Assembly: GCA_036323355.1 (NCBI GenBank)
Contig: AP028876.1
Coordinates: 62,001-126,000, forward strand
Length of the DNA: 64,000 bases
Reading direction: 5' to 3'
Source of the DNA: Gottschalkiaceae bacterium SANA
GTDB lineage: Bacteria > Bacillota > Clostridia > Tissierellales > GPF-1
Shown one piece after another: positions 1-64,000 of the stretch. Position 1 is the first letter of the stretch. Every line of letters starts with the position of its first letter. Position numbers and translations under genes: made by a program. Below the pieces are notes generated by a model. It was not told where the DNA came from. It searched no databases and was given only the letters and a program-made list of their open reading frames with translations.

Positions 1-2
1 TG

Positions 3-479
3 AATCATCGAGATCCAGGCTGTGTGGGTGCCGGATTTTCTTCTGATGTTTATGTGGAACTGATTTCTGACACGATTCATATTCACCCCGGATTGTTCGA
101 GTATATTGTAAAATCCAAGGGATTGGATCGCGTGGTTTTGATTACAGACTGCATTATGGCCGGCGGATTGGAAGATGGAGAATACGCTTTGGGTGGACAA
201 GCTGTAACCGTAGCAGGAGGTGCCGCACGACTTAAGGATGGTACCCTTGCTGGAAGTACGCACAGTTTGATTAAAGCCGTGGAAAATGTGAAAAAGCATA
301 CCGACTTTAGTCTTCCTCAAGTAGTGAGAATGGCGACTTTGACACCGGCTGCATCCATTGGGGTTGATGCCATGAAGGGAAGTTTGGAGATTGGCAAGGA
401 TGCCGATTTTGTATTCTTCAATGAAGATTTTCACGTGCAGACAACCATCATTGCTGGAGAAAAACGATATCAAGTATAG
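3..479 (+). CDS. nagA: N-acetylglucosamine-6-phosphate deacetylase, C-terminal part
   Basis: The 5' end lies outside the window; the frame is open from base 3 and encodes about 158 residues. It hydrolyses GlcNAc-6-phosphate to glucosamine-6-phosphate and acetate in the cytoplasm, in amino-sugar and cell-wall recycling. Visible family marks are NHRDPG near the start, the metal/substrate segment DTIHIHP, the LITDCIMAGG segment carrying the catalytic Asp, GSTHSLIKAV, and a C-terminal beta segment GKDADFVFFNED typical of amidohydrolases. The gene ends in a hairpin terminator. Identification is by motif and order only; nagB is not in the window. Confidence 0.88.
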   Translation, partial: NHRDPGCVGAGFSSDVYVELISDTIHIHPGLFEYIVKSKGLDRVVLITDCIMAGGLEDGEYALGGQAVTVAGGAARLKDGTLAGSTHSLIKAVENVKKHTDFSLPQVVRMATLTPAASIGVDAMKGSLEIGKDADFVFFNEDFHVQTTIIAGEKRYQV

Positions 480-483
480 GATG

Positions 484-506
484 AGAGCCTTAGGGCTCTT
501 TTTTCT
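484..506 (+). terminator. Rho-independent terminator after nagA
   Basis: AGAGCC / GGGCTCT stem with a three-base loop followed by six T, starting directly after the nagA stop codon. Confidence 0.8.
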
Positions 507-582
507 TGTTCTTTTTTGGAATTCAGTGGAAGAAATTAGAGCAGAAGTGCTACAATGGAGGAAAGGCGCAAGGAGGGAAGAG

Positions 583-1674
583 ATGAAACGGTGGAAAGAA
601 TGGAGTATCGGATTGATCATCTTAACCTTTGTAATTTTATTGATTGCAGGCGCTAAATGGATGAATCAGCCAAGCAAACAAATCATTCCGAAAGCCTTGG
701 ATTCTTCGGGAGAATGGGTTCGAGAGTGGAAGTTGAAAAAAAATGTGTCAGACGGCGTGGTTTTTGGAAGAGGATGGTTATTTTTGGAGGAGTCATGGCT
801 GCGGGCCTATGATTTAGAAGGAAGTCTTTTGTTTGAAAGACAGATTTCCATGCAGGATGACTGGAGTGTATCGGAACGCCGCCTTTATATTTACAATCGT
901 CCGACAGGTAAGATTGAATGTTTGTCACCGACCTATGAAAGTTTGTGGGCCATTAGCTTTATGAGGCCGATTGAATCGGTTTTCCCCTACCAAGGATTGT
1001 TGGCAGTTAGTGCAAAGAGCGGTCAAACCAGCGAACAATTAATGATCCTTGATCCGCAAGGCGGACAAGTCCTGGCAAATCTGTCGTCTCCCAATACAAC
1101 GCTGCTCTTGGCGAATCGTGCTGAGACAGGTTATTTTGTGTCGGGGGTTCAAATGAAAGATGGGTATTGGCGGAATTATATTCTTCACTTTGATCAGGCT
1201 GGTAATCTTTTGGATGATTTAAAGGTGAATGAACCGGTCATTTTGGCAACGCGGATGCTGGACTCACAAACCATGTTGATCGTTTCGCAAGGTTCCTTGG
1301 CACTCTATCAAAGAGAGTCAATTATGAAACGAATTGAGTTGGATGTCTATCCCAAAGCCGTTGAAATCCAAGAGATGGGAATTGACTGTTTATTGACAGA
1401 TGAATCGCACGGTGAGCTGATTCGTTTGGATCAGGATCTGAATATGGTAAAACAATTGGATGGATTGCCTAGTTTTACACATTTGGTTCTCTATCAGGGG
1501 TATTATTATCTTTGGAATGAAAAGGAATGGGGAATGGTTGAAATAGAATCGATGACCTATATTCCTGGTACCAAGTTGGAAGAAAAAATTGTGGCTCTTG
1601 TGCCGGTTGAGGGAGAATTGTGGCTGGTACATGAGTATGGAATCGATTTGCTTTATTGGCGGAAGGAGGCGTAA
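583..1674 (+). CDS. Membrane-anchored protein of unknown function, propeller-like
   Basis: About 363 residues. The start at 583 is chosen because GGAGG lies just upstream (about 572-576) and the next residues MKRWKEW lead into one transmembrane segment (about residues 7-26); frame extended upstream overlaps nagA and carries no signal. The rest is predicted outside the membrane and is rich in short beta-type repeats with Trp/Tyr/Gly (for example RGWLFLEES, YQGYYYLWNE, EGELWLVHEYG), as in beta-propeller proteins. It resembles the DUF5711-type proteins often found beside cvpA in Clostridia, but that assignment is from memory of context. It is 3 bases from the CvpA-like gene, so they are probably cotranscribed. 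Function unknown. Confidence 0.7.
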   Translation: MKRWKEWSIGLIILTFVILLIAGAKWMNQPSKQIIPKALDSSGEWVREWKLKKNVSDGVVFGRGWLFLEESWLRAYDLEGSLLFERQISMQDDWSVSERRLYIYNRPTGKIECLSPTYESLWAISFMRPIESVFPYQGLLAVSAKSGQTSEQLMILDPQGGQVLANLSSPNTTLLLANRAETGYFVSGVQMKDGYWRNYILHFDQAGNLLDDLKVNEPVILATRMLDSQTMLIVSQGSLALYQRESIMKRIELDVYPKAVEIQEMGIDCLLTDESHGELIRLDQDLNMVKQLDGLPSFTHLVLYQGYYYLWNEKEWGMVEIESMTYIPGTKLEEKIVALVPVEGELWLVHEYGIDLLYWRKEA

Positions 1675-1677
1675 TCC

Positions 1678-2430
1678 ATGGATGGAATGATGACACAGCT
1701 ATCGGGAACAAACTTATTGGATATTATCGTCTTGGCTTTGTGCCTGTGGTTTTCAATTGCGGGTGCAGTTAAGGGTTTTGTTTATACCTTTTTTAAATTG
1801 GCTGCTTTAATCTTGTCTGCTTATTTGGCCAAGGTGTATAGTTCAGTGGTTTCATATTATCTGACGGACCATTTTCAATGGGCGGAAAGCAGTGTACGAC
1901 AGATCCAATCTTTTTTAACGGGAATCTTAGACAAAATTGGAATCAATGCAGAACTGATCGATACATTAAAGTTGGAACAGGTGAAAGGTTTATTGACGCC
2001 TGATGTGAGAGCTGGATTGAGTGCACAAGGGATTTCACCAGAGGCGGCGGAGAAGGTATTGGCATCTAAGCACTTAGAAATTTTATCTATGGATCAAGGG
2101 ACTATTTCTGGAATTACGGGTCATTTAAGCCAAATGATCTTTTCTGGCTTGGTAATGGTTGTTCTATTTTTACTCTTTTATGCCCTAGCTTCTGTCTTGG
2201 TTATGTTGCTTGACCGCATTGCAGATCTGCCAGTCTTGAGCACGATGAACGCATTTTTTGGATTTCTATTTGGTTTGCTTAAAGCGATTATATTGATTTG
2301 GATTTTAATGGCAATGGTGCAGCCTTATACCTTGGTTAACCCTGATGCTGCAATTTCACAGTGGGTGCAGACGGCGAAACTTGGACACTGGCTCTTTGCC
2401 TATAATCCCATCGCATGGTTTGTCTTTTAA
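1678..2430 (+). CDS. CvpA family membrane protein
   Basis: 250 residues with an early hydrophobic segment and the CvpA-type start LLDIIVLALCLWFSIAGAVK, then a second hydrophobic stretch, a soluble middle (about 75-150) and two or three hydrophobic segments at the C terminus. CvpA proteins are inner-membrane proteins tied to colicin V export and envelope phenotypes; their exact activity is unclear. The start follows GGAGG 8 bases upstream. It stands 10-16 bases before a second protein with the same topology and a similar C-terminal end (LFAYNPIAW here, LFTHNPLMYL there), which suggests an old duplication. Confidence 0.8.
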   Translation: MDGMMTQLSGTNLLDIIVLALCLWFSIAGAVKGFVYTFFKLAALILSAYLAKVYSSVVSYYLTDHFQWAESSVRQIQSFLTGILDKIGINAELIDTLKLEQVKGLLTPDVRAGLSAQGISPEAAEKVLASKHLEILSMDQGTISGITGHLSQMIFSGLVMVVLFLLFYALASVLVMLLDRIADLPVLSTMNAFFGFLFGLLKAIILIWILMAMVQPYTLVNPDAAISQWVQTAKLGHWLFAYNPIAWFVF

Positions 2431-2446
2431 TTGAGAAGGAGTGCAA

Positions 2447-3094
2447 ATGAATCTTGACTGGATCTATCTTGCTATACTATTGATCGGCATCGAGATTGGA
2501 CATCGGAAAGGAATTCTATATTCTGCGGCAATTTTACTTTTGTTTTTCCCCTTGAGGATGGTGAGTTATCGTCTTGCATTTCTACTTTCAGATTTTGTCT
2601 TAAATCGATTTAAGGGGATCTTGGATTATCAATTGCAGTGGACAGAATCCGTGGTCCGAACGGTAGAGGCGGGGGATCTTACGCATTTTACAAAAGGAAG
2701 CAGACTTTTGCTTGAGCATCCCATGATGCAGAATGACCGAACAGCAAGTTGGATTGGTGAGATGACACAAGGTATGATTGTTACCCCGGGTGGTATTGAC
2801 CGATTATCAAATTTGAATTTGATTCAGGCCATTGCCTTTGTGGTCTTGCTTGTATTATTGGCAGTGGCTATGGTTCTTGTAGGAAAAATGACCCAAAAAT
2901 TAGAATTTGGAAAACATGATCAAATTGGCGGAGCAGTGGTTTTTTCGATCCTTGGCTTGTTCCTTGTCTATCAAGCGCTTTTGGTGGTCGGGCCTAGTAT
3001 TTGGCTGGTGCCGGCAAGTCCGATTTCACAAGGCATGGCAGATAGTTGGATGATCAAGAAATTATTTACACACAATCCGTTGATGTATTTATAG
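2447..3094 (+). CDS. CvpA-like membrane protein (second copy)
   Basis: 215 residues. ATG 2447 is preferred over an upstream GTG because AAGGAG sits 6 bases before it. Hydrophobic segments occur near residues 6-30, 35-52, 128-150 and 165-190, with a polar middle. The first residues, with the GHRKGILYSAA turn, resemble the CvpA start (GAVKGFVYTFF in the preceding gene), and the C-terminal KLFTHNPLMYL matches its neighbour. Similarity to CvpA is weaker, so it could be called an uncharacterised membrane protein. Gap to yedF is 13 bases, implying one transcript from the propeller-like protein through the selenium genes. Confidence 0.65.
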   Translation: MNLDWIYLAILLIGIEIGHRKGILYSAAILLLFFPLRMVSYRLAFLLSDFVLNRFKGILDYQLQWTESVVRTVEAGDLTHFTKGSRLLLEHPMMQNDRTASWIGEMTQGMIVTPGGIDRLSNLNLIQAIAFVVLLVLLAVAMVLVGKMTQKLEFGKHDQIGGAVVFSILGLFLVYQALLVVGPSIWLVPASPISQGMADSWMIKKLFTHNPLMYL

Positions 3095-3107
3095 GAGGAG
3101 TATATAG

Positions 3108-3692
3108 ATGAAAGTAAATGCAATTGGACTTCCATGTCCACAACCGGTAATTCAAACAAAAAAGGCCTTGGAGGCGATTGAGTCTGGCCTTGTTGAGGTG
3201 GTTGTCGATAATATGGTGGCAAGAGAAAATGTGAAAAAACTGGCAGCTAAGCTTGGATTTCCCTGCCAAGAGAGGGAAGAAGGCGATAAAATAATCGTTA
3301 TGATTACAAAGGGCCAAGATGCAGTAAAGCCGGAAGTTTCGGCCGCACAATTGGCACCGCGCACCCTTGCAATTGCGGCAGAGACCATGGGTCGCGGCGA
3401 TGAAGAATTGGGAAAAATTTTGATGAAGGGATTTATTTACAGCTTAACAGAAGTTCATCCTTACCCCAAAACGATTCTTTTTTATAATGGTGGAGTCAAA
3501 CTCGCTTGCGAGGGGGCGGAATCCATTGAGGATCTTGAAAAATTGGAGGCTGCCGGGGTTGAAATCTTGGTATGCGGGACATGCTTGAATTTCTTTGATC
3601 TCGGTGATAAAATTGCCGTTGGGTCTGTGAGTAATATGTACACGATTGTCGAGGCCTTGCAAGACACTGAAAATACGTTGATTTTATCATAG
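3108..3692 (+). CDS. yedF: Sulfurtransferase-like selenium metabolism protein YedF
   Basis: 194 residues, two domains. Residues 1-75 are a TusA/SirA-like domain with the GLPCPQP motif (Cys10 in CPxP), the persulfide or perselenide carrier site. Residues about 95-194 are DsrE/F-like, with LVCGTCLNFFDL near residue 150. This fused form is known from genome comparisons as a marker of selenium-using organisms and is thought to carry selenium or sulfur; the biochemistry is not settled. It is followed directly by the DUF3343 gene, another Se/S-carrier-like protein, and this window also has a likely selenoprotein at 35.7 kb, which agrees with a selenium role. AGGAGG precedes the start. Confidence 0.9.
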   Translation: MKVNAIGLPCPQPVIQTKKALEAIESGLVEVVVDNMVARENVKKLAAKLGFPCQEREEGDKIIVMITKGQDAVKPEVSAAQLAPRTLAIAAETMGRGDEELGKILMKGFIYSLTEVHPYPKTILFYNGGVKLACEGAESIEDLEKLEAAGVEILVCGTCLNFFDLGDKIAVGSVSNMYTIVEALQDTENTLILS

Positions 3693-3700
3693 GAGACAAA

Positions 3701-3967
3701 ATGGATATTTTTTATATTTTCACTTTTGATTCTACCCAGCAAGCAATGCGTTGTGAGAAGGAATTAAAAGAAGAAGGGTTTCGTGTTCGCATTATTCCAA
3801 CACCAAGAGAAATTACAGCGAGCTGCGGATTATCTTTGCGTTTTGAAAAGAAGGATCAGGGACTGATTCAAGACAAGGTGAGAAAACAAGGTCTTGAAAT
3901 CATGGGAATCTATCGCGTGGAGAAGGAAGGCTTGAAAAAGCAGGTCTTTCCCTTAAACGAAGAATAG
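3701..3967 (+). CDS. DUF3343 protein, putative Se/S carrier
   Basis: 88 residues, soluble. The fold signature is a beta-strand start (IFYIFTFDSTQQAM), a helix, PTPREITASCGLSLRF with a single conserved Cys in the SCGLSLRF segment, and an EKEG tail, as in the DUF3343 family named putative Se/S carrier-like. The Cys in this position is suited to carry a persulfide or selenide (inference). It lies 8 bases after yedF and 10 bases before the DUF951 gene, so the three are likely cotranscribed. No other known activity. Confidence 0.82.
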   Translation: MDIFYIFTFDSTQQAMRCEKELKEEGFRVRIIPTPREITASCGLSLRFEKKDQGLIQDKVRKQGLEIMGIYRVEKEGLKKQVFPLNEE

Positions 3968-3977
3968 GGAGGCTATC

Positions 3978-4193
3978 ATGGCGGTTATCCGTAAGTACTA
4001 TGCAGGCGACATTTTATGGTTGAAGAAACAGCACCCTTGCGGGTCTCATGAGTGGAAAGTGATTCGAACGGGCTCGGATATGAAATTGAAATGCATGGGG
4101 TGTGAGCGGGAAGTTTGGATTGAACGTCGAGAGCTTCACAAAAGAGTGAAGAAGGTGGTTCTTTCCATGGCACCCAAAGAAGAGAATGAGTAA
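3978..4193 (+). CDS. DUF951 zinc-ribbon-like protein
   Basis: 71 residues. The family pattern is visible: LKKQHPCGSHEWKVIRTGSD followed by MKLKCMGCEREVWIER, giving one Cys then a CxxC, and a Lys/Arg-rich end. DUF951 proteins (YyzM type) are small, conserved in Firmicutes, and often near rpsF at the origin; function is unknown, possibly nucleic-acid binding (inference). It starts after GGGAGG and ends at a terminator. Confidence 0.85.
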   Translation: MAVIRKYYAGDILWLKKQHPCGSHEWKVIRTGSDMKLKCMGCEREVWIERRELHKRVKKVVLSMAPKEENE

Positions 4194-4194
4194 C

Positions 4195-4220
4195 CAGCGC
4201 AAATGCGTTGGTTTTTTTTC
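4195..4220 (+). terminator. Terminator after the DUF951 gene
   Basis: CCAGCGC / GCGTTGG stem with a short AAAT loop and an eight-T run; closes the propeller-cvpA-yedF-DUF3343-DUF951 transcript. Confidence 0.75.
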
Positions 4221-4269
4221 GTCGTAGAAAAAGACAAACGAACGTCAGTCGCAACGAATTATGACGAAC

Positions 4270-4298
4270 TTGAAACAAAATAGTAAAAGCGTTATAAT
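4270..4298 (+). promoter_or_regulatory. Sigma-A type promoter for the aminotransferase gene
   Basis: TTGAAA at 4270-4275 and TATAAT at 4293-4298, 17 bases apart. The start codon is 150 bases further, leaving a long leader rich in ACGAA words (4221-4447) in which I recognise no known riboswitch or clear terminator. Confidence 0.6.
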
Positions 4299-4447
4299 AT
4301 GAATAATTGACTGAAAAGAACGACGAAGGAATCGAATGTTAAGCAATTATGACAGAACTATGTTTAAATCGTAATAAATGCACGAAGAATAAGAGCTATA
4401 ACTCAGGTACAATAAAAATAGGAAAACGTTTTTAATGGAGGGGTAAA

Positions 4448-5626
4448 ATGAAATTTGCGAGCAGAATGGATCGAATCAAAGCATCTGAGATCAGAGAACT
4501 ATTGAAATTAACCCAACGACCTGAGATTATTTCATTTGCCGGTGGCCTGCCTGCACCGGAATTGTTTCCGATCAAGGCCATGCAAAAAGCCCTGAATGAC
4601 ACAATGGAAAAACAGGGAGCCCAAGCCTTGCAATACGGACCGACGGAAGGCTACGATCCACTTAGAAAGCAGATCGTTGAATTGATGAAATCAACAGAAA
4701 TTGAAGCAAAGTATGAAGATATTTTGGTTACAAATGGATCCCAACAAGGTTTGGATTTCTCCGGCCGTGTGTTCTTGAACGAAGGCGATTATGTGATTAC
4801 AGAAAGTCCAAGTTATCTGGGGGCTCTTAGTGCCTTTAAAGCCTACGAGTGCAATTTCTTAGATGTAGAAACTGATGATGATGGCATGAAGATGGACAAA
4901 TTGGAAGCAACGATCAAGGCCCATGGTGATCGCGTGAAGATGATCTATGTTATTCCAGATTTTCAGAATCCATCAGGAAAAACCTGGTCTTTGGAACGAA
5001 GAAAGCAATTGCTTGAAATTGCAAAAAAATATGATCTACCGATTGTAGAAGACAATCCGTATGGGATGTTGCGTTTTGAAGGTAAGATCTTGCCTTCAAT
5101 TTATAGCATGGATACCGACGGGCGGGTCATCTTTTTGGGAACATTCTCGAAGATCTTGATACCTGGTTTTCGTCTGGGTTGGGTTTGTGCGAGCCCAGAA
5201 ATTTTGCAAAAATTTATTCTGTGCAAACAAGGTGCCGACTTGCAGGCGGGTACGATTAACCAGATCGCAGCGTCTAATTTAATGGATGAGTTTGATATCT
5301 ATGAGCATGTTGAAAATCTAAAAGTGGTTTACAAAAAACGTCGAGATGCAATGTTGGCGGCGATGGATACATATTTCCCTGAAGGAGTTACCTATACGAG
5401 ACCAGCTGGTGGCTTGTTCACTTGGGTTGTTGTACCGGAAACTATCGATACCAAGGCCTTGGGCATGAAAGCCATTGAAAACCTTGTTGCTTTTGTACCA
5501 GGCGGTTCTTTCTTCCCGAATGGGGGCAACGAGCGTTGCATGCGAATGAATTACTCTATGATGAATGAAGAGAAGATTGAAGAGGGCATTAAACGCCTAG
5601 GTGAGTTGATTAAAAACGAATTATAG
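4448..5626 (+). CDS. PLP-dependent aminotransferase, 2-aminoadipate/aromatic type
   Basis: 392 residues, class I/II aminotransferase fold. Motifs: SFAGGLPAPELFP at the N terminus, LQYGPTEGYDPLR, TNGSQQGLD, DFQNPSG, EDNPYGMLRF, the PLP-lysine segment LGTFSKILIPGFRLGW, and the substrate-carboxylate Arg near the end (RMNYS). This is the LysN / MocR-like catalytic family without the DNA-binding domain; substrates range over 2-aminoadipate, aromatic and branched amino acids, so the exact reaction cannot be set from sequence. It is a single-gene unit between its own promoter and a strong terminator. GGAGG sits 7 bases before the ATG. Confidence 0.85.
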   Translation: MKFASRMDRIKASEIRELLKLTQRPEIISFAGGLPAPELFPIKAMQKALNDTMEKQGAQALQYGPTEGYDPLRKQIVELMKSTEIEAKYEDILVTNGSQQGLDFSGRVFLNEGDYVITESPSYLGALSAFKAYECNFLDVETDDDGMKMDKLEATIKAHGDRVKMIYVIPDFQNPSGKTWSLERRKQLLEIAKKYDLPIVEDNPYGMLRFEGKILPSIYSMDTDGRVIFLGTFSKILIPGFRLGWVCASPEILQKFILCKQGADLQAGTINQIAASNLMDEFDIYEHVENLKVVYKKRRDAMLAAMDTYFPEGVTYTRPAGGLFTWVVVPETIDTKALGMKAIENLVAFVPGGSFFPNGGNERCMRMNYSMMNEEKIEEGIKRLGELIKNEL

Positions 5627-5638
5627 AAAGAGTTTTTA

Positions 5639-5665
5639 GGCCGCTTGCAAGCGGCCTTTTCTTTT
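5639..5665 (+). terminator. Terminator after the aminotransferase
   Basis: Perfect GGCCGCTT / AAGCGGCC stem with a two-base spacer (5639-5656) then a T-rich tail. Confidence 0.85.
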
Positions 5666-5666
5666 C

Positions 5667-5695
5667 TTGCGTAGCCAATAAAGTTGTGGTATACT
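5667..5695 (+). promoter_or_regulatory. Promoter of the rpsF-ssb-rpsR operon
   Basis: TTGCGT at 5667-5672 and TATACT at 5690-5695 with a 17-base spacer, lying directly after the previous terminator. Predicted transcription start is near 5702. Confidence 0.6.
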
Positions 5696-5701
5696 ATTTC
5701 G

Positions 5702-5754
5702 TGCAACAGTATTCCTTGTCCGTGAGGACCGGAGACCATAAGGAGGTGGAAAAA
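5702..5754 (+). promoter_or_regulatory. rpsF leader, possible S6:S18 binding hairpin
   Basis: The leader contains TCCTT paired with AAGGA around a GTCC / GGAC inner stem with a GTGA loop and an unpaired CCGGAG segment. Ribosomal proteins S6 and S18 are known to bind an rpsF leader hairpin in many bacteria to regulate this operon; the resemblance here is by position and general fold. The outer strand covers the AAGGAGG site, so binding would block translation (inference). Confidence 0.4.
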
Positions 5755-6042
5755 ATGAGAAAATATGAATTAGGATTGGTTGTTAAACCAGACTTGACTG
5801 ATGAAGCACGTATTGCTGTGATCACTAAGTTCCAAGGTATTATCGAAGCTCAAAAAGGATCCGTCGTGAAACTTGACGATTGGGGAAAAAGAAAGCTTGC
5901 TTACGAGATCGAGAAATATCGTGAAGGTTATTACTCATTTACAACGTTTGAAGGTAACGGAGACGTAGTAAACGAATTGAACCGTATCGCGCGTATTTCA
6001 GAGGAGTTACTTCGACACTTGATTATCCGTGTAGAAGACTAA
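5755..6042 (+). CDS. rpsF: 30S ribosomal protein S6
   Basis: 95 residues from ATG 5755, which follows AAGGAGG; upstream codons in the same frame cover the leader and are not coding. MRKYELGLVVKPDL, the KLDDWGKRKLAYEI segment and LLRHLIIRVED are classic S6. S6 pairs with S18 on the platform of the small subunit, and rpsR is the third gene of this operon. Normal length; no tail extension. Confidence 0.97.
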   Translation: MRKYELGLVVKPDLTDEARIAVITKFQGIIEAQKGSVVKLDDWGKRKLAYEIEKYREGYYSFTTFEGNGDVVNELNRIARISEELLRHLIIRVED

Positions 6043-6063
6043 GTCCGAAAGGGTGGGATTTGA

Positions 6064-6552
6064 ATGAATAAAGTAATCTTAATTGGTCGATTAACACAAG
6101 ATCCAGAATTGCGATTTTCACAAGGTAGCAATATGGCTGTCGCACACTTTAGTGTTGCGGTAGATAAGGGATTATCTCGCGATAAGCGAGATGAAATGGC
6201 GAGACAAGGGAAGCCAACAGCTGATTTCCCCCGTGTGGTTGTCTTTGGACGACAGGCGGAAAGTTGTGCCAATTACTTATCAAAAGGTCTTATGGTTGCA
6301 GTAGAGGGAAGTATTCAAACTGGTTCTTATACGAATAAAGAGGGACGAAAGGTTTATACAACAGAAGTGTTGGCAAATCGAGTTGAATTTATTGAGCGAG
6401 CCAATGCATCGAAAGGTGCCGGTCAGCCAAGTCAACAACGACCTTCATTTGATAATCGTCCAGCACAACAGACGCAAAATCAAAATCAAACGAATTCCAA
6501 CGATGATTTCGACAGTTTCAGTCAGATTAATGACGACGAGATACCATTTTAA
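6064..6552 (+). CDS. ssb: Single-stranded DNA-binding protein
   Basis: 162 residues. N-terminal OB fold (about 1-108: [45 protein letters not shown]), then a Gln/Asn-rich linker, and the acidic tip DDEIPF that recruits replication and repair proteins. A loop [11 protein letters not shown] at about 38-50 fits the longer strand connection of Firmicute SSB. It lies between rpsF and rpsR with 21- and 14-base gaps and its own GGGTGG-like site. Confidence 0.96.
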
Positions 6553-6566
6553 AGGAGGAAACGAAC

Positions 6567-6797
6567 ATGGCAGGAAAACCTCGTTTTCGCAAACGCAGAA
6601 AAGTAAATCCTTTTGCGGGCGATAACATGAAAAAAATCAACTATAAAAATGTTGAGATTCTTCGTAAGTGTGTAACGGATCGTGGTAAAATTTTACCACG
6701 TCGTGTCTTGGGCACAACAGCCGTAGCACAACGAAAAGTCACAATTGAAATTAAGAGAGCACGCCAATTGGCATTGCTACCTTACACAGCAGAGTAA
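6567..6797 (+). CDS. rpsR: 30S ribosomal protein S18
   Basis: 76 residues, basic, with the S18 signatures [23 protein letters not shown] and [10 protein letters not shown]. It starts after GGAGG 14 bases past ssb. Three Cys-free zinc-type positions are absent apart from one Cys, as in the zinc-free S18 form. The operon ends at a hairpin just after the stop. Confidence 0.97.
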
Positions 6798-6802
6798 AAG
6801 TT

Positions 6803-6830
6803 CACCCACAGAGATGTGGGTGTTTTTTTT
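6803..6830 (+). terminator. Terminator of the rpsF-ssb-rpsR operon
   Basis: CACCCACA / TGTGGGTG stem with a GAGA tetraloop and eight T. Confidence 0.9.
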
Positions 6831-6943
6831 ATTCGATTAATGGGGTGGGTCGTAGAATCTTATTTTATCGGTTACGAAATTGTTAAGGCTCACTTGGAAG
6901 AGACGCGGTCTTTTTGTGTTACAATTAATCAATGAGGTGAATC

Positions 6944-8383
6944 ATGGGGAAGATAGAAGTAGCGGTAGGGATTGCGATCAGAGAGGACGGCGCCGTCCTT
7001 TTGGGGCAGCGAAAAGAATCAATGATTCACGGCGGAAAATGGGAATTTCCCGGGGGGAAGATCGAAGCGGGAGAAATGCCATCGGAAGCCCTGATTCGCG
7101 AATGGAAAGAAGAAGTTGATGCTGATCTGACTCATATTCAATTTTGGAAAAAGTTGGACTATTCATATGGAGATAGAGACCTTATTTTATATCTGCATTT
7201 TTGTGAGATCACATCGGACATAACTGCGATTGTCCATCAGGAGTTGCGATGGTGTCATCCATCGGATCTGGAAGAAGGGTCAGTTTTAGAAGCCGATCAG
7301 CTTATTTACAAGGCCTTGATCAAACGAGATTTATTTGATACAGATGAGCCCGCCATGGTTGAATTTTTACACTGGTACAGGGAGAATGCGAGAGACCTCC
7401 CTTGGCGAAATACCCGGGATCCTTATCGAATCTGGTTGTCTGAAATCATGTTACAGCAAACGCGGGTTGAAACGGTAATAGACTATTATTGTCGATTTTT
7501 GGAAAAGTTTCCATTGGTGGAGAGCTTGGCAAAGGCTCCCGAGGAAGCGGTGATGAAGGCCTGGGAAGGATTGGGTTATTATTCGCGGGCGAGGAATCTT
7601 CATGCCTGCGCAAAGGAAGTTACAAAGCGCGGTGCATTTCCAACAAGCAAAAGAGAACTTTTGAAACTACCCGGAATTGGAGACTATACTTCAGGAGCGA
7701 TTGCCAGTTTTGCTTTCTTGGAACGGGTTCCGGCGGTAGATGGAAATGTTTTGCGGGTGGCGGCTAGATGGCTTGGCATTTGGGAAGATATCATGAAACC
7801 GCAAACCCGTAGTGGAATCGCTTCTTTGTTGATGGAGCGATTGCCCAAGGATGTAGCGACCTTTAATCAGGCAATGATGGAATTGGGTGCGACAATTTGC
7901 AAACCTAAAAATCCAGATTGTAACCGATGCCCATTAGAGGGTGATTGTTATGCCAAGTGGCATGGGGAATTGTCTGAGTTGCCAATCAAATCAAAGAAGA
8001 AAAAGCCAAAGCGCGTAGAAGTAGCCGTGGGTCTGATTCACATTGGAGACCGGCTATTAATGGTGAAACGCCCATCGGAAGGCTTGTTAGCTGGGCTTTG
8101 GGGGTTTCCTATTGGAGAGGGCGAGACCCAAGAAGCCGCGCATGCAGCTTTGAAGGATTATTTGGAAGAGCATTTCGATCTGAAGGTGATGGCGGGCCGT
8201 TGCGGAGAATCCGCCGAACATGTTTTTACCCACAGAATTTGGATGATGAAGACTTATCACTTTGAGGTAAGTAAAATGCCAGAGGTCGCGTATCCGGTGA
8301 ATCGAGTATTGCATGCAAGCGAATTTGATCAGTTGGCGATTCCAACAGCTTTCCAAAAGATCATAAAAAAAGGAAGCCTTTAG
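6944..8383 (+). CDS. mutY: MutT-MutY-NUDIX fusion: adenine glycosylase with two NUDIX domains
   Basis: 479 residues, against about 350-370 for ordinary MutY. Residues 1-130 form a NUDIX hydrolase with an intact Nudix box (GKIEAGE, seven residues, REWKEE). Residues 138-350 are MutY: SEIMLQQT with catalytic Glu167, the helix-hairpin-helix GIGDYTSGAIASF, VDGNV with Asp266, and the 4Fe-4S cysteines 319, 326, 329 and 335. Residues 360-479 are the usual degenerate MutY C-terminal NUDIX fold that reads 8-oxoG. MutY removes A opposite 8-oxoG; MutT-like domains clean 8-oxo-dGTP from the pool, so one chain may do both (inference). The start at 6944 follows GAGGTGA. The stop overlaps a terminator. Confidence 0.93.
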   Translation: MGKIEVAVGIAIREDGAVLLGQRKESMIHGGKWEFPGGKIEAGEMPSEALIREWKEEVDADLTHIQFWKKLDYSYGDRDLILYLHFCEITSDITAIVHQELRWCHPSDLEEGSVLEADQLIYKALIKRDLFDTDEPAMVEFLHWYRENARDLPWRNTRDPYRIWLSEIMLQQTRVETVIDYYCRFLEKFPLVESLAKAPEEAVMKAWEGLGYYSRARNLHACAKEVTKRGAFPTSKRELLKLPGIGDYTSGAIASFAFLERVPAVDGNVLRVAARWLGIWEDIMKPQTRSGIASLLMERLPKDVATFNQAMMELGATICKPKNPDCNRCPLEGDCYAKWHGELSELPIKSKKKKPKRVEVAVGLIHIGDRLLMVKRPSEGLLAGLWGFPIGEGETQEAAHAALKDYLEEHFDLKVMAGRCGESAEHVFTHRIWMMKTYHFEVSKMPEVAYPVNRVLHASEFDQLAIPTAFQKIIKKGSL

Positions 8384-8395
8384 GCTTCCCTTTGT
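8371..8395. terminator. Bidirectional terminator between mutY and the VOC gene
   Basis: GGAAGCC / GGCTTCC hairpin with TTTA loop, A-run upstream and T-rich tail downstream; serves the converging mutY and VOC transcripts and includes the mutY stop. Confidence 0.75.
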
Positions 8396-8770
8396 TTATG
8401 CTTCCACGGCTTCCATAAACTCAATTCGCTCACCATTAGGGCCTTCTGTAAATAGAAGCAGGCTCCCGTCGATGGGGGTATTGATTTCTTTGGTGATGGG
8501 ATAGCCGGCAGCGACTAAAGCGGCTTTCATTTCTTGATTGGATTCGGAATAGAAGGCGAAATGATTGATGACACCTGTAGATCCGATTTGATCGTTATTG
8601 GCCTTGTAAACAAACTCAAGGGTAAATGTGTCTAGGGTAAGAAATAACAATTGATTTTCTCCACCTGCAAATTCGTGGGTAGCGGTAAATCCCAATAGAT
8701 CGACATAGAACTGGCGCGATGCTTGCAGATCATTGGTACGAATCGCGACATGTGCCGGTTTGATTTTCAT
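8396..8770 (-). CDS. VOC family protein (glyoxalase/dioxygenase-like)
   Basis: 124 residues with the paired beta-alpha-beta-beta-beta fold of the vicinal oxygen chelate family: AHVAIRTNDLQASRQFYVDLLG, LEFVYK in the first half, and GVINHFAFYSES, ITKEINTP, RIEFMEA in the second. His7, His near residue 69 and Glu117 are in the usual metal positions. Family members include glyoxalase I, epimerases and fosfomycin-type resistance proteins; the substrate here cannot be told. It is transcribed divergently from the MoxR operon across a long inverted repeat. Confidence 0.85.
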   Translation of the reverse strand: MKIKPAHVAIRTNDLQASRQFYVDLLGFTATHEFAGGENQLLFLTLDTFTLEFVYKANNDQIGSTGVINHFAFYSESNQEMKAALVAAGYPITKEINTPIDGSLLLFTEGPNGERIEFMEAVEA

Positions 8771-8778
8771 AATTGCCT

Positions 8779-8829
8779 CCTCTTTCTTTCGATTTCTTCT
8801 TCAGTATAAAAGAAATCGAAAGAAAGAGG
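8779..8829. repeat. 20-bp perfect inverted repeat in a divergent intergenic region
   Basis: Arms at 8779-8798 and 8810-8829 are exact reverse complements, 11 bases apart. The left arm runs into the ribosome site of the VOC gene and the right arm into the purine-rich leader of the MoxR gene (GAAAGAAAGAGG). It could be an operator or an mRNA hairpin acting on either side; no regulator gene is adjacent. Confidence 0.8.
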
Positions 8830-8883
8830 AAGGAAACGAAAGAAAGAATAGAGAAAATGTTTGAAAATAAGGAGGTATGGGAT

Positions 8884-9840
8884 ATGAAAATAGCGGTGTT
8901 CCATCAACGAATGCAGGAAAATATGCAAAAGGTTATGGTTGGAAAGGAAGCGCAGATCACACAAGTCCTAACAGCTTTTTTATGTGGGGGACATATTTTA
9001 TTGGAGGATGTGCCAGGTCTGGGGAAGACGAAACTGGCTCGATCCTTATCTCGCTCTTTGAATCTCCCCTTTGCGCGGATTCAATTTACGCCTGATCTTT
9101 TGCCGTCGGACATTACGGGTGTCAATGTATTTATGCCCAATGAAGGGCGGTTTGAACTGAGAAAGGGTCCTTTAATGACCTCCTTTGTGTTGGCAGATGA
9201 AATTAACCGTGCAACCCCACGGACTCAATCGAGTTTATTGGAGGCCATGGAAGAATCGCAGGTTACCATTGATGGAGAAACCCATGCTTTGGGCCAACCT
9301 TTTTTCGTTATAGCAACGCAAAATCCCATTGAAACGGGAGGAACTTTTCCACTGCCAGAAGCGCAATTAGATCGCTTTTTTATGAAGCTTTCCTTAGGCT
9401 ATCCAAGTCTGGAAGAGGAGGCGACTATCCTTTCTCGTTTTGAAGGGAAAGATCCCCTTGTGGATCTGGAATCTGTTGTTGGAACCGAAGACATTTTAGC
9501 AGCGATGAAGGAGACGGAAGAAGTGATTGTGAATGACGCGGTTAGAAATTATATTTTGCGTCTGGTGCACAAGACTCGGACCCATTCTGATCTGCGGATG
9601 GGGGTTTCTCCGCGGGGTTCTTTGGCACTCTTTAAAGGTGCACGTGCTTATGCGGCCTTGTTGGGGCGAAATTATGTTCTGCCGGATGATGTGCAAGCCC
9701 TTTTTGTTTCTGTTGTCGCTCATCGGATGATTCTATCCGGCGATGCTCGGATGCGGGGGAAATCGACGGAAGACATTGCAAATGAAATTGTAGGGAAAGA
9801 ATCGGTGCCCATGGAAGATACGAATCATCATGTGGATTAG
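8884..9840 (+). CDS. MoxR-type AAA ATPase
   Basis: 318 residues from ATG 8884 (GGAGG 8 bases upstream); earlier in-frame codons cross the inverted repeat and read as low-complexity sequence. Walker A EDVPGLGKTKLA (about 39-50), Walker B FVLADEINRA, sensor 1 IATQNPIETGGTFPLPEAQLDRF and the C-terminal lid are all present. MoxR ATPases act as chaperones for partner proteins carrying von Willebrand-like domains; here the partner is the DUF58 protein encoded by the next gene, which starts inside the end of this one (11-base overlap). Confidence 0.93.
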   Translation: MKIAVFHQRMQENMQKVMVGKEAQITQVLTAFLCGGHILLEDVPGLGKTKLARSLSRSLNLPFARIQFTPDLLPSDITGVNVFMPNEGRFELRKGPLMTSFVLADEINRATPRTQSSLLEAMEESQVTIDGETHALGQPFFVIATQNPIETGGTFPLPEAQLDRFFMKLSLGYPSLEEEATILSRFEGKDPLVDLESVVGTEDILAAMKETEEVIVNDAVRNYILRLVHKTRTHSDLRMGVSPRGSLALFKGARAYAALLGRNYVLPDDVQALFVSVVAHRMILSGDARMRGKSTEDIANEIVGKESVPMEDTNHHVD

Positions 9841-10924
9841 AGGGGGATTGATCTTCGGATTCATTCTGCTCCTTGTGACCAAATGGAAAGACTGGTCTAT
9901 ACTTGGACTGAAGACGAAAAGAACATGTCTGGATCATTCGATTTTTTTGGGTGATGAGACGACCTTATCCTTTATGATTGAGAATCGAAAGGTACTGCCC
10001 TTGCCGTGGATTCAATGGGAGGTGGCTTTGCCGGATGGGATTTGTGAGTCAGACATGCCCAAGCGCGAGCGACTATTGGTAACCAGTTCCTTGCTTCCCT
10101 ATCAGCGGTTGAAGCGACGGGTTTCTGTAAAGGCAACAAAACGAGGATACTATGTCTTTCGAGAAACAAATTTTATGATTGGTGATTTGCTTGGGGTGGT
10201 AAAATCTGAGTATTCGGACAAGCAGTTTGATGTTCTTTCCGTTTATCCCAAAGTGGAGTCTTTGACTTCGATTTTGCCCTTGGCAACTTTTCCCCAAGGA
10301 GATATTTCGGTTCGTCGGTGGATTTTACCCGATCTGTATCAGCCCGTTGGTGCGAGGGCGTATCATCCAGGTGATCCAATGCGTATGATGGATTGGAAGG
10401 CGACAGCGCGACATGGGGCTTTGATGGTGCGAGAATTTGGATTTACGGCAGAACCGCGGCTTTCGATTCTTTTGAATATGGGAGAGAATTTTCGTCATTT
10501 ACTAAGACCTAAGGAACGGGAGCGTTTGATTACCTTTGCGGCGAGCTTGGGGGTTCATGCCATCGCAGAAAAGATTCCCGTGGCTTATGAAACCAATGCT
10601 TTTTTGCGGGCGGCGGATCCCTGTATGGAAATTGAACCCGTTTGGCATGCCGATCGGGGACGGCAAATTCTTGAGAAGTCTGCGCGTATTGCTGATCAGG
10701 TAAGCACTGATTTCCAAGACCTTTTATGGGCGCGGTTGCTACAATTGCCAGAGAATACGACCTTGCTTGTGGTTGCCGAATCCCTTTCGAAAGAGGCAAG
10801 ACAAGCGATTAATCGAGCACGGTTTGAAGGGAAATCGATCCAGCTTGCAATTTTGAATCATAAGCAGGCAAGTGATTCGGACATCAAAATTCCATGGAAG
10901 GAGGGTTCTGGCGATGGCATCTAA
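9830..10924 (+). CDS. DUF58 domain protein, MoxR partner
   Basis: 364 residues. Residues 1-20 are hydrophobic (membrane anchor). The DUF58 hallmark RAYHPGDPMRMMDWKATAR lies near residue 185 and is followed by LMVREF and a von Willebrand A-like region (SILLNMG). Such proteins pair with MoxR ATPases and with transglutaminase-like membrane proteins in a widely spread three-gene set of unknown envelope or assembly role. It overlaps both neighbours, which points to translational coupling. Confidence 0.9.
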   Translation: MWIRGGLIFGFILLLVTKWKDWSILGLKTKRTCLDHSIFLGDETTLSFMIENRKVLPLPWIQWEVALPDGICESDMPKRERLLVTSSLLPYQRLKRRVSVKATKRGYYVFRETNFMIGDLLGVVKSEYSDKQFDVLSVYPKVESLTSILPLATFPQGDISVRRWILPDLYQPVGARAYHPGDPMRMMDWKATARHGALMVREFGFTAEPRLSILLNMGENFRHLLRPKERERLITFAASLGVHAIAEKIPVAYETNAFLRAADPCMEIEPVWHADRGRQILEKSARIADQVSTDFQDLLWARLLQLPENTTLLVVAESLSKEARQAINRARFEGKSIQLAILNHKQASDSDIKIPWKEGSGDGI

Positions 10925-12188
10925 ATGGAATCAAGTGATTGGAACGGCAAATTGGATTTTCTATGCTTTGATGCGGTCTCTGATTCCTGGAGGTGTGATT
11001 CTTCATTTTTTTGGTATTCCCTATAGTGGCGCGATGTTTGGATTTAGCCTGGTGTTGGTTGTCTTTGCCTATAGGAGGCAGAATCCTTTGCAAGCAGTGG
11101 AAACGGCATTTTGGCTGATAACGGCGATCGTCTTTTCCTTTTTGCAATTCGATTTAGCTTTGACTCGACAGTGGCTAATGGTCGTTCTTTATGGCCTTTG
11201 GATTTTAAATCAGCAGCAATTGGAAGCCTATTTGATCCCCGGCGCCTTTGTGCAGTCTCTTCTTGTTTCTTTGGGGATGATTTTTGTGATTTTGACAGCA
11301 ACACCGATGGTGGGCTGGGAAGAGACGGCCGCTTTTATTCAGTGGAGCATTCCTATTTATCTGCTTTCTGCGGCTTTGATGATGGTTCGAGTCAATCTTT
11401 TAATGGTCTACCGACAAAAGGGCGGGCATCAGATTAATCAAGAAAAAAATCTTTTGCTCTTTAATGGAATTTCAATGGTATTTTTTGTCATTGGCGGATT
11501 CTTTTTCTTTTCCGCATGGATGCCGCCAAGTTGGACTTCTGGAATTATGGCAATTTTGGGTCAATTGATCACTTGGATTTTATATCCGCTTGCAGTTGTA
11601 CTGGCCAAGGGCAGTCAAATTCTAAAAAATTTAATTCTCTTGTTGCGACCCGATGCGGCAAATTCGGGAACAAGAGAGGGCGGGTTACCGGATCAAGACT
11701 TTGAATTGGGATCACAAGGGGACATAACGCCTTTTATGGAATGGGCGGGTTGGATCGTCTTGATCGTTATTTTACTAGTCGCAATTCTGATGACGATACG
11801 GCGGAAAAAGCGGGATTTCACGGCAATAGAAGATAAGCTGAAAGTAGAAGAGAAGAGTTTCTTGACCATAAATGAGATCTTTCATAGGCAAAAAAAGCCA
11901 GTCGATCAGAAAAAAAGTGAAGCAAATGAAGCCTTGTCTCGGTATAGAAAATTATTTGCAAAATGGTTGTATCTCTTAAAGCTAGAAAAGCTATCTTTGC
12001 ATCCAGCGACGACAGCGAGCCAAATCGTCGATCTTGTGGAGGACATGGGGATAAACCAGGATGAAGTCAGTGAAATTGTGGATATCTATAATCGCGTGCG
12101 GTATCGTGACGACCAAACAAGATTATGGGAAGAGGAAAAAATGGAAAATGTAGTAAGAAACCTTGAAGAAAGTCGGAAGATTCAATAG
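10914..12188 (+). CDS. Membrane protein with C-terminal DUF4129, third gene of the MoxR set
   Basis: 424 residues from ATG 10914 (AGGAGG 8 bases upstream). About six hydrophobic segments in residues 1-215, another near 275-295, then a cytosolic tail with the DUF4129 pattern (EALSRYRKLFAKWL, about 345-360, and IVDIYNRVRYRD near 390). In related loci this position is held by TgpA-like proteins with a transglutaminase core between the membrane segments; no Cys-His-Asp core or long loop is seen here, so it looks like the form lacking the enzyme domain. Function unknown. Confidence 0.75.
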   Translation: MASKWNQVIGTANWIFYALMRSLIPGGVILHFFGIPYSGAMFGFSLVLVVFAYRRQNPLQAVETAFWLITAIVFSFLQFDLALTRQWLMVVLYGLWILNQQQLEAYLIPGAFVQSLLVSLGMIFVILTATPMVGWEETAAFIQWSIPIYLLSAALMMVRVNLLMVYRQKGGHQINQEKNLLLFNGISMVFFVIGGFFFFSAWMPPSWTSGIMAILGQLITWILYPLAVVLAKGSQILKNLILLLRPDAANSGTREGGLPDQDFELGSQGDITPFMEWAGWIVLIVILLVAILMTIRRKKRDFTAIEDKLKVEEKSFLTINEIFHRQKKPVDQKKSEANEALSRYRKLFAKWLYLLKLEKLSLHPATTASQIVDLVEDMGINQDEVSEIVDIYNRVRYRDDQTRLWEEEKMENVVRNLEESRKIQ

Positions 12189-12211
12189 AATGATAGAAAG
12201 GAGATGATCGG

Positions 12212-13036
12212 ATGAAGATTCCGTTTATGAAATATCAAGGGCTAGGAAATGATTTTATCATTTTTCAGGCGGAAGAAATTGGAGAAATTCAGCGATCAGA
12301 ATTGGCGATCGCGGTATGTGACCGACATTTCGGGATCGGTGCGGACGGTATGGTAGTCTTGTCGGAAGGCCAAGACTTAAAGATGGATTTTTATAATAAT
12401 GATGGAACGGTTGCACCCATGTGCGGAAATGCCAGTCGGTGTATTGCCAAATATGCGGTTGAGCAGAACTTGGTAGCGGGTGATATTTTTACATTGGAAA
12501 CGCTGGGCGGACCGGTGGGTCTTTCTCTTCAAGAAGATGGCAGGGTGCAGGTGGACTTGGGTGAGCCGGATTACTCAGTGGATCAAGTCCCTGTGAAATG
12601 TGAAATGCCGGAAATGGTAGAAGAGCCGATTGAAGCTGGTGGAGAGACTCTCTTGTGGACGGGTCTATTTATGTTAACGACTCATGCAGTTACCTTTGTG
12701 GAAGAGCAAAACGAAGAACGCATCGAAAGGGTGGGCTCAGCTTTAGAAAATATGACGGAGCGATTTCCCATCAAGACAAATGCGAACTTTGCCAAAAAAG
12801 TAGACGATCATACCCTGAGACTTATGACTTGGGAACGGGGGGCGGGAAGAACCCTGGCTTGCGGAACCGGCGCCTGTGCAGTCGTTGCGGTTTCAGATCG
12901 ATTGGGACTCACGGAGGGACATGTACGTGTGATTATGGATGGCGGCGAATTGGAAGTTTATGTAGAAAACAATCGTGTGTTTATGATCGGCACGGGGGAA
13001 AAGATAGCAGAAGGATTCTACGAATACGGAGAATAG
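12212..13036 (+). CDS. dapF: Diaminopimelate epimerase
   Basis: 274 residues. It converts LL- to meso-diaminopimelate, the last step before lysine and the form used in peptidoglycan. The two catalytic cysteines stand in PMCGNASRCIAKYA (about residue 73) and LACGTGACAVVAV (about residue 218), and KYQGLGNDFI at the N terminus is diagnostic. Length is normal. It follows the MoxR set by 23 bases with its own AAGGAG, and sits 4 kb upstream of the main lysine operon rather than in it, with no lysine riboswitch of its own. Confidence 0.97.
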   Translation: MKIPFMKYQGLGNDFIIFQAEEIGEIQRSELAIAVCDRHFGIGADGMVVLSEGQDLKMDFYNNDGTVAPMCGNASRCIAKYAVEQNLVAGDIFTLETLGGPVGLSLQEDGRVQVDLGEPDYSVDQVPVKCEMPEMVEEPIEAGGETLLWTGLFMLTTHAVTFVEEQNEERIERVGSALENMTERFPIKTNANFAKKVDDHTLRLMTWERGAGRTLACGTGACAVVAVSDRLGLTEGHVRVIMDGGELEVYVENNRVFMIGTGEKIAEGFYEYGE

Positions 13037-13056
13037 GATAACGAGGGGCAGAGTGT

Positions 13057-13689
13057 ATGGAAGGAATCGCTTTAGGACTTGTAGTTGGTTTACAGCTTCG
13101 GTTTGATTGGTCTGGCAACCAGAAGAGGAGAATTACCAAGACCTTGTTTTTGCCGACCCTTTTGATTTTTTATCTGTTGCGGGCAGAGATGTTGGTTCCA
13201 ACACTATTGGGCGCATTGTTCTTTGGTTGGATTGGTGATCTGTTTATGATGTTTCCCAGTGGGCATCGATGGAAGATGGTAGGTCCTGTTGCATTTGGAA
13301 TTGGCCATCTCTTTTATGTGATTTCCTTTATCCAATATGGTGGCGTTTGGGCGATTCCAATAACTGGTTGGTGGGTGATGGTGTTATATCCAATTTGGAT
13401 TTGGACCGGATACCGTTTGATGGGTGAAAGTTTGAAACGCTCGGGCCATGTTTTTCAACTGGCAATTCTCTATGCTGTTATTATTGGCTTCATGAGTTTG
13501 TTCGCCTATTCGATGCTGTATACACAGGGGACGATTTTGCCGTTTATCGGCGCTTTGATATTCATTTTTTCGGATACCATGGTTTTGTATCGAAAATATG
13601 GTCATCCGTTTGAACGAAATAAATTCTGGGTGATCGCAACCTATATGTTGGCACAGATTTTGATTATATTGGGATTTGTGGGACTGTGA
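13057..13689 (+). CDS. YhhN/TMEM86-family membrane protein (lysoplasmalogenase-like)
   Basis: 210 residues with about seven or eight hydrophobic segments and the family marks TKTLFLPTLL, GDLFMMFP near residue 65, GIGHLFYVISF and ALIFIFSDTMVLYRKY near the end. Characterised members split the vinyl ether bond of lysoplasmalogens. Several anaerobic Clostridia make plasmalogens, so the activity would fit, but it is unproved here. It is 20 bases after dapF and 14 before the next gene, probably one transcript. Confidence 0.82.
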   Translation: MEGIALGLVVGLQLRFDWSGNQKRRITKTLFLPTLLIFYLLRAEMLVPTLLGALFFGWIGDLFMMFPSGHRWKMVGPVAFGIGHLFYVISFIQYGGVWAIPITGWWVMVLYPIWIWTGYRLMGESLKRSGHVFQLAILYAVIIGFMSLFAYSMLYTQGTILPFIGALIFIFSDTMVLYRKYGHPFERNKFWVIATYMLAQILIILGFVGL

Positions 13690-13703
13690 AAGGGTAGAAT
13701 GAG

Positions 13704-15284
13704 ATGGATCAAAATCGAGCACAAATGAGAGAAGAGATTCAAGAGCTGATTTCGTCCGCTGTCAGTGCGGAGGACCAAGGTCTTCAAAAGCTGATTCAGG
13801 ACCTTTACACGGACAGCAAAAGAGATGGGGATGAGGCAGGTATTGCCTATGCTCTTTATGCTCAAGGTATGGCCTTGTTGAATGGGATGTCCATTCGAGA
13901 TGCCCTGGAAAAAATGGAGGAAGCTCGAAAACATGCAGTGTTAGCCGAGTCCAAAAAAACTGAAATCCGTACGATTTTCGGCATTGCCTTATGTCTCTTG
14001 TTTCAACAAAACTATGAGGAGTCCTTGGAGCAGTTTTTGAATTATATGCGCTTGTATTATGAGCATGAACATGAGTTTGACTTAAAGATTTACACCGCTC
14101 TGAATAATGTGGGTGAGCTTTTTCGCCATCTGGGAGAGTATGATACGGCTCTGCAGTATTATTTGGAAGCCCAGGAAGTCTGTGGGGAAAAAGATCCGAA
14201 TTTTCTGTTGATCTTGAAGCCCAATATTGCTAATGCCTATATAAAATTGAGAGATCCTGATCAAGCCAGACGATATTTAGAAGAAACCGAAGCTTTGACG
14301 GCAATAGCTGAGGGATCTCAAGATGACTATATGATTCGTCAAACCTATGGGCACTTGGCTCATTTAGAGGGTGATCTTGAGAAAGCTGATCGGCTGTTAA
14401 ACGAAGCCCTGACTTTTTACCGGACCTTATCAATCTATACCTGTATTATGGAACAGAATGCAGTTTATGAAGATTTATATGAAGTATACCAGGAGCGAGA
14501 ACGCTGGGCCAAAGGGGAAGACCTCTTGCTAGAGGCCGTTAACTACAGCCGGGAAAATAAATTTTGGCTTTTGCATATTCATTATCTGGGGCTTTTGGCC
14601 AGGCATTTTGAGGAGAGTCATGAGGCGACTAAGGCTTATGACACCCTGCGTCGCTTCTATAAAAGTCAAATGAAGTATGATGAAATCCGTCGCACAAGAA
14701 AAATTCGAAATATCGAGTTGCGGATTGAGATGGACCAGTTGAAAAAAGAGAAAACGGCCCTTCACTCCATTGCCCGTTTGGACCGGCTAACGGGGATCTA
14801 CAACCGCCGGGCTATGCAGGAACATTTTGAACAGTTTTTGCGAGGGGAATTTGCCATGGAGGGTGAAACGATTGCGGGTCTTCTTTTGGATGTGGATTAT
14901 TTCAAGGAATACAATGACCACTATGGCCATCTTGCAGGTGATCAAGCATTGATTAAAATTGCCAAGGTCTTGGAGGAACTGGCGGAATCCTTAGGCGGCA
15001 GTGCCTATCGCTACGGCGGCGACGAGTTTTTGATGATGTTTGAAAACTTGTCGGAAGCATCAATGGTTGAGCTGACAGAAGCTCTGGGTGGGCGCATCAA
15101 AGAACTGAATATCATCCATGAAGCGGCTAGCGGTATCAATTGCCTCTCTTGCAGTGCAGGCATACTTTTGTTCAATCGAAATGAGTTAATCAGTTTTGAA
15201 TGGGTTTTCAAGCAGATGGATGAGCTTTTGTACCTAGCCAAACGCAAGGGAAGAAATCGAGTGGAAACCAAGGTAATAAAATAG
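13704..15284 (+). CDS. Diguanylate cyclase with N-terminal TPR domain
   Basis: 526 residues, no membrane segment. Residues about 20-330 are helical with TPR-type repeats (ALNNVGELFRHLGEYDTALQYYLEAQ, KPNIANAYIKLRDPDQARRYLEE and others). A coiled stretch IELRIEMDQLKKEKTALHS leads to a GGDEF domain (about 360-520) with intact GGDEF at 438-442 and RLTGIYNRRAM before it. It should make cyclic di-GMP; the RxxD inhibitory site before the active site is not present, so product inhibition may be absent. The TPR part is probably the sensor or a protein-docking surface. Second c-di-GMP gene of the window with the GGDEF-EAL protein at 60-63 kb. Confidence 0.9.
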   Translation: MDQNRAQMREEIQELISSAVSAEDQGLQKLIQDLYTDSKRDGDEAGIAYALYAQGMALLNGMSIRDALEKMEEARKHAVLAESKKTEIRTIFGIALCLLFQQNYEESLEQFLNYMRLYYEHEHEFDLKIYTALNNVGELFRHLGEYDTALQYYLEAQEVCGEKDPNFLLILKPNIANAYIKLRDPDQARRYLEETEALTAIAEGSQDDYMIRQTYGHLAHLEGDLEKADRLLNEALTFYRTLSIYTCIMEQNAVYEDLYEVYQERERWAKGEDLLLEAVNYSRENKFWLLHIHYLGLLARHFEESHEATKAYDTLRRFYKSQMKYDEIRRTRKIRNIELRIEMDQLKKEKTALHSIARLDRLTGIYNRRAMQEHFEQFLRGEFAMEGETIAGLLLDVDYFKEYNDHYGHLAGDQALIKIAKVLEELAESLGGSAYRYGGDEFLMMFENLSEASMVELTEALGGRIKELNIIHEAASGINCLSCSAGILLFNRNELISFEWVFKQMDELLYLAKRKGRNRVETKVIK

Positions 15285-15386
15285 GCGGTCATATGGACTT
15301 GTTTATTTTCATGCTTTGATTACGGGATGTTTGTTTCTAGTTGGCTGCTACTTTGGGTATCTTGAATCGAGTGTTATAGGCAAAAA

Positions 15387-15415
15387 AGAGGCGACCCTAA
15401 AGGGTTGCCTCTTGC
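15387..15415. terminator. Bidirectional terminator between the GGDEF and M20 genes
   Basis: AGAGGCGACCC / GGGTTGCCTCT stem with a TAAA loop and A/T runs on both sides, two bases from the M20 stop. The 100 bases before it hold no gene I can support. Confidence 0.8.
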
Positions 15416-15416
15416 T

Positions 15417-16559
15417 TTATTCAATGGTTTTCAGTTGTCTAGCGATCGATAGAAAAGACTTAACGCCAAGACCCAGTACCTCTTCATTAAAATTAAACTT
15501 GCTGTTGTGAAGAGGGGCAACCAGTCCTTCTTTTTCATTTCTTGTTCCTAGGAAGAAAAAGAAACCGGGGACTTCCTGTTGATAGAAGGAAAAGTCTTCA
15601 GCACCCGCTGACGGTTGGGCCGGCTGGGTTTTAAAATCGGCAAAGGCTTTATGGATGTTTTCTGTTAATGCTTCATCGTTGATTACAGGGGGGTAACAAA
15701 AATTAAATTCCGTTTGAATTTTCGTTTGATAGGCCTGAGAAAATCCGGAATTGATGGATTGAATTCGTTCCATCAAAAGATCTAAGTTTTCCTTGGAAAA
15801 GGCGCGTAAGGTTCCTTCTAAACGGGCGGATCCCGCAACAATATTACGAATGGTACCTCCACTCATCTTTCCAAAGCTGACGACGGCCGTATCCATGGGG
15901 TTGATGCTTCTAGACACGATAGTCTGATAGGCCAATAAAAGTTCCGCTGCAACCACCAAGCTATCCTTGGCCGTATGTGGCATAGCACCGTGGCCGCTTT
16001 TGCCAAGAACATCCACATTCACTTCCGCATTGGTTGCCATCATAGCCCCTGCCTTATAGGCGATGACGCCTTCTGGAACCGTAGGGAAAAGATGTAGACC
16101 GAAGATGGCATCGACTTTATATTTTCGCAGGAGTCCTGCGTCGCAGATTAATTTCGCGCCCCCGATATTTTCCTCAGCAGGTTGAAAGATCAAGAGAATA
16201 TTTTCTTTTAAAGATTTGTTTTTTAAGGCTCGGGCGAATCCCAAGAGGATGGCCATATGGCCGTCGTGACCGCAAGCGTGCATCATGCCTTTGTGTTTGC
16301 TGGCATAGGAAACATCACTTTCTTCTAAAAGAGGAAGCGCATCCATATCAGCTCGAAAGGCATAGGTTTTACTTCCGCTTGTACCGGGCATATATACATA
16401 GACCCCTGTTTCTAAAATTCGCTTTGGCGCATAACCCATTGCGGATAATTGTTGTTCGAGGTATGCGGCAGTTTTACTTTCTTCCAAGCTCGCTTCGGGG
16501 ATTTGATGCAAGGCGCGTCGGTCCGCGATGATTGCCTGGAGTAGGTTAGAATTTGTCAT
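15417..16559 (-). CDS. M20 family amidohydrolase, likely N-acetyldiaminopimelate deacetylase
   Basis: 380 residues. Metal-site motifs HACGHDGHMAILLG, FQPAEE, and HGAMPHTAKDS, plus SAGAEDFSFY at the end, identify an M20D amidohydrolase. Known members include hippurate hydrolases, amino-acid amidohydrolases and the DapL-type N-acetyl-LL-diaminopimelate deacetylase. It is transcribed away from the riboswitch-controlled lysine operon, which contains the acetyltransferase and an aminotransferase but no deacetylase, so this gene is the natural candidate for that missing step (inference from context). ATG follows GGAGGTG. Confidence 0.85.
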   Translation of the reverse strand: MTNSNLLQAIIADRRALHQIPEASLEESKTAAYLEQQLSAMGYAPKRILETGVYVYMPGTSGSKTYAFRADMDALPLLEESDVSYASKHKGMMHACGHDGHMAILLGFARALKNKSLKENILLIFQPAEENIGGAKLICDAGLLRKYKVDAIFGLHLFPTVPEGVIAYKAGAMMATNAEVNVDVLGKSGHGAMPHTAKDSLVVAAELLLAYQTIVSRSINPMDTAVVSFGKMSGGTIRNIVAGSARLEGTLRAFSKENLDLLMERIQSINSGFSQAYQTKIQTEFNFCYPPVINDEALTENIHKAFADFKTQPAQPSAGAEDFSFYQQEVPGFFFFLGTRNEKEGLVAPLHNSKFNFNEEVLGLGVKSFLSIARQLKTIE

Positions 16560-16629
16560 GGATTCACCTCCAAAATTTCTTTAATTATACGTTTGGTTGA
16601 ATAAAATGTCAAAAAAACAGAAATAACCT

Positions 16630-16658
16630 TTGACAAGACACCACGCTATGTTTATAAT
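16630..16658 (+). promoter_or_regulatory. Promoter of the lysine operon
   Basis: Consensus TTGACA at 16630-16635 and TATAAT at 16653-16658 with a 17-base spacer. Predicted start near 16665, about 25 bases before the riboswitch. Confidence 0.85.
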
Positions 16659-16687
16659 AGTGACAATTAACAAATGAATATTGTAGG

Positions 16688-16841
16688 GTGTATAAATTGA
16701 GGATGCAATGATCAAGAGTACGGAGGGGTCCGGAAAGGGTGAGTTGCCGAAGGGAAGAAATTCCTTGGGCTTATGTTTTAAGAGGCATAAGACTGTCTGT
16801 ACGAGTCTGCCCAGATTCGTACAAGAAGAGCGTTTATACAT
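16688..16841 (+). promoter_or_regulatory. Lysine riboswitch (L box)
   Basis: The P1 strands TGTATAAA (about 16690-16697) and TTTATACA (about 16833-16840) pair. Between them are the conserved L-box segments: GAGGATGCAA at the P2 base, AAAGGGTGAGTTGCCGAAGG, CTTGGGCTTATG with its partner GCATAAGACTGTC, and the closing GAGCG. It binds lysine and should favour the terminator just downstream, lowering transcription of the lysA-lysC-asd-dap operon when lysine is plentiful. Confidence 0.93.
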
Positions 16842-16870
16842 GGGGTGAAAGAATGAATCAGCATTTTATG

Positions 16871-16907
16871 CGGTCATGAGTCTTTTGCTCATGACCGTTA
16901 TTTTTAT
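16871..16907 (+). terminator. Riboswitch expression-platform terminator
   Basis: CGGTCATGAG / CTCATGACCG perfect stem with a six-base loop and a T-rich tail, 30 bases after P1. This is the regulated terminator of the lysine riboswitch. Confidence 0.88.
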
Positions 16908-16912
16908 ACCAC

Positions 16913-17155
16913 CGATGAATAGTCTTCGTTCCGCAAGTAGCAAAAGGAACCAATTTGCTAGTGTGCGGTTAAAACGAAGGCGGTCAGCCAGGAACAAGGT
17001 TCAAGGCGGAATTCATCGCCCACCGATGAATAGTCTTCGTTCTGCGATTAGCAAAGAATTTCATTTGCTAACGAAGAGCAAAAAGAACCAATATGCTAGT
17101 ATGAGCTTAAGTAAAGAGGGTCAGACTTGAACAAAGTTCAAAGCTGAATTCATTA
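16913..17155 (+). repeat. Two tandem structured repeats in the lysA leader
   Basis: Unit 1 (16913-17018) and unit 2 (17024-17155) begin with the same 17 bases 111 bases apart. Each can close with CGATGAAT against ATTCATCG (ATTCATT in unit 2). Inside unit 1 the nested pairs CTTCGTT/AACGAAG, CCGCA/TGCGG and TAGCAAA/TTTGCTA fold into one long arm; a GAAC/GTTC hairpin follows. Unit 2 keeps CTTCGT/ACGAAG, TAGCAAA/TTTGCTA and TTGAAC/GTTCAA, with about 26 extra bases. Reading frames across it give only repeated basic peptides and I reject them as genes. It lies downstream of the riboswitch terminator and ends 5 bases before the lysA ribosome site region. I know no RNA family that matches. Confidence 0.8.
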
Positions 17156-17178
17156 TAACTGGAAAGGAAGAGGATAAA

Positions 17179-18486
17179 ATGAAATTATTTGGAACAATGG
17201 CAGCAAATGAAGAAAATCACTTGGAAATAGGCGGGGTCGATACCCTTGCACTGGCAAGGAAACACGGTACACCGCTATACGTGATGGATCAGGGATTAAT
17301 CGAAGACAATATTGAAACCTTTTTATCTCGTTTTCAATCGGAAAAGTTTGATACTGATATTGTTTATGCATCCAAGGCATTTTTGAACCTGGCCTTTTGC
17401 AAATTGATTGCCGAAAAGGGATTGTCCATGGATACCCTGTCGGATGGAGATCTGTATATCGCGAAGCGAGCAGGATTTCCCATGGAACGCATTGTCATGC
17501 ACGGCAATTCAAAAAGCGTGGCTGAACTGACCATGGCCTTGGATCTTGGGGTTGGTGTGATCGTGGTCGATAATTATGATGAATTTGTAAAACTAGATAA
17601 ACTTACTCGCGAGCGTGAAGAGATGACACGAATTTTGGTTCGTGTAAATCCGGGTATCGAGGCCCATACCCATGAGTACATTCAAACTTCGACATATTCT
17701 TCGAAGTTTGGAGAAAGCATCTTTGATCCAAATATTTTCAACTGGTTCACGGAAATGAACGCAGCGCCTTATCTTCAGGTCGAGGGCATCCATTGCCATA
17801 TCGGATCTCAGATCTTTGAATCCTCGTCCTTCTTACAGGCTGTTCGCGTAATGACGGAATTTGTAGCCAAGGTGGAAAGTGAGACCAAAATTCGATTAAC
17901 CACTCTGAACCTGGGTGGCGGATTTGGTGTCTATTATACAGAGGGAGATGACCCGATTGCCCTTGGTAACATGCTTGACGCTATGATCGCTACCTTAGAG
18001 GAAGAGATTACAGATAGAAACTTGAAACTGAATCGTGTCATGATTGAACCGGGTCGCAGCATTGTCTGCAATGCCGGTACCACCCTATATACGGTGGAAT
18101 CGAGAAAGACGACTTACAGCGGCAAGTCCTATGTTTTGGTAGACGGTGGCATGACGGACAACCCTAGACCAGCGCTTTATCAGGCTGTCTATGAAGGGGT
18201 CATTGCCAATCGAATGGGAGACAGCCCAACAGAAGAAGTATGTGTAGCAGGCAAGTGTTGTGAGTCGGGTGATGTTTTGATTCAATCCACGAAGCTGCAA
18301 GCGGCTGAAGTTGGTGATATCTTGGCGATAGCTTCAACCGGAGCCTATACCTATTCCATGTCTTCAAACTATAACTCGGTTCGTCGAGCGGCTGTGGTCA
18401 TGGTAAAAGACGGGCAAGATCGACTGGTGACGAAACGAGAATCCTTTGAGGATTTGGTACGAAACGATCTGGATCTGGAGGATTAA
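17179..18486 (+). CDS. lysA: Diaminopimelate decarboxylase
   Basis: 435 residues. PLP enzyme converting meso-diaminopimelate to lysine and CO2. The PLP lysine is in VYASKAFLN (about residue 64), HCHIGSQIF and LNLGGGFGVYY form the phosphate and PLP pocket, and CVAGKCCESGDVL supplies the active-site Cys. It is first in the operon, under the riboswitch, followed by the aspartokinase gene with no gap (stop then ATG). AGGAAGAGG precedes the start. Confidence 0.96.
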   Translation: MKLFGTMAANEENHLEIGGVDTLALARKHGTPLYVMDQGLIEDNIETFLSRFQSEKFDTDIVYASKAFLNLAFCKLIAEKGLSMDTLSDGDLYIAKRAGFPMERIVMHGNSKSVAELTMALDLGVGVIVVDNYDEFVKLDKLTREREEMTRILVRVNPGIEAHTHEYIQTSTYSSKFGESIFDPNIFNWFTEMNAAPYLQVEGIHCHIGSQIFESSSFLQAVRVMTEFVAKVESETKIRLTTLNLGGGFGVYYTEGDDPIALGNMLDAMIATLEEEITDRNLKLNRVMIEPGRSIVCNAGTTLYTVESRKTTYSGKSYVLVDGGMTDNPRPALYQAVYEGVIANRMGDSPTEEVCVAGKCCESGDVLIQSTKLQAAEVGDILAIASTGAYTYSMSSNYNSVRRAAVVMVKDGQDRLVTKRESFEDLVRNDLDLED

Positions 18487-19686
18487 ATGGGAACGGTTAT
18501 GAAATTTGGAGGCACTTCGGTTGCCTCAGTAGAAAAAATGCAGGCAATTGCTCGATTCGTACGAGCTAAACGTGAAATGGGAGAGAGTATTGTTGTTGTG
18601 GTTTCCGCCATGGGAAAAACAACGGATCGATTGGTTGAGATGGCAGCAAATATAAGCCATACACCTGATCCAAGGGAACTGGACATGCTTCTTTCCACCG
18701 GAGAGCAGCAGAGCGTCGCTCTGATGGCTATGGGATTGGATGCTGAAGGTGTAGCGGCCATTTCCATGACAGGTGCCCAGGCGGGCATACGCACAGAAGG
18801 AAAGTACACCAGAAATCGAATTGCAAATATTGATCCATCCACCATTGAAGCCCAGCACGCCTTGGGTAAGGTCGTGGTGGTAGCCGGTTTTCAGGGTATG
18901 AATGAAGCGGGCGATATTACAACTCTAGGTCGAGGCGGATCCGATACAACGGCAGTTGCTTTGGCTGCAAAGCTAGGATTTGACTGTGCCATTTATACAG
19001 ATGTGGAAGGGGTCTATAGTGTGGATCCTAGAATTGTTCCATCTGCAAAGAAACTGGATTCTATCTCCTATGAAGAGATGATGGAGATGGCTGCTTTGGG
19101 TGCCGGAGTGATGGAACCCAGAGCGGTTGAAATTGGAAAAAAGTATGGGGTTCCGATTTATGTGGCAAAAAGTCTTTCAGAAAAGACAGGTACATGGATT
19201 GATGAGGGAGAAGCAATGGAAAAGAAATTGATAACGGGTTTAAGTGTAAGCGATGAGGTTTTGATGGTCACCGTGGAGAAGATTCCCAATGATCCCGGGG
19301 CGGTTGCCAGAATCTTTCAGGCATTGCAGGAACAGGAAATTAATGTGGATATGATTTCACAAACAGCACCGATCGAAGGCACAGTTGCCATCAGCTTCAC
19401 CTGTGAGCTAGGCGATCGGGAAGGGGTTAAACGGGCCATTCATCAAGTGAAACACGATGGTTTTATGGTACAGGCTCGCCTTCAAGGAGAAATTACAAAG
19501 ATATCCGTTGTTGGTATTGGAATGAGAGATACCAGCGGCGTAGCATCCCGGATGTTTCAATTATTTGCAAGAGAGGGAATTCCTTTTTTCCAAGTAACAA
19601 CATCAGAGATTAGCATATCGTATACGATCCCATCGGATCGAAAACAAGCAGCGATTCAAGCAATCGCAAACGAATTTGAATTATAG
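18487..19686 (+). CDS. lysC: Aspartate kinase
   Basis: 399 residues. Catalyses aspartate to beta-aspartyl phosphate, the committed step. KFGGTSVAS at the N terminus, the VVSAMGKTTDRL segment, TLGRGGSDTTAVALAA and DVEGVYSVDPRI are the kinase signatures; residues about 250-399 hold two ACT domains (VTVEKIPNDPGAVARIFQAL and SVVGIGMRDTSGVASRMF) for feedback by an amino acid. Single-function, class II size. Starts at the lysA stop with GGAGG inside the lysA end, so translation is coupled. Confidence 0.95.
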   Translation: MGTVMKFGGTSVASVEKMQAIARFVRAKREMGESIVVVVSAMGKTTDRLVEMAANISHTPDPRELDMLLSTGEQQSVALMAMGLDAEGVAAISMTGAQAGIRTEGKYTRNRIANIDPSTIEAQHALGKVVVVAGFQGMNEAGDITTLGRGGSDTTAVALAAKLGFDCAIYTDVEGVYSVDPRIVPSAKKLDSISYEEMMEMAALGAGVMEPRAVEIGKKYGVPIYVAKSLSEKTGTWIDEGEAMEKKLITGLSVSDEVLMVTVEKIPNDPGAVARIFQALQEQEINVDMISQTAPIEGTVAISFTCELGDREGVKRAIHQVKHDGFMVQARLQGEITKISVVGIGMRDTSGVASRMFQLFAREGIPFFQVTTSEISISYTIPSDRKQAAIQAIANEFEL

Positions 19687-19702
19687 TCGAGAAAGGATGA
19701 AG

Positions 19703-20701
19703 ATGATGAAAAGCAAGGTTAATGTGGGGATTGTAGGCGCAACAGGAATGGTAGGCAGAACGTTTTTAAAGGTGTTGGCAGAGAAAGATTTTCCAATCGA
19801 TCAATTGTATCTTTTCTCTTCAGCGAAATCAGCTGGATCAGAAGTTGAATATAGAGGAAATACCTATATTGTGGAAGAGTTGACCGAAAACTCATTTGAT
19901 CGAGATATGGATATCGCACTTTTCTCGGCAGGGGGTGGAATTTCTGAAAAATTCGCTCCGATTGCGGCATCAAAAGGTGTTGTCGTCGTAGATAACTCTA
20001 GCCAATGGAGAATGGATCCAGAAGTGCCTTTGGTTGTACCTGAGGTGAACCCTGAAGATGTAAAGAAGCATAATGGCATCATTGCCAACCCCAACTGTTC
20101 AACGATTCAGTCGGTGGTTCCGCTTCGTGTTCTTGACGATACCTTTGGCATTAAACGCATCATTTACAATACTTATCAAGCTGTATCAGGATCCGGTGTT
20201 GGTGGCATTAAAGATTTGGAAGACGGAATGGAAGGCATTGCGCCTAAAAAATACAATCATCCAATCGCTTTTAACATCTTGCCTCAAATTGATGTATTTG
20301 AGGAAAATGGCTATACCAAAGAAGAGATGAAGATGATCGAAGAAACACAAAAGATTTTGGGCAGACCAGAGCTGAAAGTAACAGCAACGACGGTTCGCGT
20401 TCCGGTTCGTTACGGACATTGTGTATCTATCAACCTGGAATTTGAAAAGCCATTTACCGTAGCAGCGATTCAAGAACTAATGGCACAAACTGAGGGCATT
20501 GTCCTTGTGGACGATCCTTCCAAAGAGTTGTACCCAATGCCAATTGATGCAGAGGGAACCAACGAGGTCTACATGGGTAGAATTCGCCGAGATTTTTCTC
20601 AAGATAATGGCGTGAACATGTGGTGTGTAGCCGATAATATCCGAAAAGGTGCTGCAACTAACACTGTACAAATTGCTGAATTGTTATTAGACATCCTGTA
20701 A
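19703..20701 (+). CDS. asd: Aspartate-semialdehyde dehydrogenase
   Basis: 332 residues from ATG 19703, chosen because GAAAGGA is 7 bases upstream (ATG 19706 is also possible). It reduces beta-aspartyl phosphate to the semialdehyde with NADPH. GIVGATGMVGRTFL is the nucleotide loop, NPNCSTIQ carries the catalytic Cys, and RVPVRYGHCVSI with the conserved His follows. SGSGVGGIKDLE marks the family used by Gram-positive bacteria. The 17-base gap after lysC keeps it in the operon. Confidence 0.96.
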   Translation: MMKSKVNVGIVGATGMVGRTFLKVLAEKDFPIDQLYLFSSAKSAGSEVEYRGNTYIVEELTENSFDRDMDIALFSAGGGISEKFAPIAASKGVVVVDNSSQWRMDPEVPLVVPEVNPEDVKKHNGIIANPNCSTIQSVVPLRVLDDTFGIKRIIYNTYQAVSGSGVGGIKDLEDGMEGIAPKKYNHPIAFNILPQIDVFEENGYTKEEMKMIEETQKILGRPELKVTATTVRVPVRYGHCVSINLEFEKPFTVAAIQELMAQTEGIVLVDDPSKELYPMPIDAEGTNEVYMGRIRRDFSQDNGVNMWCVADNIRKGAATNTVQIAELLLDIL

Positions 20702-20713
20702 GGAGGATATACT

Positions 20714-21598
20714 ATGTTGTTTGAAGGATCTTGCGTAGCGGTAGTCACGCCATTTGACGAGGATGGCCAAATTAATTTTGAAACCTATGGGAAGTTGTTG
20801 GACTGGCATATTGAGCAAGGCACTGATGCCATCTTGACCTGTGGAACGACAGGTGAAGCGGCAGCCATGAACGATGCTGAGCACAAATCTGTGATGAAGT
20901 TTGCTGTTGACCATGTCGCAGGCCGCGTACCCGTGATCGCGGGCACAGGATCCAATGATACGGCCTATGCCATTCAGCTGAGCCAATATGCGGAGTCGGT
21001 TGGCGCAAACGGTCTTCTGGTTGTTTCTCCATATTATAATAAAAGTACACAAGAGGGCATGATCGCTCATTTTACAGCCATTGCGGATTCAGTAAAAACG
21101 CCGATCATCTTGTACAATGTACCGGGTAGAACCGGCATTAATATTGAGGCGTCTACGATTGCGGCGCTTTCGGCGCATCCAAACATTTGCGGTGTGAAGG
21201 AAGCATCTGGGAATATCAGCCAATGCGCCGATATTGCCCGTCTTTGCCCGGACGACTTCCAGATGTGGTCTGGCAATGATGATATGATTGTTCCTTTGAT
21301 GAGCCTAGGCGGATCTGGTGTCATCTCTGTCATAGCCAATATTATGCCGAAGGAAACATCACAGATTGTACACACATATCTGGACGGCGATACCAAGGGT
21401 GCTCTTGCCATGCAATTGTCCATGAATGCCTTGGTGCATCAATTGTTTGTGGAGACCAATCCGATCCCTGTCAAAAAAGCCATGAGTCTGATGGATTTAT
21501 GCGGGGGAACCATGCGATTGCCTTTGATTGACATTCAACCGAAAAACGAGGTGACCCTTGTTGTGGAAATGAAAAATATCGGCCTCTTGGAGGTGTAG
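20714..21598 (+). CDS. dapA: 4-hydroxy-tetrahydrodipicolinate synthase
   Basis: 294 residues. Condenses pyruvate with aspartate semialdehyde in a Schiff-base TIM barrel. TCGTTGEAAAM binds pyruvate, YYNKSTQEGM and YNVPGRTGINI carry catalytic Tyr residues, and GVKEASGN holds the Schiff-base Lys (about residue 162). AGGAGG stands 8 bases before the ATG; 12 bases after asd, 2 before dapB. Confidence 0.96.
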   Translation: MLFEGSCVAVVTPFDEDGQINFETYGKLLDWHIEQGTDAILTCGTTGEAAAMNDAEHKSVMKFAVDHVAGRVPVIAGTGSNDTAYAIQLSQYAESVGANGLLVVSPYYNKSTQEGMIAHFTAIADSVKTPIILYNVPGRTGINIEASTIAALSAHPNICGVKEASGNISQCADIARLCPDDFQMWSGNDDMIVPLMSLGGSGVISVIANIMPKETSQIVHTYLDGDTKGALAMQLSMNALVHQLFVETNPIPVKKAMSLMDLCGGTMRLPLIDIQPKNEVTLVVEMKNIGLLEV

Positions 21599-21600
21599 CC

Positions 21601-22350
21601 ATGCGTGTAATCGTATACGGCGTTGATGGAACCATGGGCCAATGGGTGGTCAAGAGTGTGACGGATAGCCAAAGGGACGAATTTGTCGCTGGGATCGCCC
21701 CAAGAAAAGAATTATTGGCGCCCGGGGAATTCAAGAGCCTGAAGGATTTTACTGGCCAAGCGGACCTGGTGATTGATTTTTCACACCCGTCCAACCTGCC
21801 GGACCTTTTGGCTTTTGGCATAGGAACGAACACACCCTTATTGATCTGCACGACTGGTTTCAGTGACGATGAAATTGATCAAATCAAGGAGGCTGCTGCC
21901 TCTTGTTCGATCCTTTGGTCGACCAACACCTCCTACGGTGTAAACCTACTGCGGTTCTTGCTCGAGGATGTGGCGGAAAAACTCTTGGATTATGATGTGG
22001 AGATCGTTGAAAAGCATCACAACAAGAAGAAGGACGCTCCAAGTGGAACGGCTAAAACCCTAGCAGGAGCGGTATCAACAGGACGCGGTGCCTACAAGTA
22101 TGGACGTGGACTGGAGGATGGAGTGAGAGAATCGGGTGAGATCGGCATTCATGCCATTCGCGGCGGAAGCATTGTGGGCGAACATGATGTAATCTTTGCG
22201 GGTGCCGGCGAGGTTCTTACTTTTTCTCATCAAGCCTTATCGAAGGAAGTCTTTTCTTCGGGCGCCTTGAAAACAGGTCGATGGCTGGTGGGCAAACCTG
22301 CCGGATTCTATGAAATGAAAGATGTATTTATGAAGGAGGAAAAGGCATGA
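21601..22350 (+). CDS. dapB: 4-hydroxy-tetrahydrodipicolinate reductase
   Basis: 249 residues. NAD(P)H-dependent reduction after DapA. The N-terminal [12 protein letters not shown] is a nucleotide loop (a GVDG variant of the usual GxxGxMG), CTTGFS lies mid-protein, and [21 protein letters not shown] is the substrate motif with catalytic His and Lys. [14 protein letters not shown] completes the signature. The start of dapH overlaps its stop (ATGA). Confidence 0.95.
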
Positions 22351-23057
22351 GTCAGAACCTGACAGATCCTTATGAAATTGCACGATATATTAAAGAGGTC
22401 GAGAAGTCGACACCGGTGAAAGTCACCATCAAAGGTGAACTTGATCTCATTGATTTCGGTTCTTGTCGCATTTATGGGGGCAATACAGTTGCCACTGTAT
22501 TTGGAGAGGCCAATGAATTGACAAGTATTCTTGAGAAATATGCAGAAAAAATTGAATCCTACGAGTGGGAAGCAGATCGAAGAAATTCGGCCATTCCTCT
22601 ATTGGATACAACCCATATCAATGCGAGAATCGAACCGGGTGCCTTTATACGAAGCCATGTGAGCATCGGAGAATCTGTTGTGATCATGATGGGTGCTGTG
22701 ATTAACATCGGTGCATCCATTGGGGCGAGAACCATGATCGACATGGGTGCTGTCTTGGGCGCGCGAGCAACCGTTGGTGCGGATGCCCATATTGGTGCGG
22801 GCGCTGTTCTTGCAGGCGTATTGGAACCCCCTTCAAAAACACCAGTAATTATTGAGGACGGTGTTTTGATCGGTGCCAATGCCGTGGTCTTAGAAGGCGT
22901 ACGCGTCGGAAAAGGTAGTGTTGTAGCGGCGGGAGCCGTTGTGACGGAAGATGTACCGCCAGGCGTGGTCGTTGCAGGAACACCGGCAAGGATTATTAAA
23001 GAGAAGGATGCAAAGACCGAAGAGAAGACACAATTGCTCGACGATCTTCGCGGATAG
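22347..23057 (+). CDS. dapH: Tetrahydrodipicolinate N-acetyltransferase
   Basis: 236 residues. An N-terminal alpha domain (about 1-80, [28 protein letters not shown]) precedes a left-handed beta-helix of hexapeptide repeats ([36 protein letters not shown]). The start and length separate the acetyl-CoA form (DapH) from the succinyl form (DapD). It directs the cell to the acetylated diaminopimelate branch. Overlaps dapB by 4 bases. Confidence 0.94.
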
Positions 23058-23070
23058 AAGAGAGGCAGAC

Positions 23071-24243
23071 ATGAATCGAATCGAACGAGACAAAAGAGCA
23101 ATTCTCAATACCTATAAGCGTTTGCCTATTATCATCGATAGGACGGAAGGCCATGAGTTAATCGATGAGAATGGCATCCATTACTTGGATTTCTTTTCCG
23201 GCATTGCAGTTAACAACCTAGGGGCTGATTCGGCAGTAAAGAAAGCCATCCACGACCAGGTGGATCGCTATTTGCATCTGTCCAATTACTTCGCATCGGA
23301 ACCAGCGGTGGAATTGGCGGAACTCTTGGTGGATAACAGTTTTGCCGACAAGGTTTTCTTCACCAATTCCGGAGCGGAAGCGGTAGAAGCGGCGATCAAG
23401 ATGGTGCGCAAGTGGGGCAATGCCAAGGGAAAGACAAGCATGCTTTCTGCCAAGGGAGCCTTTCACGGGCGAACCATGGGTGCCTTGGGATTGACAGCCA
23501 AGCCGGCTTACCAAGAACCTTTCGCTCCGTTGCTTTCGGGGATTGCGCATTTTGAAATGAATAAGATCGAATCGATTCGCCAAATGGTCAATGAAGATAC
23601 GGCGGCCGTCTTCCTGGAGATGATCCAGGGAGAGGGCGGCGTGCGTCCTGTGGAACAGGCCTTTATGGATGAAGTTATTAAATTGAGAGAAGAATTTGGA
23701 TTTCTCTTAGTGGTGGATGAAATTCAGACAGGCCTAGGTCGAACGGGAACGCTTTTCGCCCATGAGCAGTATGGGATTATACCGGATCTGGTTTGTGTCG
23801 CCAAAGCTTTGGGCGGTGGACTTCCATTGGGTGGACTCTTGGTTAGTCAGGCGCTTACGGGTGTATGGACGCCGGGCAACCATGGAACCACCTTTGGAGG
23901 CAACGCAGTTGCCGCTGCAGGCGGAAGGGCTTTGGTCACAAGACTGCTGGAAGATGGATTTTTTGAAGAAGTCAATCGAAAATCTTGCCTCATTGTGTCT
24001 GGGCTTGAGGAATTGAAGGCGGAATATCCAGGTAGGATACAGGATATCCGCGGGTTTGGCATGATGATTGGTGTAGATGTCGGTCAGGCGGCACCGCTAT
24101 TGCAAGAAGCGTTTCTAAAACGCCATTGCTTGGTGAATACCACTAGCGGCACCGTGCTTCGATTAATTCCAGCACTGAATATTGGTGATAATGAGATTCA
24201 ACGGTTTTTGGATATTTTTTCAGAAATTTTGAGGGAGGCGTAA
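23071..24243 (+). CDS. Class III aminotransferase, ArgD-like, probable N-acetyl-diaminopimelate aminotransferase
   Basis: 390 residues from ATG 23071, 13 bases after dapH with GAGAGG upstream. Class III fold with FFSGIAVNNLG, FTNSGAEAVEAAIKMVRKWG, FHGRTMGALGLT, the cofactor segment VVDEIQTGLGRTG and the PLP-lysine segment VAKALGGGLPLGG. By sequence it belongs with acetylornithine aminotransferases, but it is the last gene of the riboswitch-controlled lysine operon, where the amino transfer to N-acetyl-2-amino-6-oxopimelate is required. E. coli ArgD is known to do both jobs, so a lysine or dual role is likely (inference); most Firmicutes use an unrelated class I enzyme here. Confidence 0.88.
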   Translation: MNRIERDKRAILNTYKRLPIIIDRTEGHELIDENGIHYLDFFSGIAVNNLGADSAVKKAIHDQVDRYLHLSNYFASEPAVELAELLVDNSFADKVFFTNSGAEAVEAAIKMVRKWGNAKGKTSMLSAKGAFHGRTMGALGLTAKPAYQEPFAPLLSGIAHFEMNKIESIRQMVNEDTAAVFLEMIQGEGGVRPVEQAFMDEVIKLREEFGFLLVVDEIQTGLGRTGTLFAHEQYGIIPDLVCVAKALGGGLPLGGLLVSQALTGVWTPGNHGTTFGGNAVAAAGGRALVTRLLEDGFFEEVNRKSCLIVSGLEELKAEYPGRIQDIRGFGMMIGVDVGQAAPLLQEAFLKRHCLVNTTSGTVLRLIPALNIGDNEIQRFLDIFSEILREA

Positions 24244-24256
24244 GCCTTCCTTTTTC
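24234..24256 (+). terminator. Terminator of the lysine operon
   Basis: GGAGGC / GCCTTCC hairpin with GTAA loop followed by five T; it includes the last stop codon. Confidence 0.75.
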
Positions 24257-24323
24257 GTGTGGAAAATCTTGGTTTGGGGTACAATAAATTATAGAAGAAT
24301 CTGATGAAAAGGGAGGATATCCA

Positions 24324-25178
24324 ATGATTCTAGGTGGTATTGAAGCGGGCGGCACAAAATTTGTCTGCGTGGTGGGCACGGAGAAGGGTGAAATTCTAGA
24401 GCGGAAGAAAATTCCAACGACTTCGCCGGAGGAGACCCTGAAAGAGGTAATTGAATTCTTTAAAAATAAGAAAATTGAATCCTTGGGGATTGCAAGCTTC
24501 GGTCCCGTTGCGGTGGACCCTGCTCATCCAAACTATGGGTCGATTCTCAAGACACCAAAACTGGCGTGGGCAGATACGCCGATTCTACATATTCTTAAAG
24601 AAGCTTTGAATTGTCCTGTAACTATTGATACGGATGTAAATGCGGCAGCTTTAGCCGAGGCCAAGAAGGGTAACGCCTGGGATGTCAAGTCCTGTTTGTA
24701 TTTGACGATTGGCACGGGTGTTGGAGGTGGATTCTATAATGGCCAATTGCTTCATGGGCGACTCCATCCCGAGATGGGTCATATGCTTATGCCGATAGGA
24801 ACAGATGGGTTTAAAGGCACTTGTCCTTTCCACGGGAGTTGTTTGGAGGGATTGGTTTCTGGGCCGGCTATTGAAGTGAGGGCTGGAAAAAAAGCAGAAT
24901 TGATTGCAAAAGATGACCCGGTTTGGGATCAAGTGGCAGAAACGATTGCCATGGGGTTGGTGAATTACCAGATGATCTTATCGCCGGAGCGAATCATTCT
25001 GGGTGGAGGAGTCATGCATCAATGTCATCTCTATCCACGAATCCACAAGGCTTTTTATCGATTGATCAACGGCTATTTACCTTTCACAGAAGACCAGGTC
25101 AAACACCATATTGTTTCTCCTGGGTTGGGTGATGATACAGGGAGTGTTGGTGCCTTGATGCTTGCATTGGAAAGATAA
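24324..25178 (+). CDS. ROK family sugar kinase, fructokinase-like
   Basis: 284 residues. N-terminal GGIEAGGTKFVCVVG is the ATP phosphate loop; DTDVNAAALAEA carries the catalytic Asp, LTIGTGVGGGFYNG the second nucleotide motif, and HPEMGHM with CPFHGSCLEGLVSGPAIE the zinc site, which differs slightly from the usual CxCGxxGC. This set is typical of GmuE/ScrK-type ROK fructokinases. Single-gene unit, with GGAGG before the ATG. Glucose or mannose as substrate cannot be excluded. Confidence 0.86.
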   Translation: MILGGIEAGGTKFVCVVGTEKGEILERKKIPTTSPEETLKEVIEFFKNKKIESLGIASFGPVAVDPAHPNYGSILKTPKLAWADTPILHILKEALNCPVTIDTDVNAAALAEAKKGNAWDVKSCLYLTIGTGVGGGFYNGQLLHGRLHPEMGHMLMPIGTDGFKGTCPFHGSCLEGLVSGPAIEVRAGKKAELIAKDDPVWDQVAETIAMGLVNYQMILSPERIILGGGVMHQCHLYPRIHKAFYRLINGYLPFTEDQVKHHIVSPGLGDDTGSVGALMLALER

Positions 25179-25186
25179 GAAGAAAA

Positions 25187-25216
25187 AAGAAGGGCTCGTT
25201 AGAACCCTTCTTTTTA
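25187..25216. terminator. Bidirectional terminator between the ROK kinase and the dehydrogenase
   Basis: AAGAAGGG / CCCTTCTT stem with extra pairs GTTC-like inside and A/T runs on both flanks; overlaps the dehydrogenase stop. Confidence 0.8.
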
Positions 25217-26161
25217 ATAGCCAGTATTTAGATTGACTTGGTTGATCAGAGTTTCAGGATTATCTTGGAAGCGTGCAAAATTCTCTTCTAGAATTTCGAT
25301 GCCTTTCTCTAGATAGTGAACGCTCTCCCCACAGATGTGGGGCGTGAGAACCACATTTTCCATTTGCCACAGCGGACTTTCAACTGGGAGTGGTTCTGTT
25401 TCAAAGACATCGGCGGCGAGTCCACTAATTTGTCCAGTCTGAAGCGCTTTAATTAATGCCTGCTCATCGACAGTCTTGCCGCGCCCGATACTGATTAAAA
25501 CCGCAGAATTCTTCATGGCTACAAAGGAATCAGCGTTTAAGGCATGGTGGGTAGCCGGGGTATTGGGCAAAAGATTAACCAGATAGTCAGCCTGGCTTAA
25601 GAATTCATTGGTTTGGTCTGGGGTGTACCATTGATCAACATTGCTTGCTTGAATGGGGTTGCGTTTTAAAGCCAAGACTCGCATGCCCATGGCTTTTGCC
25701 CGGGTTGCCAGGGTGTCGCCAATGGCACCGAAGCCCAATATGCCGACAGTTTTTCCAAAGATTTCATCTTGAGGAATATTTCGTTTCCACTTTGAATCGC
25801 TTTGCTGTCGTTGGAAAACATGCAAATTCCTTGCAAAGAGGATCATCATGGCAATGCTGTATTCTGCCATATGATTACGGTGAAGTCCCTTTCCGTTGGT
25901 GAGGACAAGGCCGCGCTTTTTCATGGCGGCAAAGGGATAGCCGTCAACGCCAGCACGTAAACATTGCACCCATTTTAGTTTGGGTGCCGCAGCAAGCAGT
26001 TCTTCTGTAAAAGGCAAGGTGATGAGTACTTCTGCTTGAGGAATTTCCTTCATTAATTCATCTTCAGAATTGCAGATGGTGAATGTAACATTGGGCTGAG
26101 CGGTTAGGAATTCTCGAATCGGGGTAGGGTCATAATAGCCGGTATAGCTGACGATGTGCAT
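25214..26161 (-). CDS. D-isomer 2-hydroxyacid dehydrogenase family protein
   Basis: 315 residues. The start at 26161 has AAGGAG 8 bases upstream; an earlier in-frame start would add a hydrophobic segment foreign to this soluble family. Residues about 95-285 are the NAD domain: VGILGFGAIGDTLATRAKAMGMRV, the catalytic Arg in LISIGRGKTVDEQAL, Glu in AADVFETEPLP and His in LTPHICGE. Substrate is unknown; close relatives include phosphoglycerate, glyoxylate and hydroxypyruvate reductases. It sits alone between two terminator or promoter zones. Confidence 0.85.
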   Translation of the reverse strand: MHIVSYTGYYDPTPIREFLTAQPNVTFTICNSEDELMKEIPQAEVLITLPFTEELLAAAPKLKWVQCLRAGVDGYPFAAMKKRGLVLTNGKGLHRNHMAEYSIAMMILFARNLHVFQRQQSDSKWKRNIPQDEIFGKTVGILGFGAIGDTLATRAKAMGMRVLALKRNPIQASNVDQWYTPDQTNEFLSQADYLVNLLPNTPATHHALNADSFVAMKNSAVLISIGRGKTVDEQALIKALQTGQISGLAADVFETEPLPVESPLWQMENVVLTPHICGESVHYLEKGIEILEENFARFQDNPETLINQVNLNTGY

Positions 26162-26298
26162 AGGTTTACTCCTTTTTCTTTTATTGTATAACAAGGAAGA
26201 AAAAGGTAAAAGCATTGACAAAATGTTGACAGAGAATAGATCGAGGTATATGATAAAGGCGTAACTGTTATAGTGCATATATAACAAAGGGGGACAAT

Positions 26299-27663
26299 AT
26301 GAAAAAAACAATTGGTACTTTATTGCTTGTGATGCTTGTGATGATTTCGTCGGTGGGTTGCAAGAATCAAGTGGAGAAACCGGAACTTGAGGAGCCTAAA
26401 GTAGCAAGCTTAGAAGAGATGGAGGCGATTGCATTAGCCTATGTAGGCCATTTGATCGCAGCAGAGTATGACAATGCTTATTCAGATTATGCCCATGACG
26501 AGGTTATGCAAAAGGCCGTTAATGCGGAGGTCTATCAGCAGATTATGGAGGGGCTATATACCCAGGTGGGTGATCCGATTGAGATATTGACCACAGTTGA
26601 GTGGGAAGCGCAAGGCTATCAAATTGTTCAGGTTGCAGTCGAGTTTACCAAGAAGCCTTTTGGAATGAATGTGGTTTTTAATGAATTTGGTGAGATTTCG
26701 GGGTTGAATTACAGTGAGCTGGCAAAGGTTCCGGATACAGAAGGAAAAGAACTGACAGAAAGTTACACTGTTGAATCGATTTCGGTGGGTCCTTTTGACT
26801 TGGAGGGACAAATCATGTTTCCTATAGAAGTTGCTGGGAATAAGCCGGTGCCCCTTGTAATTCTTGTCCATGGATCTGGAGCGACGGACAAGGATGAAAC
26901 CATTGGACCAAACAAGCCTTTCATGGATTTGGCAGAAGGTTTGGCAGCACAGGGTATTGCAAGCTTGCGATTTGATAAGCGAACCTTGAGTCACCCAGAA
27001 AGCTTTGCTGGAGAGTATGAGTTTACCGTATGGGAAGAAACCATTGAAGACGCCTTGGCTGCGATCGAGATTGCCAAGGCAGATTCTCAAATCAATGAGA
27101 ATCAAATCTTTGTCTTGGGACACAGCTTGGGTGGCTATCTATTGCCAAAAATGATGAAGCATACCAATGAAGTAGCGGGCTGGATCTTTATGGCGGCTTC
27201 CAATCAACCCTTGCAGGGGATGATCGTTGATCAGTATACCTATCTTGCGGAACTGGATGGAGAAACCAGCCAGGCAGAAGCGGATCAAATTGCCCAGGTT
27301 GCGGCGATTGCAAAGCAAGCGGATAGTCCGGAAGGATTGGATAAGCAAACGCCGATTCTTGGCGCGTATCCTGGTTATTGGATCGATTTGAATGCCTATC
27401 ATCCTTTGCAAGAAGTAAAGCTTTATACCACGCCCAAATTATTCTTGCAGGGAGAGCGGGACTATCAAGTACCACCAGCGCAATTCGATTTATGGAAAAA
27501 TTCTATTGGTGAGGCCCATGCTGAATTTGTGCTTTTCGATCAATTGAACCATCTGATGATGCCCGGGGAAGGGGATCCCAATCCAGGGGAATATCAATTG
27601 CCGAATCATGTAGATGAGCGTGTTGTTTATACGATTGCTGAGTTTGTGAACCGAGTTAAATAG
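26299..27663 (+). CDS. Secreted lipoprotein with alpha/beta hydrolase domain
   Basis: 454 residues. Signal peptide with lipobox SSVGC (Cys20 or so), so it is anchored outside the membrane. Residues about 35-150 resemble the DUF3887-type domain often put before hydrolases (YVGHLIAAEYDNAY). Residues about 170-450 are an alpha/beta hydrolase: LVILVHGSGATDKD oxyanion region, FVLGHSLGGYLLPKM with the nucleophile Ser, LFLQGERDYQVPP with the acid Asp, and QLNHLMM with the His. Probable esterase or peptidase-like activity; substrate unknown. It has its own leader and terminator. Confidence 0.88.
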   Translation: MKKTIGTLLLVMLVMISSVGCKNQVEKPELEEPKVASLEEMEAIALAYVGHLIAAEYDNAYSDYAHDEVMQKAVNAEVYQQIMEGLYTQVGDPIEILTTVEWEAQGYQIVQVAVEFTKKPFGMNVVFNEFGEISGLNYSELAKVPDTEGKELTESYTVESISVGPFDLEGQIMFPIEVAGNKPVPLVILVHGSGATDKDETIGPNKPFMDLAEGLAAQGIASLRFDKRTLSHPESFAGEYEFTVWEETIEDALAAIEIAKADSQINENQIFVLGHSLGGYLLPKMMKHTNEVAGWIFMAASNQPLQGMIVDQYTYLAELDGETSQAEADQIAQVAAIAKQADSPEGLDKQTPILGAYPGYWIDLNAYHPLQEVKLYTTPKLFLQGERDYQVPPAQFDLWKNSIGEAHAEFVLFDQLNHLMMPGEGDPNPGEYQLPNHVDERVVYTIAEFVNRVK

Positions 27664-27690
27664 GAAAAATAGTAGAATAGAGGCATAAGA

Positions 27691-27722
27691 AAAAACGGTA
27701 CTGGGCCCAGTACCGTTTTTTC
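27691..27722. terminator. Bidirectional terminator, perfect palindrome
   Basis: AAAAACGGTACTGG / CCAGTACCGTTTTT with a GC centre; serves the hydrolase and the converging histidine kinase gene. Confidence 0.9.
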
Positions 27723-29051
27723 TTATGCTTTTGGAAAGGTTAAAATAAATCGACATCCTTTTGTATGGCTTGAATCCAGATAAATACTTCCACCATGTTT
27801 TTTTATGACTTGTTGTGTGATGGAAAGTCCGAGTCCGCTACCGCCTAAGGAGCGATTGCGTGATTTTTCAACGCGTACCATGGGATTGAAGATCGTATCG
27901 TGATAGGCTTTCGGAATTCCAATGCCGTTATCTTCAACAATAAGTTGTACGGTTTTCAGTGTTTCGATGATGCGCATGTTCAATTGAAAACCCTGATGGT
28001 TGTACTGAATGCTATTTTGGATTAGGTTGTCGATCGCACGTGAGAATAGGGCGATATTTAGCTGGCAATAAATGGCTTTATCTGGAAAATCAAAGTCGTA
28101 CTGAATGTTTAAGCTATCAAATTCTTGCAGGTAAGCGATCGATTTTCTACGCGTTTCCTCTACGATGTCCAGGCGCTCTGTTAGAAAATCAATCTTGCTA
28201 TTGAGACGGCTGTAGGTGAAAAGTTCTTTGGTTAAATTGGAAGCCAGCAAACCATAGCGGTAAATGGTTTCCGCTTGTTGGTGTGCCTGTTCTGGCAAGT
28301 CTTGCTGTGTCAGTATTTGTGCATATCCAAGGATATTAGTCAGTGGTGTCTTAATGTCATGGGATAAATTGAGCATGAGCTTGCTCCGCTCTTCTTCTAA
28401 TTGTTTTCGTTGTTCAATTTCAGCTTTCAAATGTTGGCTCATCCGATTAATTTCATCTTTGATTTCATCTAGTTCTGTGCCGGCTTCATATTGGATTAGA
28501 TGATCGAAGTTTCCTTTTTGAATTTCACGAACGCCATCGTTTAGTTGATTGATGGGACGAATGATTTTTTCTCCAGTGATTTTTGCATAGCTAATAATAA
28601 ATAGAATGAACAGGGCGAATGCAATTGCCAGGAAGAAGTAATAAGAATTGGTTTCATCAGAAAGAGGTGCCAAGAAAAGATGATAAACGCGGCTGCCGCT
28701 TTCATTTTCAAAAATATAGGTTGAATATAGCTCGTCGTTGCCCATGAGTAATTGCAGGTCATGATAGGTGGTGCCTTCAGATAAGGTGAGGTTGACAGCA
28801 TCCAAGATCTTATAGTCCCGGTCTGTAATGACAATAAAGTCATCAGGCTGGAAGGCGTGTTTGGAGAAGGCTGTTTCGCGATTCTGATCATAATCTTCAA
28901 TAAATGTATCGAAGTCTATAGAGGACTTATTTAAGCGTGTTTCTGTATACGAGTCGTAAGCGAATAAAGTCAGTGCGCCTAAAACAAGGACCATAAAGAA
29001 AATAAGAATATAGGCTTTCAAAAATTGGTGATAAATTTTTTTTGTTCTCAT
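27723..29051 (-). CDS. Sensor histidine kinase (two-component system)
   Basis: 442 residues. Membrane segments at about 12-32 and 142-160 enclose an extracytoplasmic sensor domain; HAMP (about 165-215) follows, then HisKA with LSHDIKTPLTNILGYAQ (phospho-His) and HATPase with DNLIQNSIQYN, DNGIGIPK and GGSGLGLSI. Complete and standard. It follows the response-regulator gene with no gap. The divergent genes beyond the regulator are the extracytoplasmic redox operon, which is the likely target. Confidence 0.94.
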   Translation of the reverse strand: MRTKKIYHQFLKAYILIFFMVLVLGALTLFAYDSYTETRLNKSSIDFDTFIEDYDQNRETAFSKHAFQPDDFIVITDRDYKILDAVNLTLSEGTTYHDLQLLMGNDELYSTYIFENESGSRVYHLFLAPLSDETNSYYFFLAIAFALFILFIISYAKITGEKIIRPINQLNDGVREIQKGNFDHLIQYEAGTELDEIKDEINRMSQHLKAEIEQRKQLEEERSKLMLNLSHDIKTPLTNILGYAQILTQQDLPEQAHQQAETIYRYGLLASNLTKELFTYSRLNSKIDFLTERLDIVEETRRKSIAYLQEFDSLNIQYDFDFPDKAIYCQLNIALFSRAIDNLIQNSIQYNHQGFQLNMRIIETLKTVQLIVEDNGIGIPKAYHDTIFNPMVRVEKSRNRSLGGSGLGLSITQQVIKKHGGSIYLDSSHTKGCRFILTFPKA

Positions 29052-29735
29052 TTATTTCTCCATCCTGTAGCCGAGGCCCTTAATGGTTTTGATATAAGTG
29101 GGTCGTTTAGGATTGTCGTTTAACTTTTCTCTCAGTCTTGAGATATGGACCATTACCGTATTATCATCACCAAAGAAGTCGGCCTGCCAAACCTGTTCAT
29201 ACAATTGCTGTTTGGTAAAAACTTGACTGACGTGGGTCATAAAGAAGGTGAGTAATTCAAATTCTTTTACGTTTAGCTGAAGGGGAGCACCATTTAAACT
29301 CACTTCAAAGGTATCCTTGTTAAGGACCAAGTCATGATGGGTCAATATCGTTTGATTTCTCACTTGCGTGTATTCAAAAGCGCGTCGTAAATGGGCTTTA
29401 CAGCGATAGACGATTTCGGTTAGGCTGAAAGGCTTGGTAATATAGTCGTCTGCGCCCATGCCTAAGGCTTGCATCTTGTCGATATCTTCGTTTCGTGCAG
29501 TTAAAAACAAGACGGGAATCAGGCTGTCTTTTCGAATGTGTTCTAAGACCGCAAATCCATTGATTTTGGGAACCATAATATCAAGAATAGCAAGATGAAA
29601 TGACGTGTTGAAGTATTGAATGGCTTGCTCGCCATCAAAGGCTTGAACAACCTCGTATCCTTCTGACTGCAATTGTAGCGTTAACAATCGGTTAATTCCT
29701 GGGTCATCTTCCAATAAAAGAATTTTTGCTTTCAT
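29052..29735 (-). CDS. OmpR-family response regulator
   Basis: 227 residues from ATG 29735 (AGGAGGG 6 bases upstream). Receiver domain 1-118 with acidic pair LLEDDPG, phospho-Asp in LAILDIMVPK, FLTARNE and DDYITKPF; winged-helix domain with VNVKEFELLTFFMTH, VWQADFFGDDNTVMVHISRLREK and TIKGLGYRM. First gene of the regulator-kinase pair, divergent from the TlpA operon. Direct 11-bp repeats in the 144-base gap look like its binding site. Confidence 0.95.
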   Translation of the reverse strand: MKAKILLLEDDPGINRLLTLQLQSEGYEVVQAFDGEQAIQYFNTSFHLAILDIMVPKINGFAVLEHIRKDSLIPVLFLTARNEDIDKMQALGMGADDYITKPFSLTEIVYRCKAHLRRAFEYTQVRNQTILTHHDLVLNKDTFEVSLNGAPLQLNVKEFELLTFFMTHVSQVFTKQQLYEQVWQADFFGDDNTVMVHISRLREKLNDNPKRPTYIKTIKGLGYRMEK

Positions 29736-29798
29736 AGTTGCCCTCCTTATCTTGCACTTTATCACAGTTTGATTTCTTCGTAGAAGAGAGGACTTGAT

Positions 29799-29853
29799 TT
29801 TAAGCTTCCTTTAAGGTTCATGTTAGCTTCAAGAAAACCTGGGAAGATAGAAT
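29799..29853 (+). promoter_or_regulatory. Three 11-bp direct repeats and promoter of the TlpA operon
   Basis: TTTAAGCTTCC (29799), TTTAAGGTTCA (29810) and TGTTAGCTTCA (29821) follow each other without gaps, giving the 11-base phase typical of OmpR/PhoB-type regulators. The third copy overlaps a poor -35 (AGCTTC, 29825-29830), placed 17 bases from TAGAAT at 29848-29853. This is the layout of a promoter activated by the divergently encoded response regulator. Confidence 0.6.
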
Positions 29854-29879
29854 GATAGCAAAAGAAGGGGGATAAAAAA

Positions 29880-30458
29880 ATGAAGAGATTACTTGCATTA
29901 GGGGCTATGATTTGCTTGCTTTTAGTAGGCTGTCAATCTGCAGGAGTTGAAGAGAATAATGGAAAGAGCGATATGAAAGAGGTTGTAGAATCGCAGGAAG
30001 AAACCGGAGAGGAAAAGAGCACCAATCCGATTGTCGGTCTCGATTTGAGTGAGTGGGAATTAGAAGATTCAGAGGGGAATCAAGTAGATGGAGATTGTTT
30101 TAAGGACAAGAAGTTAACGGTCTTGAATCTTTGGGGAACATGGTGCGGTCCTTGTGTGGAAGAGATGCCGGTATTTGAGCAAGTGTGGCAGGACGTGAAG
30201 GATCAGGAGGTACTATTTCTTGGATTGGCAGTGGACTCTGAACTGAAAGAGGTACAATCGTTAAAGAAAGAATTAGGCATTACATACCCGCTATTGCAGG
30301 AAAATGAGGAGATAGGGAAGTCTTTGACCTCTCAATTTGACTATGTGCCGGTTACCTTGTTTGTCGATTCGCAAGGAAAGGTGTTGGAAAGTTTTATTGC
30401 AGGCGGGACAACCGCAGAAAAATTAAATGAAATCATTGAACGTTTGATCAATGAATAG
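29880..30458 (+). CDS. TlpA-like thioredoxin lipoprotein
   Basis: 192 residues. Signal peptide with lipobox LLLVGC, an acidic linker (about 25-55), then a TlpA/ResA-type thioredoxin fold: LNLWGTWCGPCVEEMP with the redox pair Cys89/Cys92, and the cis-Pro region DYVPVTLFVD. It would act outside the membrane in thiol-disulfide exchange. Its end overlaps the start of the next gene by 8 bases. In Clostridia this type is found beside NapH-like membrane ferredoxins, as here. Confidence 0.93.
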   Translation: MKRLLALGAMICLLLVGCQSAGVEENNGKSDMKEVVESQEETGEEKSTNPIVGLDLSEWELEDSEGNQVDGDCFKDKKLTVLNLWGTWCGPCVEEMPVFEQVWQDVKDQEVLFLGLAVDSELKEVQSLKKELGITYPLLQENEEIGKSLTSQFDYVPVTLFVDSQGKVLESFIAGGTTAEKLNEIIERLINE

Positions 30459-30582
30459 AAAAAGAAGCTTTTTATTGGTTGTAGGACTTGCAATGATCGT
30501 TTTGGGCGCGGCCCGTGGAGAGGTGACAACAGTTTTTCGCAAGGCGATCAACATTTGTCTGGAGTGTATAGGAGTGGGTTGA
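30451..30582 (+). CDS. CD1871A-type 43-residue CXXC microprotein
   Basis: A 43-residue protein: one transmembrane segment (about residues 6-20), then RGEVTTVFRKAINICLECIG with Cys36 and Cys39 close to the C terminus. This pattern (short membrane helix, GEV, KAINICLECIG) matches the CD1871A family of CXXC proteins as I remember it. It overlaps the TlpA gene by 8 bases and the ferredoxin gene by 1 base, so it is translated with both. A membrane-tethered dithiol between an outer thioredoxin and a membrane iron-sulfur protein suggests an electron relay (inference). Confidence 0.8.
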   Translation: MNRKRSFLLVVGLAMIVLGAARGEVTTVFRKAINICLECIGVG

Positions 30583-31394
30583 TGAAAAGGCGAAAGGTGC
30601 AATGGCTCTATTTGTTAGGAAGTAATGCGTATTTAAAAGGGTTCTTAAATGGGAAGATTTTCAAAGGGGTATCAAAGCACATTTGTGTGCCAGGCTTGCA
30701 ATGCTATTCCTGTCCCGGTGCTTTAGGCGCTTGTCCCATTGGGGCCTTACAGGCAGTAATGGGAAGTATGAAGTTTCAAGTATCTTTTTATGTGTCAGGA
30801 TTGCTTGTGTTATTTGGTACTATTTTTGGACGAGTGGTTTGCGGTTATTTATGTCCATTTGGATTGATTCAAGATTTGATGTATCAAATCAAGTCAAAGA
30901 AATATAAACTGCCCAAATATTTACGCACTGTCAAATATATGATTTTGATTTATTTTGTGATTTTGATACCGACCCTGTTTGCAAGTCGCATTGGGATCGG
31001 CGATCCTGGATTTTGTAAATATATTTGTCCCAGTGGAACGCTTTTTGGAGCGTTACCCTTGTTGTTAAAGAATCAAGGACTTCGGACGGCTTTGGGAGGA
31101 TTATTTATTTGGAAGCTGGCTGTATTGGCTGGGATTTTATTGAGTTCGATTTTTGTATATCGGAGTTTTTGTCAGACTCTTTGCCCGTTAGGGTTGATTT
31201 ATGGATGGTTCAATCGAGTAAGTATTTTAGGACTTAAAGTCGATACTGAAAAATGCAACCATTGCGGACGATGTCAACCCGTCTGCAAATTGGGATTGGA
31301 TCCGCAAGTAGATCTTACGAGCATAGAGTGCATTCAATGTGGCGAATGTGAGAAAGAGTGCAAGCAAGGTGCAATTAAGAGGGGGATAAGATGA
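30582..31394 (+). CDS. NapH-like membrane 4Fe-4S protein
   Basis: 270 residues from ATG 30582; GGAG is 7 bases upstream and the ATG shares one base with the stop of the microprotein (an upstream TTG is less likely). About four or five membrane segments are interleaved with Cys motifs: CVPGLQCYSCPGALGACPIG, CGYLCPFG, CKYICPSG and CPLG; two C-terminal ferredoxin clusters follow (CNHCGRCQPVCK and CIQCGECEKECK). NapH/CcoG-type proteins pass electrons across or along the membrane. Here the likely acceptor is the TlpA/CXXC pair. The next gene overlaps its stop (ATGA). Confidence 0.9.
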   Translation: MKRRKVQWLYLLGSNAYLKGFLNGKIFKGVSKHICVPGLQCYSCPGALGACPIGALQAVMGSMKFQVSFYVSGLLVLFGTIFGRVVCGYLCPFGLIQDLMYQIKSKKYKLPKYLRTVKYMILIYFVILIPTLFASRIGIGDPGFCKYICPSGTLFGALPLLLKNQGLRTALGGLFIWKLAVLAGILLSSIFVYRSFCQTLCPLGLIYGWFNRVSILGLKVDTEKCNHCGRCQPVCKLGLDPQVDLTSIECIQCGECEKECKQGAIKRGIR

Positions 31395-32662
31395 AAAGAA
31401 TCATATTAGTAATGTTAATATCGATCATGGTGATGACTGGATGCCAAGGGCAAACTGCCGTTGAGGAAAAGAAGCGGTCTTTGGAAGAAAGTGTTGTTGC
31501 CTCTGAGCTCTCGGGTCAAACCGACACCACAGAGGGTGGGCAAGAGACATTACTGCCATGGTCATTGGAAGAATACATTGGAGATGCCGTTACTGAATTG
31601 ACGGACTTGCAACGCGAAGAAGCAGAAAAGGCTTTAAATCGAATTAATGATGCAGAAAGTGGAGCGGAAAAGGGTGTAGAGATTGAAACGCTGTATCAGG
31701 AATTGGATCAATTGCTACGATCTTTTGGGCTCCGTGTTCCAATCGATTCATTTAAAACCTTAACGAAGGTGAAGCCGGAAGCTTTTACTGAATCGCAAAA
31801 GGAAAAGTTAATTGATCTTGAAAAACAAATTCAGATTCTGGAGCAAGACGATCCTGAATCCGAAGCGTTGAAAGAGTTGAACCTTTTGATTGAAGAGCTC
31901 TTGAGAAGCTGTGGATTTGATCCGACAGATGTGATGGATGAAATACAAATGCATAGTATTACTTTGGCAAAATTCACCTTTGAGAGAGGAAAAATCGGTT
32001 TTGTTGGAGACACAGAGCAGATTGAAGAATCAGAGATGGAAAAATACCGATTTTTAGTCAATCGGGCGAAAATTGTGATTCCACGGGATCAATACCATTT
32101 GCTTAAGTATTTTCTTGTTAATACAGACGGGAAAGATGAGGTTCTTGCCTATGTGAGTCAAGAAAATGAAGAGAGTAACAAGTGGCGAATGGTTTTGGAT
32201 TGCAATGATGCCTTTGATGATAAGGGAAAGTATATTCAGGAATATGATGAAACCATTGTCCATGAGTTTGGACATCTTTTATCATTGAATGAGAATCAAA
32301 TGCAAGAGAAAATAACGGGAACCTATGAGAATGAAGATGGAATTTTGGCGGAAAAATCGTATTTAAATGAATTCTTTCAAACCTTTTGGATTGACGTTTA
32401 TCAGGAACACCAGCTGCAAGTAGACCCGCAGGATCAATCGGGTGATTCGGCCTATGTCTTCTATGAGAAGCATCAAGATTTGTTTGTTTCTGATTATGCG
32501 GCTACCAATCCAGAAGAAGATTTTGCAGAGACATTCCGGGTGTTTATTTGCAAAGAGAAGCCAAGTGGAGAGCAGAAACAGGATCAAAAGGTTCTTTGGA
32601 TGTATAAGCAAGAAGAATTGGTTACAATGAGAGAGCAGATTAGACAACGCTTGAATAAGTAG
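31391..32662 (+). CDS. Lipoprotein with HExxH zinc-protease motif
   Basis: 423 residues. Signal peptide with lipobox VMTGC; a low-complexity acidic region; helical segment (about 60-185) with repeated ETLYQELDQLLRSFG and LNLLIEELLRSCGF; then a catalytic part with YDETIVHEFGHLLSLNE, the HExxH pair His291, Glu292, His295, and EEDFAETFRVFI downstream, where a Glu or Asp may be the third ligand. It resembles putative zinc-binding metallopeptidases of Firmicutes. Translation is coupled to the ferredoxin gene by a 4-base overlap, an unusual partner for a peptidase. Substrate unknown. Confidence 0.8.
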   Translation: MKRIILVMLISIMVMTGCQGQTAVEEKKRSLEESVVASELSGQTDTTEGGQETLLPWSLEEYIGDAVTELTDLQREEAEKALNRINDAESGAEKGVEIETLYQELDQLLRSFGLRVPIDSFKTLTKVKPEAFTESQKEKLIDLEKQIQILEQDDPESEALKELNLLIEELLRSCGFDPTDVMDEIQMHSITLAKFTFERGKIGFVGDTEQIEESEMEKYRFLVNRAKIVIPRDQYHLLKYFLVNTDGKDEVLAYVSQENEESNKWRMVLDCNDAFDDKGKYIQEYDETIVHEFGHLLSLNENQMQEKITGTYENEDGILAEKSYLNEFFQTFWIDVYQEHQLQVDPQDQSGDSAYVFYEKHQDLFVSDYAATNPEEDFAETFRVFICKEKPSGEQKQDQKVLWMYKQEELVTMREQIRQRLNK

Positions 32663-32664
32663 GG

Positions 32665-32697
32665 AAAAAGCAACACTGGGGACAGTGTTGCTTTTTG
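32665..32697 (+). terminator. Terminator of the TlpA-ferredoxin-peptidase operon
   Basis: AGCAACACTG / CAGTGTTGCT perfect stem with GGGA loop and five T. Confidence 0.9.
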
Positions 32698-33076
32698 TGT
32701 GGAATAATTTTGCTTATTCCGACTAGAATGTGGATAAAACTCAAGAATTCAAGGCATTAGATTTATGCCTTAAGGGTGTTATTCAGGAGTGACCTTGATG
32801 GGCGATTTCTTCTTCCGCATCCATGAAAGATCCATCTCGATAGCTGTCGAAGATCATAAATTATGCTTCCCTTTTTAGTCAGGCGATCACGGTTAATTTA
32901 TTTTGTTAAACATAGTATGCGCCTAAAAATTGGAAAAATAAAGGGGATATTGCAAAACGTAGCAGACATTGCAAAAAGTAATTAAAAGGCGAATTGCACA
33001 AGTAGAAGATATAGAATAAACTAAAATTAATTGGCAAGAAAAGAAAACAAATCTGAAACAAGATGCGGGAGTCGAG
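32698..33076. other. 379-base gap without a supported gene
   Basis: Contains hairpins GGAATAA/TTATTCC (32700-32719) and AAGGCAT/ATGCCTT (32753-32773), neither with a T tract. A 24-codon minus-strand frame (32783-32857) reads MIFDSYRDGSFMDAEEEIAH and a few more residues; it has ordinary-looking composition and a GGGAAG upstream, so it may be a small gene or a gene remnant. The last 150 bases are A-rich with ATTGCAAAA twice; promoter of the next operon not clear. Confidence 0.4.
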
Positions 33077-35668
33077 ATGATTAAACATTTTCAAGAATTG
33101 ACAAAAGAAGAATTTCATCTAGTTGGTGGGAAAGGGCATAATTTAGGGATTCTTTTACAAGCTAGTTTTCCGGTTCCGGAAGGATTTTGTATCTTGTCTC
33201 GGGTATTTGATGAGATGATTCGAAAAACTGGAGGAACAGAGGCGTTGCTTGCCTTGGATCAATTGGATCCTGAGAATGTGAAAGGGATTGAAGCGAGTGG
33301 TAAAGCGATTCGCGGGTTGATTCTTCAATCAGAATTGAGCGAGATCTTGCAGGTGGAACTGCAAACAGCATTGCAGAGGTTTGATGAAGGAACTTCATTT
33401 GCGGTACGATCCAGTGCCACAGCGGAAGACTTGCCGGATGCATCCTTTGCTGGACAACAGGACTCTTATCTCTTTATAGAAGGAATTGAAGCGGTTATGG
33501 TTTCGATTCGAAAATGTTGGGCTTCTCTTTTTAATGATCGTGCAATCAGTTATCGGTTAAAAAATAAAATCTCTCATCAGAGCTTATCGATCTCTGTTGT
33601 GGTGCAAGAAATGATTGCACCAAAATACTCGGGAGTTGTCTTTACTGTGGATCCCTTATCGGAGGATCGGCGGTCGTTGATTGTAGATTATGTGACGGGA
33701 ACGGGAGATGATTTGGTAGCAGGAAAAATAACGCCCAATACCATCGCCTATCAGCGTAAGGCGAAAGAGATTCTTTCGCACCATAAGGAGTCCGAAGACA
33801 ATGGGGTGCTGGAAGATCAAGCTATTCATCAGCTTGCAGAACTTGCTGTGGAAATTGAAGCGCTTTACGAGATGCCGATGGATATTGAATGGGCACTGGA
33901 TCAAGAGGACAAGCTTTGGATCTTGCAAGCCCGAGCCATTACAACCCTATTCCCCTTGATCGACCCGGACCGGGAAGGCAATGCCGTGTATCTTTCCTTC
34001 CATCATGTTCAAAATATGATGAAGCCCATTCGGCCCTTGGGTGTGGATTGTTTGAAATGGATATTCCCCTTTGATAGAAATGAGTGGGGGAAATCGAAGA
34101 TAATGAAGGCGGCAGGGGGATATGTATTTCTGGATATTACGGATTATCTGGCGGTACCGATCTTTCGAAAAGCAGTGGGCTCTCGCTTTGACGGAATTGA
34201 TGCCTTGATGGCAAGTAGCATGCGTCGTGTGCTCAAGGACCGAGCCTTTGTGAAGGCCATTCAACCCCACAATAAAAAGGGCAAGGAGCTACTGGACGGA
34301 GTATGGTCTTTGAGCCATGAAATGAGAAAAGCTCTTCATCCGCGAAATATGCGGATTGAGGCTTGCGATGCCTTTATTGCATCCTACGTCGATCACTTGA
34401 AGGATGATTTGGTAAGGGAAGCGGATCCGGTCAAGCGATTGGAGTCATGCAAGGCGGCCCTTGGTGGGTATTTGCAGGAAGCATTGATGAAAATTGGTTC
34501 CTATATTGGACCCGGGATGGCTTCCTATCTGTATTTGGTGAAAAAGACAAGCCGTCATTTGGGATCGGATGAATTGGCGCAACTCCTAGCTTCGGGTTTG
34601 GTTGGCAATGTGACCACGGAAATGGGGCTAGTGATTGGAGATTTGGCAGAAGAAATTCGTAAAGATGATGTTTGGCTTCGACGCTTGGATCAATGGGATG
34701 CGAGTGTTTTTGTTTCTGAGTTGATGCGAGCGGAGGGATCAGCTGGCGACTTGATGCGCCTTGTCATGGATCGCTATGGTTCCCGTGGGATTGGCGAAAT
34801 CGATATCACCAATGCCAGGTGGTTTGAGGATCCAACGCCCATTGTTATCAGTATTCAAAATCATCTGCGGGTATTCAAACCAGGCCAGCATCGGCGGGAG
34901 TACCATGCCTTGACCCTAGCTTCGATTGAGGCTGGAGAGGCGATTGTCACTCAAATGAGCCGGGGACCACGTTGGATTTTCCGACGGCATTATCGAAATA
35001 TGGTGGATCGGGTCCTGAATCTTATGCCAGCCCGGGAACATGGCAAGTACGGCTTGATTTTGGTCTATGGACATGTAAAAAAGGAAATTTTGCAGGCGGC
35101 TAAAGAGGCGGTTGATAAAGGATGGTTGGATACGAAAGAAGATATTTATTATCTTAAGCTTGATGAAATTATTGAGATGGTGAAAAATAAGAAAGCCATG
35201 CAGGAACGAATTAAGGAAAGAAAACTTGCCTTCCAGAAGGCGAAAGGCAGACGTGTGCCTAGAGTGGTGACCAATCAGGGTTGGATTGTGCCACCGGAAG
35301 AGTCGAATCGAGTTTTAAAAGAGAATGAGCTGGGCGGAACTGGCGTATCTAGCGGCATTTACCAAGGGATCGCCCGGGTGGTAGAGCAGCCGGAAGAGGC
35401 AAGAATGAAAGCGGGAGAAATTCTGGTTGCCCCCTTTACAGATCCGGGATGGACACCGCTCTTTATTCATGCCAAAGGCTTGATTTTGGAAGTCGGAGGA
35501 TTGTTGACCCATGGGGCCATTGTCGCCAGGGAATATGGAATTCCGGCTGTCGTGGGGGTGGATCGTGCGACGAGCAAAATTAAAACGGGCGATTGGGTTC
35601 AAGTTGACGGAAATACAGGGATTGTCACGATCCTACAGAAAAAAGAGAGAGAAGAGGGCGTTTCATAA
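33077..35668 (+). CDS. PEP-utilising enzyme, rifampicin-phosphotransferase-like architecture
   Basis: 863 residues. Residues 1-315 are an ATP-grasp PEP/pyruvate-kinase domain (LVGGKGHNLG, FAVRSSATAEDLPDASFAGQ, VVVQEMIAPKYSGVVFT, DIEWALD, WILQARAIT). A middle region (about 320-755) has no motif I recognise. Residues 770-855 are the swivelling phospho-His domain, GGLLTHGAIVAREYGIPAVV with His812. Swivel at the C terminus and no PEP-binding barrel is the order of rifampicin phosphotransferases (usually about 865 residues), not of PEP synthase. The real acceptor could be rifamycin or another small molecule. Its stop overlaps the start of a selenoprotein gene by one base. Confidence 0.85.
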   Translation: MIKHFQELTKEEFHLVGGKGHNLGILLQASFPVPEGFCILSRVFDEMIRKTGGTEALLALDQLDPENVKGIEASGKAIRGLILQSELSEILQVELQTALQRFDEGTSFAVRSSATAEDLPDASFAGQQDSYLFIEGIEAVMVSIRKCWASLFNDRAISYRLKNKISHQSLSISVVVQEMIAPKYSGVVFTVDPLSEDRRSLIVDYVTGTGDDLVAGKITPNTIAYQRKAKEILSHHKESEDNGVLEDQAIHQLAELAVEIEALYEMPMDIEWALDQEDKLWILQARAITTLFPLIDPDREGNAVYLSFHHVQNMMKPIRPLGVDCLKWIFPFDRNEWGKSKIMKAAGGYVFLDITDYLAVPIFRKAVGSRFDGIDALMASSMRRVLKDRAFVKAIQPHNKKGKELLDGVWSLSHEMRKALHPRNMRIEACDAFIASYVDHLKDDLVREADPVKRLESCKAALGGYLQEALMKIGSYIGPGMASYLYLVKKTSRHLGSDELAQLLASGLVGNVTTEMGLVIGDLAEEIRKDDVWLRRLDQWDASVFVSELMRAEGSAGDLMRLVMDRYGSRGIGEIDITNARWFEDPTPIVISIQNHLRVFKPGQHRREYHALTLASIEAGEAIVTQMSRGPRWIFRRHYRNMVDRVLNLMPAREHGKYGLILVYGHVKKEILQAAKEAVDKGWLDTKEDIYYLKLDEIIEMVKNKKAMQERIKERKLAFQKAKGRRVPRVVTNQGWIVPPEESNRVLKENELGGTGVSSGIYQGIARVVEQPEEARMKAGEILVAPFTDPGWTPLFIHAKGLILEVGGLLTHGAIVAREYGIPAVVGVDRATSKIKTGDWVQVDGNTGIVTILQKKEREEGVS

Positions 35669-35967
35669 TGAAGATTGTTATTGAGGAGCAAGTAAAAGCG
35701 TATTTGCAAAAGAAAAACAAGAAGGTAATCACCCTCAGTCTTCGTATGGCTGGCGGTGGTTGAGCGGGCTCTGTAATCGAGCCGGAGATTAGACTCGCGG
35801 TGCCGGCGGCACCGGAAAAAGATTTTTATGTAAAGCATGAAGTGGATGGAATTGATGTTTATCTACACTTGCCAGTGATGAAAAAAGCAGAAAGCTTATC
35901 TTTTGCCATGGCTGGAGTTTGGATTTTCAAACGAGTGATTGCAGAGGGATTGAATTTACGGTTTTAG
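35668..35967 (+). CDS. Small selenoprotein (CC/Se or HesB-like), Sec encoded by in-frame TGA
   Basis: Read through TGA 35761-35763 as selenocysteine, the frame gives 99 residues with Sec32 in LRMAGGGUAGSVIEPEI, ending at TAG 35965. The part after the TGA keeps protein-like order: FYVKHEVDGIDVYLHLP and AGVWIFKRVIAEGLNL, which fit the fold of HesB-like and CC/Se-motif proteins. Just after the TGA is a GGCTC/GAGCC hairpin with a TGTAATC loop, and a second stem GGTGCC/GGCACC at 35799-35813, both possible bacterial SECIS elements. It starts in the stop of the PEP-utilising enzyme (TAATG) and is 11 bases before the AlaX gene. Selenium use is supported by yedF and DUF3343. A plain stop would leave a useless 31-residue peptide. 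Confidence 0.78.
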
Positions 35968-35978
35968 GAGAGGGAAAG

Positions 35979-37151
35979 ATGACAAGAAGATTATTTGATG
36001 AAAATGTGTATTTGATGGAAACGCAGGCGAGAGTCGAGGCGGTTGAAGAAAAAGACGGAAAAGTCTGGGTGATTTTAGATCAGACAATCTTTGCTCCAGA
36101 GGGTGGCGGACAGGATGCGGACCATGGTTGGATCAATGGAATCGCTGTGCTAGATGTGCGGGAAAAGGGGGAAAGCATCCATCATTTGGTGGAGAAAGAG
36201 CTTCTTGTAGGTACGGAAGTCGATTTGAAGATTGATTGGGATCGAAGACTTGATCATATGCAGCAGCATTGCGGTGAGCATATCTTGTCAGGTGTGATCT
36301 ATGAAAAATTAAAGGGAAACAACAAGGGTTTTCATATGGGTGCCGAAGTGGTAACTGTGGATATCGACTTGCCTGCTATTTCGGATGCGATGGTGCTTGA
36401 GATCGAAGCAGAAGTCAATCGAAAGATTCAAGAAAATCTGCCAATTGAGATCCAAGTGGTGGACCGGTTGGAGGAATTGGCGGATGTGCCTCTTCGTAAA
36501 ATGCCGACGGTGGACACGGACATTCGCGTGGTGAATGTACCGGGCGTGGATTGTGTTGCTTGTTGCGGTACCCACCCGACACAAACGGGAGAAGTGGGCA
36601 TTTTACGCATTTTGCGGGCGGACAAGTATAAGGGTATGACCCGGATTCAATTTGTCTGCGGCATGCGGGCGGTGAAAAATTCCACCTTTGAACATCATAT
36701 TTTGCGGGAATTAAACCAGCAATACTCCACAGAATCCGCGGGCTTGGTGGCGCGTTTGACAAAAGAACGGGAGAAAATCTCGAAATTAGAGCAAGAATTG
36801 AAAGTGTATCAGGTCCAAGAGATGGATCTTCTGGCTGCTGAATTAATTGCAGAAAAGCAAATCATTCTCAGCCGAGAATTTGAAAGCATGGAATCGGGTA
36901 TGATGATGAATCTGGCAAAAACTATTTTGAAGGAACGACAAGGAATTTGTTTATTTGCGAGCTTGTCGGAGAAAAAGGTTATACTGGTCCATAACGTTAA
37001 AGAGCTCCATGCGGGCAAGGTCTTTAAGGAAACCATCCAAGCGGCAAACGGCCGGGGTGGCGGTGGAGCAAGTTCTGCGCAAGGAAGTTTTCAAAATCTT
37101 GAGGACCTACAGAGCTTTTTGGCAAGCATTCAGACATTATTGGGAAGGTAA
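35979..37151 (+). CDS. Alanyl-tRNA editing protein, AlaX-L with DHHA1 domain
   Basis: 390 residues from ATG 35979 (GGAGAGGG upstream). N-terminal editing core as in AlaRS: FAPEGGGQDADHG, the zinc ligands HMQQHCGEHILSG (HxxxH) and CVACCGTHP, and then a coiled-coil plus a C-terminal DHHA1-like domain with GRGGGGASSAQG. It frees tRNA-Ala from wrongly attached serine or glycine. This is the long freestanding form. Located after the selenoprotein gene and probably in the same transcript; whether the link is functional is not known. Confidence 0.92.
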   Translation: MTRRLFDENVYLMETQARVEAVEEKDGKVWVILDQTIFAPEGGGQDADHGWINGIAVLDVREKGESIHHLVEKELLVGTEVDLKIDWDRRLDHMQQHCGEHILSGVIYEKLKGNNKGFHMGAEVVTVDIDLPAISDAMVLEIEAEVNRKIQENLPIEIQVVDRLEELADVPLRKMPTVDTDIRVVNVPGVDCVACCGTHPTQTGEVGILRILRADKYKGMTRIQFVCGMRAVKNSTFEHHILRELNQQYSTESAGLVARLTKEREKISKLEQELKVYQVQEMDLLAAELIAEKQIILSREFESMESGMMMNLAKTILKERQGICLFASLSEKKVILVHNVKELHAGKVFKETIQAANGRGGGGASSAQGSFQNLEDLQSFLASIQTLLGR

Positions 37152-37172
37152 ACAAGACAAATATGGGATTCA

Positions 37173-37206
37173 AGCGCTAGTCAATTAGGCTAGCGTTTTA
37201 TTTTTA
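37173..37206 (+). terminator. Terminator after the AlaX gene
   Basis: CGCTAG / CTAGCG stem with a nine-base loop and a T-rich tail. Confidence 0.65.
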
Positions 37207-37296
37207 GATAGAAAAAAACGAAGCGGTTTGGTTGGAATATTCGAAAATCTGATGTAGAATCATTGAGAGTGAAAGAAAGAACAGGGGGGAGACTGC

Positions 37297-39090
37297 ATGG
37301 AAAATAGGGTGCATCATATTTCGATACGCGGCAAAATCATATTGGTGTTTCTGGTAATCATGATGGTTTCGATCCTGGTGATGGGGATTTATGCAGTTCA
37401 CCAAATGTACAATAGCTTAATGACGAACACTTATCGGAATATGAACCTGATGATTGAATCTACGGGAGAAAGCATTAGTGATTCTTTCAGTATGATAGAG
37501 AATGCAACGATTGCGCTATCGGCTAGTGAATCGGTAACGGAATGGCTAGAGGATAGTCATTATTTTGATGAAGACAATGAAGCCTATTACTTGAATGTGC
37601 AGAAACTCAATTATGAATTCCAAAAAACACTGACCTATAACAATGTGTGGAAATTGAATTTATTGTCCTATGTGACTGTGTATCAAAACCAACAGCTGTT
37701 GGGGTCAACCTATACCAAACAAGTAAGTATGAAGAAGATCGCGGAGGACTCGGTGCTTGCCGTGGAGGCGGCAAGTCAGTATCCAGATCGTTTTATCCAG
37801 CTAATCCCGCCGACTGCAGTGAGCCCGACCTTCTTCATTACTCGGAAACTGAAATCGGATTTCACATCGGATGATCATTTACTGATTGTTGCTGCAATTG
37901 AGGAGGCTTATATTCGTGCCTTGTATAAGGGTTTGATGGCAGATGAAGGAGCGCTTGTCTATTTGGTCAATGAACAGGGGACAATCGTCTCATCAAATTC
38001 CCAGGCAGAGTTGGGAATGAAAATATCATCTGAAGTTTGGTCGCTGGGATTGCCGCTCAATCGAGAAGAGCGTCAGTTTCAAGAGCATGATTATGTGGCT
38101 GTTTCAAGAGAACTTGATGCCAATAAATTTCGCTTGATCTATTTGATTCCAAAAGCGAATCTTGTGAAGGAAGCATTTGATTCCATGCAAAATTTTTTGC
38201 TGGTATTGATTATGCTGGCGATTTTGTTTATTGTGCTGGCGATTATCGTTTCCATGAAAACAACATCATTTGTGCTGGATATCACCACGGCGATGGATCG
38301 TGTTCGAAAGAAGGATTACAGCGTTCGGCTGCCAGAATATCGAGATCCGAATCTTGATGGTTTGTCCAGGTCCTTCAACACCATGACGGAAGAAATTCAA
38401 GAGTTGATTCATTCCAAGTATGAATCGCAATTGCTTTTACATGAAATGGAAATCAAAGCCTTACAACATCAAATGAATCCGCATTTCCTATTTAATGTAC
38501 TATTAACAGTTCAGATCAAGGCAAAGATGAGCGGGAACGAAACCATATACAAAATGATAGAATCACTATCTGCATTATTGCGGGCTGGAATTTCTGGTGA
38601 CAAACGGCGAACCATTATGATTCAAGAAGAATTAAAATTAACAGAGTTTTACTTGTCTCTGCAGAAGATGCGGTATGAGGAACGATTGAGTTATCAAATT
38701 ATTGTGATGAATGATGAGTTGAATCAATGTGAAATCCCTCGGCTGGTGATTGAGCCGATTGTAGAGAATGCCGTTGTCCATGGGGTTGAAAAGATTGCTG
38801 AGCCGGCCAATATCTTCATATATGTGAAAGATGAGGGAGAAAATATTTGCATTGAAGTAACGGATAATGGGAACGGATTTGATGTGGATGCGATGATCGG
38901 CAAAGGAGAGAGTCCGATGGAGCAACATGGAAACGAACATATTGGGCTTCGAAATACAGATCAACGGCTTAAATTGATGTATGGACAAGCCTATGGCTTG
39001 AAAATCATTAGCGAGGATCAAGCAGGAACTTCTGTTTATATCAAAATACCAAAGAAAAGGAAGTTGAATGATGAAAGTAATGATTGTTGA
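37297..39090 (+). CDS. YesM-type sensor histidine kinase
   Basis: 597 residues. Membrane segments at about 12-34 and 292-316 enclose a large sensor domain; HAMP (about 318-372), then the LytS/YesM kinase core with HQMNPHFLFNVLLT (phospho-His) and HATPase motifs IEPIVENAVVHG, DNGNGF and HIGLRNTDQRLKLMYG. These kinases control sugar uptake in Firmicutes. Start follows GGGGGAGA. Its end overlaps the response-regulator start by 23 bases, and the ABC importer follows, so the signal is probably the imported sugar. Confidence 0.93.
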   Translation: MENRVHHISIRGKIILVFLVIMMVSILVMGIYAVHQMYNSLMTNTYRNMNLMIESTGESISDSFSMIENATIALSASESVTEWLEDSHYFDEDNEAYYLNVQKLNYEFQKTLTYNNVWKLNLLSYVTVYQNQQLLGSTYTKQVSMKKIAEDSVLAVEAASQYPDRFIQLIPPTAVSPTFFITRKLKSDFTSDDHLLIVAAIEEAYIRALYKGLMADEGALVYLVNEQGTIVSSNSQAELGMKISSEVWSLGLPLNREERQFQEHDYVAVSRELDANKFRLIYLIPKANLVKEAFDSMQNFLLVLIMLAILFIVLAIIVSMKTTSFVLDITTAMDRVRKKDYSVRLPEYRDPNLDGLSRSFNTMTEEIQELIHSKYESQLLLHEMEIKALQHQMNPHFLFNVLLTVQIKAKMSGNETIYKMIESLSALLRAGISGDKRRTIMIQEELKLTEFYLSLQKMRYEERLSYQIIVMNDELNQCEIPRLVIEPIVENAVVHGVEKIAEPANIFIYVKDEGENICIEVTDNGNGFDVDAMIGKGESPMEQHGNEHIGLRNTDQRLKLMYGQAYGLKIISEDQAGTSVYIKIPKKRKLNDESNDC

Positions 39091-40591
39091 TGATGAACGG
39101 AATATTCGGGATGGAATTATTCACTTTATAGATTGGGGTTCTTTGGATTGTGAAATTACAGCAAGCGCAAAAAATGGACAGGAAGCTTTGGCTATTCTTC
39201 AGGATCAGGAAATGGACTTAATCATTTCGGATATTAAGATGCCGGTTCTTGATGGTTTGGAATTGGCTAAAAACGTGAAAGATCAGTATCCGGAGACAAA
39301 AATGATTATTCTAACAGCCTATTCGGATTTTTATTTTGCCAAGAAAGCTATCCAATTTGATGTGGTGGATTTTGTTGTAAAAAACGAATTTATTCAAGAG
39401 TTGCCTGCGGCTGTTGAAAAAGCGAAAGAACAGTTGAAGAAAGAAAGAGAGTCAAGAAGCCAGGACTTGTCTTTGGATCATGCAGCGTATCGTAAGGAAT
39501 TACTTCGTCGGATGTTGAAAGGGAAAGCGGTGGAGCAGAAAGATAGAGAAAACTATGGGTCAGATGCGGAATGCAAGGCCTTGATTTTTTGCGAGATCGA
39601 TGAGGAAGCTGCACAGAAATCAGGGCTTGATCACAAAAAACTGGATCTGTTTGTTGACAAATCATTTGAACAGTACCAGGTGGATCGAATAGATTGGGAA
39701 GAGAATTCGATGGTTATTCTGGTGAGGGGGCAAGGTCCTTTGCAAACGGCTGTCACTGCTTTTGTCGAGATGATGAAGGGATTTATGAATATAGATGTTA
39801 GAATGGGCATCAGTTTCAATGAGGGCAAAACACTGCGAATAATATTTGACCAAGCCAAAGAAGCTTTGTTGAAAGGTTGTCAAAAAGATGAGACAATTCG
39901 TTATTTTCAGGAATCAGAGCACTCTGGATGTCAGAAGGAAAAGACAGAAAAATTTTCTATAGAGAGATGGCAGACGCTATTTTTTTCAAAGAGTTTTGGA
40001 GAGCATGAAAACTTGGATGAATTGATTGTTGGATTTGTTAGTGAGCTGAAGTGCTCCGGGAGAAACTTAAAGCAGATTCGAATGGACTTTCTGGTGCTGG
40101 GAGCGGCCATCATTCGAAGAAATAAAAAGAACGAAGACCCTGAATGGGAGGACATTAGAAAGTCATATTATCAGTGGATCCATTCCAGTTGGTCCTTGTA
40201 TTGTTTATCATCTCAGTTGAGAAGATTGTTGAATGTCATCGAGGATGTTCGCATGAGTCAAAATCAAGAAAAAACGTCTCTTGTTTATGGGGTCAATCGG
40301 TATATTCAAAACAATTATCAACAGAATGTGTCCTTGCAGGAATTGAGCCAGGCATTATTCTTAAGCGGAAGCTATATTAGCCGTGCATATAAAAAGGCAA
40401 CAGGAGTTACGGTTACAGATGCCATTCATGAATATCGTTTGAATCAGGCAATGGAGTTGTTGCTTCGTACGGATATGAAAATTTATGAAGTTTGCATAGC
40501 GGTAGGCATTGAAGATCCAGCTTATTTTACCCGCTTGTTTATGAGGCGGGTTGGCATGAGTCCAACAGAGTATCGAAGTAAAAATCGATAA
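39068..40591 (+). CDS. YesN-type response regulator with AraC DNA-binding domain
   Basis: 507 residues. Receiver domain 1-120 (IVDDERNIRDGI, LIISDIKMPVLDGLEL with phospho-Asp, ILTAYSDF), a long middle (about 130-390) without strong motifs, and an AraC-type two-helix-turn-helix end (NYQQNVSLQELSQALFLSG, YRLNQAMELLLRTDMKIYEV, GMSPTEYRSK). It partners with the overlapping kinase gene and should activate the sugar ABC operon downstream. ATG 39071 is an equal alternative start. Confidence 0.93.
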   Translation: MMKVMIVDDERNIRDGIIHFIDWGSLDCEITASAKNGQEALAILQDQEMDLIISDIKMPVLDGLELAKNVKDQYPETKMIILTAYSDFYFAKKAIQFDVVDFVVKNEFIQELPAAVEKAKEQLKKERESRSQDLSLDHAAYRKELLRRMLKGKAVEQKDRENYGSDAECKALIFCEIDEEAAQKSGLDHKKLDLFVDKSFEQYQVDRIDWEENSMVILVRGQGPLQTAVTAFVEMMKGFMNIDVRMGISFNEGKTLRIIFDQAKEALLKGCQKDETIRYFQESEHSGCQKEKTEKFSIERWQTLFFSKSFGEHENLDELIVGFVSELKCSGRNLKQIRMDFLVLGAAIIRRNKKNEDPEWEDIRKSYYQWIHSSWSLYCLSSQLRRLLNVIEDVRMSQNQEKTSLVYGVNRYIQNNYQQNVSLQELSQALFLSGSYISRAYKKATGVTVTDAIHEYRLNQAMELLLRTDMKIYEVCIAVGIEDPAYFTRLFMRRVGMSPTEYRSKNR

Positions 40592-40833
40592 GTGAAACTT
40601 GCATTAGGTGAATCAAGAGTGGCCATGTGAGGCAAGTTTTTTCATAGGACAAAATCCGACAATAAGGTAAAAAAAGTCCAAGGAAAGCGAGAAACGATTT
40701 CCTGTGTGGTCAAAGGATCGGAAGAACGGACAAAATGCAACAAGAAATGGAAGTGTAGAGTCATTCTTGCGGAAGCGATTTCCCCATATAATGGGATAGA
40801 AAAGTGAATCCATTACTTTGAGGAGGAGAATAG
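40592..40833 (+). promoter_or_regulatory. Intergenic region with likely promoter of the sugar ABC operon
   Basis: AAACTTGC and GCAAGTTT (40596-40603 and 40632-40640) with a T run form a possible terminator after the regulator. A TATAAT at 40790-40795 is about 40 bases before the SBP start; no good -35 is at 17 bases, as expected of an activated promoter. GGAAGCGATTTCC at 40771-40783 is a weak match to a CcpA site. Confidence 0.4.
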
Positions 40834-42159
40834 ATGAAACTGAATTGGAAAAAGTGTATCGCTTCAACATTGCTGGTATTTCTTGCGACAGGGCTAGCTG
40901 CTTGTACGGCAGATGCCAATGAATCTGCTTCAACGGGGGCAAAGGGAAACCAAACACCGGTTGAAATTAGCTATGCAACCTTTATGGTCGGTTCGCATGT
41001 ATCCGCAGAAGCAGAAAAGCAAATCATTGATGAGTTCAATGAAGCCTATGAAGGGAAAATCAAGGTTGTTATTGAGGAACTACCAAGCGATGAAGCCTAT
41101 GTAAATAAAATGAAAGCACTTGCTGCATCGAAGGCGTTGCCCGATGTTGCCATTGGAAAGCAAGGGATTCGCGAATTGGCGATCAAGAACGGTCAAGCGG
41201 TTGATTTGATGCCGTTGTTGGAAGCAGATCCAGAATGGAAAGAATATATTGGCGCAGGAGCCATTAGCTACAATCAGGCAGACGACGGTAAGCTTTATTC
41301 GATTGCCAATGCGAAACAATTGATTGGATATTTTTACAACAAGGATATGTTTGAAACAGCCGGTATTCAACCCGCGAAAACGTGGGATGAATTTATGGCA
41401 AACAATGAAAAATTGAAAGCGGCTGGTTTTACCCCATTGGCTATGATGACCGGCGAGAATGCATGGACAACCAATCTGTGGTTGGCGGCAATGATTGGGA
41501 CTGACGGTGAAGCGGGCCATTCATTTATGAATACGACGCATCCAGAGTCCTATGAGAATGCTTCTATGATTCAGGCATTGAGTATGATTCAAACCTGCCT
41601 GCAAGAGTATACAACTTCGGATGCGGTTGGTGCCATGTATGCGAATGCAGCCAATAATTTTCTTCAAGAAAAGACAGCATTAATCGCCAATGGACCTTGG
41701 ATGGTGCCAGATTTCTCGGATACGAGCAAAGCAAAAGCAGGCTTGGCTGATCGTGTTGGCGTTGCATTGTATCCAAACGATGGGATTGTTGCGCAATATG
41801 AGGTTGGCTACATTCTTTGCTCCAATGGTAAATCTGAAGAAGAACAGGCAGCGGCATTGGAGTTTTTAAAATTCAAAACAGGCAAACGCGCGCAAGAAAT
41901 TTTCTTGGATAAATCAGGCGCACTTCCGTTGACCGCGAATGTTGAAATCTCGGAAACATACAAAACGGCAAATCCTTTAGTTGCAGAGCTGATCACCATT
42001 AGCGGAGATGCAAAGTACGGATTTGAAAATATCGACAATACAGCATTTTCAAGTGTAGTAAGTGAATTTTCCTTGAACTATCCTGATCTTGCGTATGGTG
42101 AAATTACACCAGAAGAGATGGCGGCCAAGCTTACCGCGGCTGTCGCAAAAAGCAAGTAG
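40834..42159 (+). CDS. Sugar ABC transporter, extracellular binding lipoprotein
   Basis: 441 residues. Signal peptide and lipobox LAAC (about residue 27). The mature part is a family 1 solute-binding protein: ISYATFMVGSH, LPDVAIGKQG, GKLYSIANAKQLIGYFYNKDMF, GAMYANAANNFLQEKTALIANGPWM. It captures an oligosaccharide for the two permeases that follow. The SBP gene is separated from the first permease by a hairpin, usual for giving more SBP than permease. The GH65 phosphorylase downstream suggests an alpha-linked glucose disaccharide. Confidence 0.92.
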   Translation: MKLNWKKCIASTLLVFLATGLAACTADANESASTGAKGNQTPVEISYATFMVGSHVSAEAEKQIIDEFNEAYEGKIKVVIEELPSDEAYVNKMKALAASKALPDVAIGKQGIRELAIKNGQAVDLMPLLEADPEWKEYIGAGAISYNQADDGKLYSIANAKQLIGYFYNKDMFETAGIQPAKTWDEFMANNEKLKAAGFTPLAMMTGENAWTTNLWLAAMIGTDGEAGHSFMNTTHPESYENASMIQALSMIQTCLQEYTTSDAVGAMYANAANNFLQEKTALIANGPWMVPDFSDTSKAKAGLADRVGVALYPNDGIVAQYEVGYILCSNGKSEEEQAAALEFLKFKTGKRAQEIFLDKSGALPLTANVEISETYKTANPLVAELITISGDAKYGFENIDNTAFSSVVSEFSLNYPDLAYGEITPEEMAAKLTAAVAKSK

Positions 42160-42184
42160 CGGAATCATAATCGGGATCTATGAA

Positions 42185-42220
42185 AAAAACCTCGTCTTGA
42201 ATTTCAAGATGAGGTTTTTC
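42185..42220 (+). terminator. Attenuator hairpin between binding protein and permease genes
   Basis: AAACCTCGTCTTGA pairs with TCAAGATGAGGTTT around a short loop, followed by five T. Likely a partial terminator and 3' stabiliser of the SBP message. Confidence 0.85.
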
Positions 42221-42245
42221 ATAGAAGGAAGTTTTGGAGGGGAAA

Positions 42246-43115
42246 ATGAGAAAGAAGAATAAATGGATTTCGATATTCTTGTTACCAGGTGTCAGCATCT
42301 TTATTTTTGTTTTTATGCTGTCGATACTGATGCTTGTGGGAACATCGTTTGCGAATTGGACAATTGGGTCAAAGATAACTTTTGCGGGATTCAGTAATTA
42401 TAGTACTCTATTTACAGAAGATCCGGCATTTATAAAAAGCATGATGAATACGGGGATTTGGATTGCACTGCAGGCTACTATACATATTGCCATCGGTGTT
42501 TTGCTGGCCTTGCTCTTGGCGAAACAGAAATGGTATACATCTTTTGTGCGGACCGCTTTTTTTATTCCGAACATTATTTCAAGTGCAGCTCTTGGCATGT
42601 TGTTTTTGAGTATTTTGAATCCGCAATTCGGATTGGTGAACAACGTGATGACAAAGCTCCTGGGAGAGCCCTTTGTTCAAAATTGGTTTATGGATCCGAA
42701 GACATCATTCTTTTCCGTCACCATGACCTGGCTTCCGTATGCGGGTCTTGTTACGATTTTGGTGATGGCGGAGATGGCGTCAATTCCAAAAGAGGTGTAT
42801 GAGGCTGCATCGATTGATGGGGCAACGTCGATGCAAACTGATTTGTTTGTCGTGTTGCCGATGATGAAAAACATAATTGGAACGGCAACCATTCTTGCTG
42901 CAACCAGCATGTTGCAAAAATTGGACATTATTATGATGACAACGGGCGGCGGACCGGGTGTGCGCACGATGAATATGCCCATGTACTTATACAGAACTGC
43001 ATTGACAGACAACAATTATGGACTTGCGAATGCGCAGGGTGTGATTTTGATTTTTCTCGGATTGCTGACATTGATCACGATTCGGAAAATATTCAAGATG
43101 GATCAGGAGGATTAG
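42246..43115 (+). CDS. Sugar ABC transporter permease (MalF type)
   Basis: 289 residues from ATG 42246 (GGAGG 5 bases before). Six hydrophobic segments and the ATPase-contact loop EVYEAASIDGATSMQTDLFVVLPMM in the fourth cytosolic position mark an integral membrane subunit of the carbohydrate uptake type 1 family. GGGPGVRTMNMPMYLYRTA is also typical. It pairs with the next gene. No ATPase gene lies in this operon; a shared MsmX/MsmK-like ATPase elsewhere is likely. Confidence 0.92.
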   Translation: MRKKNKWISIFLLPGVSIFIFVFMLSILMLVGTSFANWTIGSKITFAGFSNYSTLFTEDPAFIKSMMNTGIWIALQATIHIAIGVLLALLLAKQKWYTSFVRTAFFIPNIISSAALGMLFLSILNPQFGLVNNVMTKLLGEPFVQNWFMDPKTSFFSVTMTWLPYAGLVTILVMAEMASIPKEVYEAASIDGATSMQTDLFVVLPMMKNIIGTATILAATSMLQKLDIIMMTTGGGPGVRTMNMPMYLYRTALTDNNYGLANAQGVILIFLGLLTLITIRKIFKMDQED

Positions 43116-43122
43116 GAGGCGC

Positions 43123-43953
43123 ATGAAAATGATCAATGGAGTAAAAAAAGTAGCAACATTTCTATTTATTTTTATTATTGTGGCTATCTCAGTCGTGCCC
43201 TTTTTATGGGTTTTAATGGCTTCCTTTAAAGGGAATGGGGATATTATGTCTTCAGTAGCCGGATTTCCCAACGGACTGCGATTCAGCAATTATCAAACGG
43301 CATTTAAGTTGGCGCCTTTAGTGACCTTCTATAAAAACAGTGTGATTGTTTCCTTGCTGTCGACAGCGCTGAATTTGATCGTGTTTTCTATGGCGGCTTA
43401 TGTGGTGGTACGCTGCAGGTTTCGCTTTAAAAAGCCGATAATCATTGCCTTCTCCTTGGCTTTGATTATTCCAGGGGCAGCGCTGTTGCAGCCCTTGTAT
43501 AATACACTGACGCGAACCCATTTGTACGACACTTTGACGGGTTTGATTATTGTCTATGCGGGATTGGGGATGCCAACGACCTTCTATATTATGATGAGCT
43601 ATTTTAAGACAATTCCCTACACCTTGGAAGAAGCGGCGTATATTGACGGGGCGGGATTCTTTCGGACATTTGTTCAAATTATTCTTCCCCTGGCAAGACC
43701 TGCCTTTGCAACAGCGGGTGTGTTGCAATTTTTGTTTTGCTGGAATGAATTCCAGTTCGCTCTCACGTTAACCGGCGATAAAATGAACCGAACACTGCCG
43801 ATTGCATTGTATTATTTTAAGAGTTCATTTGCCAGTGATTATGGCGCGATGTTTGCAGCAACGGTTTTGGTGACGATTCCATCGATTATCATTTACATGT
43901 TGATGCAGAAGCAGATTATTTCTGGCTTGGTTTCTGGTTCGGTGAAGGGGTAA
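43123..43953 (+). CDS. Sugar ABC transporter permease (MalG type)
   Basis: 276 residues, six hydrophobic segments, and the EAA loop TLEEAAYIDGAGFFRTFVQIILPLARPA. FCWNEFQFALTLTGD and the C-terminal LMQKQIISGLVSGSVKG are hallmarks of MalG-like subunits. Seven bases after its partner with AGGAGG before the start and three bases before the GH65 gene. Confidence 0.93.
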   Translation: MKMINGVKKVATFLFIFIIVAISVVPFLWVLMASFKGNGDIMSSVAGFPNGLRFSNYQTAFKLAPLVTFYKNSVIVSLLSTALNLIVFSMAAYVVVRCRFRFKKPIIIAFSLALIIPGAALLQPLYNTLTRTHLYDTLTGLIIVYAGLGMPTTFYIMMSYFKTIPYTLEEAAYIDGAGFFRTFVQIILPLARPAFATAGVLQFLFCWNEFQFALTLTGDKMNRTLPIALYYFKSSFASDYGAMFAATVLVTIPSIIIYMLMQKQIISGLVSGSVKG

Positions 43954-43956
43954 GAC

Positions 43957-46143
43957 ATGAATAATAATTTTTTAATGCATTGGGATCAGTTCAATCCAAG
44001 TGAAAACAAGCATATAGAGGGAGCCTTTTGCCAAGGGAATGGTTATTTGTCAGTTCGGGCAAGCTTTGAAGAGGGGGTTCAACAGGAAAATCAAGGAGAT
44101 GTCTATACCCGAACCTTTTCGAGCGTGACTACGGAAAAGCAGAGGCACCCAATTACCAAATGGGGGACCTTTATTCCCACAGTGATGGGGAAGCATCCTT
44201 TGCTGAATGAAGTGATCATCAATTTGCCGTACTTTTTGGATTTTCGAATTTGGATCGACAACGAGTTTGTATTTATGAACGAGGAGTCGGTTGAGGAGTT
44301 TTCGTTTGTTCTCAACATGGAAGATGGCAGTTTAAGCCGATCGTTTGTTTTTCGGACAAGGACCGGGAAATGTGTGAGGGTATTGTATGAGCGATTTCCA
44401 AGCCGGTACTGTCAGCATCTTTTTGTACAGAAAATGGAGTTTGAGGCGCTGGATCAAGCAGTGGAGATTAACGTTGAGTCTGGAATTGATACACAAGTGA
44501 CTACGAATGGGTTCAATCATTTCGTTAAGATGGAAAAATGGGCAGAGAAAGCGTGTATACGGATTTCCGGGGATACGGATATGAACCAACGCGTTCACAT
44601 GCAAAGTTCCTTGACCTGCGATGGTACTTCGATCCTGCCTAGCGATGATGAATTTGATTATGACACCAAATTATTGCCACAAGAAAAAATGGTGTTTGAA
44701 AAACGTAGTTTGATCTGGACGGACCATGACTGCGATTCTTTCGATGTGGTAAGAGAGGGTCAAAAATCCTATGAAATGCTTGTCCTTGAAAATAGAAAAG
44801 CATGGGCGGTCTTATGGGAAAGATCGGATATTCAAATCGAGGGAAATGACCGCGATCAGCTGGGGGTTCGATTCTCGATCTATCATCTTCTGCGCAGCAA
44901 AGAAGAGCTGGAAACTCGGACATCCATATGTGCGAAAGGCTTTGCAGGTGAGGCATACTATGGTCGATATTTTTGGGACAGTGAAATCTTCATGCTGCCT
45001 TTTTATCTCTATACCAATCCGATTATTGCGAGAAATCTCTTGCTTTATCGGTATCAAACCTTGGATGGTGCCCGGGAGAATGCAAGGCGTTACAATTGCC
45101 GGGGAGCGAGATTCCCTTGGCAGTCAGCAACAACGGGAAGCGAGCAATGCTCACTGTGGGAGTATGCGGATAATGAGGTGCATATCACAGCGGATATTGT
45201 ATATGGAATTTGGCATTACTATTTGGCTACAGGAGATTTTAAATTTATTGAGCAAGCAGGAGCGGAAATCATAATTGAAACGGCCCGATTCTGGGTGGAC
45301 CGTTTGGACTGTGATGAAGCCGGGGTTTATCATTTATGGAATGTTATGGGACCGGATGAGTATACGGCCTTTAACGCAGACAATACCTTTACTAATCGAA
45401 TGGTACAATTTAATCTGCAAAAGGCGTGTGACGTCATTGGACTGATGCAAGAGAAAAACCGTGAAGGGTGGGAAGGACTGAAGAAAAAAATTGGATTTCT
45501 AGATCATGAGATTCAGATTTTTGAAGAATGTACCAAAGGTATTCGCATTCCCGTAAATAAAGGATCTGTTTTTATTCCCCAGAGTGACAATTTTTCGCAA
45601 TATGCGTCCGTTGCCCTAGCCGATCTGTGGGAAGATCGAAGTGTGCCTTTTGGCTTTTATATGACCCATGAAAAGTTGTACCGGTCACAGGTGCTGAAAC
45701 AAGCTGATGCACTATCCCTTGCTATGTTGTTCCGGTCGGAATTTACTGTCGAACAGATGGAAAATACCTATGAGATTTTTGAACCGATTACGACCCATGA
45801 CTCCTCTCTCTCTCCAATTAATCATGCCATTATAGCGGGGTGGATCGGGAAGACGGATCATGTGCAAAAGTTTTTCGATTATGCGCTTTCCCTGGATTTT
45901 GATATTCAGCGGAAGGGTTCCAAAGATGGGATTCATATTGCCAATTGCGGATGCATCTATCAATTTATATTGCAAACCGTAGCAGGGATAGAAACGGCTA
46001 TTCAAAATGATCGAGAAAGTCCGAAATCAGCGTCATTCTTTCTGCCTGACGGATGGAAGCGTGTGTCATTTTCCATGATGTGGCGACAGAAGCATTATTA
46101 TGTAAGGGTTGACCAGAATGGAGTCAAAATTCAGGAGGTGTAG
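43957..46143 (+). CDS. GH65 family alpha-disaccharide phosphorylase
   Basis: 728 residues. N-terminal beta-sandwich (about 1-260: GAFCQGNGYLSVRASFEEG), then an (alpha/alpha)6 barrel with the acid Glu468 in WNVMGPDEYTAFNADN, ARFPWQSATTGSEQ, and the phosphate-binding HDSSLSPINHAIIAG. Family members split maltose, trehalose, kojibiose, nigerose or glucosyl-rhamnose with phosphate, giving beta-glucose-1-phosphate. The next gene, beta-phosphoglucomutase, uses that product. The preceding importer supplies the sugar. Which disaccharide is used cannot be read from these motifs. Confidence 0.92.
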   Translation: MNNNFLMHWDQFNPSENKHIEGAFCQGNGYLSVRASFEEGVQQENQGDVYTRTFSSVTTEKQRHPITKWGTFIPTVMGKHPLLNEVIINLPYFLDFRIWIDNEFVFMNEESVEEFSFVLNMEDGSLSRSFVFRTRTGKCVRVLYERFPSRYCQHLFVQKMEFEALDQAVEINVESGIDTQVTTNGFNHFVKMEKWAEKACIRISGDTDMNQRVHMQSSLTCDGTSILPSDDEFDYDTKLLPQEKMVFEKRSLIWTDHDCDSFDVVREGQKSYEMLVLENRKAWAVLWERSDIQIEGNDRDQLGVRFSIYHLLRSKEELETRTSICAKGFAGEAYYGRYFWDSEIFMLPFYLYTNPIIARNLLLYRYQTLDGARENARRYNCRGARFPWQSATTGSEQCSLWEYADNEVHITADIVYGIWHYYLATGDFKFIEQAGAEIIIETARFWVDRLDCDEAGVYHLWNVMGPDEYTAFNADNTFTNRMVQFNLQKACDVIGLMQEKNREGWEGLKKKIGFLDHEIQIFEECTKGIRIPVNKGSVFIPQSDNFSQYASVALADLWEDRSVPFGFYMTHEKLYRSQVLKQADALSLAMLFRSEFTVEQMENTYEIFEPITTHDSSLSPINHAIIAGWIGKTDHVQKFFDYALSLDFDIQRKGSKDGIHIANCGCIYQFILQTVAGIETAIQNDRESPKSASFFLPDGWKRVSFSMMWRQKHYYVRVDQNGVKIQEV

Positions 46144-46144
46144 G

Positions 46145-46783
46145 ATGAAAGCGTATCAAGTAGTCATATTTGACTTGGATGGCGTTATCGTGGATACAGC
46201 AAAGTATCACTATCGGGCATGGAAACAGTTGGCATATCGTTTGGGTTTTGAATTTACAGAAGAAGATAATGAGCGGCTGAAAGGAGTCTCTCGTATGGAT
46301 TCCCTAGAGATTTTATTAGAAATTGGGAATCAACAGGAGTTGTTTACGGAGAGTGAGAAGGAGGAGATGGCAGCAGAAAAGAATGGTCGTTACGTGGAAT
46401 CACTTGAGAGTTTGTCTCCTTCGGATATTTTGCCTGGTGTGTTGGACACCATAGTATGTTTGAAAGATAAGGGAAGTCGTATTGCGCTGGGTTCGGCCAG
46501 TAAGAATGCGGTGCGAATTTTGACGCAACTGGATATTTTACATCTCTTCGATGAGATTGTAGATGGAAATTGCGTAGAGAAAGCAAAACCGGATCCAGAA
46601 GTTTTTTTGATCGCGGCAGAAAAAACAGGTGTGAGACCAGAAAACTGTCTGGTTTTTGAGGATGCCTATGCGGGGATTGAAGCAGCCAAGCGTGCGGGCA
46701 TGGACGTGATCGGGATTGGTACGAGGCGAGTTCTTGCGAATGCGCCACGGGTAGTTTCGGATCTTCGGGAGCTGGAGGTCTAA
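46145..46783 (+). CDS. pgmB: Beta-phosphoglucomutase
   Basis: 212 residues from ATG 46145, right after the GH65 stop. HAD fold with VIFDLDGVIVDTAKYH (nucleophile Asp and acid Asp), the KGVSRMDSLEILLE cap, GSASKN with the Thr/Ser motif, the Lys in CVEKAKPDPEVF and VFEDAYAGIEAAKRAG. It turns beta-glucose-1-phosphate into glucose-6-phosphate, finishing phosphorolysis by the GH65 enzyme. Confidence 0.95.
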   Translation: MKAYQVVIFDLDGVIVDTAKYHYRAWKQLAYRLGFEFTEEDNERLKGVSRMDSLEILLEIGNQQELFTESEKEEMAAEKNGRYVESLESLSPSDILPGVLDTIVCLKDKGSRIALGSASKNAVRILTQLDILHLFDEIVDGNCVEKAKPDPEVFLIAAEKTGVRPENCLVFEDAYAGIEAAKRAGMDVIGIGTRRVLANAPRVVSDLRELEV

Positions 46784-46789
46784 AGAAAT

Positions 46790-46818
46790 TTGACAATTTA
46801 GATTTATCAAGATACAAT
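46790..46818 (+). promoter_or_regulatory. Strong promoter of the 6S-like RNA
   Basis: TTGACA at 46790-46795 and TACAAT at 46813-46818, spacer 17 bases; predicted start 46825, the first base of the closing stem. Confidence 0.8.
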
Positions 46819-46824
46819 GATTTT

Positions 46825-47008
46825 GAACAAGGAGGATTTTATGGTTCGAGGTTTCATTCAGTAAAGAAAATTTGGAATGGTTTGAAAGGCCTATTTTGTG
46901 GTGCCTGTAAACCGGCCAGTTACTGATGAAATCTACTATCCGCGTCCCTTTCGGGGACTCCACCTTGTATAAGTTGCAATTGTGGATCGCAGAGTTTCTG
47001 CGATCCTT
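46825..47008 (+). ncRNA. ssrS: 6S RNA candidate
   Basis: An untranslated RNA of about 150-185 nt. Its 5' end ACAAGG.GGA (46827-46836) pairs with TCC.CCTTGT (46959-46968). A central asymmetrical bubble follows, whose 3' strand carries the hairpin GTCCC/GGGAC (46944-46958). Then come a 13-bp bulged stem (TTTCAT, CAGTAA against TTACTG, ATGAAA), GGTTT/AAACC and AGGC/GCCT to the tip. Closing stem, large bubble and long broken arm are the plan of 6S RNA, which binds the sigma-A polymerase by imitating an open promoter. No known sequence consensus could be checked, so the name rests on the shape, promoter and terminator. Confidence 0.6.
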
Positions 47009-47013
47009 TTTTT
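46984..47013 (+). terminator. Terminator of the 6S-like RNA
   Basis: GGATCGCAG / CTGCGATCC perfect 9-bp stem with a five-base loop and seven T. Confidence 0.9.
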
Positions 47014-47062
47014 ATACTTGAATCCAGAATTTCATCAGAATTGGCGATGAAAGGAGACAGAA

Positions 47063-49009
47063 ATGATAGAAACAGGAAAAGACACCCTAGATTTTGAAAT
47101 GATTCGCGAGCGCTTGATGGCTTGTGCCAACAGCTCTTTGGGGAAAAAGAAAATCGAAAACTTGCAACCGTCAGATCGATTAGATGTTGTCTTACAACGT
47201 CAGCGATTAACAACGGAAGCGAAAGCAATCTTAAACGTACAGGGCTCGGTGCCCCTTTACGGGATCTCAGGCGTTGATCAGGATTTAAATCGCGCCGAGA
47301 AAGAGTATGTTTTGCAGCCTAAGGAATTAATTGCCATTGCAGATTTTATGCGCGGATGTCGATCCATGAAAAAATTTATGGTTGACCAATACCATCTAGC
47401 GCCAGAGCTGGCCAGTTATGCCATGAATCTGGAAGAAATGGCAGAATTAGAAGAAGAAATTCATCAAACGGTGGGGCCACAAGGGGTGCATCCTCGTGCA
47501 AGCAAGGAATTATGGAGATTGAATCGATCCAAGGACCAGTTGGAAAAGAATATCAAGATGCGGATTAATTCCTTTTTAAAGCGACCAGAAATGTCCAAGC
47601 TCTTGCAGGATCAATTTGTTAGTCGCAGACGGGGCCGGTTTGTTGTGCCTGTCAAGGCCATGAACAAGTCGAAATTTCCGGGAACGGTTGTGGATCAGAG
47701 TGCGACGGGGTCGACCCTCTTTATGGAACCGACTGTCATGGGCAAACTCACGGAAGAACTCTATAGCATTGAGCGCGGAATCGAAGCGGAAGTCTATCAG
47801 ATCCTTTCGACCTTAACGGGATTGGTCATGCTGGAAGAACGGGCAATTCGACAAAATATCGAAGTGATGACAGAATATGATTTTGCCTTTGCTAAAGCCA
47901 AGCTGAGCTTTGAGATGGATGGCAGACAACCAAAACTCCACCAAGGAGAGCGGATGGTCATTCACGCTGGGCGTCACCCCATGATTGAAGATGCCGTGCC
48001 CCTTCACTTTGAATTGGGCGAAAAAGCGAGAACATTAGTGATTACAGGACCAAATACCGGTGGCAAGACCGTTGTTTTAAAGACCTTGGGATTGTTTGTT
48101 TTAATGGCTCAGGCGGGCCTTCATCTACCAGTGGGTCAAGGAACAGAATTGCCGATTTTTAAGGAGATTTTGGTGGATGTGGGGGATCAACAGGATTTAA
48201 CACAATCACTGAGTACCTTTTCTGGACATATGACCAACCTGGTTCGCATCGTCAATCGATCGAACCCCGGTGTGCTTGTCCTGCTCGACGAAATTGGAAC
48301 CGGAACGGATCCGCGTGAGGGTGCAGCTTTGGGCATGGCAATCTTAGAGGATTTGTATAAGCAAGGGGCTTTAACCGTGGTGACAACCCACTATGGGGTG
48401 TTGAAAGATTTTGGAGAACAAATGCCGGGTTTTGAAAATGCGCGGATGAAGTTTAATCCTGAGACCTTGGAACCGCTGTATCAATTGGAAATGGGGGCTT
48501 CTGGCGATAGCAATGCCTTTTGGATTTCTCAGGAATTGGGATTGAAACCACGGGTCTTGGCTCGTGCCAAGGAAATGGCTGAGCATAAGCAGCACGAATC
48601 CAAGGATTTAAACCTTAAAGAGGTGGAATTTAAGAAACGAAAAGAGCGTGCAGCGAAAGAGAAGAAAAATTATGAGTCATTAACCCAAGGGGATTTGGTT
48701 CGTTGCTTGGACACTGATGAAAAGGCAATTGTGTATATGGAAAATGAAAAACAAGGAACAGTGACAGTGGTGAAAGATTTTAAGGAGCGAGTCTTGCCCA
48801 GACGGCGCGTGAAGCGGCTTGCAAAGGCTGAAGATCTTTACCCACCAGATTATGATATGAGTCAGTTATTTGTTTCATTTGCCAAGCGGAAGTTGGAGAA
48901 GGATATATCCAAAGGCCGATTCAAGAATCAGGAGGAGTTGAACGAACGTTTTTCTGATTTGCCTGATCTGGCGCGAGCCTATCAGAAGGCAAAAAGCAAG
49001 GCAAAATAA
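47063..49009 (+). CDS. MutS2-like ATPase lacking the Smr domain
   Basis: 648 residues; ordinary MutS2 is about 780. Core and clamp-like regions (about 1-310) contain FLKRPEMSKLLQDQ and GRFVVPVKAMNKSKFPG.VVDQSATG; the ATPase (about 320-520) has GPNTGGKTVVLKT (Walker A), LVLLDEIGTGTDPREGAAL (Walker B) and VTTHYGVLKDF. It is the MutS2 branch, active in ribosome rescue and recombination control, but it ends with a basic KOW-like and helical tail and lacks the nuclease Smr domain. No frameshift is visible at the end, so the short form looks natural. A full-length mutS2 may exist elsewhere. Confidence 0.85.
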   Translation: MIETGKDTLDFEMIRERLMACANSSLGKKKIENLQPSDRLDVVLQRQRLTTEAKAILNVQGSVPLYGISGVDQDLNRAEKEYVLQPKELIAIADFMRGCRSMKKFMVDQYHLAPELASYAMNLEEMAELEEEIHQTVGPQGVHPRASKELWRLNRSKDQLEKNIKMRINSFLKRPEMSKLLQDQFVSRRRGRFVVPVKAMNKSKFPGTVVDQSATGSTLFMEPTVMGKLTEELYSIERGIEAEVYQILSTLTGLVMLEERAIRQNIEVMTEYDFAFAKAKLSFEMDGRQPKLHQGERMVIHAGRHPMIEDAVPLHFELGEKARTLVITGPNTGGKTVVLKTLGLFVLMAQAGLHLPVGQGTELPIFKEILVDVGDQQDLTQSLSTFSGHMTNLVRIVNRSNPGVLVLLDEIGTGTDPREGAALGMAILEDLYKQGALTVVTTHYGVLKDFGEQMPGFENARMKFNPETLEPLYQLEMGASGDSNAFWISQELGLKPRVLARAKEMAEHKQHESKDLNLKEVEFKKRKERAAKEKKNYESLTQGDLVRCLDTDEKAIVYMENEKQGTVTVVKDFKERVLPRRRVKRLAKAEDLYPPDYDMSQLFVSFAKRKLEKDISKGRFKNQEELNERFSDLPDLARAYQKAKSKAK

Positions 49010-49011
49010 TA

Positions 49012-49036
49012 GAGGGAAGCATGATGCTCCCCTCGT
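49012..49036. terminator. Hairpin between converging MutS2-like and MFS genes
   Basis: GAGGGAAGCAT / ATGCTCCCCTC stem with one internal mismatch; the T run is weak on the plus side and better (TATTATTTT) on the minus side. Confidence 0.6.
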
Positions 49037-49050
49037 ATCAATTGGGTAAA

Positions 49051-50286
49051 TTACTTGGTCATGTTGGATACCAACCAGCGGTTAATAATCAGAATAACAA
49101 GGCCTAAACCTAAGAAAAGTAGGGACAGACTGAATTGTTGAGCCAAGAAACCGAAGACCGGAGCCAAGACAATGAGCATCAAAGCGCGTAGCTGACTTTC
49201 TACAGAGAGAATGGTTGCGCGTTGTTTTTTTGGAATTAAATCGCCGGCTGCGGAAACAAAGAGCGGGCGCCGCATATCCTTCATGATAAAAAGCAAGAAG
49301 AAAGCAATCATAATAATGATCGGCTGTTGGATCCATACACCAAGAGCGATCAATCCTATGAGCAAACCAAATCCATCGAATAGACGGTTCATCCAGGCCA
49401 GAGGAGAAGATTGATTGGTTAACCGATACACATTACGCGATGCGAAAGCGCTAGCCAGATTCATAGCACCATATAAAACACCAAGGGTGACTTTGACCTG
49501 CATGGTTGCTTGGTCTTGTATAGAACCGACGAAGAGGATCAATAGCAAGGGCTGAACATAATCTTTAATGGTTCGAAAGAAGGCATCGTAGCTGGAAGAA
49601 CTCAAGAGGAGTCCTCGAAGTTGGCGGTTCTGTTTCAAGACAGAGAGGGAACCAAGACCCTCTTTGAAAACAAAGCCCATGGAAAGTGTCGTTTCACGTC
49701 GCTCATCCAGGTAATCGGGGTAGGATGCGATTAAAAGAAAATCCAATAGATAAGGAATCACACCGATAAGAAATAAACCACGTAGGCTTGGTAGGCTTAA
49801 AACAAAGATGATGGACAACAAGGCTGATATGGACGATCCCACAAGAGAGAATGATCGGGTGCGTCCATAGACATAAGTCTTTTGATCAAACCAGTTTTTC
49901 TTTTCTAGATAGCCGTAGATCATAGCCTTGTGGGTGCCGGAACGAAAGGCTTCCCCCAGACCAAAAAAGAACATGGCGATGGCAAAGATCAGAAAGCTTC
50001 CCCCGATAAAGAAAAAGACAAAGGATGCCATATAGAAGAGAAAACACATCATGAGTTCTTTTTTCTTTCCATAATGATCCGCGATGATTCCAGACGGAAT
50101 TTCAAAGAGATACATGATGGCTTCCCGCAGGGAATAAAGGAGTCCGATTTCGAATAGATTGAGATCGAATCCCAGCAGATAGACCACCAAATAAGGTTCG
50201 AAAAATTTCAGGTTTTTAAGAAAACCGTAGGCGCAGAATTTTTTAATTTGCTTGTCATTTTTAATAGCTTGTTGTGTGCTTGTCAT
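49051..50286 (-). CDS. MFS transporter
   Basis: 411 residues with about 11-12 hydrophobic segments. The loop between segments 2 and 3 holds the MFS motif SGIIADHYGKKKELMM, and GLGEAFRSGTHKAMIYGYLEKK is frequent in the DHA-like branch. Substrate unknown; often called drug or sugar-phosphate exporters without proof. Start follows GTAGGAGGCACAAC. Upstream on the minus strand TTGAAC and TATATA, 17 bases apart (about 50310-50338), make a promoter. Confidence 0.85.
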   Translation of the reverse strand: MTSTQQAIKNDKQIKKFCAYGFLKNLKFFEPYLVVYLLGFDLNLFEIGLLYSLREAIMYLFEIPSGIIADHYGKKKELMMCFLFYMASFVFFFIGGSFLIFAIAMFFFGLGEAFRSGTHKAMIYGYLEKKNWFDQKTYVYGRTRSFSLVGSSISALLSIIFVLSLPSLRGLFLIGVIPYLLDFLLIASYPDYLDERRETTLSMGFVFKEGLGSLSVLKQNRQLRGLLLSSSSYDAFFRTIKDYVQPLLLILFVGSIQDQATMQVKVTLGVLYGAMNLASAFASRNVYRLTNQSSPLAWMNRLFDGFGLLIGLIALGVWIQQPIIIMIAFFLLFIMKDMRRPLFVSAAGDLIPKKQRATILSVESQLRALMLIVLAPVFGFLAQQFSLSLLFLGLGLVILIINRWLVSNMTK

Positions 50287-50366
50287 GTTGTGCCTCCTAC
50301 TCTCTAGTATATAACTTTTTATGGAAAAAAGTTCAAGATAAAAATGGAAACTTTCATGAATTATGT

Positions 50367-50372
50367 TATAAT
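50367..50372 (+). promoter_or_regulatory. -10 element of the tRNA-Leu promoter
   Basis: TATAAT 15 bases before the tRNA; the upstream hexamer TGGAAA at 50345-50350 is 16 bases away. Confidence 0.5.
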
Positions 50373-50386
50373 AAGAATGTTCATTT

Positions 50387-50473
50387 GCAAGAGTGGCGGA
50401 ATTGGCAGACGCGCAAGATTCAGGTTCTTGTGATCGAGAGGTTGTGAGGGTTCGAGTCCCTTCTCTTGCACCA
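50387..50473 (+). tRNA. tRNA-Leu (anticodon CAG)
   Basis: 87 nt with encoded CCA. Acceptor GCAAGAG/CTCTTGC, D arm GCGGAATTGGCAGACGC, anticodon stem CAAGA/TCTTG with loop TTCAGGT, a long variable arm as in class II tRNAs, and T arm AGGGTTCGAGTCCCT. The loop gives anticodon CAG, reading CUG. Confidence 0.96.
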
Positions 50474-50477
50474 ATAA

Positions 50478-50520
50478 AAGATCCATGTGTGAAGAGTGAT
50501 CTCGCATATGGGTTTTTTTG
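50478..50520 (+). terminator. Terminator after tRNA-Leu
   Basis: ATCCATGTGTGA pairs imperfectly with TCGCATATGGGT, followed by seven T. Confidence 0.7.
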
Positions 50521-50573
50521 TGCAGTTTTTTCATAGTTGATTGGGGTAAAAGGAAGAATAAGGAGGAAAGGTC

Positions 50574-51374
50574 ATGAAATGTACAGTTGGAGTCTGTCAG
50601 ATGATGGTGGTTGATTCAGCAGAAGAAAACCTGAAGAAAGCGGAAGCGATGATTGCAGAAGCGGTGCAAAAGGGTGTGGATTTGGTTGTTTTACCAGAGA
50701 TGTTTATCTGCCCCTATGAGCATGAGGCTTTTAAGCGGGAAGCACAGCCGGAAGGCGGCAGAGTTTTTCAAAACCTTTCCCGAATATCGAGGGAATATAA
50801 TGTGTATTTGGTGGCTGGTTCTGTGCCAGAGTCAGATGGAGAAGAAATCTACAACACCTCCTATATCTTTGATCCCCATGGGCACTTGATCGGAAAGCAT
50901 CGAAAGATTCATCTCTTTGATATTGATGTGCCTGGGAAGATTCAGTTCTTTGAGTCAGATACTTTGGCAGCTGGAGAAAAAATAACGGTAGTCGATACGG
51001 TCTTTGGAAAGATTGGCATTGCCATCTGCTTTGATATTCGATTTTCTGAGTTATTTAGGGAAATGGCTGTTGCTGGAGCCCATGTGATTGTTGTGCCTGC
51101 TGCTTTTAACCAAACGACGGGACCGGCTCATTGGGAATTGACCTTTCGAATGCGCGCTGTGGATCAGCAATTATTTATGGTGGGTTGTGCGCCAGCATTG
51201 AATTCGAATGCGAATTATCATTCGTGGGGTCACTCACTCATTGTGAATCCGTGGGGTCAAGTGATGAGTGGATTGAAACGTCAAGAGGGTCTGATCATTG
51301 AAACCTTGCAATTACGTGAAGTTGGAGACATTCGCGGGCGTCTACCGATTATGAAGGAATACCTTCACCACTAA
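50574..51374 (+). CDS. Carbon-nitrogen hydrolase (omega-amidase-like)
   Basis: 266 residues. The nitrilase-fold triad is visible: Glu in VVLPEMFICPY (about 43), Lys in GKHRKIHLFDIDV (about 112) and Cys in GIAICFDIRFSELF (about 146); a second Glu lies in HWELTFRMRA. The GKIQFFESDTL and MVGCAPAL segments fit omega-amidase/Nit2-type enzymes that hydrolyse alpha-ketoglutaramate or related amides. Exact substrate unproved. Start follows AGGAGGAAAGG. The stop lies in the terminator hairpin. Confidence 0.88.
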   Translation: MKCTVGVCQMMVVDSAEENLKKAEAMIAEAVQKGVDLVVLPEMFICPYEHEAFKREAQPEGGRVFQNLSRISREYNVYLVAGSVPESDGEEIYNTSYIFDPHGHLIGKHRKIHLFDIDVPGKIQFFESDTLAAGEKITVVDTVFGKIGIAICFDIRFSELFREMAVAGAHVIVVPAAFNQTTGPAHWELTFRMRAVDQQLFMVGCAPALNSNANYHSWGHSLIVNPWGQVMSGLKRQEGLIIETLQLREVGDIRGRLPIMKEYLHH

Positions 51375-51399
51375 ATCTTGTGGTGGAGGTCTTTTTTTT
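51361..51399 (+). terminator. Terminator after the amidase gene
   Basis: ACCTTCACCAC / GTGGTGGAGGT stem, eight-base loop containing the stop codon, and eight T. Confidence 0.88.
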
Positions 51400-51471
51400 A
51401 TATAAATGGGGTATGAAAAGAGTATACTTGAAGAAAAAGTATTAAAATTCAGACAGAGAAGGAGATCACTC

Positions 51472-52842
51472 ATGAAGAAAACCTTTGTACTGGACACCAA
51501 TGTTTTATTGCAATCGCCATATTCCATGTTTTCATTTGAAGACAACCAAGTCGTTTTACCCGAAGTGGTTCTAGAAGAGTTGGACCGATTTAAAAAGGAC
51601 AATTCAGAATTGGGCGCTAATGCTCGACAAGTCGCCCGTCTCTTGGATCGTATGAGGGAAAAGGGCGACCTGACACAAGGATTGGAATTGGAAAATGGTG
51701 GAACCCTACGGATCGAAATGAATCACAGGTCCGTCGTACTTCTGGAAAGCTGGGAAGACGCCAAGAATGACAATCGGATTTTACGGGTTTGCAAGGGATT
51801 GCAAGATGATGGGAAGCAGGTAATTCTGGTTACAAAAGACATTTTTGAACGGATCAAAGCCGATGTGATCGGAATTACGGCTCAGGATTTTCTTAATGAG
51901 CAGGCGCCGACCTATGATGAGCAATACAAAGGAGTTTCTGACCTATGGACTACCGGGGAAGGAATGAATCGGTTTTATCAAGACCATGTCTTATCGCTTT
52001 CGGATGTTTTTTATGCGGATAATGTTCACCAGAAACCGGATTTAATACAGAATGAGTTTTTAGTTCTGCATTCGAGTGACAATCCGCAGCAGACGGCATT
52101 GGGCAGATATAATGGCAAGGGCATTGTGCCCTTACGATATGACCAGGAACGACCCTTTGGTGTAAAACCTCGAAATGTGCGACAGAAGTTTTTCCAGGAA
52201 GCCTTGATGATGGATGCGCATTCAGCGCCGCTGGTGATTGTTAAAGGTCCAGCTGGAACGGCAAAGACCTTTTATTCATTGGCAGTAGGACTGCATAAGA
52301 TGTTTCAAGTTACGGATCAAGGATACCGTAAAATTTTGGTTTGTCGTCCCAATGTGAAACTGGATGAAGATATCGGTTTCTTGCCAGGAACGGAAGAAGA
52401 AAAAATTGCACCGTTCCTACGACCGGTAATCGATAATTTGGAGATACTAGTGGACAGCAATGAATCGGAACGCTATCAGAGTGAGATGGATTTGAAGGAT
52501 AAAATTGATGAGCTTTTTGATCGCAAAATTATTACGACAGAAGCGATCGCCTATATTCGTGGACGGTCTATTGCCAAGCAGTGGGTAATCATTGACGAGG
52601 CGCAGAACTTGACACCGCGACAGGTCAAGGGAATTGTTACTCGTGCTGGTGGGGGAACCAAGATAATTTTGGTGGGAGATCCAGAACAGATTGATCACCC
52701 ATTTCTAGATGAACGAACCAATGGTCTCTGCTACGCCGCGGATCGTATGAAGGGAAGTCCGCTTTGCTACCAATTGACCTTGTCGGAAGAAGATTGTGAG
52801 CGATCACCATTGGCATCGGAGAGTTCGGTTAGAATGAGATAA
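51472..52842 (+). CDS. PIN-PhoH ribonuclease/ATPase (YlaK type)
   Basis: 456 residues from ATG 51472 (AAGGAG 8 bases upstream). N-terminal PIN domain (about 1-140) with KTFVLDTNVLLQ, VVLEELDRFK and the acidic DARNDNRILRV-like patch (DAKNDNRILRV); linker; C-terminal PhoH ATPase (about 240-445) with KGPAGTAKTFYSLA (Walker A), WVIIDEAQNLTP (Walker B) and VGDPEQIDHP. Such PhoH2-like proteins act as RNA unwinding and cutting enzymes and are sometimes seen as toxins. It forms a single-gene unit. Confidence 0.93.
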   Translation: MKKTFVLDTNVLLQSPYSMFSFEDNQVVLPEVVLEELDRFKKDNSELGANARQVARLLDRMREKGDLTQGLELENGGTLRIEMNHRSVVLLESWEDAKNDNRILRVCKGLQDDGKQVILVTKDIFERIKADVIGITAQDFLNEQAPTYDEQYKGVSDLWTTGEGMNRFYQDHVLSLSDVFYADNVHQKPDLIQNEFLVLHSSDNPQQTALGRYNGKGIVPLRYDQERPFGVKPRNVRQKFFQEALMMDAHSAPLVIVKGPAGTAKTFYSLAVGLHKMFQVTDQGYRKILVCRPNVKLDEDIGFLPGTEEEKIAPFLRPVIDNLEILVDSNESERYQSEMDLKDKIDELFDRKIITTEAIAYIRGRSIAKQWVIIDEAQNLTPRQVKGIVTRAGGGTKIILVGDPEQIDHPFLDERTNGLCYAADRMKGSPLCYQLTLSEEDCERSPLASESSVRMR

Positions 52843-52861
52843 ATACAAAGTTGAATTGAAG

Positions 52862-52897
52862 CCGGAAAGTTTACTGTTGTGAGCTTTCTGGTTTTTT
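52862..52897 (+). terminator. Terminator after the PIN-PhoH gene
   Basis: CCGGAAAG / CTTTCTGG stem with a 14-base loop and six T. Confidence 0.75.
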
Positions 52898-52911
52898 ATG
52901 AAAAAAAAGCA

Positions 52912-52966
52912 AATGATTGACATATCAATTATTAATCTGTATCATATACTTGATATGTCAATCATT
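52912..52966 (+). promoter_or_regulatory. Promoter with two MarR-type operators, MarR-MFS operon
   Basis: TTGACA (52917-52922) and TATCAT (52940-52945), 17-base spacer. The 17-base arms 52912-52928 and 52950-52966 are perfect inverted copies. Each arm contains a palindrome of its own, TTGACATATCAA and TTGATATGTCAA, centred 33 bases apart, i.e. on one face of the helix. One overlaps the -35, the other the expected transcription start, so the MarR protein encoded next probably represses itself and the MFS gene. Confidence 0.75.
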
Positions 52967-52981
52967 ATAAAGGGGGATAAG

Positions 52982-53437
52982 ATGACAAAGAATTCGGAAG
53001 AGAGAAGTATTGGTAAATGGGTGTCGATATTATATCGGCAATTTCAAATATATATTAATCGGGCTCTCGATGAGTATGATATAAACTCATCCGAGTACAT
53101 ATTTCTAATTAATATTTCAAAAAATCAAGGCGTGAATCAGAAGATGCTGTCTGAAGAGCTGATTATTGATCAAGCACTTACCACTCGTGTCATGAAAAGC
53201 TTAGAGGAAAAAGGCTATATTACCAGGGCGAAAAATAGTCATGATAGAAGAGCGTATCAAATCTTTTTGACGGAAAAAGGAGAAAAAATTCAACCGATTA
53301 TTCTTGGAAAATTGAAAGCCTGGACAGACATACTGGCGAATGATTTAACTGTTGAAGAGGTTGATCAAGGAATTGCAATGTTAATGGTGATGTCTAAGAA
53401 TGCCGTACAAGAGAATAGGGGCGGAAATGAAGACTAG
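52982..53437 (+). CDS. MarR family transcriptional regulator
   Basis: 151 residues from ATG 52982 (AAAGGGGG upstream); an earlier in-frame start would lie inside the operator. Winged helix with NQKMLSEELIIDQALTTRVMKSLEEKGYI (recognition helix) and the wing NSHDRRAYQIFLTEKG, flanked by dimerisation helices. Overlaps the MFS gene by 11 bases; the pair is a standard ligand-induced efflux switch. Confidence 0.94.
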   Translation: MTKNSEERSIGKWVSILYRQFQIYINRALDEYDINSSEYIFLINISKNQGVNQKMLSEELIIDQALTTRVMKSLEEKGYITRAKNSHDRRAYQIFLTEKGEKIQPIILGKLKAWTDILANDLTVEEVDQGIAMLMVMSKNAVQENRGGNED

Positions 53438-54557
53438 AATAAAAATGGCAATTTTATCATTGTCCTTAATCACGGTTATGGCTGGTGCGGCAACGGCTCC
53501 GGCGTTGGGAGCGATTGCTGCTCATTTTAATGATGTTCATCCTCTGTTGATAAAACTGATTATCACCTTACCTTCGCTATTTATTATTTTCACAACAGTG
53601 GCGTTTCATAAAGTAGCAAGGGTGTTGTCGATCAAGAAAATAGCTATCCTTGGATTGGTGATCTATATCATAGGTGGTTGTGGAGCTGGAGTGGTTAACG
53701 ATATTTATTTGCTGCTAGTCTTTCGGGCAGTATTAGGCGTGGGTGTAGGATTGATTATGCCATTGTCGACAGGTCTTATTTCATATTTTTTTGATAAGGA
53801 CGAGCGAACGAAACTAATGGGTTATTCGTCAGCCATGAACAATTTAGGTGGAGTTATTGCAATGAGCTTATCGGGTGTCTTGGTTACATTTAATTGGAGA
53901 TATAGTTTTGCGGTTTATTTGTTGGGCGTATTGGTGTTGATTCTGATCGTGATGTTTTTACCAGACACCGAATTAAAGGGTTCAAATCGTAGAGTCAGCT
54001 TTCGGTTAATTAAGCAGATCGGGCCATATTTAATAGGCATCTTCTCAACAATGCTGATATTTTATACCCTGCCTTCCAATTTTTCTATGGTGGTTATGGA
54101 GGAGGAGCTTTTTAATCCCTCGCTGATAGGGGCTGTTATGGCGATTCAAACACTAGGAGCCTTTTTAATTGGAATGAAATTTAGCATCGTAAAAAAACGA
54201 TTTGGGGATCAAACAAAATATGTTTCCTGCGGTTTTCTCTTTGGGGGCTATTTGTTACTTTCCATAGGGAACAGCATAATCCTTGTTATGGCTGGATTGT
54301 TGAGTATCGGATTTGGACTGGGCTTGCTTGTGCCCTTGTTGAATTCACAGATTGCTTCAACTGTAGATAAAAAAGAAGTAACTTCTGCAATGGCAATAAC
54401 CAGCTCGATGTTATATTTGGGACAATTCGTATCCCCTTTGCTTGTTCAAGGCGTACAAAGCGCAATGAATGTGACAGATATTCGATTTCCATACTATATG
54501 GCCATGGGTTTAACTCTTCTTTTAGGCATGTGGATGAAAAGGTGCAGAATTAATTAA
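53427..54557 (+). CDS. MFS transporter, controlled by MarR
   Basis: 376 residues from ATG 53427, with about 12 hydrophobic segments. TVMAGAATAPALGAIAAHF and RAVLGVGVGLIMPLSTGLISYFF are features of the Bcr/EmrB-like or arabinose-exporter-like DHA group. Its link to a MarR regulator suggests export of a toxic compound. Base composition is lower in GC than the neighbours (many TTT/ATT codons), hinting at possible recent acquisition of the pair. Confidence 0.87.
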   Translation: MKTRIKMAILSLSLITVMAGAATAPALGAIAAHFNDVHPLLIKLIITLPSLFIIFTTVAFHKVARVLSIKKIAILGLVIYIIGGCGAGVVNDIYLLLVFRAVLGVGVGLIMPLSTGLISYFFDKDERTKLMGYSSAMNNLGGVIAMSLSGVLVTFNWRYSFAVYLLGVLVLILIVMFLPDTELKGSNRRVSFRLIKQIGPYLIGIFSTMLIFYTLPSNFSMVVMEEELFNPSLIGAVMAIQTLGAFLIGMKFSIVKKRFGDQTKYVSCGFLFGGYLLLSIGNSIILVMAGLLSIGFGLGLLVPLLNSQIASTVDKKEVTSAMAITSSMLYLGQFVSPLLVQGVQSAMNVTDIRFPYYMAMGLTLLLGMWMKRCRIN

Positions 54558-54579
54558 TTAGAATATTGAAAAATAAAAT

Positions 54580-54617
54580 GTCACCGAATTCCTAAAAGGA
54601 ATCCGGTGACGTTTTTG
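54580..54617. terminator. Bidirectional terminator between MFS and nrdG
   Basis: GTCACCGAATTCCT / AGGAATCCGGTGAC stem with a three-base loop, then five T; A-run on the other flank. Confidence 0.9.
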
Positions 54618-55301
54618 TTATTTTCTCAGAATGACTTCCCCAAAGTAGGGAATCAAACTCTTTTGAATTTCCTGTAGAGTTTCAATGGAATAGGGTGTCA
54701 TTTTGACAGACGAATTCACGACTTCCTCTTGTGGATGGAAATTTTGGATGGCGTATCGCTGACTTCCTTTAAGCCATTTTGCAATGGAGAGAAAGTCGTC
54801 CTGCTGAAAGCCTTCTTGATAAACGGTGGTGCGAAACTCGTGGGGAATCTCACTTAATCGAATCAATGAGACGCTTTCCTCGATCGCTTCCAAGTCAACA
54901 GACGTATGAACCATAGCACTATATTTCGGGATAGCTTGTTTGATGTCCATGGCGATGTAATCTAACACACCGGCCCGCATCCATTGATTTAGCCGGTTGG
55001 GCTTTGTTCCATTAGTATCCAGTTTGATGGAGAAGCCTTGACTTTTCAATGCCTTTAAAAAGGGCAGCAAGTCGGCGTGGAGTGTTGGCTCTCCGCCGGA
55101 GATGACAATCGCATCGACAAAACGTTTGCGCTTGATCAGATTATCCAACAAAGAATCAAGATCCTTTGTTTCCATTTCTCCAGTGACCAGTGGCGCATTG
55201 TGGCAATAAGGACAACGGAAATTACAGCCTGCCGTAAATAGAACGGAGGCGATTTTTCCAGGGTAATCGATCATGCTGGATTTTAAGAAATCAACGATCA
55301 T
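54618..55301 (-). CDS. nrdG: Anaerobic ribonucleotide reductase activating protein
   Basis: 227 residues, radical SAM. The cluster motif is CNFRCPYC (about residues 26-33), then ISGGEPTLH and LDTNGTKPN. The length and the start (DFLKSSMIDYPGKIASVLFTAGC) correspond to the NrdG form common in Clostridia. It makes the glycyl radical of NrdD. Located 1 base after nrdD on the same strand. Confidence 0.93.
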   Translation of the reverse strand: MIVDFLKSSMIDYPGKIASVLFTAGCNFRCPYCHNAPLVTGEMETKDLDSLLDNLIKRKRFVDAIVISGGEPTLHADLLPFLKALKSQGFSIKLDTNGTKPNRLNQWMRAGVLDYIAMDIKQAIPKYSAMVHTSVDLEAIEESVSLIRLSEIPHEFRTTVYQEGFQQDDFLSIAKWLKGSQRYAIQNFHPQEEVVNSSVKMTPYSIETLQEIQKSLIPYFGEVILRK

Positions 55302-55302
55302 A

Positions 55303-57402
55303 TTAGGCTTCCTTCAAGGTTTCTTTGGTTGCAAAAGTCGTGCGCCCAGCAAATTCCTCTTGTTTTCCTTTATTCCATGATTGTACCGGACGATGGAAAC
55401 CAACGACGCGAGACCAAACTTCTGTTTGGCTGCCACAGGTTGGGCAAGTCCATTGCTCGCCGGCTAGGTAGCCATGCTCTTGGCAAATGCTGTATGTTGG
55501 TGTAATGGTTAGATAGGGAATTCGTGTCAATTTCAAACTTTTGTACAAGAGATCTTTTAAGACGTCCAGATCTTCGATCTGTTCCCCAATAAAGCCATGA
55601 AGAACGGTACCACCGGTATAGCGGGTTTGCAGCTCTTCTTGCAGGGTCAGGGCTTCAAACATGTCTGCCGTGTGTCCCACAGGCAATTGTGTTGAATTTG
55701 TATAGTAAGGTTCTTTGTCCCCCGAGGTAATAATCTTAGGATAGATCCGCTTATCCATGCGGGCAAATCGGTAGGTTGCACCCTCGGCTGGAGAGGCTTC
55801 TAGGTTGTATAAACTGCCGGTCTCTTCTTGGAAATCTTGAATAACTTCATTCATAAAATCCATAACTTCAATGGAAAAAGATTGGCCTTCTTCCGAGGTG
55901 ATGTCTTTACCAAAAAGATTGAGGCAGGCTTCGTTCATGCCGTTTAAGCCGATGGTGGAGAAGTGGTTTTTATAGTATCCGCCCTGGCCTTCTTTTACTC
56001 CTTGCAGATAGTAACGGGAGTATGGATACAGACCAGAATCCATATATTGTTCCAAAAGTACCCGCTTCTGCTCGCAAATATCTCGAGCCGATTCCATCAA
56101 TGGACGCATTTTCGCTTTAAATTCTTCCTTACTTTTTGCCTGATAGCCTATCCTTGCCATATTTAAAGTAACGACATTGATGGATCCTGTTAGTGGATTG
56201 GCACCGAAAAGACCACCGCCACGCTTACGAAGCTCCCGGTTGTCTAAACGTAGTCGACAGCACATGCTGCGTACATCTTCTGGTTTCATGTCGCTATTCA
56301 GGAAATTGGCGAAGTAGGGGGTGCCGAATTTGCTTGTCATTTCCATTAGTTTGGTAGAAACAGGTGATTCCCATGGAAAGTCATCTGTGATGTTGATGGT
56401 TGGGATTGGGAAGCTGAATGAGCGGCCCGCACCATCCCCTTCAATCATAACTTCAAAAAAGGCCATATTAAACATATCCATTTCTGCTTGGAAGTCTCCA
56501 TATGTGTCATCCATGGCCTTGCCGCCAGAAATTACTGGTGATTTTTTTAATAAGGTATGAGGCGTCATGTCTAAAGTGACATTCGTAAATGGTGTTTGGA
56601 ATCCAACGCGTGTTGGCACATTCAGGTTGAAGACAAAGCTTTGAACCGCTTTTTTCACCTGTTCGAAGCTCAAGTTGTCATAACGGATAAATGGGGCGGC
56701 ATAGGTGTCCAAAGAGCTGACGGCCTGTGCACCTGCCGCTTCGCCTTGAAGGGTGTAGAGCCAGTTGACAATTTGCCCTAGAAAGGCAGAAAGATGCTTG
56801 GCTGGACTTGATTCCATTTTACCCGATGCACCTTGAAATCCTTTCAATAATAGGGTTTCCAAGTCCCAACCACAGCAATATGGTGCCAAAAGTCCTAAGT
56901 CATGGATATGAATATCACCATTGATATGGGCTTGTCGTTGTTCTTTGGTATAGATTTTATTGAGCCAATATTTTTTTGTGATTTCTTCAACAATATGATT
57001 ATTAAGGCCTTGAAGGCTATAGCCCATATTGGCGTTTTCGTTGATTCGCCAATCCTCCAAGGAAATATATTCTTCAACAAGTCGTTCTGCATCCATAAAA
57101 AGATTCTTGTGGCCAACACGAAGGTCCTCATGTTTTTTTCGATAGATAATGTAAGCTTTAGCTGTTTCTATGTAGCCTTCTTCCATTAAGGTTTGTTCAA
57201 CAAAGTCTTGCGTGTTCTCAACATTGGGGACTCCTGCCCCATATGCTTCTGATAGGATTTCTCCAATATGGTTAGCCAAGCGGATTGATTCAGCGGTAGA
57301 TCCCTCCTGGGTTGCACGGAAAGCTTTATCAATTGCGATGGCGATTTTATCCTGATTAAATGGTACGATCGAGCCGTCTCGTTTCTGTATGCGGGTTATC
57401 AC
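55303..57402 (-). CDS. nrdD: Anaerobic ribonucleoside-triphosphate reductase
   Basis: 699 residues from GTG 57402, with AAGGAGG 8-9 bases upstream; the longer frame reads through the promoter. N-terminal ATP-cone (about 1-90: ITRIQKRDGSIVPFNQDK) for allosteric control. The barrel carries CCGWDLE and MCCRLRLDNRE. The C terminus holds the zinc site CQEHGYL and CPTCGSQ and the glycyl-radical loop RVVGFHRPVQSWNKGKQEEF. It makes dNTPs without oxygen. Its promoter region carries NrdR-like boxes. Confidence 0.95.
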   Translation of the reverse strand: MITRIQKRDGSIVPFNQDKIAIAIDKAFRATQEGSTAESIRLANHIGEILSEAYGAGVPNVENTQDFVEQTLMEEGYIETAKAYIIYRKKHEDLRVGHKNLFMDAERLVEEYISLEDWRINENANMGYSLQGLNNHIVEEITKKYWLNKIYTKEQRQAHINGDIHIHDLGLLAPYCCGWDLETLLLKGFQGASGKMESSPAKHLSAFLGQIVNWLYTLQGEAAGAQAVSSLDTYAAPFIRYDNLSFEQVKKAVQSFVFNLNVPTRVGFQTPFTNVTLDMTPHTLLKKSPVISGGKAMDDTYGDFQAEMDMFNMAFFEVMIEGDGAGRSFSFPIPTINITDDFPWESPVSTKLMEMTSKFGTPYFANFLNSDMKPEDVRSMCCRLRLDNRELRKRGGGLFGANPLTGSINVVTLNMARIGYQAKSKEEFKAKMRPLMESARDICEQKRVLLEQYMDSGLYPYSRYYLQGVKEGQGGYYKNHFSTIGLNGMNEACLNLFGKDITSEEGQSFSIEVMDFMNEVIQDFQEETGSLYNLEASPAEGATYRFARMDKRIYPKIITSGDKEPYYTNSTQLPVGHTADMFEALTLQEELQTRYTGGTVLHGFIGEQIEDLDVLKDLLYKSLKLTRIPYLTITPTYSICQEHGYLAGEQWTCPTCGSQTEVWSRVVGFHRPVQSWNKGKQEEFAGRTTFATKETLKEA

Positions 57403-57436
57403 GGTTCTTTCCTCCTTTAGTCTAGTTACAAGAAGT

Positions 57437-57465
57437 ATTGTATGCTTTTTTAGATAGGAAAACAA
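57437..57465 (-). promoter_or_regulatory. Promoter of nrdD-nrdG
   Basis: On the minus strand TTGTTT (57465-57460) and TACAAT (57442-57437) lie 17 bases apart, 35-60 bases upstream of the GTG start. Confidence 0.55.
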
Positions 57466-57472
57466 GGTGGAA

Positions 57473-57529
57473 CAACAACATATTGTGGACATAATGTATA
57501 TATCCCCAAAAACAGACGAGATATAGATA
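57473..57529 (-). promoter_or_regulatory. Pair of NrdR-like boxes upstream of nrdD
   Basis: The 16-base windows at 57473-57488 (core CAACATATTG) and 57514-57529 (core CGAGATATAG) match the conserved positions of the NrdR box (C.A.AT.T.G) and are centred 41 bases apart, about four helical turns. NrdR is the general repressor of ribonucleotide reductase genes and binds paired boxes. The second is weak. Confidence 0.4.
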
Positions 57530-57589
57530 AATGTTTAAATTTTCCGAAAGATTAATTTTATAAATATTTTGATGTTTTTCATAAAAAGA

Positions 57590-57626
57590 AGTGCAGAATT
57601 TTAGCCTTCTGGCTTTGATCTGCACC
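57590..57626 (-). terminator. Second hairpin downstream of the glutamate dehydrogenase gene
   Basis: GTGCAGA / TCTGCAC with inner AGCC/GGCT, followed on the minus strand by TTCTTTTT. May be a backup terminator. Confidence 0.6.
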
Positions 57627-57640
57627 CTTTTAAACAAAAC

Positions 57641-57675
57641 AAAGGACTCGCGGGAGTAGTTTCGCAAGTCCTTTA
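57641..57675 (-). terminator. Terminator of the glutamate dehydrogenase gene
   Basis: On the minus strand AAAGGACT / AGTCCTTT with inner GCG/CGC, then a T-rich tail. Confidence 0.8.
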
Positions 57676-57702
57676 TCTTTAGAGGATGTTAATTTTTTTA
57701 TT

Positions 57703-58956
57703 TTAGAACCAACCACGAAGTTTCATGGCATCTGCAACACGTTTGATAGAGATCATATAAGCGGCTGTACGCATTTCTACGTTTGCATGATCCATCATTT
57801 CCCAGATTGCATTGAAGGCATCAACCATCAAGCGCTCTTGTTTTTCTTGAACCTCAGTGAAGCCCCAGTAGTAGTTTTGAAGGTTTTGCACCCATTCGAA
57901 GTAGGAAACCGTAACGCCACCGGCATTGGCTAGGATATCTGGAACGATTAAGATTCCTTTTCCGTTCAAGATTGCTTCTGCTTCTGGTGTTGTTGGTCCA
58001 TTTGCACCTTCACAAACAATTTTTGCTTTAATTAGATCGGCATTTTCACTTGTGATTGCATTTTCAAGGGCACAAGGAGCAAAAATTTCTACGTCGATTC
58101 CAAAGATTCCGTCTCGATCCATTTCTTCATCGACTCCTGGGAAGCCTTTGATGGTATCGTGTGTTTTCTTGTATTCAATTACAGCTGGAATATTCAAGCC
58201 GTCTTTTTTGTATAAGCAACAAGATGCATCGGAAATAGCAACGACTTTTACTCCGGCTTGCATGGAGTAGAAAGCAGCAAAGCTGCCAACGTTACCAAAG
58301 CCTTGAACGGCTACAGTTGTTTGTTTTAAATCAATGTTTCTTTTTTTAGCTGATTCCCGAATCATTAAAAATACGCCATAACCAGTCGCTTCTGTACGAG
58401 CTAAAGAACCGCCGAATTCAACGGGCTTACCGGTAATTACGCCTGGAATCAATTGGCCATGCATTTTTGAAAATTCGTCAACCATCCATGACATGATTTT
58501 TCCATTTGTATTTACATCAGGAGCAGGGATGTCTTTTCGGTCACCGATAAAGTCGCCTAGAGCACGAACATATCCGCGAGATAATCGTTCTAATTCGCCT
58601 TCGGAAAGTTGTTTCGGATCTACAATGATTCCGCCTTTTCCGCCGCCGTATGGAAGACCAACAACACCACACTTGAATGTCATCCAAGTGGAAAGGGCAC
58701 GAACCTCATCCAAACTTACATTGGGATGGAACCGAATTCCGCCTTTTGTTGGGCCAACTGCATCATTATGTTGTGATCGGAATGCTTCAAATACGCGAAT
58801 TTCACCATTGTCCATTTTTACTGGAACGGGGAAAGATAGAACACGCATAGGTTGCTTTAGCAATTCATATACTGCTGGATCGGCTTGTAGTTGGTCACAA
58901 GCATTCTTGACTTGTTGTTGGGCAATCTCAAAAGGATTTAACGTTTTTTCTGCCAC
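57703..58956 (-). CDS. gluD: Glutamate dehydrogenase, NAD type
   Basis: 417 residues, start GTG 58956 with AGGAGG 8 bases upstream. PTKGGIRFHP, KCGVVGLPYGGGKGGI (catalytic Lys), IPAPDVNTNG (catalytic Asp) and the Rossmann segment TVAVQGFGNVGSFAAF are present; SYFEWVQNLQNYYW is typical of GluDH. The length is that of clostridial NAD-dependent enzymes used to break down glutamate, though direction in the cell is inferred. Second copy of the Rossmann Asp (AISDAS) suits NAD over NADP. Confidence 0.95.
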   Translation of the reverse strand: MAEKTLNPFEIAQQQVKNACDQLQADPAVYELLKQPMRVLSFPVPVKMDNGEIRVFEAFRSQHNDAVGPTKGGIRFHPNVSLDEVRALSTWMTFKCGVVGLPYGGGKGGIIVDPKQLSEGELERLSRGYVRALGDFIGDRKDIPAPDVNTNGKIMSWMVDEFSKMHGQLIPGVITGKPVEFGGSLARTEATGYGVFLMIRESAKKRNIDLKQTTVAVQGFGNVGSFAAFYSMQAGVKVVAISDASCCLYKKDGLNIPAVIEYKKTHDTIKGFPGVDEEMDRDGIFGIDVEIFAPCALENAITSENADLIKAKIVCEGANGPTTPEAEAILNGKGILIVPDILANAGGVTVSYFEWVQNLQNYYWGFTEVQEKQERLMVDAFNAIWEMMDHANVEMRTAAYMISIKRVADAMKLRGWF

Positions 58957-59104
58957 TGTAGTACCTCCTTAAAATTTTCCGATTATGAAAAGGTTTCCCT
59001 ATCCGTAGAATAACATAGAAAGCGGTAAAAAACATGGGAAAAAATGAATATTTAGAAATGAAAATATGTATAAGATTTAACATCTGTCGTAAAAAATAAA
59101 AACA

Positions 59105-59131
59105 ACACTACATATTGTGATTAAATCAAAA
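59105..59131 (+). promoter_or_regulatory. Palindromic candidate regulator site upstream of the D-lactate-dehydrogenase-like gene
   Basis: ACACTACATATTGTGA (59105-59120) matches an NrdR-type box; TTGTGATTAAATCAAAA beginning at 59115 is a partial Rex-type (NADH/NAD sensor) palindrome. Either is possible and neither is proved. Confidence 0.25.
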
Positions 59132-59220
59132 AAATGAAGGATTCAGTGATGTTGAGAAATTGTAATCGGGTGTTTAGAGGATGAAGCCGGGGGGAAAGAA
59201 TAGATCACGGAGGTGATAAT

Positions 59221-60201
59221 ATGCGAATTGCATTTTTTGATACAAAAGAATATGATCGTGCATCTTTTAAAGATGTAAAGGATTTTAAAATCACATATTT
59301 TGAAAATAAGCTAAATCGGGAATCGGCTACTATGGCAAATGGATATGATGCAGTCTGTGTGTTTGTTAATGATCAAGTGGATCGAGAGGTATTAGAAAGT
59401 CTAAAGGCTGGTGGGGTTCGATTGATTTCGACCCGGAGCGCTGGATTTAATCATATTGATTTGGAGGCAGCCAAAGAGTTGGAATTGCCGGTTGTTCGTG
59501 TACCAGCCTATTCGCCCTATGCGGTGGCAGAGCATACGGTGGCATTAATGATGACCTTGAACCGTATGACTCACAAATCGTATATTCGAACCCTGCAGGG
59601 AAATTTTAGTCTGAAGGGACTCTTGGGATTTGATATGCATGGGAAAACGGCAGGGCTAATAGGAGGAGGTAAGATCGCAAAGATCGTTACCCGGATTCTT
59701 GGGGGCTTTGGCATGCGGGTATTGATTTATACACCGGATCCCGATAAAGAGGCGGCTAAGGAATATGGCTTTATCAATACGGACTTGAATACTCTATATA
59801 AGGAGTCTGATATTGTGTCTCTTCATTGCCCTTTGACAAAGGAGACCAAGTATTTGATTAACAAGGAGTCCATTTCCTTAATGAAGAAGGGCGTCATGAT
59901 TATTAATACAGGCAGGGGTGGTTTGGTTCATACTCAGGATTTGATCAACGGATTGAAGTCAGAACAAGTTGGTTATGCAGGCTTAGATGTCTATGAAGAA
60001 GAAGGTGATGTCTTTTTTGAAGATCGATCAAATGACCTCTTGCAGGATGACTTGTTGGCTAGACTTTTGACCTTCCACAATGTACTTATTACTTCTCATC
60101 AGGGATTTTTTACCCAGGAAGCTCTTGATAATATACGGGATACAACGATTAAAAATTGGCAGGAATTTAAGGAAAAGAAATTTTTAAGCCATGCGGTATA
60201 A
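59221..60201 (+). CDS. D-lactate dehydrogenase-like 2-hydroxyacid dehydrogenase
   Basis: 326 residues. N-terminal catalytic part with RLISTRSAGFNHIDL, then the NAD domain (about 100-290: KTAGLIGGGKIAKIVTRIL), catalytic Arg in NTGRGGLVHTQDL, Glu in LDVYEEEGDVFFED and His in LITSHQGFFTQEAL. The YEEEGDVFFED insert is characteristic of fermentative D-lactate dehydrogenases (LdhA/DdlH). It would reduce pyruvate to D-lactate with NADH. GGAGGTG is before the ATG. Confidence 0.9.
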   Translation: MRIAFFDTKEYDRASFKDVKDFKITYFENKLNRESATMANGYDAVCVFVNDQVDREVLESLKAGGVRLISTRSAGFNHIDLEAAKELELPVVRVPAYSPYAVAEHTVALMMTLNRMTHKSYIRTLQGNFSLKGLLGFDMHGKTAGLIGGGKIAKIVTRILGGFGMRVLIYTPDPDKEAAKEYGFINTDLNTLYKESDIVSLHCPLTKETKYLINKESISLMKKGVMIINTGRGGLVHTQDLINGLKSEQVGYAGLDVYEEEGDVFFEDRSNDLLQDDLLARLLTFHNVLITSHQGFFTQEALDNIRDTTIKNWQEFKEKKFLSHAV

Positions 60202-60281
60202 CCGTTCGAGACTGTATAAGTAGAATAGCAAATGTAAAGAAGGTTGATGATCGGTGTAAATTGAAAGACCGTGAAAGTTTT

Positions 60282-60318
60282 AAAAAGTGCTCTCCAGTAA
60301 TTAGGAGAGCACTTTTTA
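60282..60318. terminator. Bidirectional terminator between the D-LDH-like and GGDEF-EAL genes
   Basis: AAAAAGTGCTCTCC / GGAGAGCACTTTTT perfect stem with an eight-base loop. Confidence 0.92.
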
Positions 60319-60344
60319 AATGGCTTATAGATTGAGGCTCTTGA

Positions 60345-62870
60345 TTAATTGATTTTCAAAGATTCAAGTGCTGGCAGGTTTTCATCGCTAGAAATCGATT
60401 CTTTTCCATGTAGAGATAGTTGAGTTAAATGATCTTTTAGTTTTGCCTTCTTCATAGGTTTATAGAAATAGAAACCTTGAATCGCAGGGCAATGATGTTT
60501 TTTTAGATAATCAAGTTGTTGCTGGCTTTCAACACCTTCAGCGATGGAATCTAAATTAAGTTCTTGGCTTAACAAAATGATTGCCGAGATAATCGATTCA
60601 TCTTGCTGTGACTTTCCAATTCCATCGATAAAGCTCTTTGCAATCTTAATTCGATCAATCGGAAGTTGTTTCAAATAGCTGAGGGAGGAATAGTCGGTTC
60701 CAAAATCATCGATTGCAATTCGGATATTATGTTTTTTTAGAGCATGTAGCATTTTAATAATTTGATCGATATCGTAGGGCAGAATGCTTTCTGTAATTTC
60801 AAGCTCTAAATATTGAGCAGGGAGCTTATAAGTGTCGAGGAGCCTTTTAATGGTTAGAGGCAGTGATTGATCTAGAAGCTGATTGACAGATAAGTTGACC
60901 GCTAGGATATGGAGCGTTGGAGATTGCCATGACTGATAATCAATGATGGCTTGTTCCAATGCCCATTTTCCGATCTCTACAATTAATCCGTTTTTTTCGG
61001 CAAGGGGTATAAAAAATTCTGGATTAATTAAGCCGTACTTGGGATGATTCCAACGGATTAAAGCTTCAACACCAATAATCTGCTCGTTTATGCTATCTAC
61101 TTGTGGTTGGTAATACATTTCTAATTGCTTATCAGATAAAGCGGTATGCAAGTCACTGCTGAGCTGAAGGGCGCGATCTAGATTTTTACTCATGGCTTCA
61201 TCGAAAAAAGCATATTTCCCTTTACCAGAACCCTTGGCATGATACATGGCAATGTCAGCGTGCTTGATTAAGGTGCTTGAAGAGTCACCATCGTTAGGGA
61301 AGACAGCGATACCAATGCTTGTGGATGCATAAAGGGAATTTTGGGATAAGATGAATGGAGCGTTGAATGATTGAAGGATCTTCTCGCAGACACTGGAGAT
61401 GTCGTTCTTAGATCTCATGTTTTCTAATAGGAGTAAGAATTCATCGCCACCGACACGTGAAAGTGTATCACTGCTGCGGAGGGTGGTTGTCAAGCGTTCC
61501 GCTACCTTGCATAAGAGAACATCTCCTTGGAGGTGACCAAGGGAGTCATTGACAAATTTGAATCCATCAAGATCTAGAAAAAGAACGGCAAAGCTACTTT
61601 GAGAAATTTTTGCAGATTCTAAAGTTTCTTGTAGTCGTGTTCGAAAATATCGTCGATTTGGTAAATTTGTTAATTGGTCATGATAGGCTATATGTTGGAT
61701 TTGCCCTTCTTTTTCAATTCTTTTTTGAATTTCATTTCCCAATTTTCGATTTGCATCGACCAATTCATTCGTGCGGTGTTCCACCTTTATTTCAAGATTT
61801 TCATAGGCTTCTTCTAGTTGAACTTGGATATTTTTAAGAGCAGTCAAATTTTGAAAAATAATGACGGTTCCTAAGCGTTGCTCACAATTGTCAAATAAGG
61901 TGGATGCGGAAGCAAAAACGGAAATGGCCTTACCTGATTTGGCTTTTAAAACTAATTCTTGGCTATAATTCAATTGATCCTTGGAGAGCTGCATGAATTC
62001 TCCCAAAATCTGGTGAGACTTTTGGTATAAGAGTTCTTGTTCTCGGTACTCTAGCATGGCAGTAGCGCCTTTGTTGACTCCAACGATGCTGCCATTGTGA
62101 TCAATGATGAAGAGTCCCTCTTTCATGATCGAAAAAACATCGGTAAGAATTTTTTCGTTGGTTATAGTCATAAGTCCATATTTGCTCATGGAGTAGGTGA
62201 CGCCGATCATGACGAACATAATAAAAAAAACGGTGAGAGGAGGGAAAAGAGTTATGGAAAATAAAGGCAAGAGAATGTCGATAGTAGTACCAAATAGGCT
62301 GGTGCATAAAATGGTTGTGAAGATAATTTTTGCTTGTTTCTTGTGTCGTTTCAAATGGGTTTCTTTTTGCCATTTGAAAAGCAAGATAAAAGCTTCAATT
62401 ACATAAGTAACAAAATACACATTAAAATAATGGTCCCAAAAGAGACCCTTGTCTGTTGGATTTAAAAATGCCCATCCAAGGGGTATTTTTACAATATCAT
62501 TCACACTAACAGGGTCAAAATAATACAGAGAAAAGTTGACTACCGCTGGAAGAAAAATACAAACGAGAGGCCAAGGCTTTTTTAAATACTTTTGTTTCTC
62601 TGTTAAGATCAGCACGAAACACACTAAGATTGGATATAAAAATGTCCAGGAGAAAACAGAGAGCACCCGGAACTTGGTCGCGATTGCAGGGTCTTGTGTT
62701 GCGGACATCATAGCTAGACAGAAGGCCCAAAAGAAGAGTATTACACAGAGTGCTAAAAAGCTTCGATTTAAGGGTTTCTTTTGATCAGAAAAGTAGGTAT
62801 AGACACCAAGAAATATGAAAGTAACGCTGCAGAGCAAATAAAGCATCATAAATACATACATAATAGGCAT
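60345..62870 (-). CDS. Membrane GGDEF-EAL protein with 7TM and PAS domains
   Basis: About 842 residues. Seven hydrophobic segments (about 1-225) resemble the 7TM sensor region of histidine kinases; a PAS domain follows (about 235-345, IIDHNGSIVGVNKGATAMLEY), a coiled coil, GGDEF (about 400-560, SRVGGDEFLLLLEN intact) and EAL (about 575-830, VEALIRWNHPKYG, LELEITES, IDDFGTDYSSLSYL). Both active sites look intact, so it may make or break c-di-GMP. The start is uncertain: a TTG at 62933 would add 21 hydrophobic residues, but the promoter puts transcription start at about 62944, too close for that ribosome site; ATG 62861 is also possible. Confidence 0.88.
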   Translation of the reverse strand: MPIMYVFMMLYLLCSVTFIFLGVYTYFSDQKKPLNRSFLALCVILFFWAFCLAMMSATQDPAIATKFRVLSVFSWTFLYPILVCFVLILTEKQKYLKKPWPLVCIFLPAVVNFSLYYFDPVSVNDIVKIPLGWAFLNPTDKGLFWDHYFNVYFVTYVIEAFILLFKWQKETHLKRHKKQAKIIFTTILCTSLFGTTIDILLPLFSITLFPPLTVFFIMFVMIGVTYSMSKYGLMTITNEKILTDVFSIMKEGLFIIDHNGSIVGVNKGATAMLEYREQELLYQKSHQILGEFMQLSKDQLNYSQELVLKAKSGKAISVFASASTLFDNCEQRLGTVIIFQNLTALKNIQVQLEEAYENLEIKVEHRTNELVDANRKLGNEIQKRIEKEGQIQHIAYHDQLTNLPNRRYFRTRLQETLESAKISQSSFAVLFLDLDGFKFVNDSLGHLQGDVLLCKVAERLTTTLRSSDTLSRVGGDEFLLLLENMRSKNDISSVCEKILQSFNAPFILSQNSLYASTSIGIAVFPNDGDSSSTLIKHADIAMYHAKGSGKGKYAFFDEAMSKNLDRALQLSSDLHTALSDKQLEMYYQPQVDSINEQIIGVEALIRWNHPKYGLINPEFFIPLAEKNGLIVEIGKWALEQAIIDYQSWQSPTLHILAVNLSVNQLLDQSLPLTIKRLLDTYKLPAQYLELEITESILPYDIDQIIKMLHALKKHNIRIAIDDFGTDYSSLSYLKQLPIDRIKIAKSFIDGIGKSQQDESIISAIILLSQELNLDSIAEGVESQQQLDYLKKHHCPAIQGFYFYKPMKKAKLKDHLTQLSLHGKESISSDENLPALESLKIN

Positions 62871-62950
62871 CCTCGCAATCAGCAAAAAGAGTATTTCAAT
62901 ATAGATTCTGAGAAAATAAAACAGGAATAACAAAAAATGGTTCTCCTTTC

Positions 62951-62979
62951 ATTATAGTAAGAAATATAATAAAATACAA
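62951..62979 (-). promoter_or_regulatory. Promoter of the GGDEF-EAL gene
   Basis: Minus strand TTGTAT (62979-62974) and TATAAT (62956-62951), 17-base spacer. Confidence 0.6.
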
Positions 62980-63223
62980 ATCGTTTTCTTATAATTCTGA
63001 TAATTCTCCAAGTCGTTTTATGTTAAAGTTTAGACAAAACGGATGGTGTAGTTTATTGTTTTTACGAAGCGTGGCTATCGAGCGTTTCAAAGTATTGGCT
63101 TGGAGGATCAAGAGAGTGGTTGGAGTGATTTTTGGAATAAATAATCAAGTGCAAGCAAAAAAGCACACACTCGATCAAAATTCTCGGTTTTCAATGTGGT
63201 AAAGTAGTTGTGGGAGGGATGAA
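62980..63223. other. Intergenic region before the AraC gene
   Basis: 244 bases holding nothing I can name. A 60-codon plus-strand frame (63020-63202) gives a basic peptide without features or a good ribosome site and is not called. Confidence 0.5.
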
Positions 63224-64000
63224 ATGAGTGATTTGCGCGCGCTATCGAAGACAATTTCATTTATAGAGAAGCATCTTTGTGAGAGTTTTGATTTGGAGGA
63301 TTTGACAGATATTCACGGCTACAGCCGATGTCATTTTTCTCGTCTATTTCATGTGGTTTCGGGTTTGCATTTAAGCCGATATATATGGAAACGCCGATTG
63401 CAGGAAGCGGCTGATTATTTGATCCAAACAGATGAGCGGATGATTGACGTGGCTTTACGCTATCAATTTTCTTCACAGGAATCGTTTTCCCGGGCCTTTT
63501 CTCGTTGCTTTGGTCTTTCACCTGGGAAATACCGAAAAGATAAAACGGCAAAGATACTTCAGCTTCCCATTGATGTCAGTAAAATTGTCATTCAGGGAGG
63601 AAAGAAAATGAAACCAGAAGTGAAGGAACTGAAAGCTTGGACTGTCATGGGTGTTTTATATGAAGGGACTAACGAAAATGAAGAGCTGAAAGCATGTTGG
63701 GCAGAAGTCGGTCAGCGGGCTGGTGAAATTCCCCATGCTAAGAGAAATGGAAATTGGTATGGGCTATGCGAGCCATTGGAAGAAAACGTGAAAGACTTGG
63801 ATCTACTTAACAAAGCTTATTCCTTTAGGTATTTGGCTGGGGTGGAAGTCACCGAAGTTGACAGCGTACCCGAAGGGATGACCGTGTGGCAGATACCAAG
63901 GCAGGAATATGCGGTCTTTCCTCATTGTGGAGATGTGGAAAAAATGGGGGAAACTTATCAAGCAATCTATACGACCTGGTTACCAGAAAGCGGATATGAA
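63224..64000 (+). CDS. AraC-type regulator with GyrI-like effector domain, 3' end cut off
   Basis: 259 residues are visible from ATG 63224, which follows GGGAGGGATGAA; the frame is open to the window end. Residues 1-105 form the AraC double helix-turn-helix (FDLEDLTDIHGYSRCHFSRLF, RRLQEAADYLIQTDERMIDVALRYQFSSQESFSRAF, LSPGKYRK). From about 130 a GyrI/Rob-like ligand-binding domain begins (KELKAWTVMGVLYEG, LAGVEVTEVDSVPEGM, WQIPRQEYAVFPHCGD). Such Rob/BltR-like proteins sense drugs or metabolites. Target gene not in view. Confidence 0.88.
   Translation, partial: MSDLRALSKTISFIEKHLCESFDLEDLTDIHGYSRCHFSRLFHVVSGLHLSRYIWKRRLQEAADYLIQTDERMIDVALRYQFSSQESFSRAFSRCFGLSPGKYRKDKTAKILQLPIDVSKIVIQGGKKMKPEVKELKAWTVMGVLYEGTNENEELKACWAEVGQRAGEIPHAKRNGNWYGLCEPLEENVKDLDLLNKAYSFRYLAGVEVTEVDSVPEGMTVWQIPRQEYAVFPHCGDVEKMGETYQAIYTTWLPESGYE

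Follow-up and report, generated by a model that had tools for sequence, protein, structure and literature searches.

CC/Se is one of the prokaryotic selenoprotein families tabulated, with the motif CxxU, in a 2026 review (PMC13188914, Table 1), where it is entered as hypothetical and as a prediction from Moorella thermoacetica. The same review gives a model of the bacterial SECIS element (bSECIS), with a loop of 3–9 nt carrying a G in its first two positions, a stem of 4–16 bp, a folding energy of −7.5 kcal/mol or lower, and a UGA-to-loop spacing that is typically 16–37 nt and that a subset of genes fails (PMC13188914).

Other systems close to the locus described here are the HesB-like selenoproteins (TIGR01911 / NF038090), which carry the motif UxGP, and the A-type Fe-S carriers IscA, SufA and ErpA. 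DsrR of Allochromatium vinosum lacks the full IscA ligand set and is linked to dissimilatory sulfur oxidation.

We analysed a window of 64,000 nucleotides from Gottschalkiaceae bacterium SANA (GCA_036323355.1, contig AP028876.1, positions 62,001 to 126,000). We predict, with little doubt, that the frame at 35668–35967 of this window is a genuine but unannotated selenoprotein gene in which the UGA at 35761–35763 is read as selenocysteine (Sec). The features of the locus are as follows.

33077–35668, + strand: upstream gene, 863 aa, PEP-synthase / rifamycin-phosphotransferase-like, with PPDK_N and PEP-utilizer domains (synteny in three species)
35653–35658, + strand: Shine-Dalgarno-like AGAGGG, 9 nt 5' of the ATG (read from the sequence)
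35668–35967, + strand: predicted selenoprotein gene of the CC/Se motif family (NF041239), 99 aa, Sec32, no Cys codon
35761–35763, + strand: in-frame TGA, predicted Sec at residue 32; the aligned residue is Cys in Cys-only relatives and Cys35 in E. coli IscA
35764–35817, + strand: silent-site-constrained stretch, codons 33–50, holding the putative SECIS (three-species codon comparison)
35767–35783, + strand: proximal hairpin GGCUC-UGUAAUC-GAGCC, kept in three species (UGURAUC), presumed spacer or support
35798–35814, + strand: distal hairpin CGGUGCC-GGC-GGCACCG, likely the SelB-binding SECIS (predicted fold, covariation)
35979–37151, + strand: downstream AlaX-like alanyl-tRNA editing protein, 390 aa (synteny in three species)

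A single frame across an in-frame TGA

When the coordinates were re-derived, the central proposal of the earlier note, one frame of 99 residues with the TGA as Sec, came out exactly as claimed. The boundaries it had given were likewise re-read in the sequence: the 863-aa gene before it ends in a TAA (35666–35668) that overlaps the ATG (35668–35670), and 11 bases separate the end of the frame from the AlaX-like gene. The frame contains a single TGA and closes with TAG at 35965–35967, and its product reads AGGGUAGS around U32. The 863-aa protein fell under every curated cut-off (603.5 against 999 bits for the rifamycin enzyme).

Ordinary annotation would break this gene at its TGA. Read in that way, the TGA is a true stop, and the locus is either a decayed gene or two unrelated short frames joined by chance. 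Frames of similar size joined by a TGA are common, 30 of them occurring in the window and four of these outside called genes, so that the joined frame alone proves little. As judged from sequence comparison, the above-chance status of 35668–35967 rests on homology, conservation in the genus and constraint on silent sites. The joined protein matched the NCBIfam profile NF041239 (Moor_selen_rel) from end to end, with 52.4 bits against a cut-off of 40 and residues 1–95 lying on profile positions 1–91 of 91. Orthologues in two other genomes of the genus (G001 and G002) are 80 and 86% identical and keep the same single TGA in an open frame; a PEP-synthase-like gene lies upstream and an AlaX-like gene downstream, as in the source. 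The earlier note had regarded a frameshift or other stops in related strains as evidence against the gene, and neither of these genomes has any. Codon differences among the three species are mostly at third positions, 5' as well as 3' of the TGA, which indicates that selection at the protein level acts on the two halves as a single gene. With the freezing of silent sites 3' of the TGA (see below), these observations make a true stop extremely improbable.

Membership in the CC/Se family

The NF041239 match, shared by all 21 aligned family members, identifies the gene at the sequence level as a further member of an already known selenoprotein family. The earlier note had therefore overrated its novelty, the CC/Se family having been named as a selenoprotein family before (PMC13188914, Table 1). 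What is modestly new is the Cys-free Sec form, the probable assignment of an IscA fold to the family, and a UGA-to-loop spacing of the SECIS beyond 16–37 nt. The locus adds a firmly supported, unannotated selenoprotein to the family.

An alignment of the whole family proved too divergent to serve as the seed of a genome scan, and a Tissierella-type relative was used as the query instead; with it, the scan of the genome contigs gave two loci. Family matches were present in 100 of 199 related genomes, many of them with exactly one internal TGA, and in 37 of 391 genomes sampled from the class, and searches of phage and viral collections found no relative. We extracted 76 family frames; in 67 of them a TGA falls close to the aligned position (Sec members), and nine are Sec-less. 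Cys-only relatives read GCC at the Sec32 column. The earlier note had set in advance, as a decisive test, a Cys at residue 32 of a homologue, and had taken the lack of any homologue across this position as a refutation. Homologues that extend across it were found. In one, which is plasmid-borne in Aerococcus, residue 32 is Cys (CC32), with no gap from the N-terminus to there. In the homologue from Acetoanaerobium this residue is Sec, within RGUAGP.

The earlier note was correct that no Cys neighbours the Sec, the source protein having GGGUAG instead of the CC, CU, UC or CxxU that the family name, the review table and some relatives show. Its concern that this departs from the family pattern did not hold. 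Extra Cys residues in the Sec members lie before or after the Sec at varying distances, and 12 of the 67, including all three from the source genus, have no Cys at all. Sec that lacks an adjacent Cys is thus common in CC/Se proteins; such a Cys is neither constant nor defining for them, and it does not figure in the cut-off of the curated NF041239 model. Because Cys-free surroundings occur elsewhere in the family, the source protein is a variant within CC/Se and its motif is no evidence against membership; the neighbouring Cys that gave the family its name is dispensable.

Some family loci showed features of their own. The Cys-form homologue of Aerococcus urinaeequi plasmid pT4302 (L099:3001-3282) lies beside a predicted copper-transporting ATPase gene, and the PLSDB table enters no gene at its position. 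The Sec-form homologue of Acetoanaerobium noterae (L100:2501-2791) is found in a record that is hardly annotated. Two members on long branches (L055, L086) have neither Sec nor Cys, a possible loss of the active residue, and tandem pairs with Sec in both copies occur at L064, L068, L069, L070 and L071.

Silent-site constraint and hairpins downstream of the UGA

We compared codon usage at conserved residues among the three species. Codon changes were found at 2 of 17 such residues in codons 33–50 and at 33 of 52 elsewhere (Fisher p = 2e-4); the exact region was picked after inspection, and its location is where a bacterial SECIS is expected. The earlier note had described two hairpins after the TGA, with loops 9–15 and about 42 bases on, and both were recovered. 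The proximal hairpin has its loop at 35772–35778, which is 9–15 bases past the TGA (8 nt spacing), and a predicted energy of −6.6 kcal/mol. The distal hairpin has 7 bp, a GGC triloop at 35805–35807, 42–44 bases past the TGA, and a predicted energy of −11.3 kcal/mol. Its loop is of the standard type, and loop, stem and energy all lie within the bSECIS ranges, but its spacing of 41 nt from UGA to loop (40 nt if the loop is taken as CGGCG) is longer than the published 16–37 nt.

Covariation was assessed in 11 sequences, two of which form the distal hairpin poorly. Changes on both sides were seen in five of its seven pairs, 84% of cells could pair, and the covariation score and pairing percentage were reached by none of 500 shuffles and by no slid control. 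Folding after the UGA, compared with synonymous shuffles, gave a mean z of −0.93 for Sec members and +0.23 for the nine Sec-less members; on average the former are thus more stable than their shuffled versions, and the latter are not. An Rfam search gave no SECIS match; the snoRNA matches that it returned were below the curators' cut-offs and were dismissed as chance. Elsewhere in the window, a lysine riboswitch (RF00168, 61.3 bits) was found at 16689–16841, 5' of the gene at 17179.

Which of the two hairpins acts as the SECIS was considered next to these results. The proximal one is nearer to the UGA, is kept in all three species, and has a G at loop position 2. Its 8 nt spacing is nonetheless too short, and its energy is above the limit of −7.5 kcal/mol. 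The distal hairpin, in contrast, has a position-matched, compensated counterpart in CC/Se proteins of other taxonomic families within the order, in matching codons but one codon nearer to the UGA (38 nt), and its GGC loop has a counterpart in Acetoanaerobium, 44 nt past the UGA and behind a first hairpin, as read from the fold. We therefore consider it unlikely that the proximal hairpin is the SECIS, and favour the distal one. The tree does not place the source genus inside the clade with 38-nt hairpins, so that shared descent of the long-spacing hairpin is not established; it may have been inherited or have arisen twice. Position-matched hairpins at 38–44 nt suggest that bacterial SECIS searches set to 16–37 nt miss genes.

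Selenium machinery of the genome

The earlier note had taken yedF and a DUF3343 gene in the window as markers of a selenium user, and both identifications were upheld by profile searches: YedF at 3108–3692 (TIGR03527, 220.7 bits) and a DUF3343 / Se_S_carrier protein at 3701–3967 (PF11823, 95 bits). It had also proposed looking for selA, selB, selC and selD in the genome, and all four are present. The source genome encodes tRNA-Sec (selC, 75.3 bits), SelB (334 bits) and SelD (390 bits, with an in-frame TGA of its own), together with a SelA-like frame between selD and selB that was named by operon position and reading of the sequence; all lie at C1:1375534-1382169. In the three species (L090, L091, L092) the in-frame TGA of selD is followed by two tandem hairpins, of which the second has its GGUAC loop at 32 nt; across the genus the selD loops are at 32–33 nt, behind the first hairpin.

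These data bear on another reading of the UGA, in which it is decoded as Trp or Cys, or is leaky, without selenium. The existence of Cys-containing relatives and a SECIS spacing outside the usual model are in its favour. It is, however, very improbable in a genome that has the full Sec machinery and whose selD itself uses Sec, and for a gene with a covarying SECIS-type GGN-loop hairpin, comparable folding being absent from Sec-less members. We thus retain decoding of the UGA as Sec.

Another Sec protein of the source genome is HesB-like; it is encoded at C1:3359412-3359708, has the UxGP motif in SGFGUSGP, and its gene has the loop at 25 nt. It belongs to a tandem of HesB-like genes (C1:3359412-3359708 and 3359885-3360181; L098, L097), an all-Cys copy followed by the Sec copy, the latter ending in GGGSC and lacking the longer, Cys-rich tail that the former has. 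Searches of the genus found neither formate dehydrogenase nor, in searches run without a positive control, glycine-reductase selenoproteins. From this we would guess that small HesB-fold selenoproteins are perhaps a main reason why the genus keeps its Sec machinery.

Predicted fold and relation to HesB/IscA proteins

An AlphaFold model (three sequences) was of moderate confidence (pLDDT 75, pTM 0.69). In a Foldseek search with the model, the eleven best rows were all IscA-, SufA- or other HesB-type proteins and the twelfth was far weaker; the ten entries shown by VIA-align (Z 5.6–9.5) were all IscA, SufA, DsrR or other HesB-type proteins. In profile alignments, Cys35 of E. coli IscA (P 8e-4) and the Sec of the HesB-like protein from the same genome (P 2.5e-5) both aligned with residue 32. 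A sequence-profile search of the PDB gave nothing convincing (best E 0.17), so that the tie to IscA comes from structural comparison and pairwise profile alignments only. The model thus predicts an IscA/SufA-like (HesB) fold with Sec at the position of IscA's first cluster-ligand Cys. The likeness of the second half to HesB proteins that the earlier note had suggested is right at the level of fold.

The IscA, SufA and ErpA carriers share the predicted fold (Z up to 9.5) and the first-ligand position, but the source protein has Sec for Cys35 and lacks their C-terminal CGC ligands; identity to IscA and SufA over the structural alignments is 7–14%, and the PF01521 score of 12.5 bits is below the gathering score of 26.3. 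The HesB-like selenoproteins (TIGR01911 / NF038090) match in predicted fold and Sec position, whereas the source protein scores far under the NF038090 cut-off (20.5 against 85 bits) and has UAGS rather than UxGP. DsrR (2k4z) matches the IscA fold with Z 7.4 but is not a selenoprotein.

These comparisons suggest what the CC/Se family may be: IscA-fold proteins with a selenol. We consider it fairly probable that CC/Se is a branch of the HesB/IscA fold with Sec in place of the first cluster ligand, in some lineages as the only chalcogen side chain besides Met, and that in some members the SECIS acts over a long range, with a GGN loop 38–44 nt 3' of the UGA that in some cases sits behind a second hairpin and that searches set to 16–37 nt would miss.

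Proposed mechanism and function

In the mechanism that we propose, the UGA at 35761–35763 would be decoded as Sec by the genome's own SelA, SelB, SelC and SelD, with insertion directed by the distal hairpin and its GGC loop within the coding sequence and probably assisted by the proximal hairpin. The product would be a small CC/Se protein of HesB/IscA fold with a single selenol at the first cluster-ligand position. With one selenol and no Cys in the chain, no intramolecular selenenylsulfide can form, and its chemistry has to draw on something else, be it a dimer mate or another partner, a metal, or a small molecule. Either by itself or as a pair formed across a homodimer, the selenol may react with or coordinate something outside the chain, such as a metal, a sulfur or selenium species, or a partner's thiol. 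We regard this as the likeliest mode of action, at about an even chance.

The protein could also be a usual thiol/selenol oxidoreductase, as most selenoproteins are thought to be redox proteins and the family motif is given as CxxU (PMC13188914), and as some relatives do have CU, UC or CxxU. This is possible but somewhat doubtful, because Cys is absent from 12 of the 67 Sec members, the source protein among them, and the predicted fold resembles that of IscA and not that of thioredoxin. A role of the ligand or carrier type is thus slightly favoured over a conventional redox enzyme.

No common gene neighbourhood emerged across the family, and function is therefore argued from fold and motif only. 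At 11 loci (L027, L029, L031, L033, L039, L045, L047, L072, L074, L075, L076), members of one subgroup, with the motif GCSSU or GCASU, come directly after a gene for an SDF-family symporter. A more specific naming of the symporter as a cystine transporter was dropped, since family searches support the broad SDF family only. In four of the 11 loci a cysteine-synthase-like gene follows the family member, and a functional link of this subgroup to amino-acid or sulfur uptake is possible.
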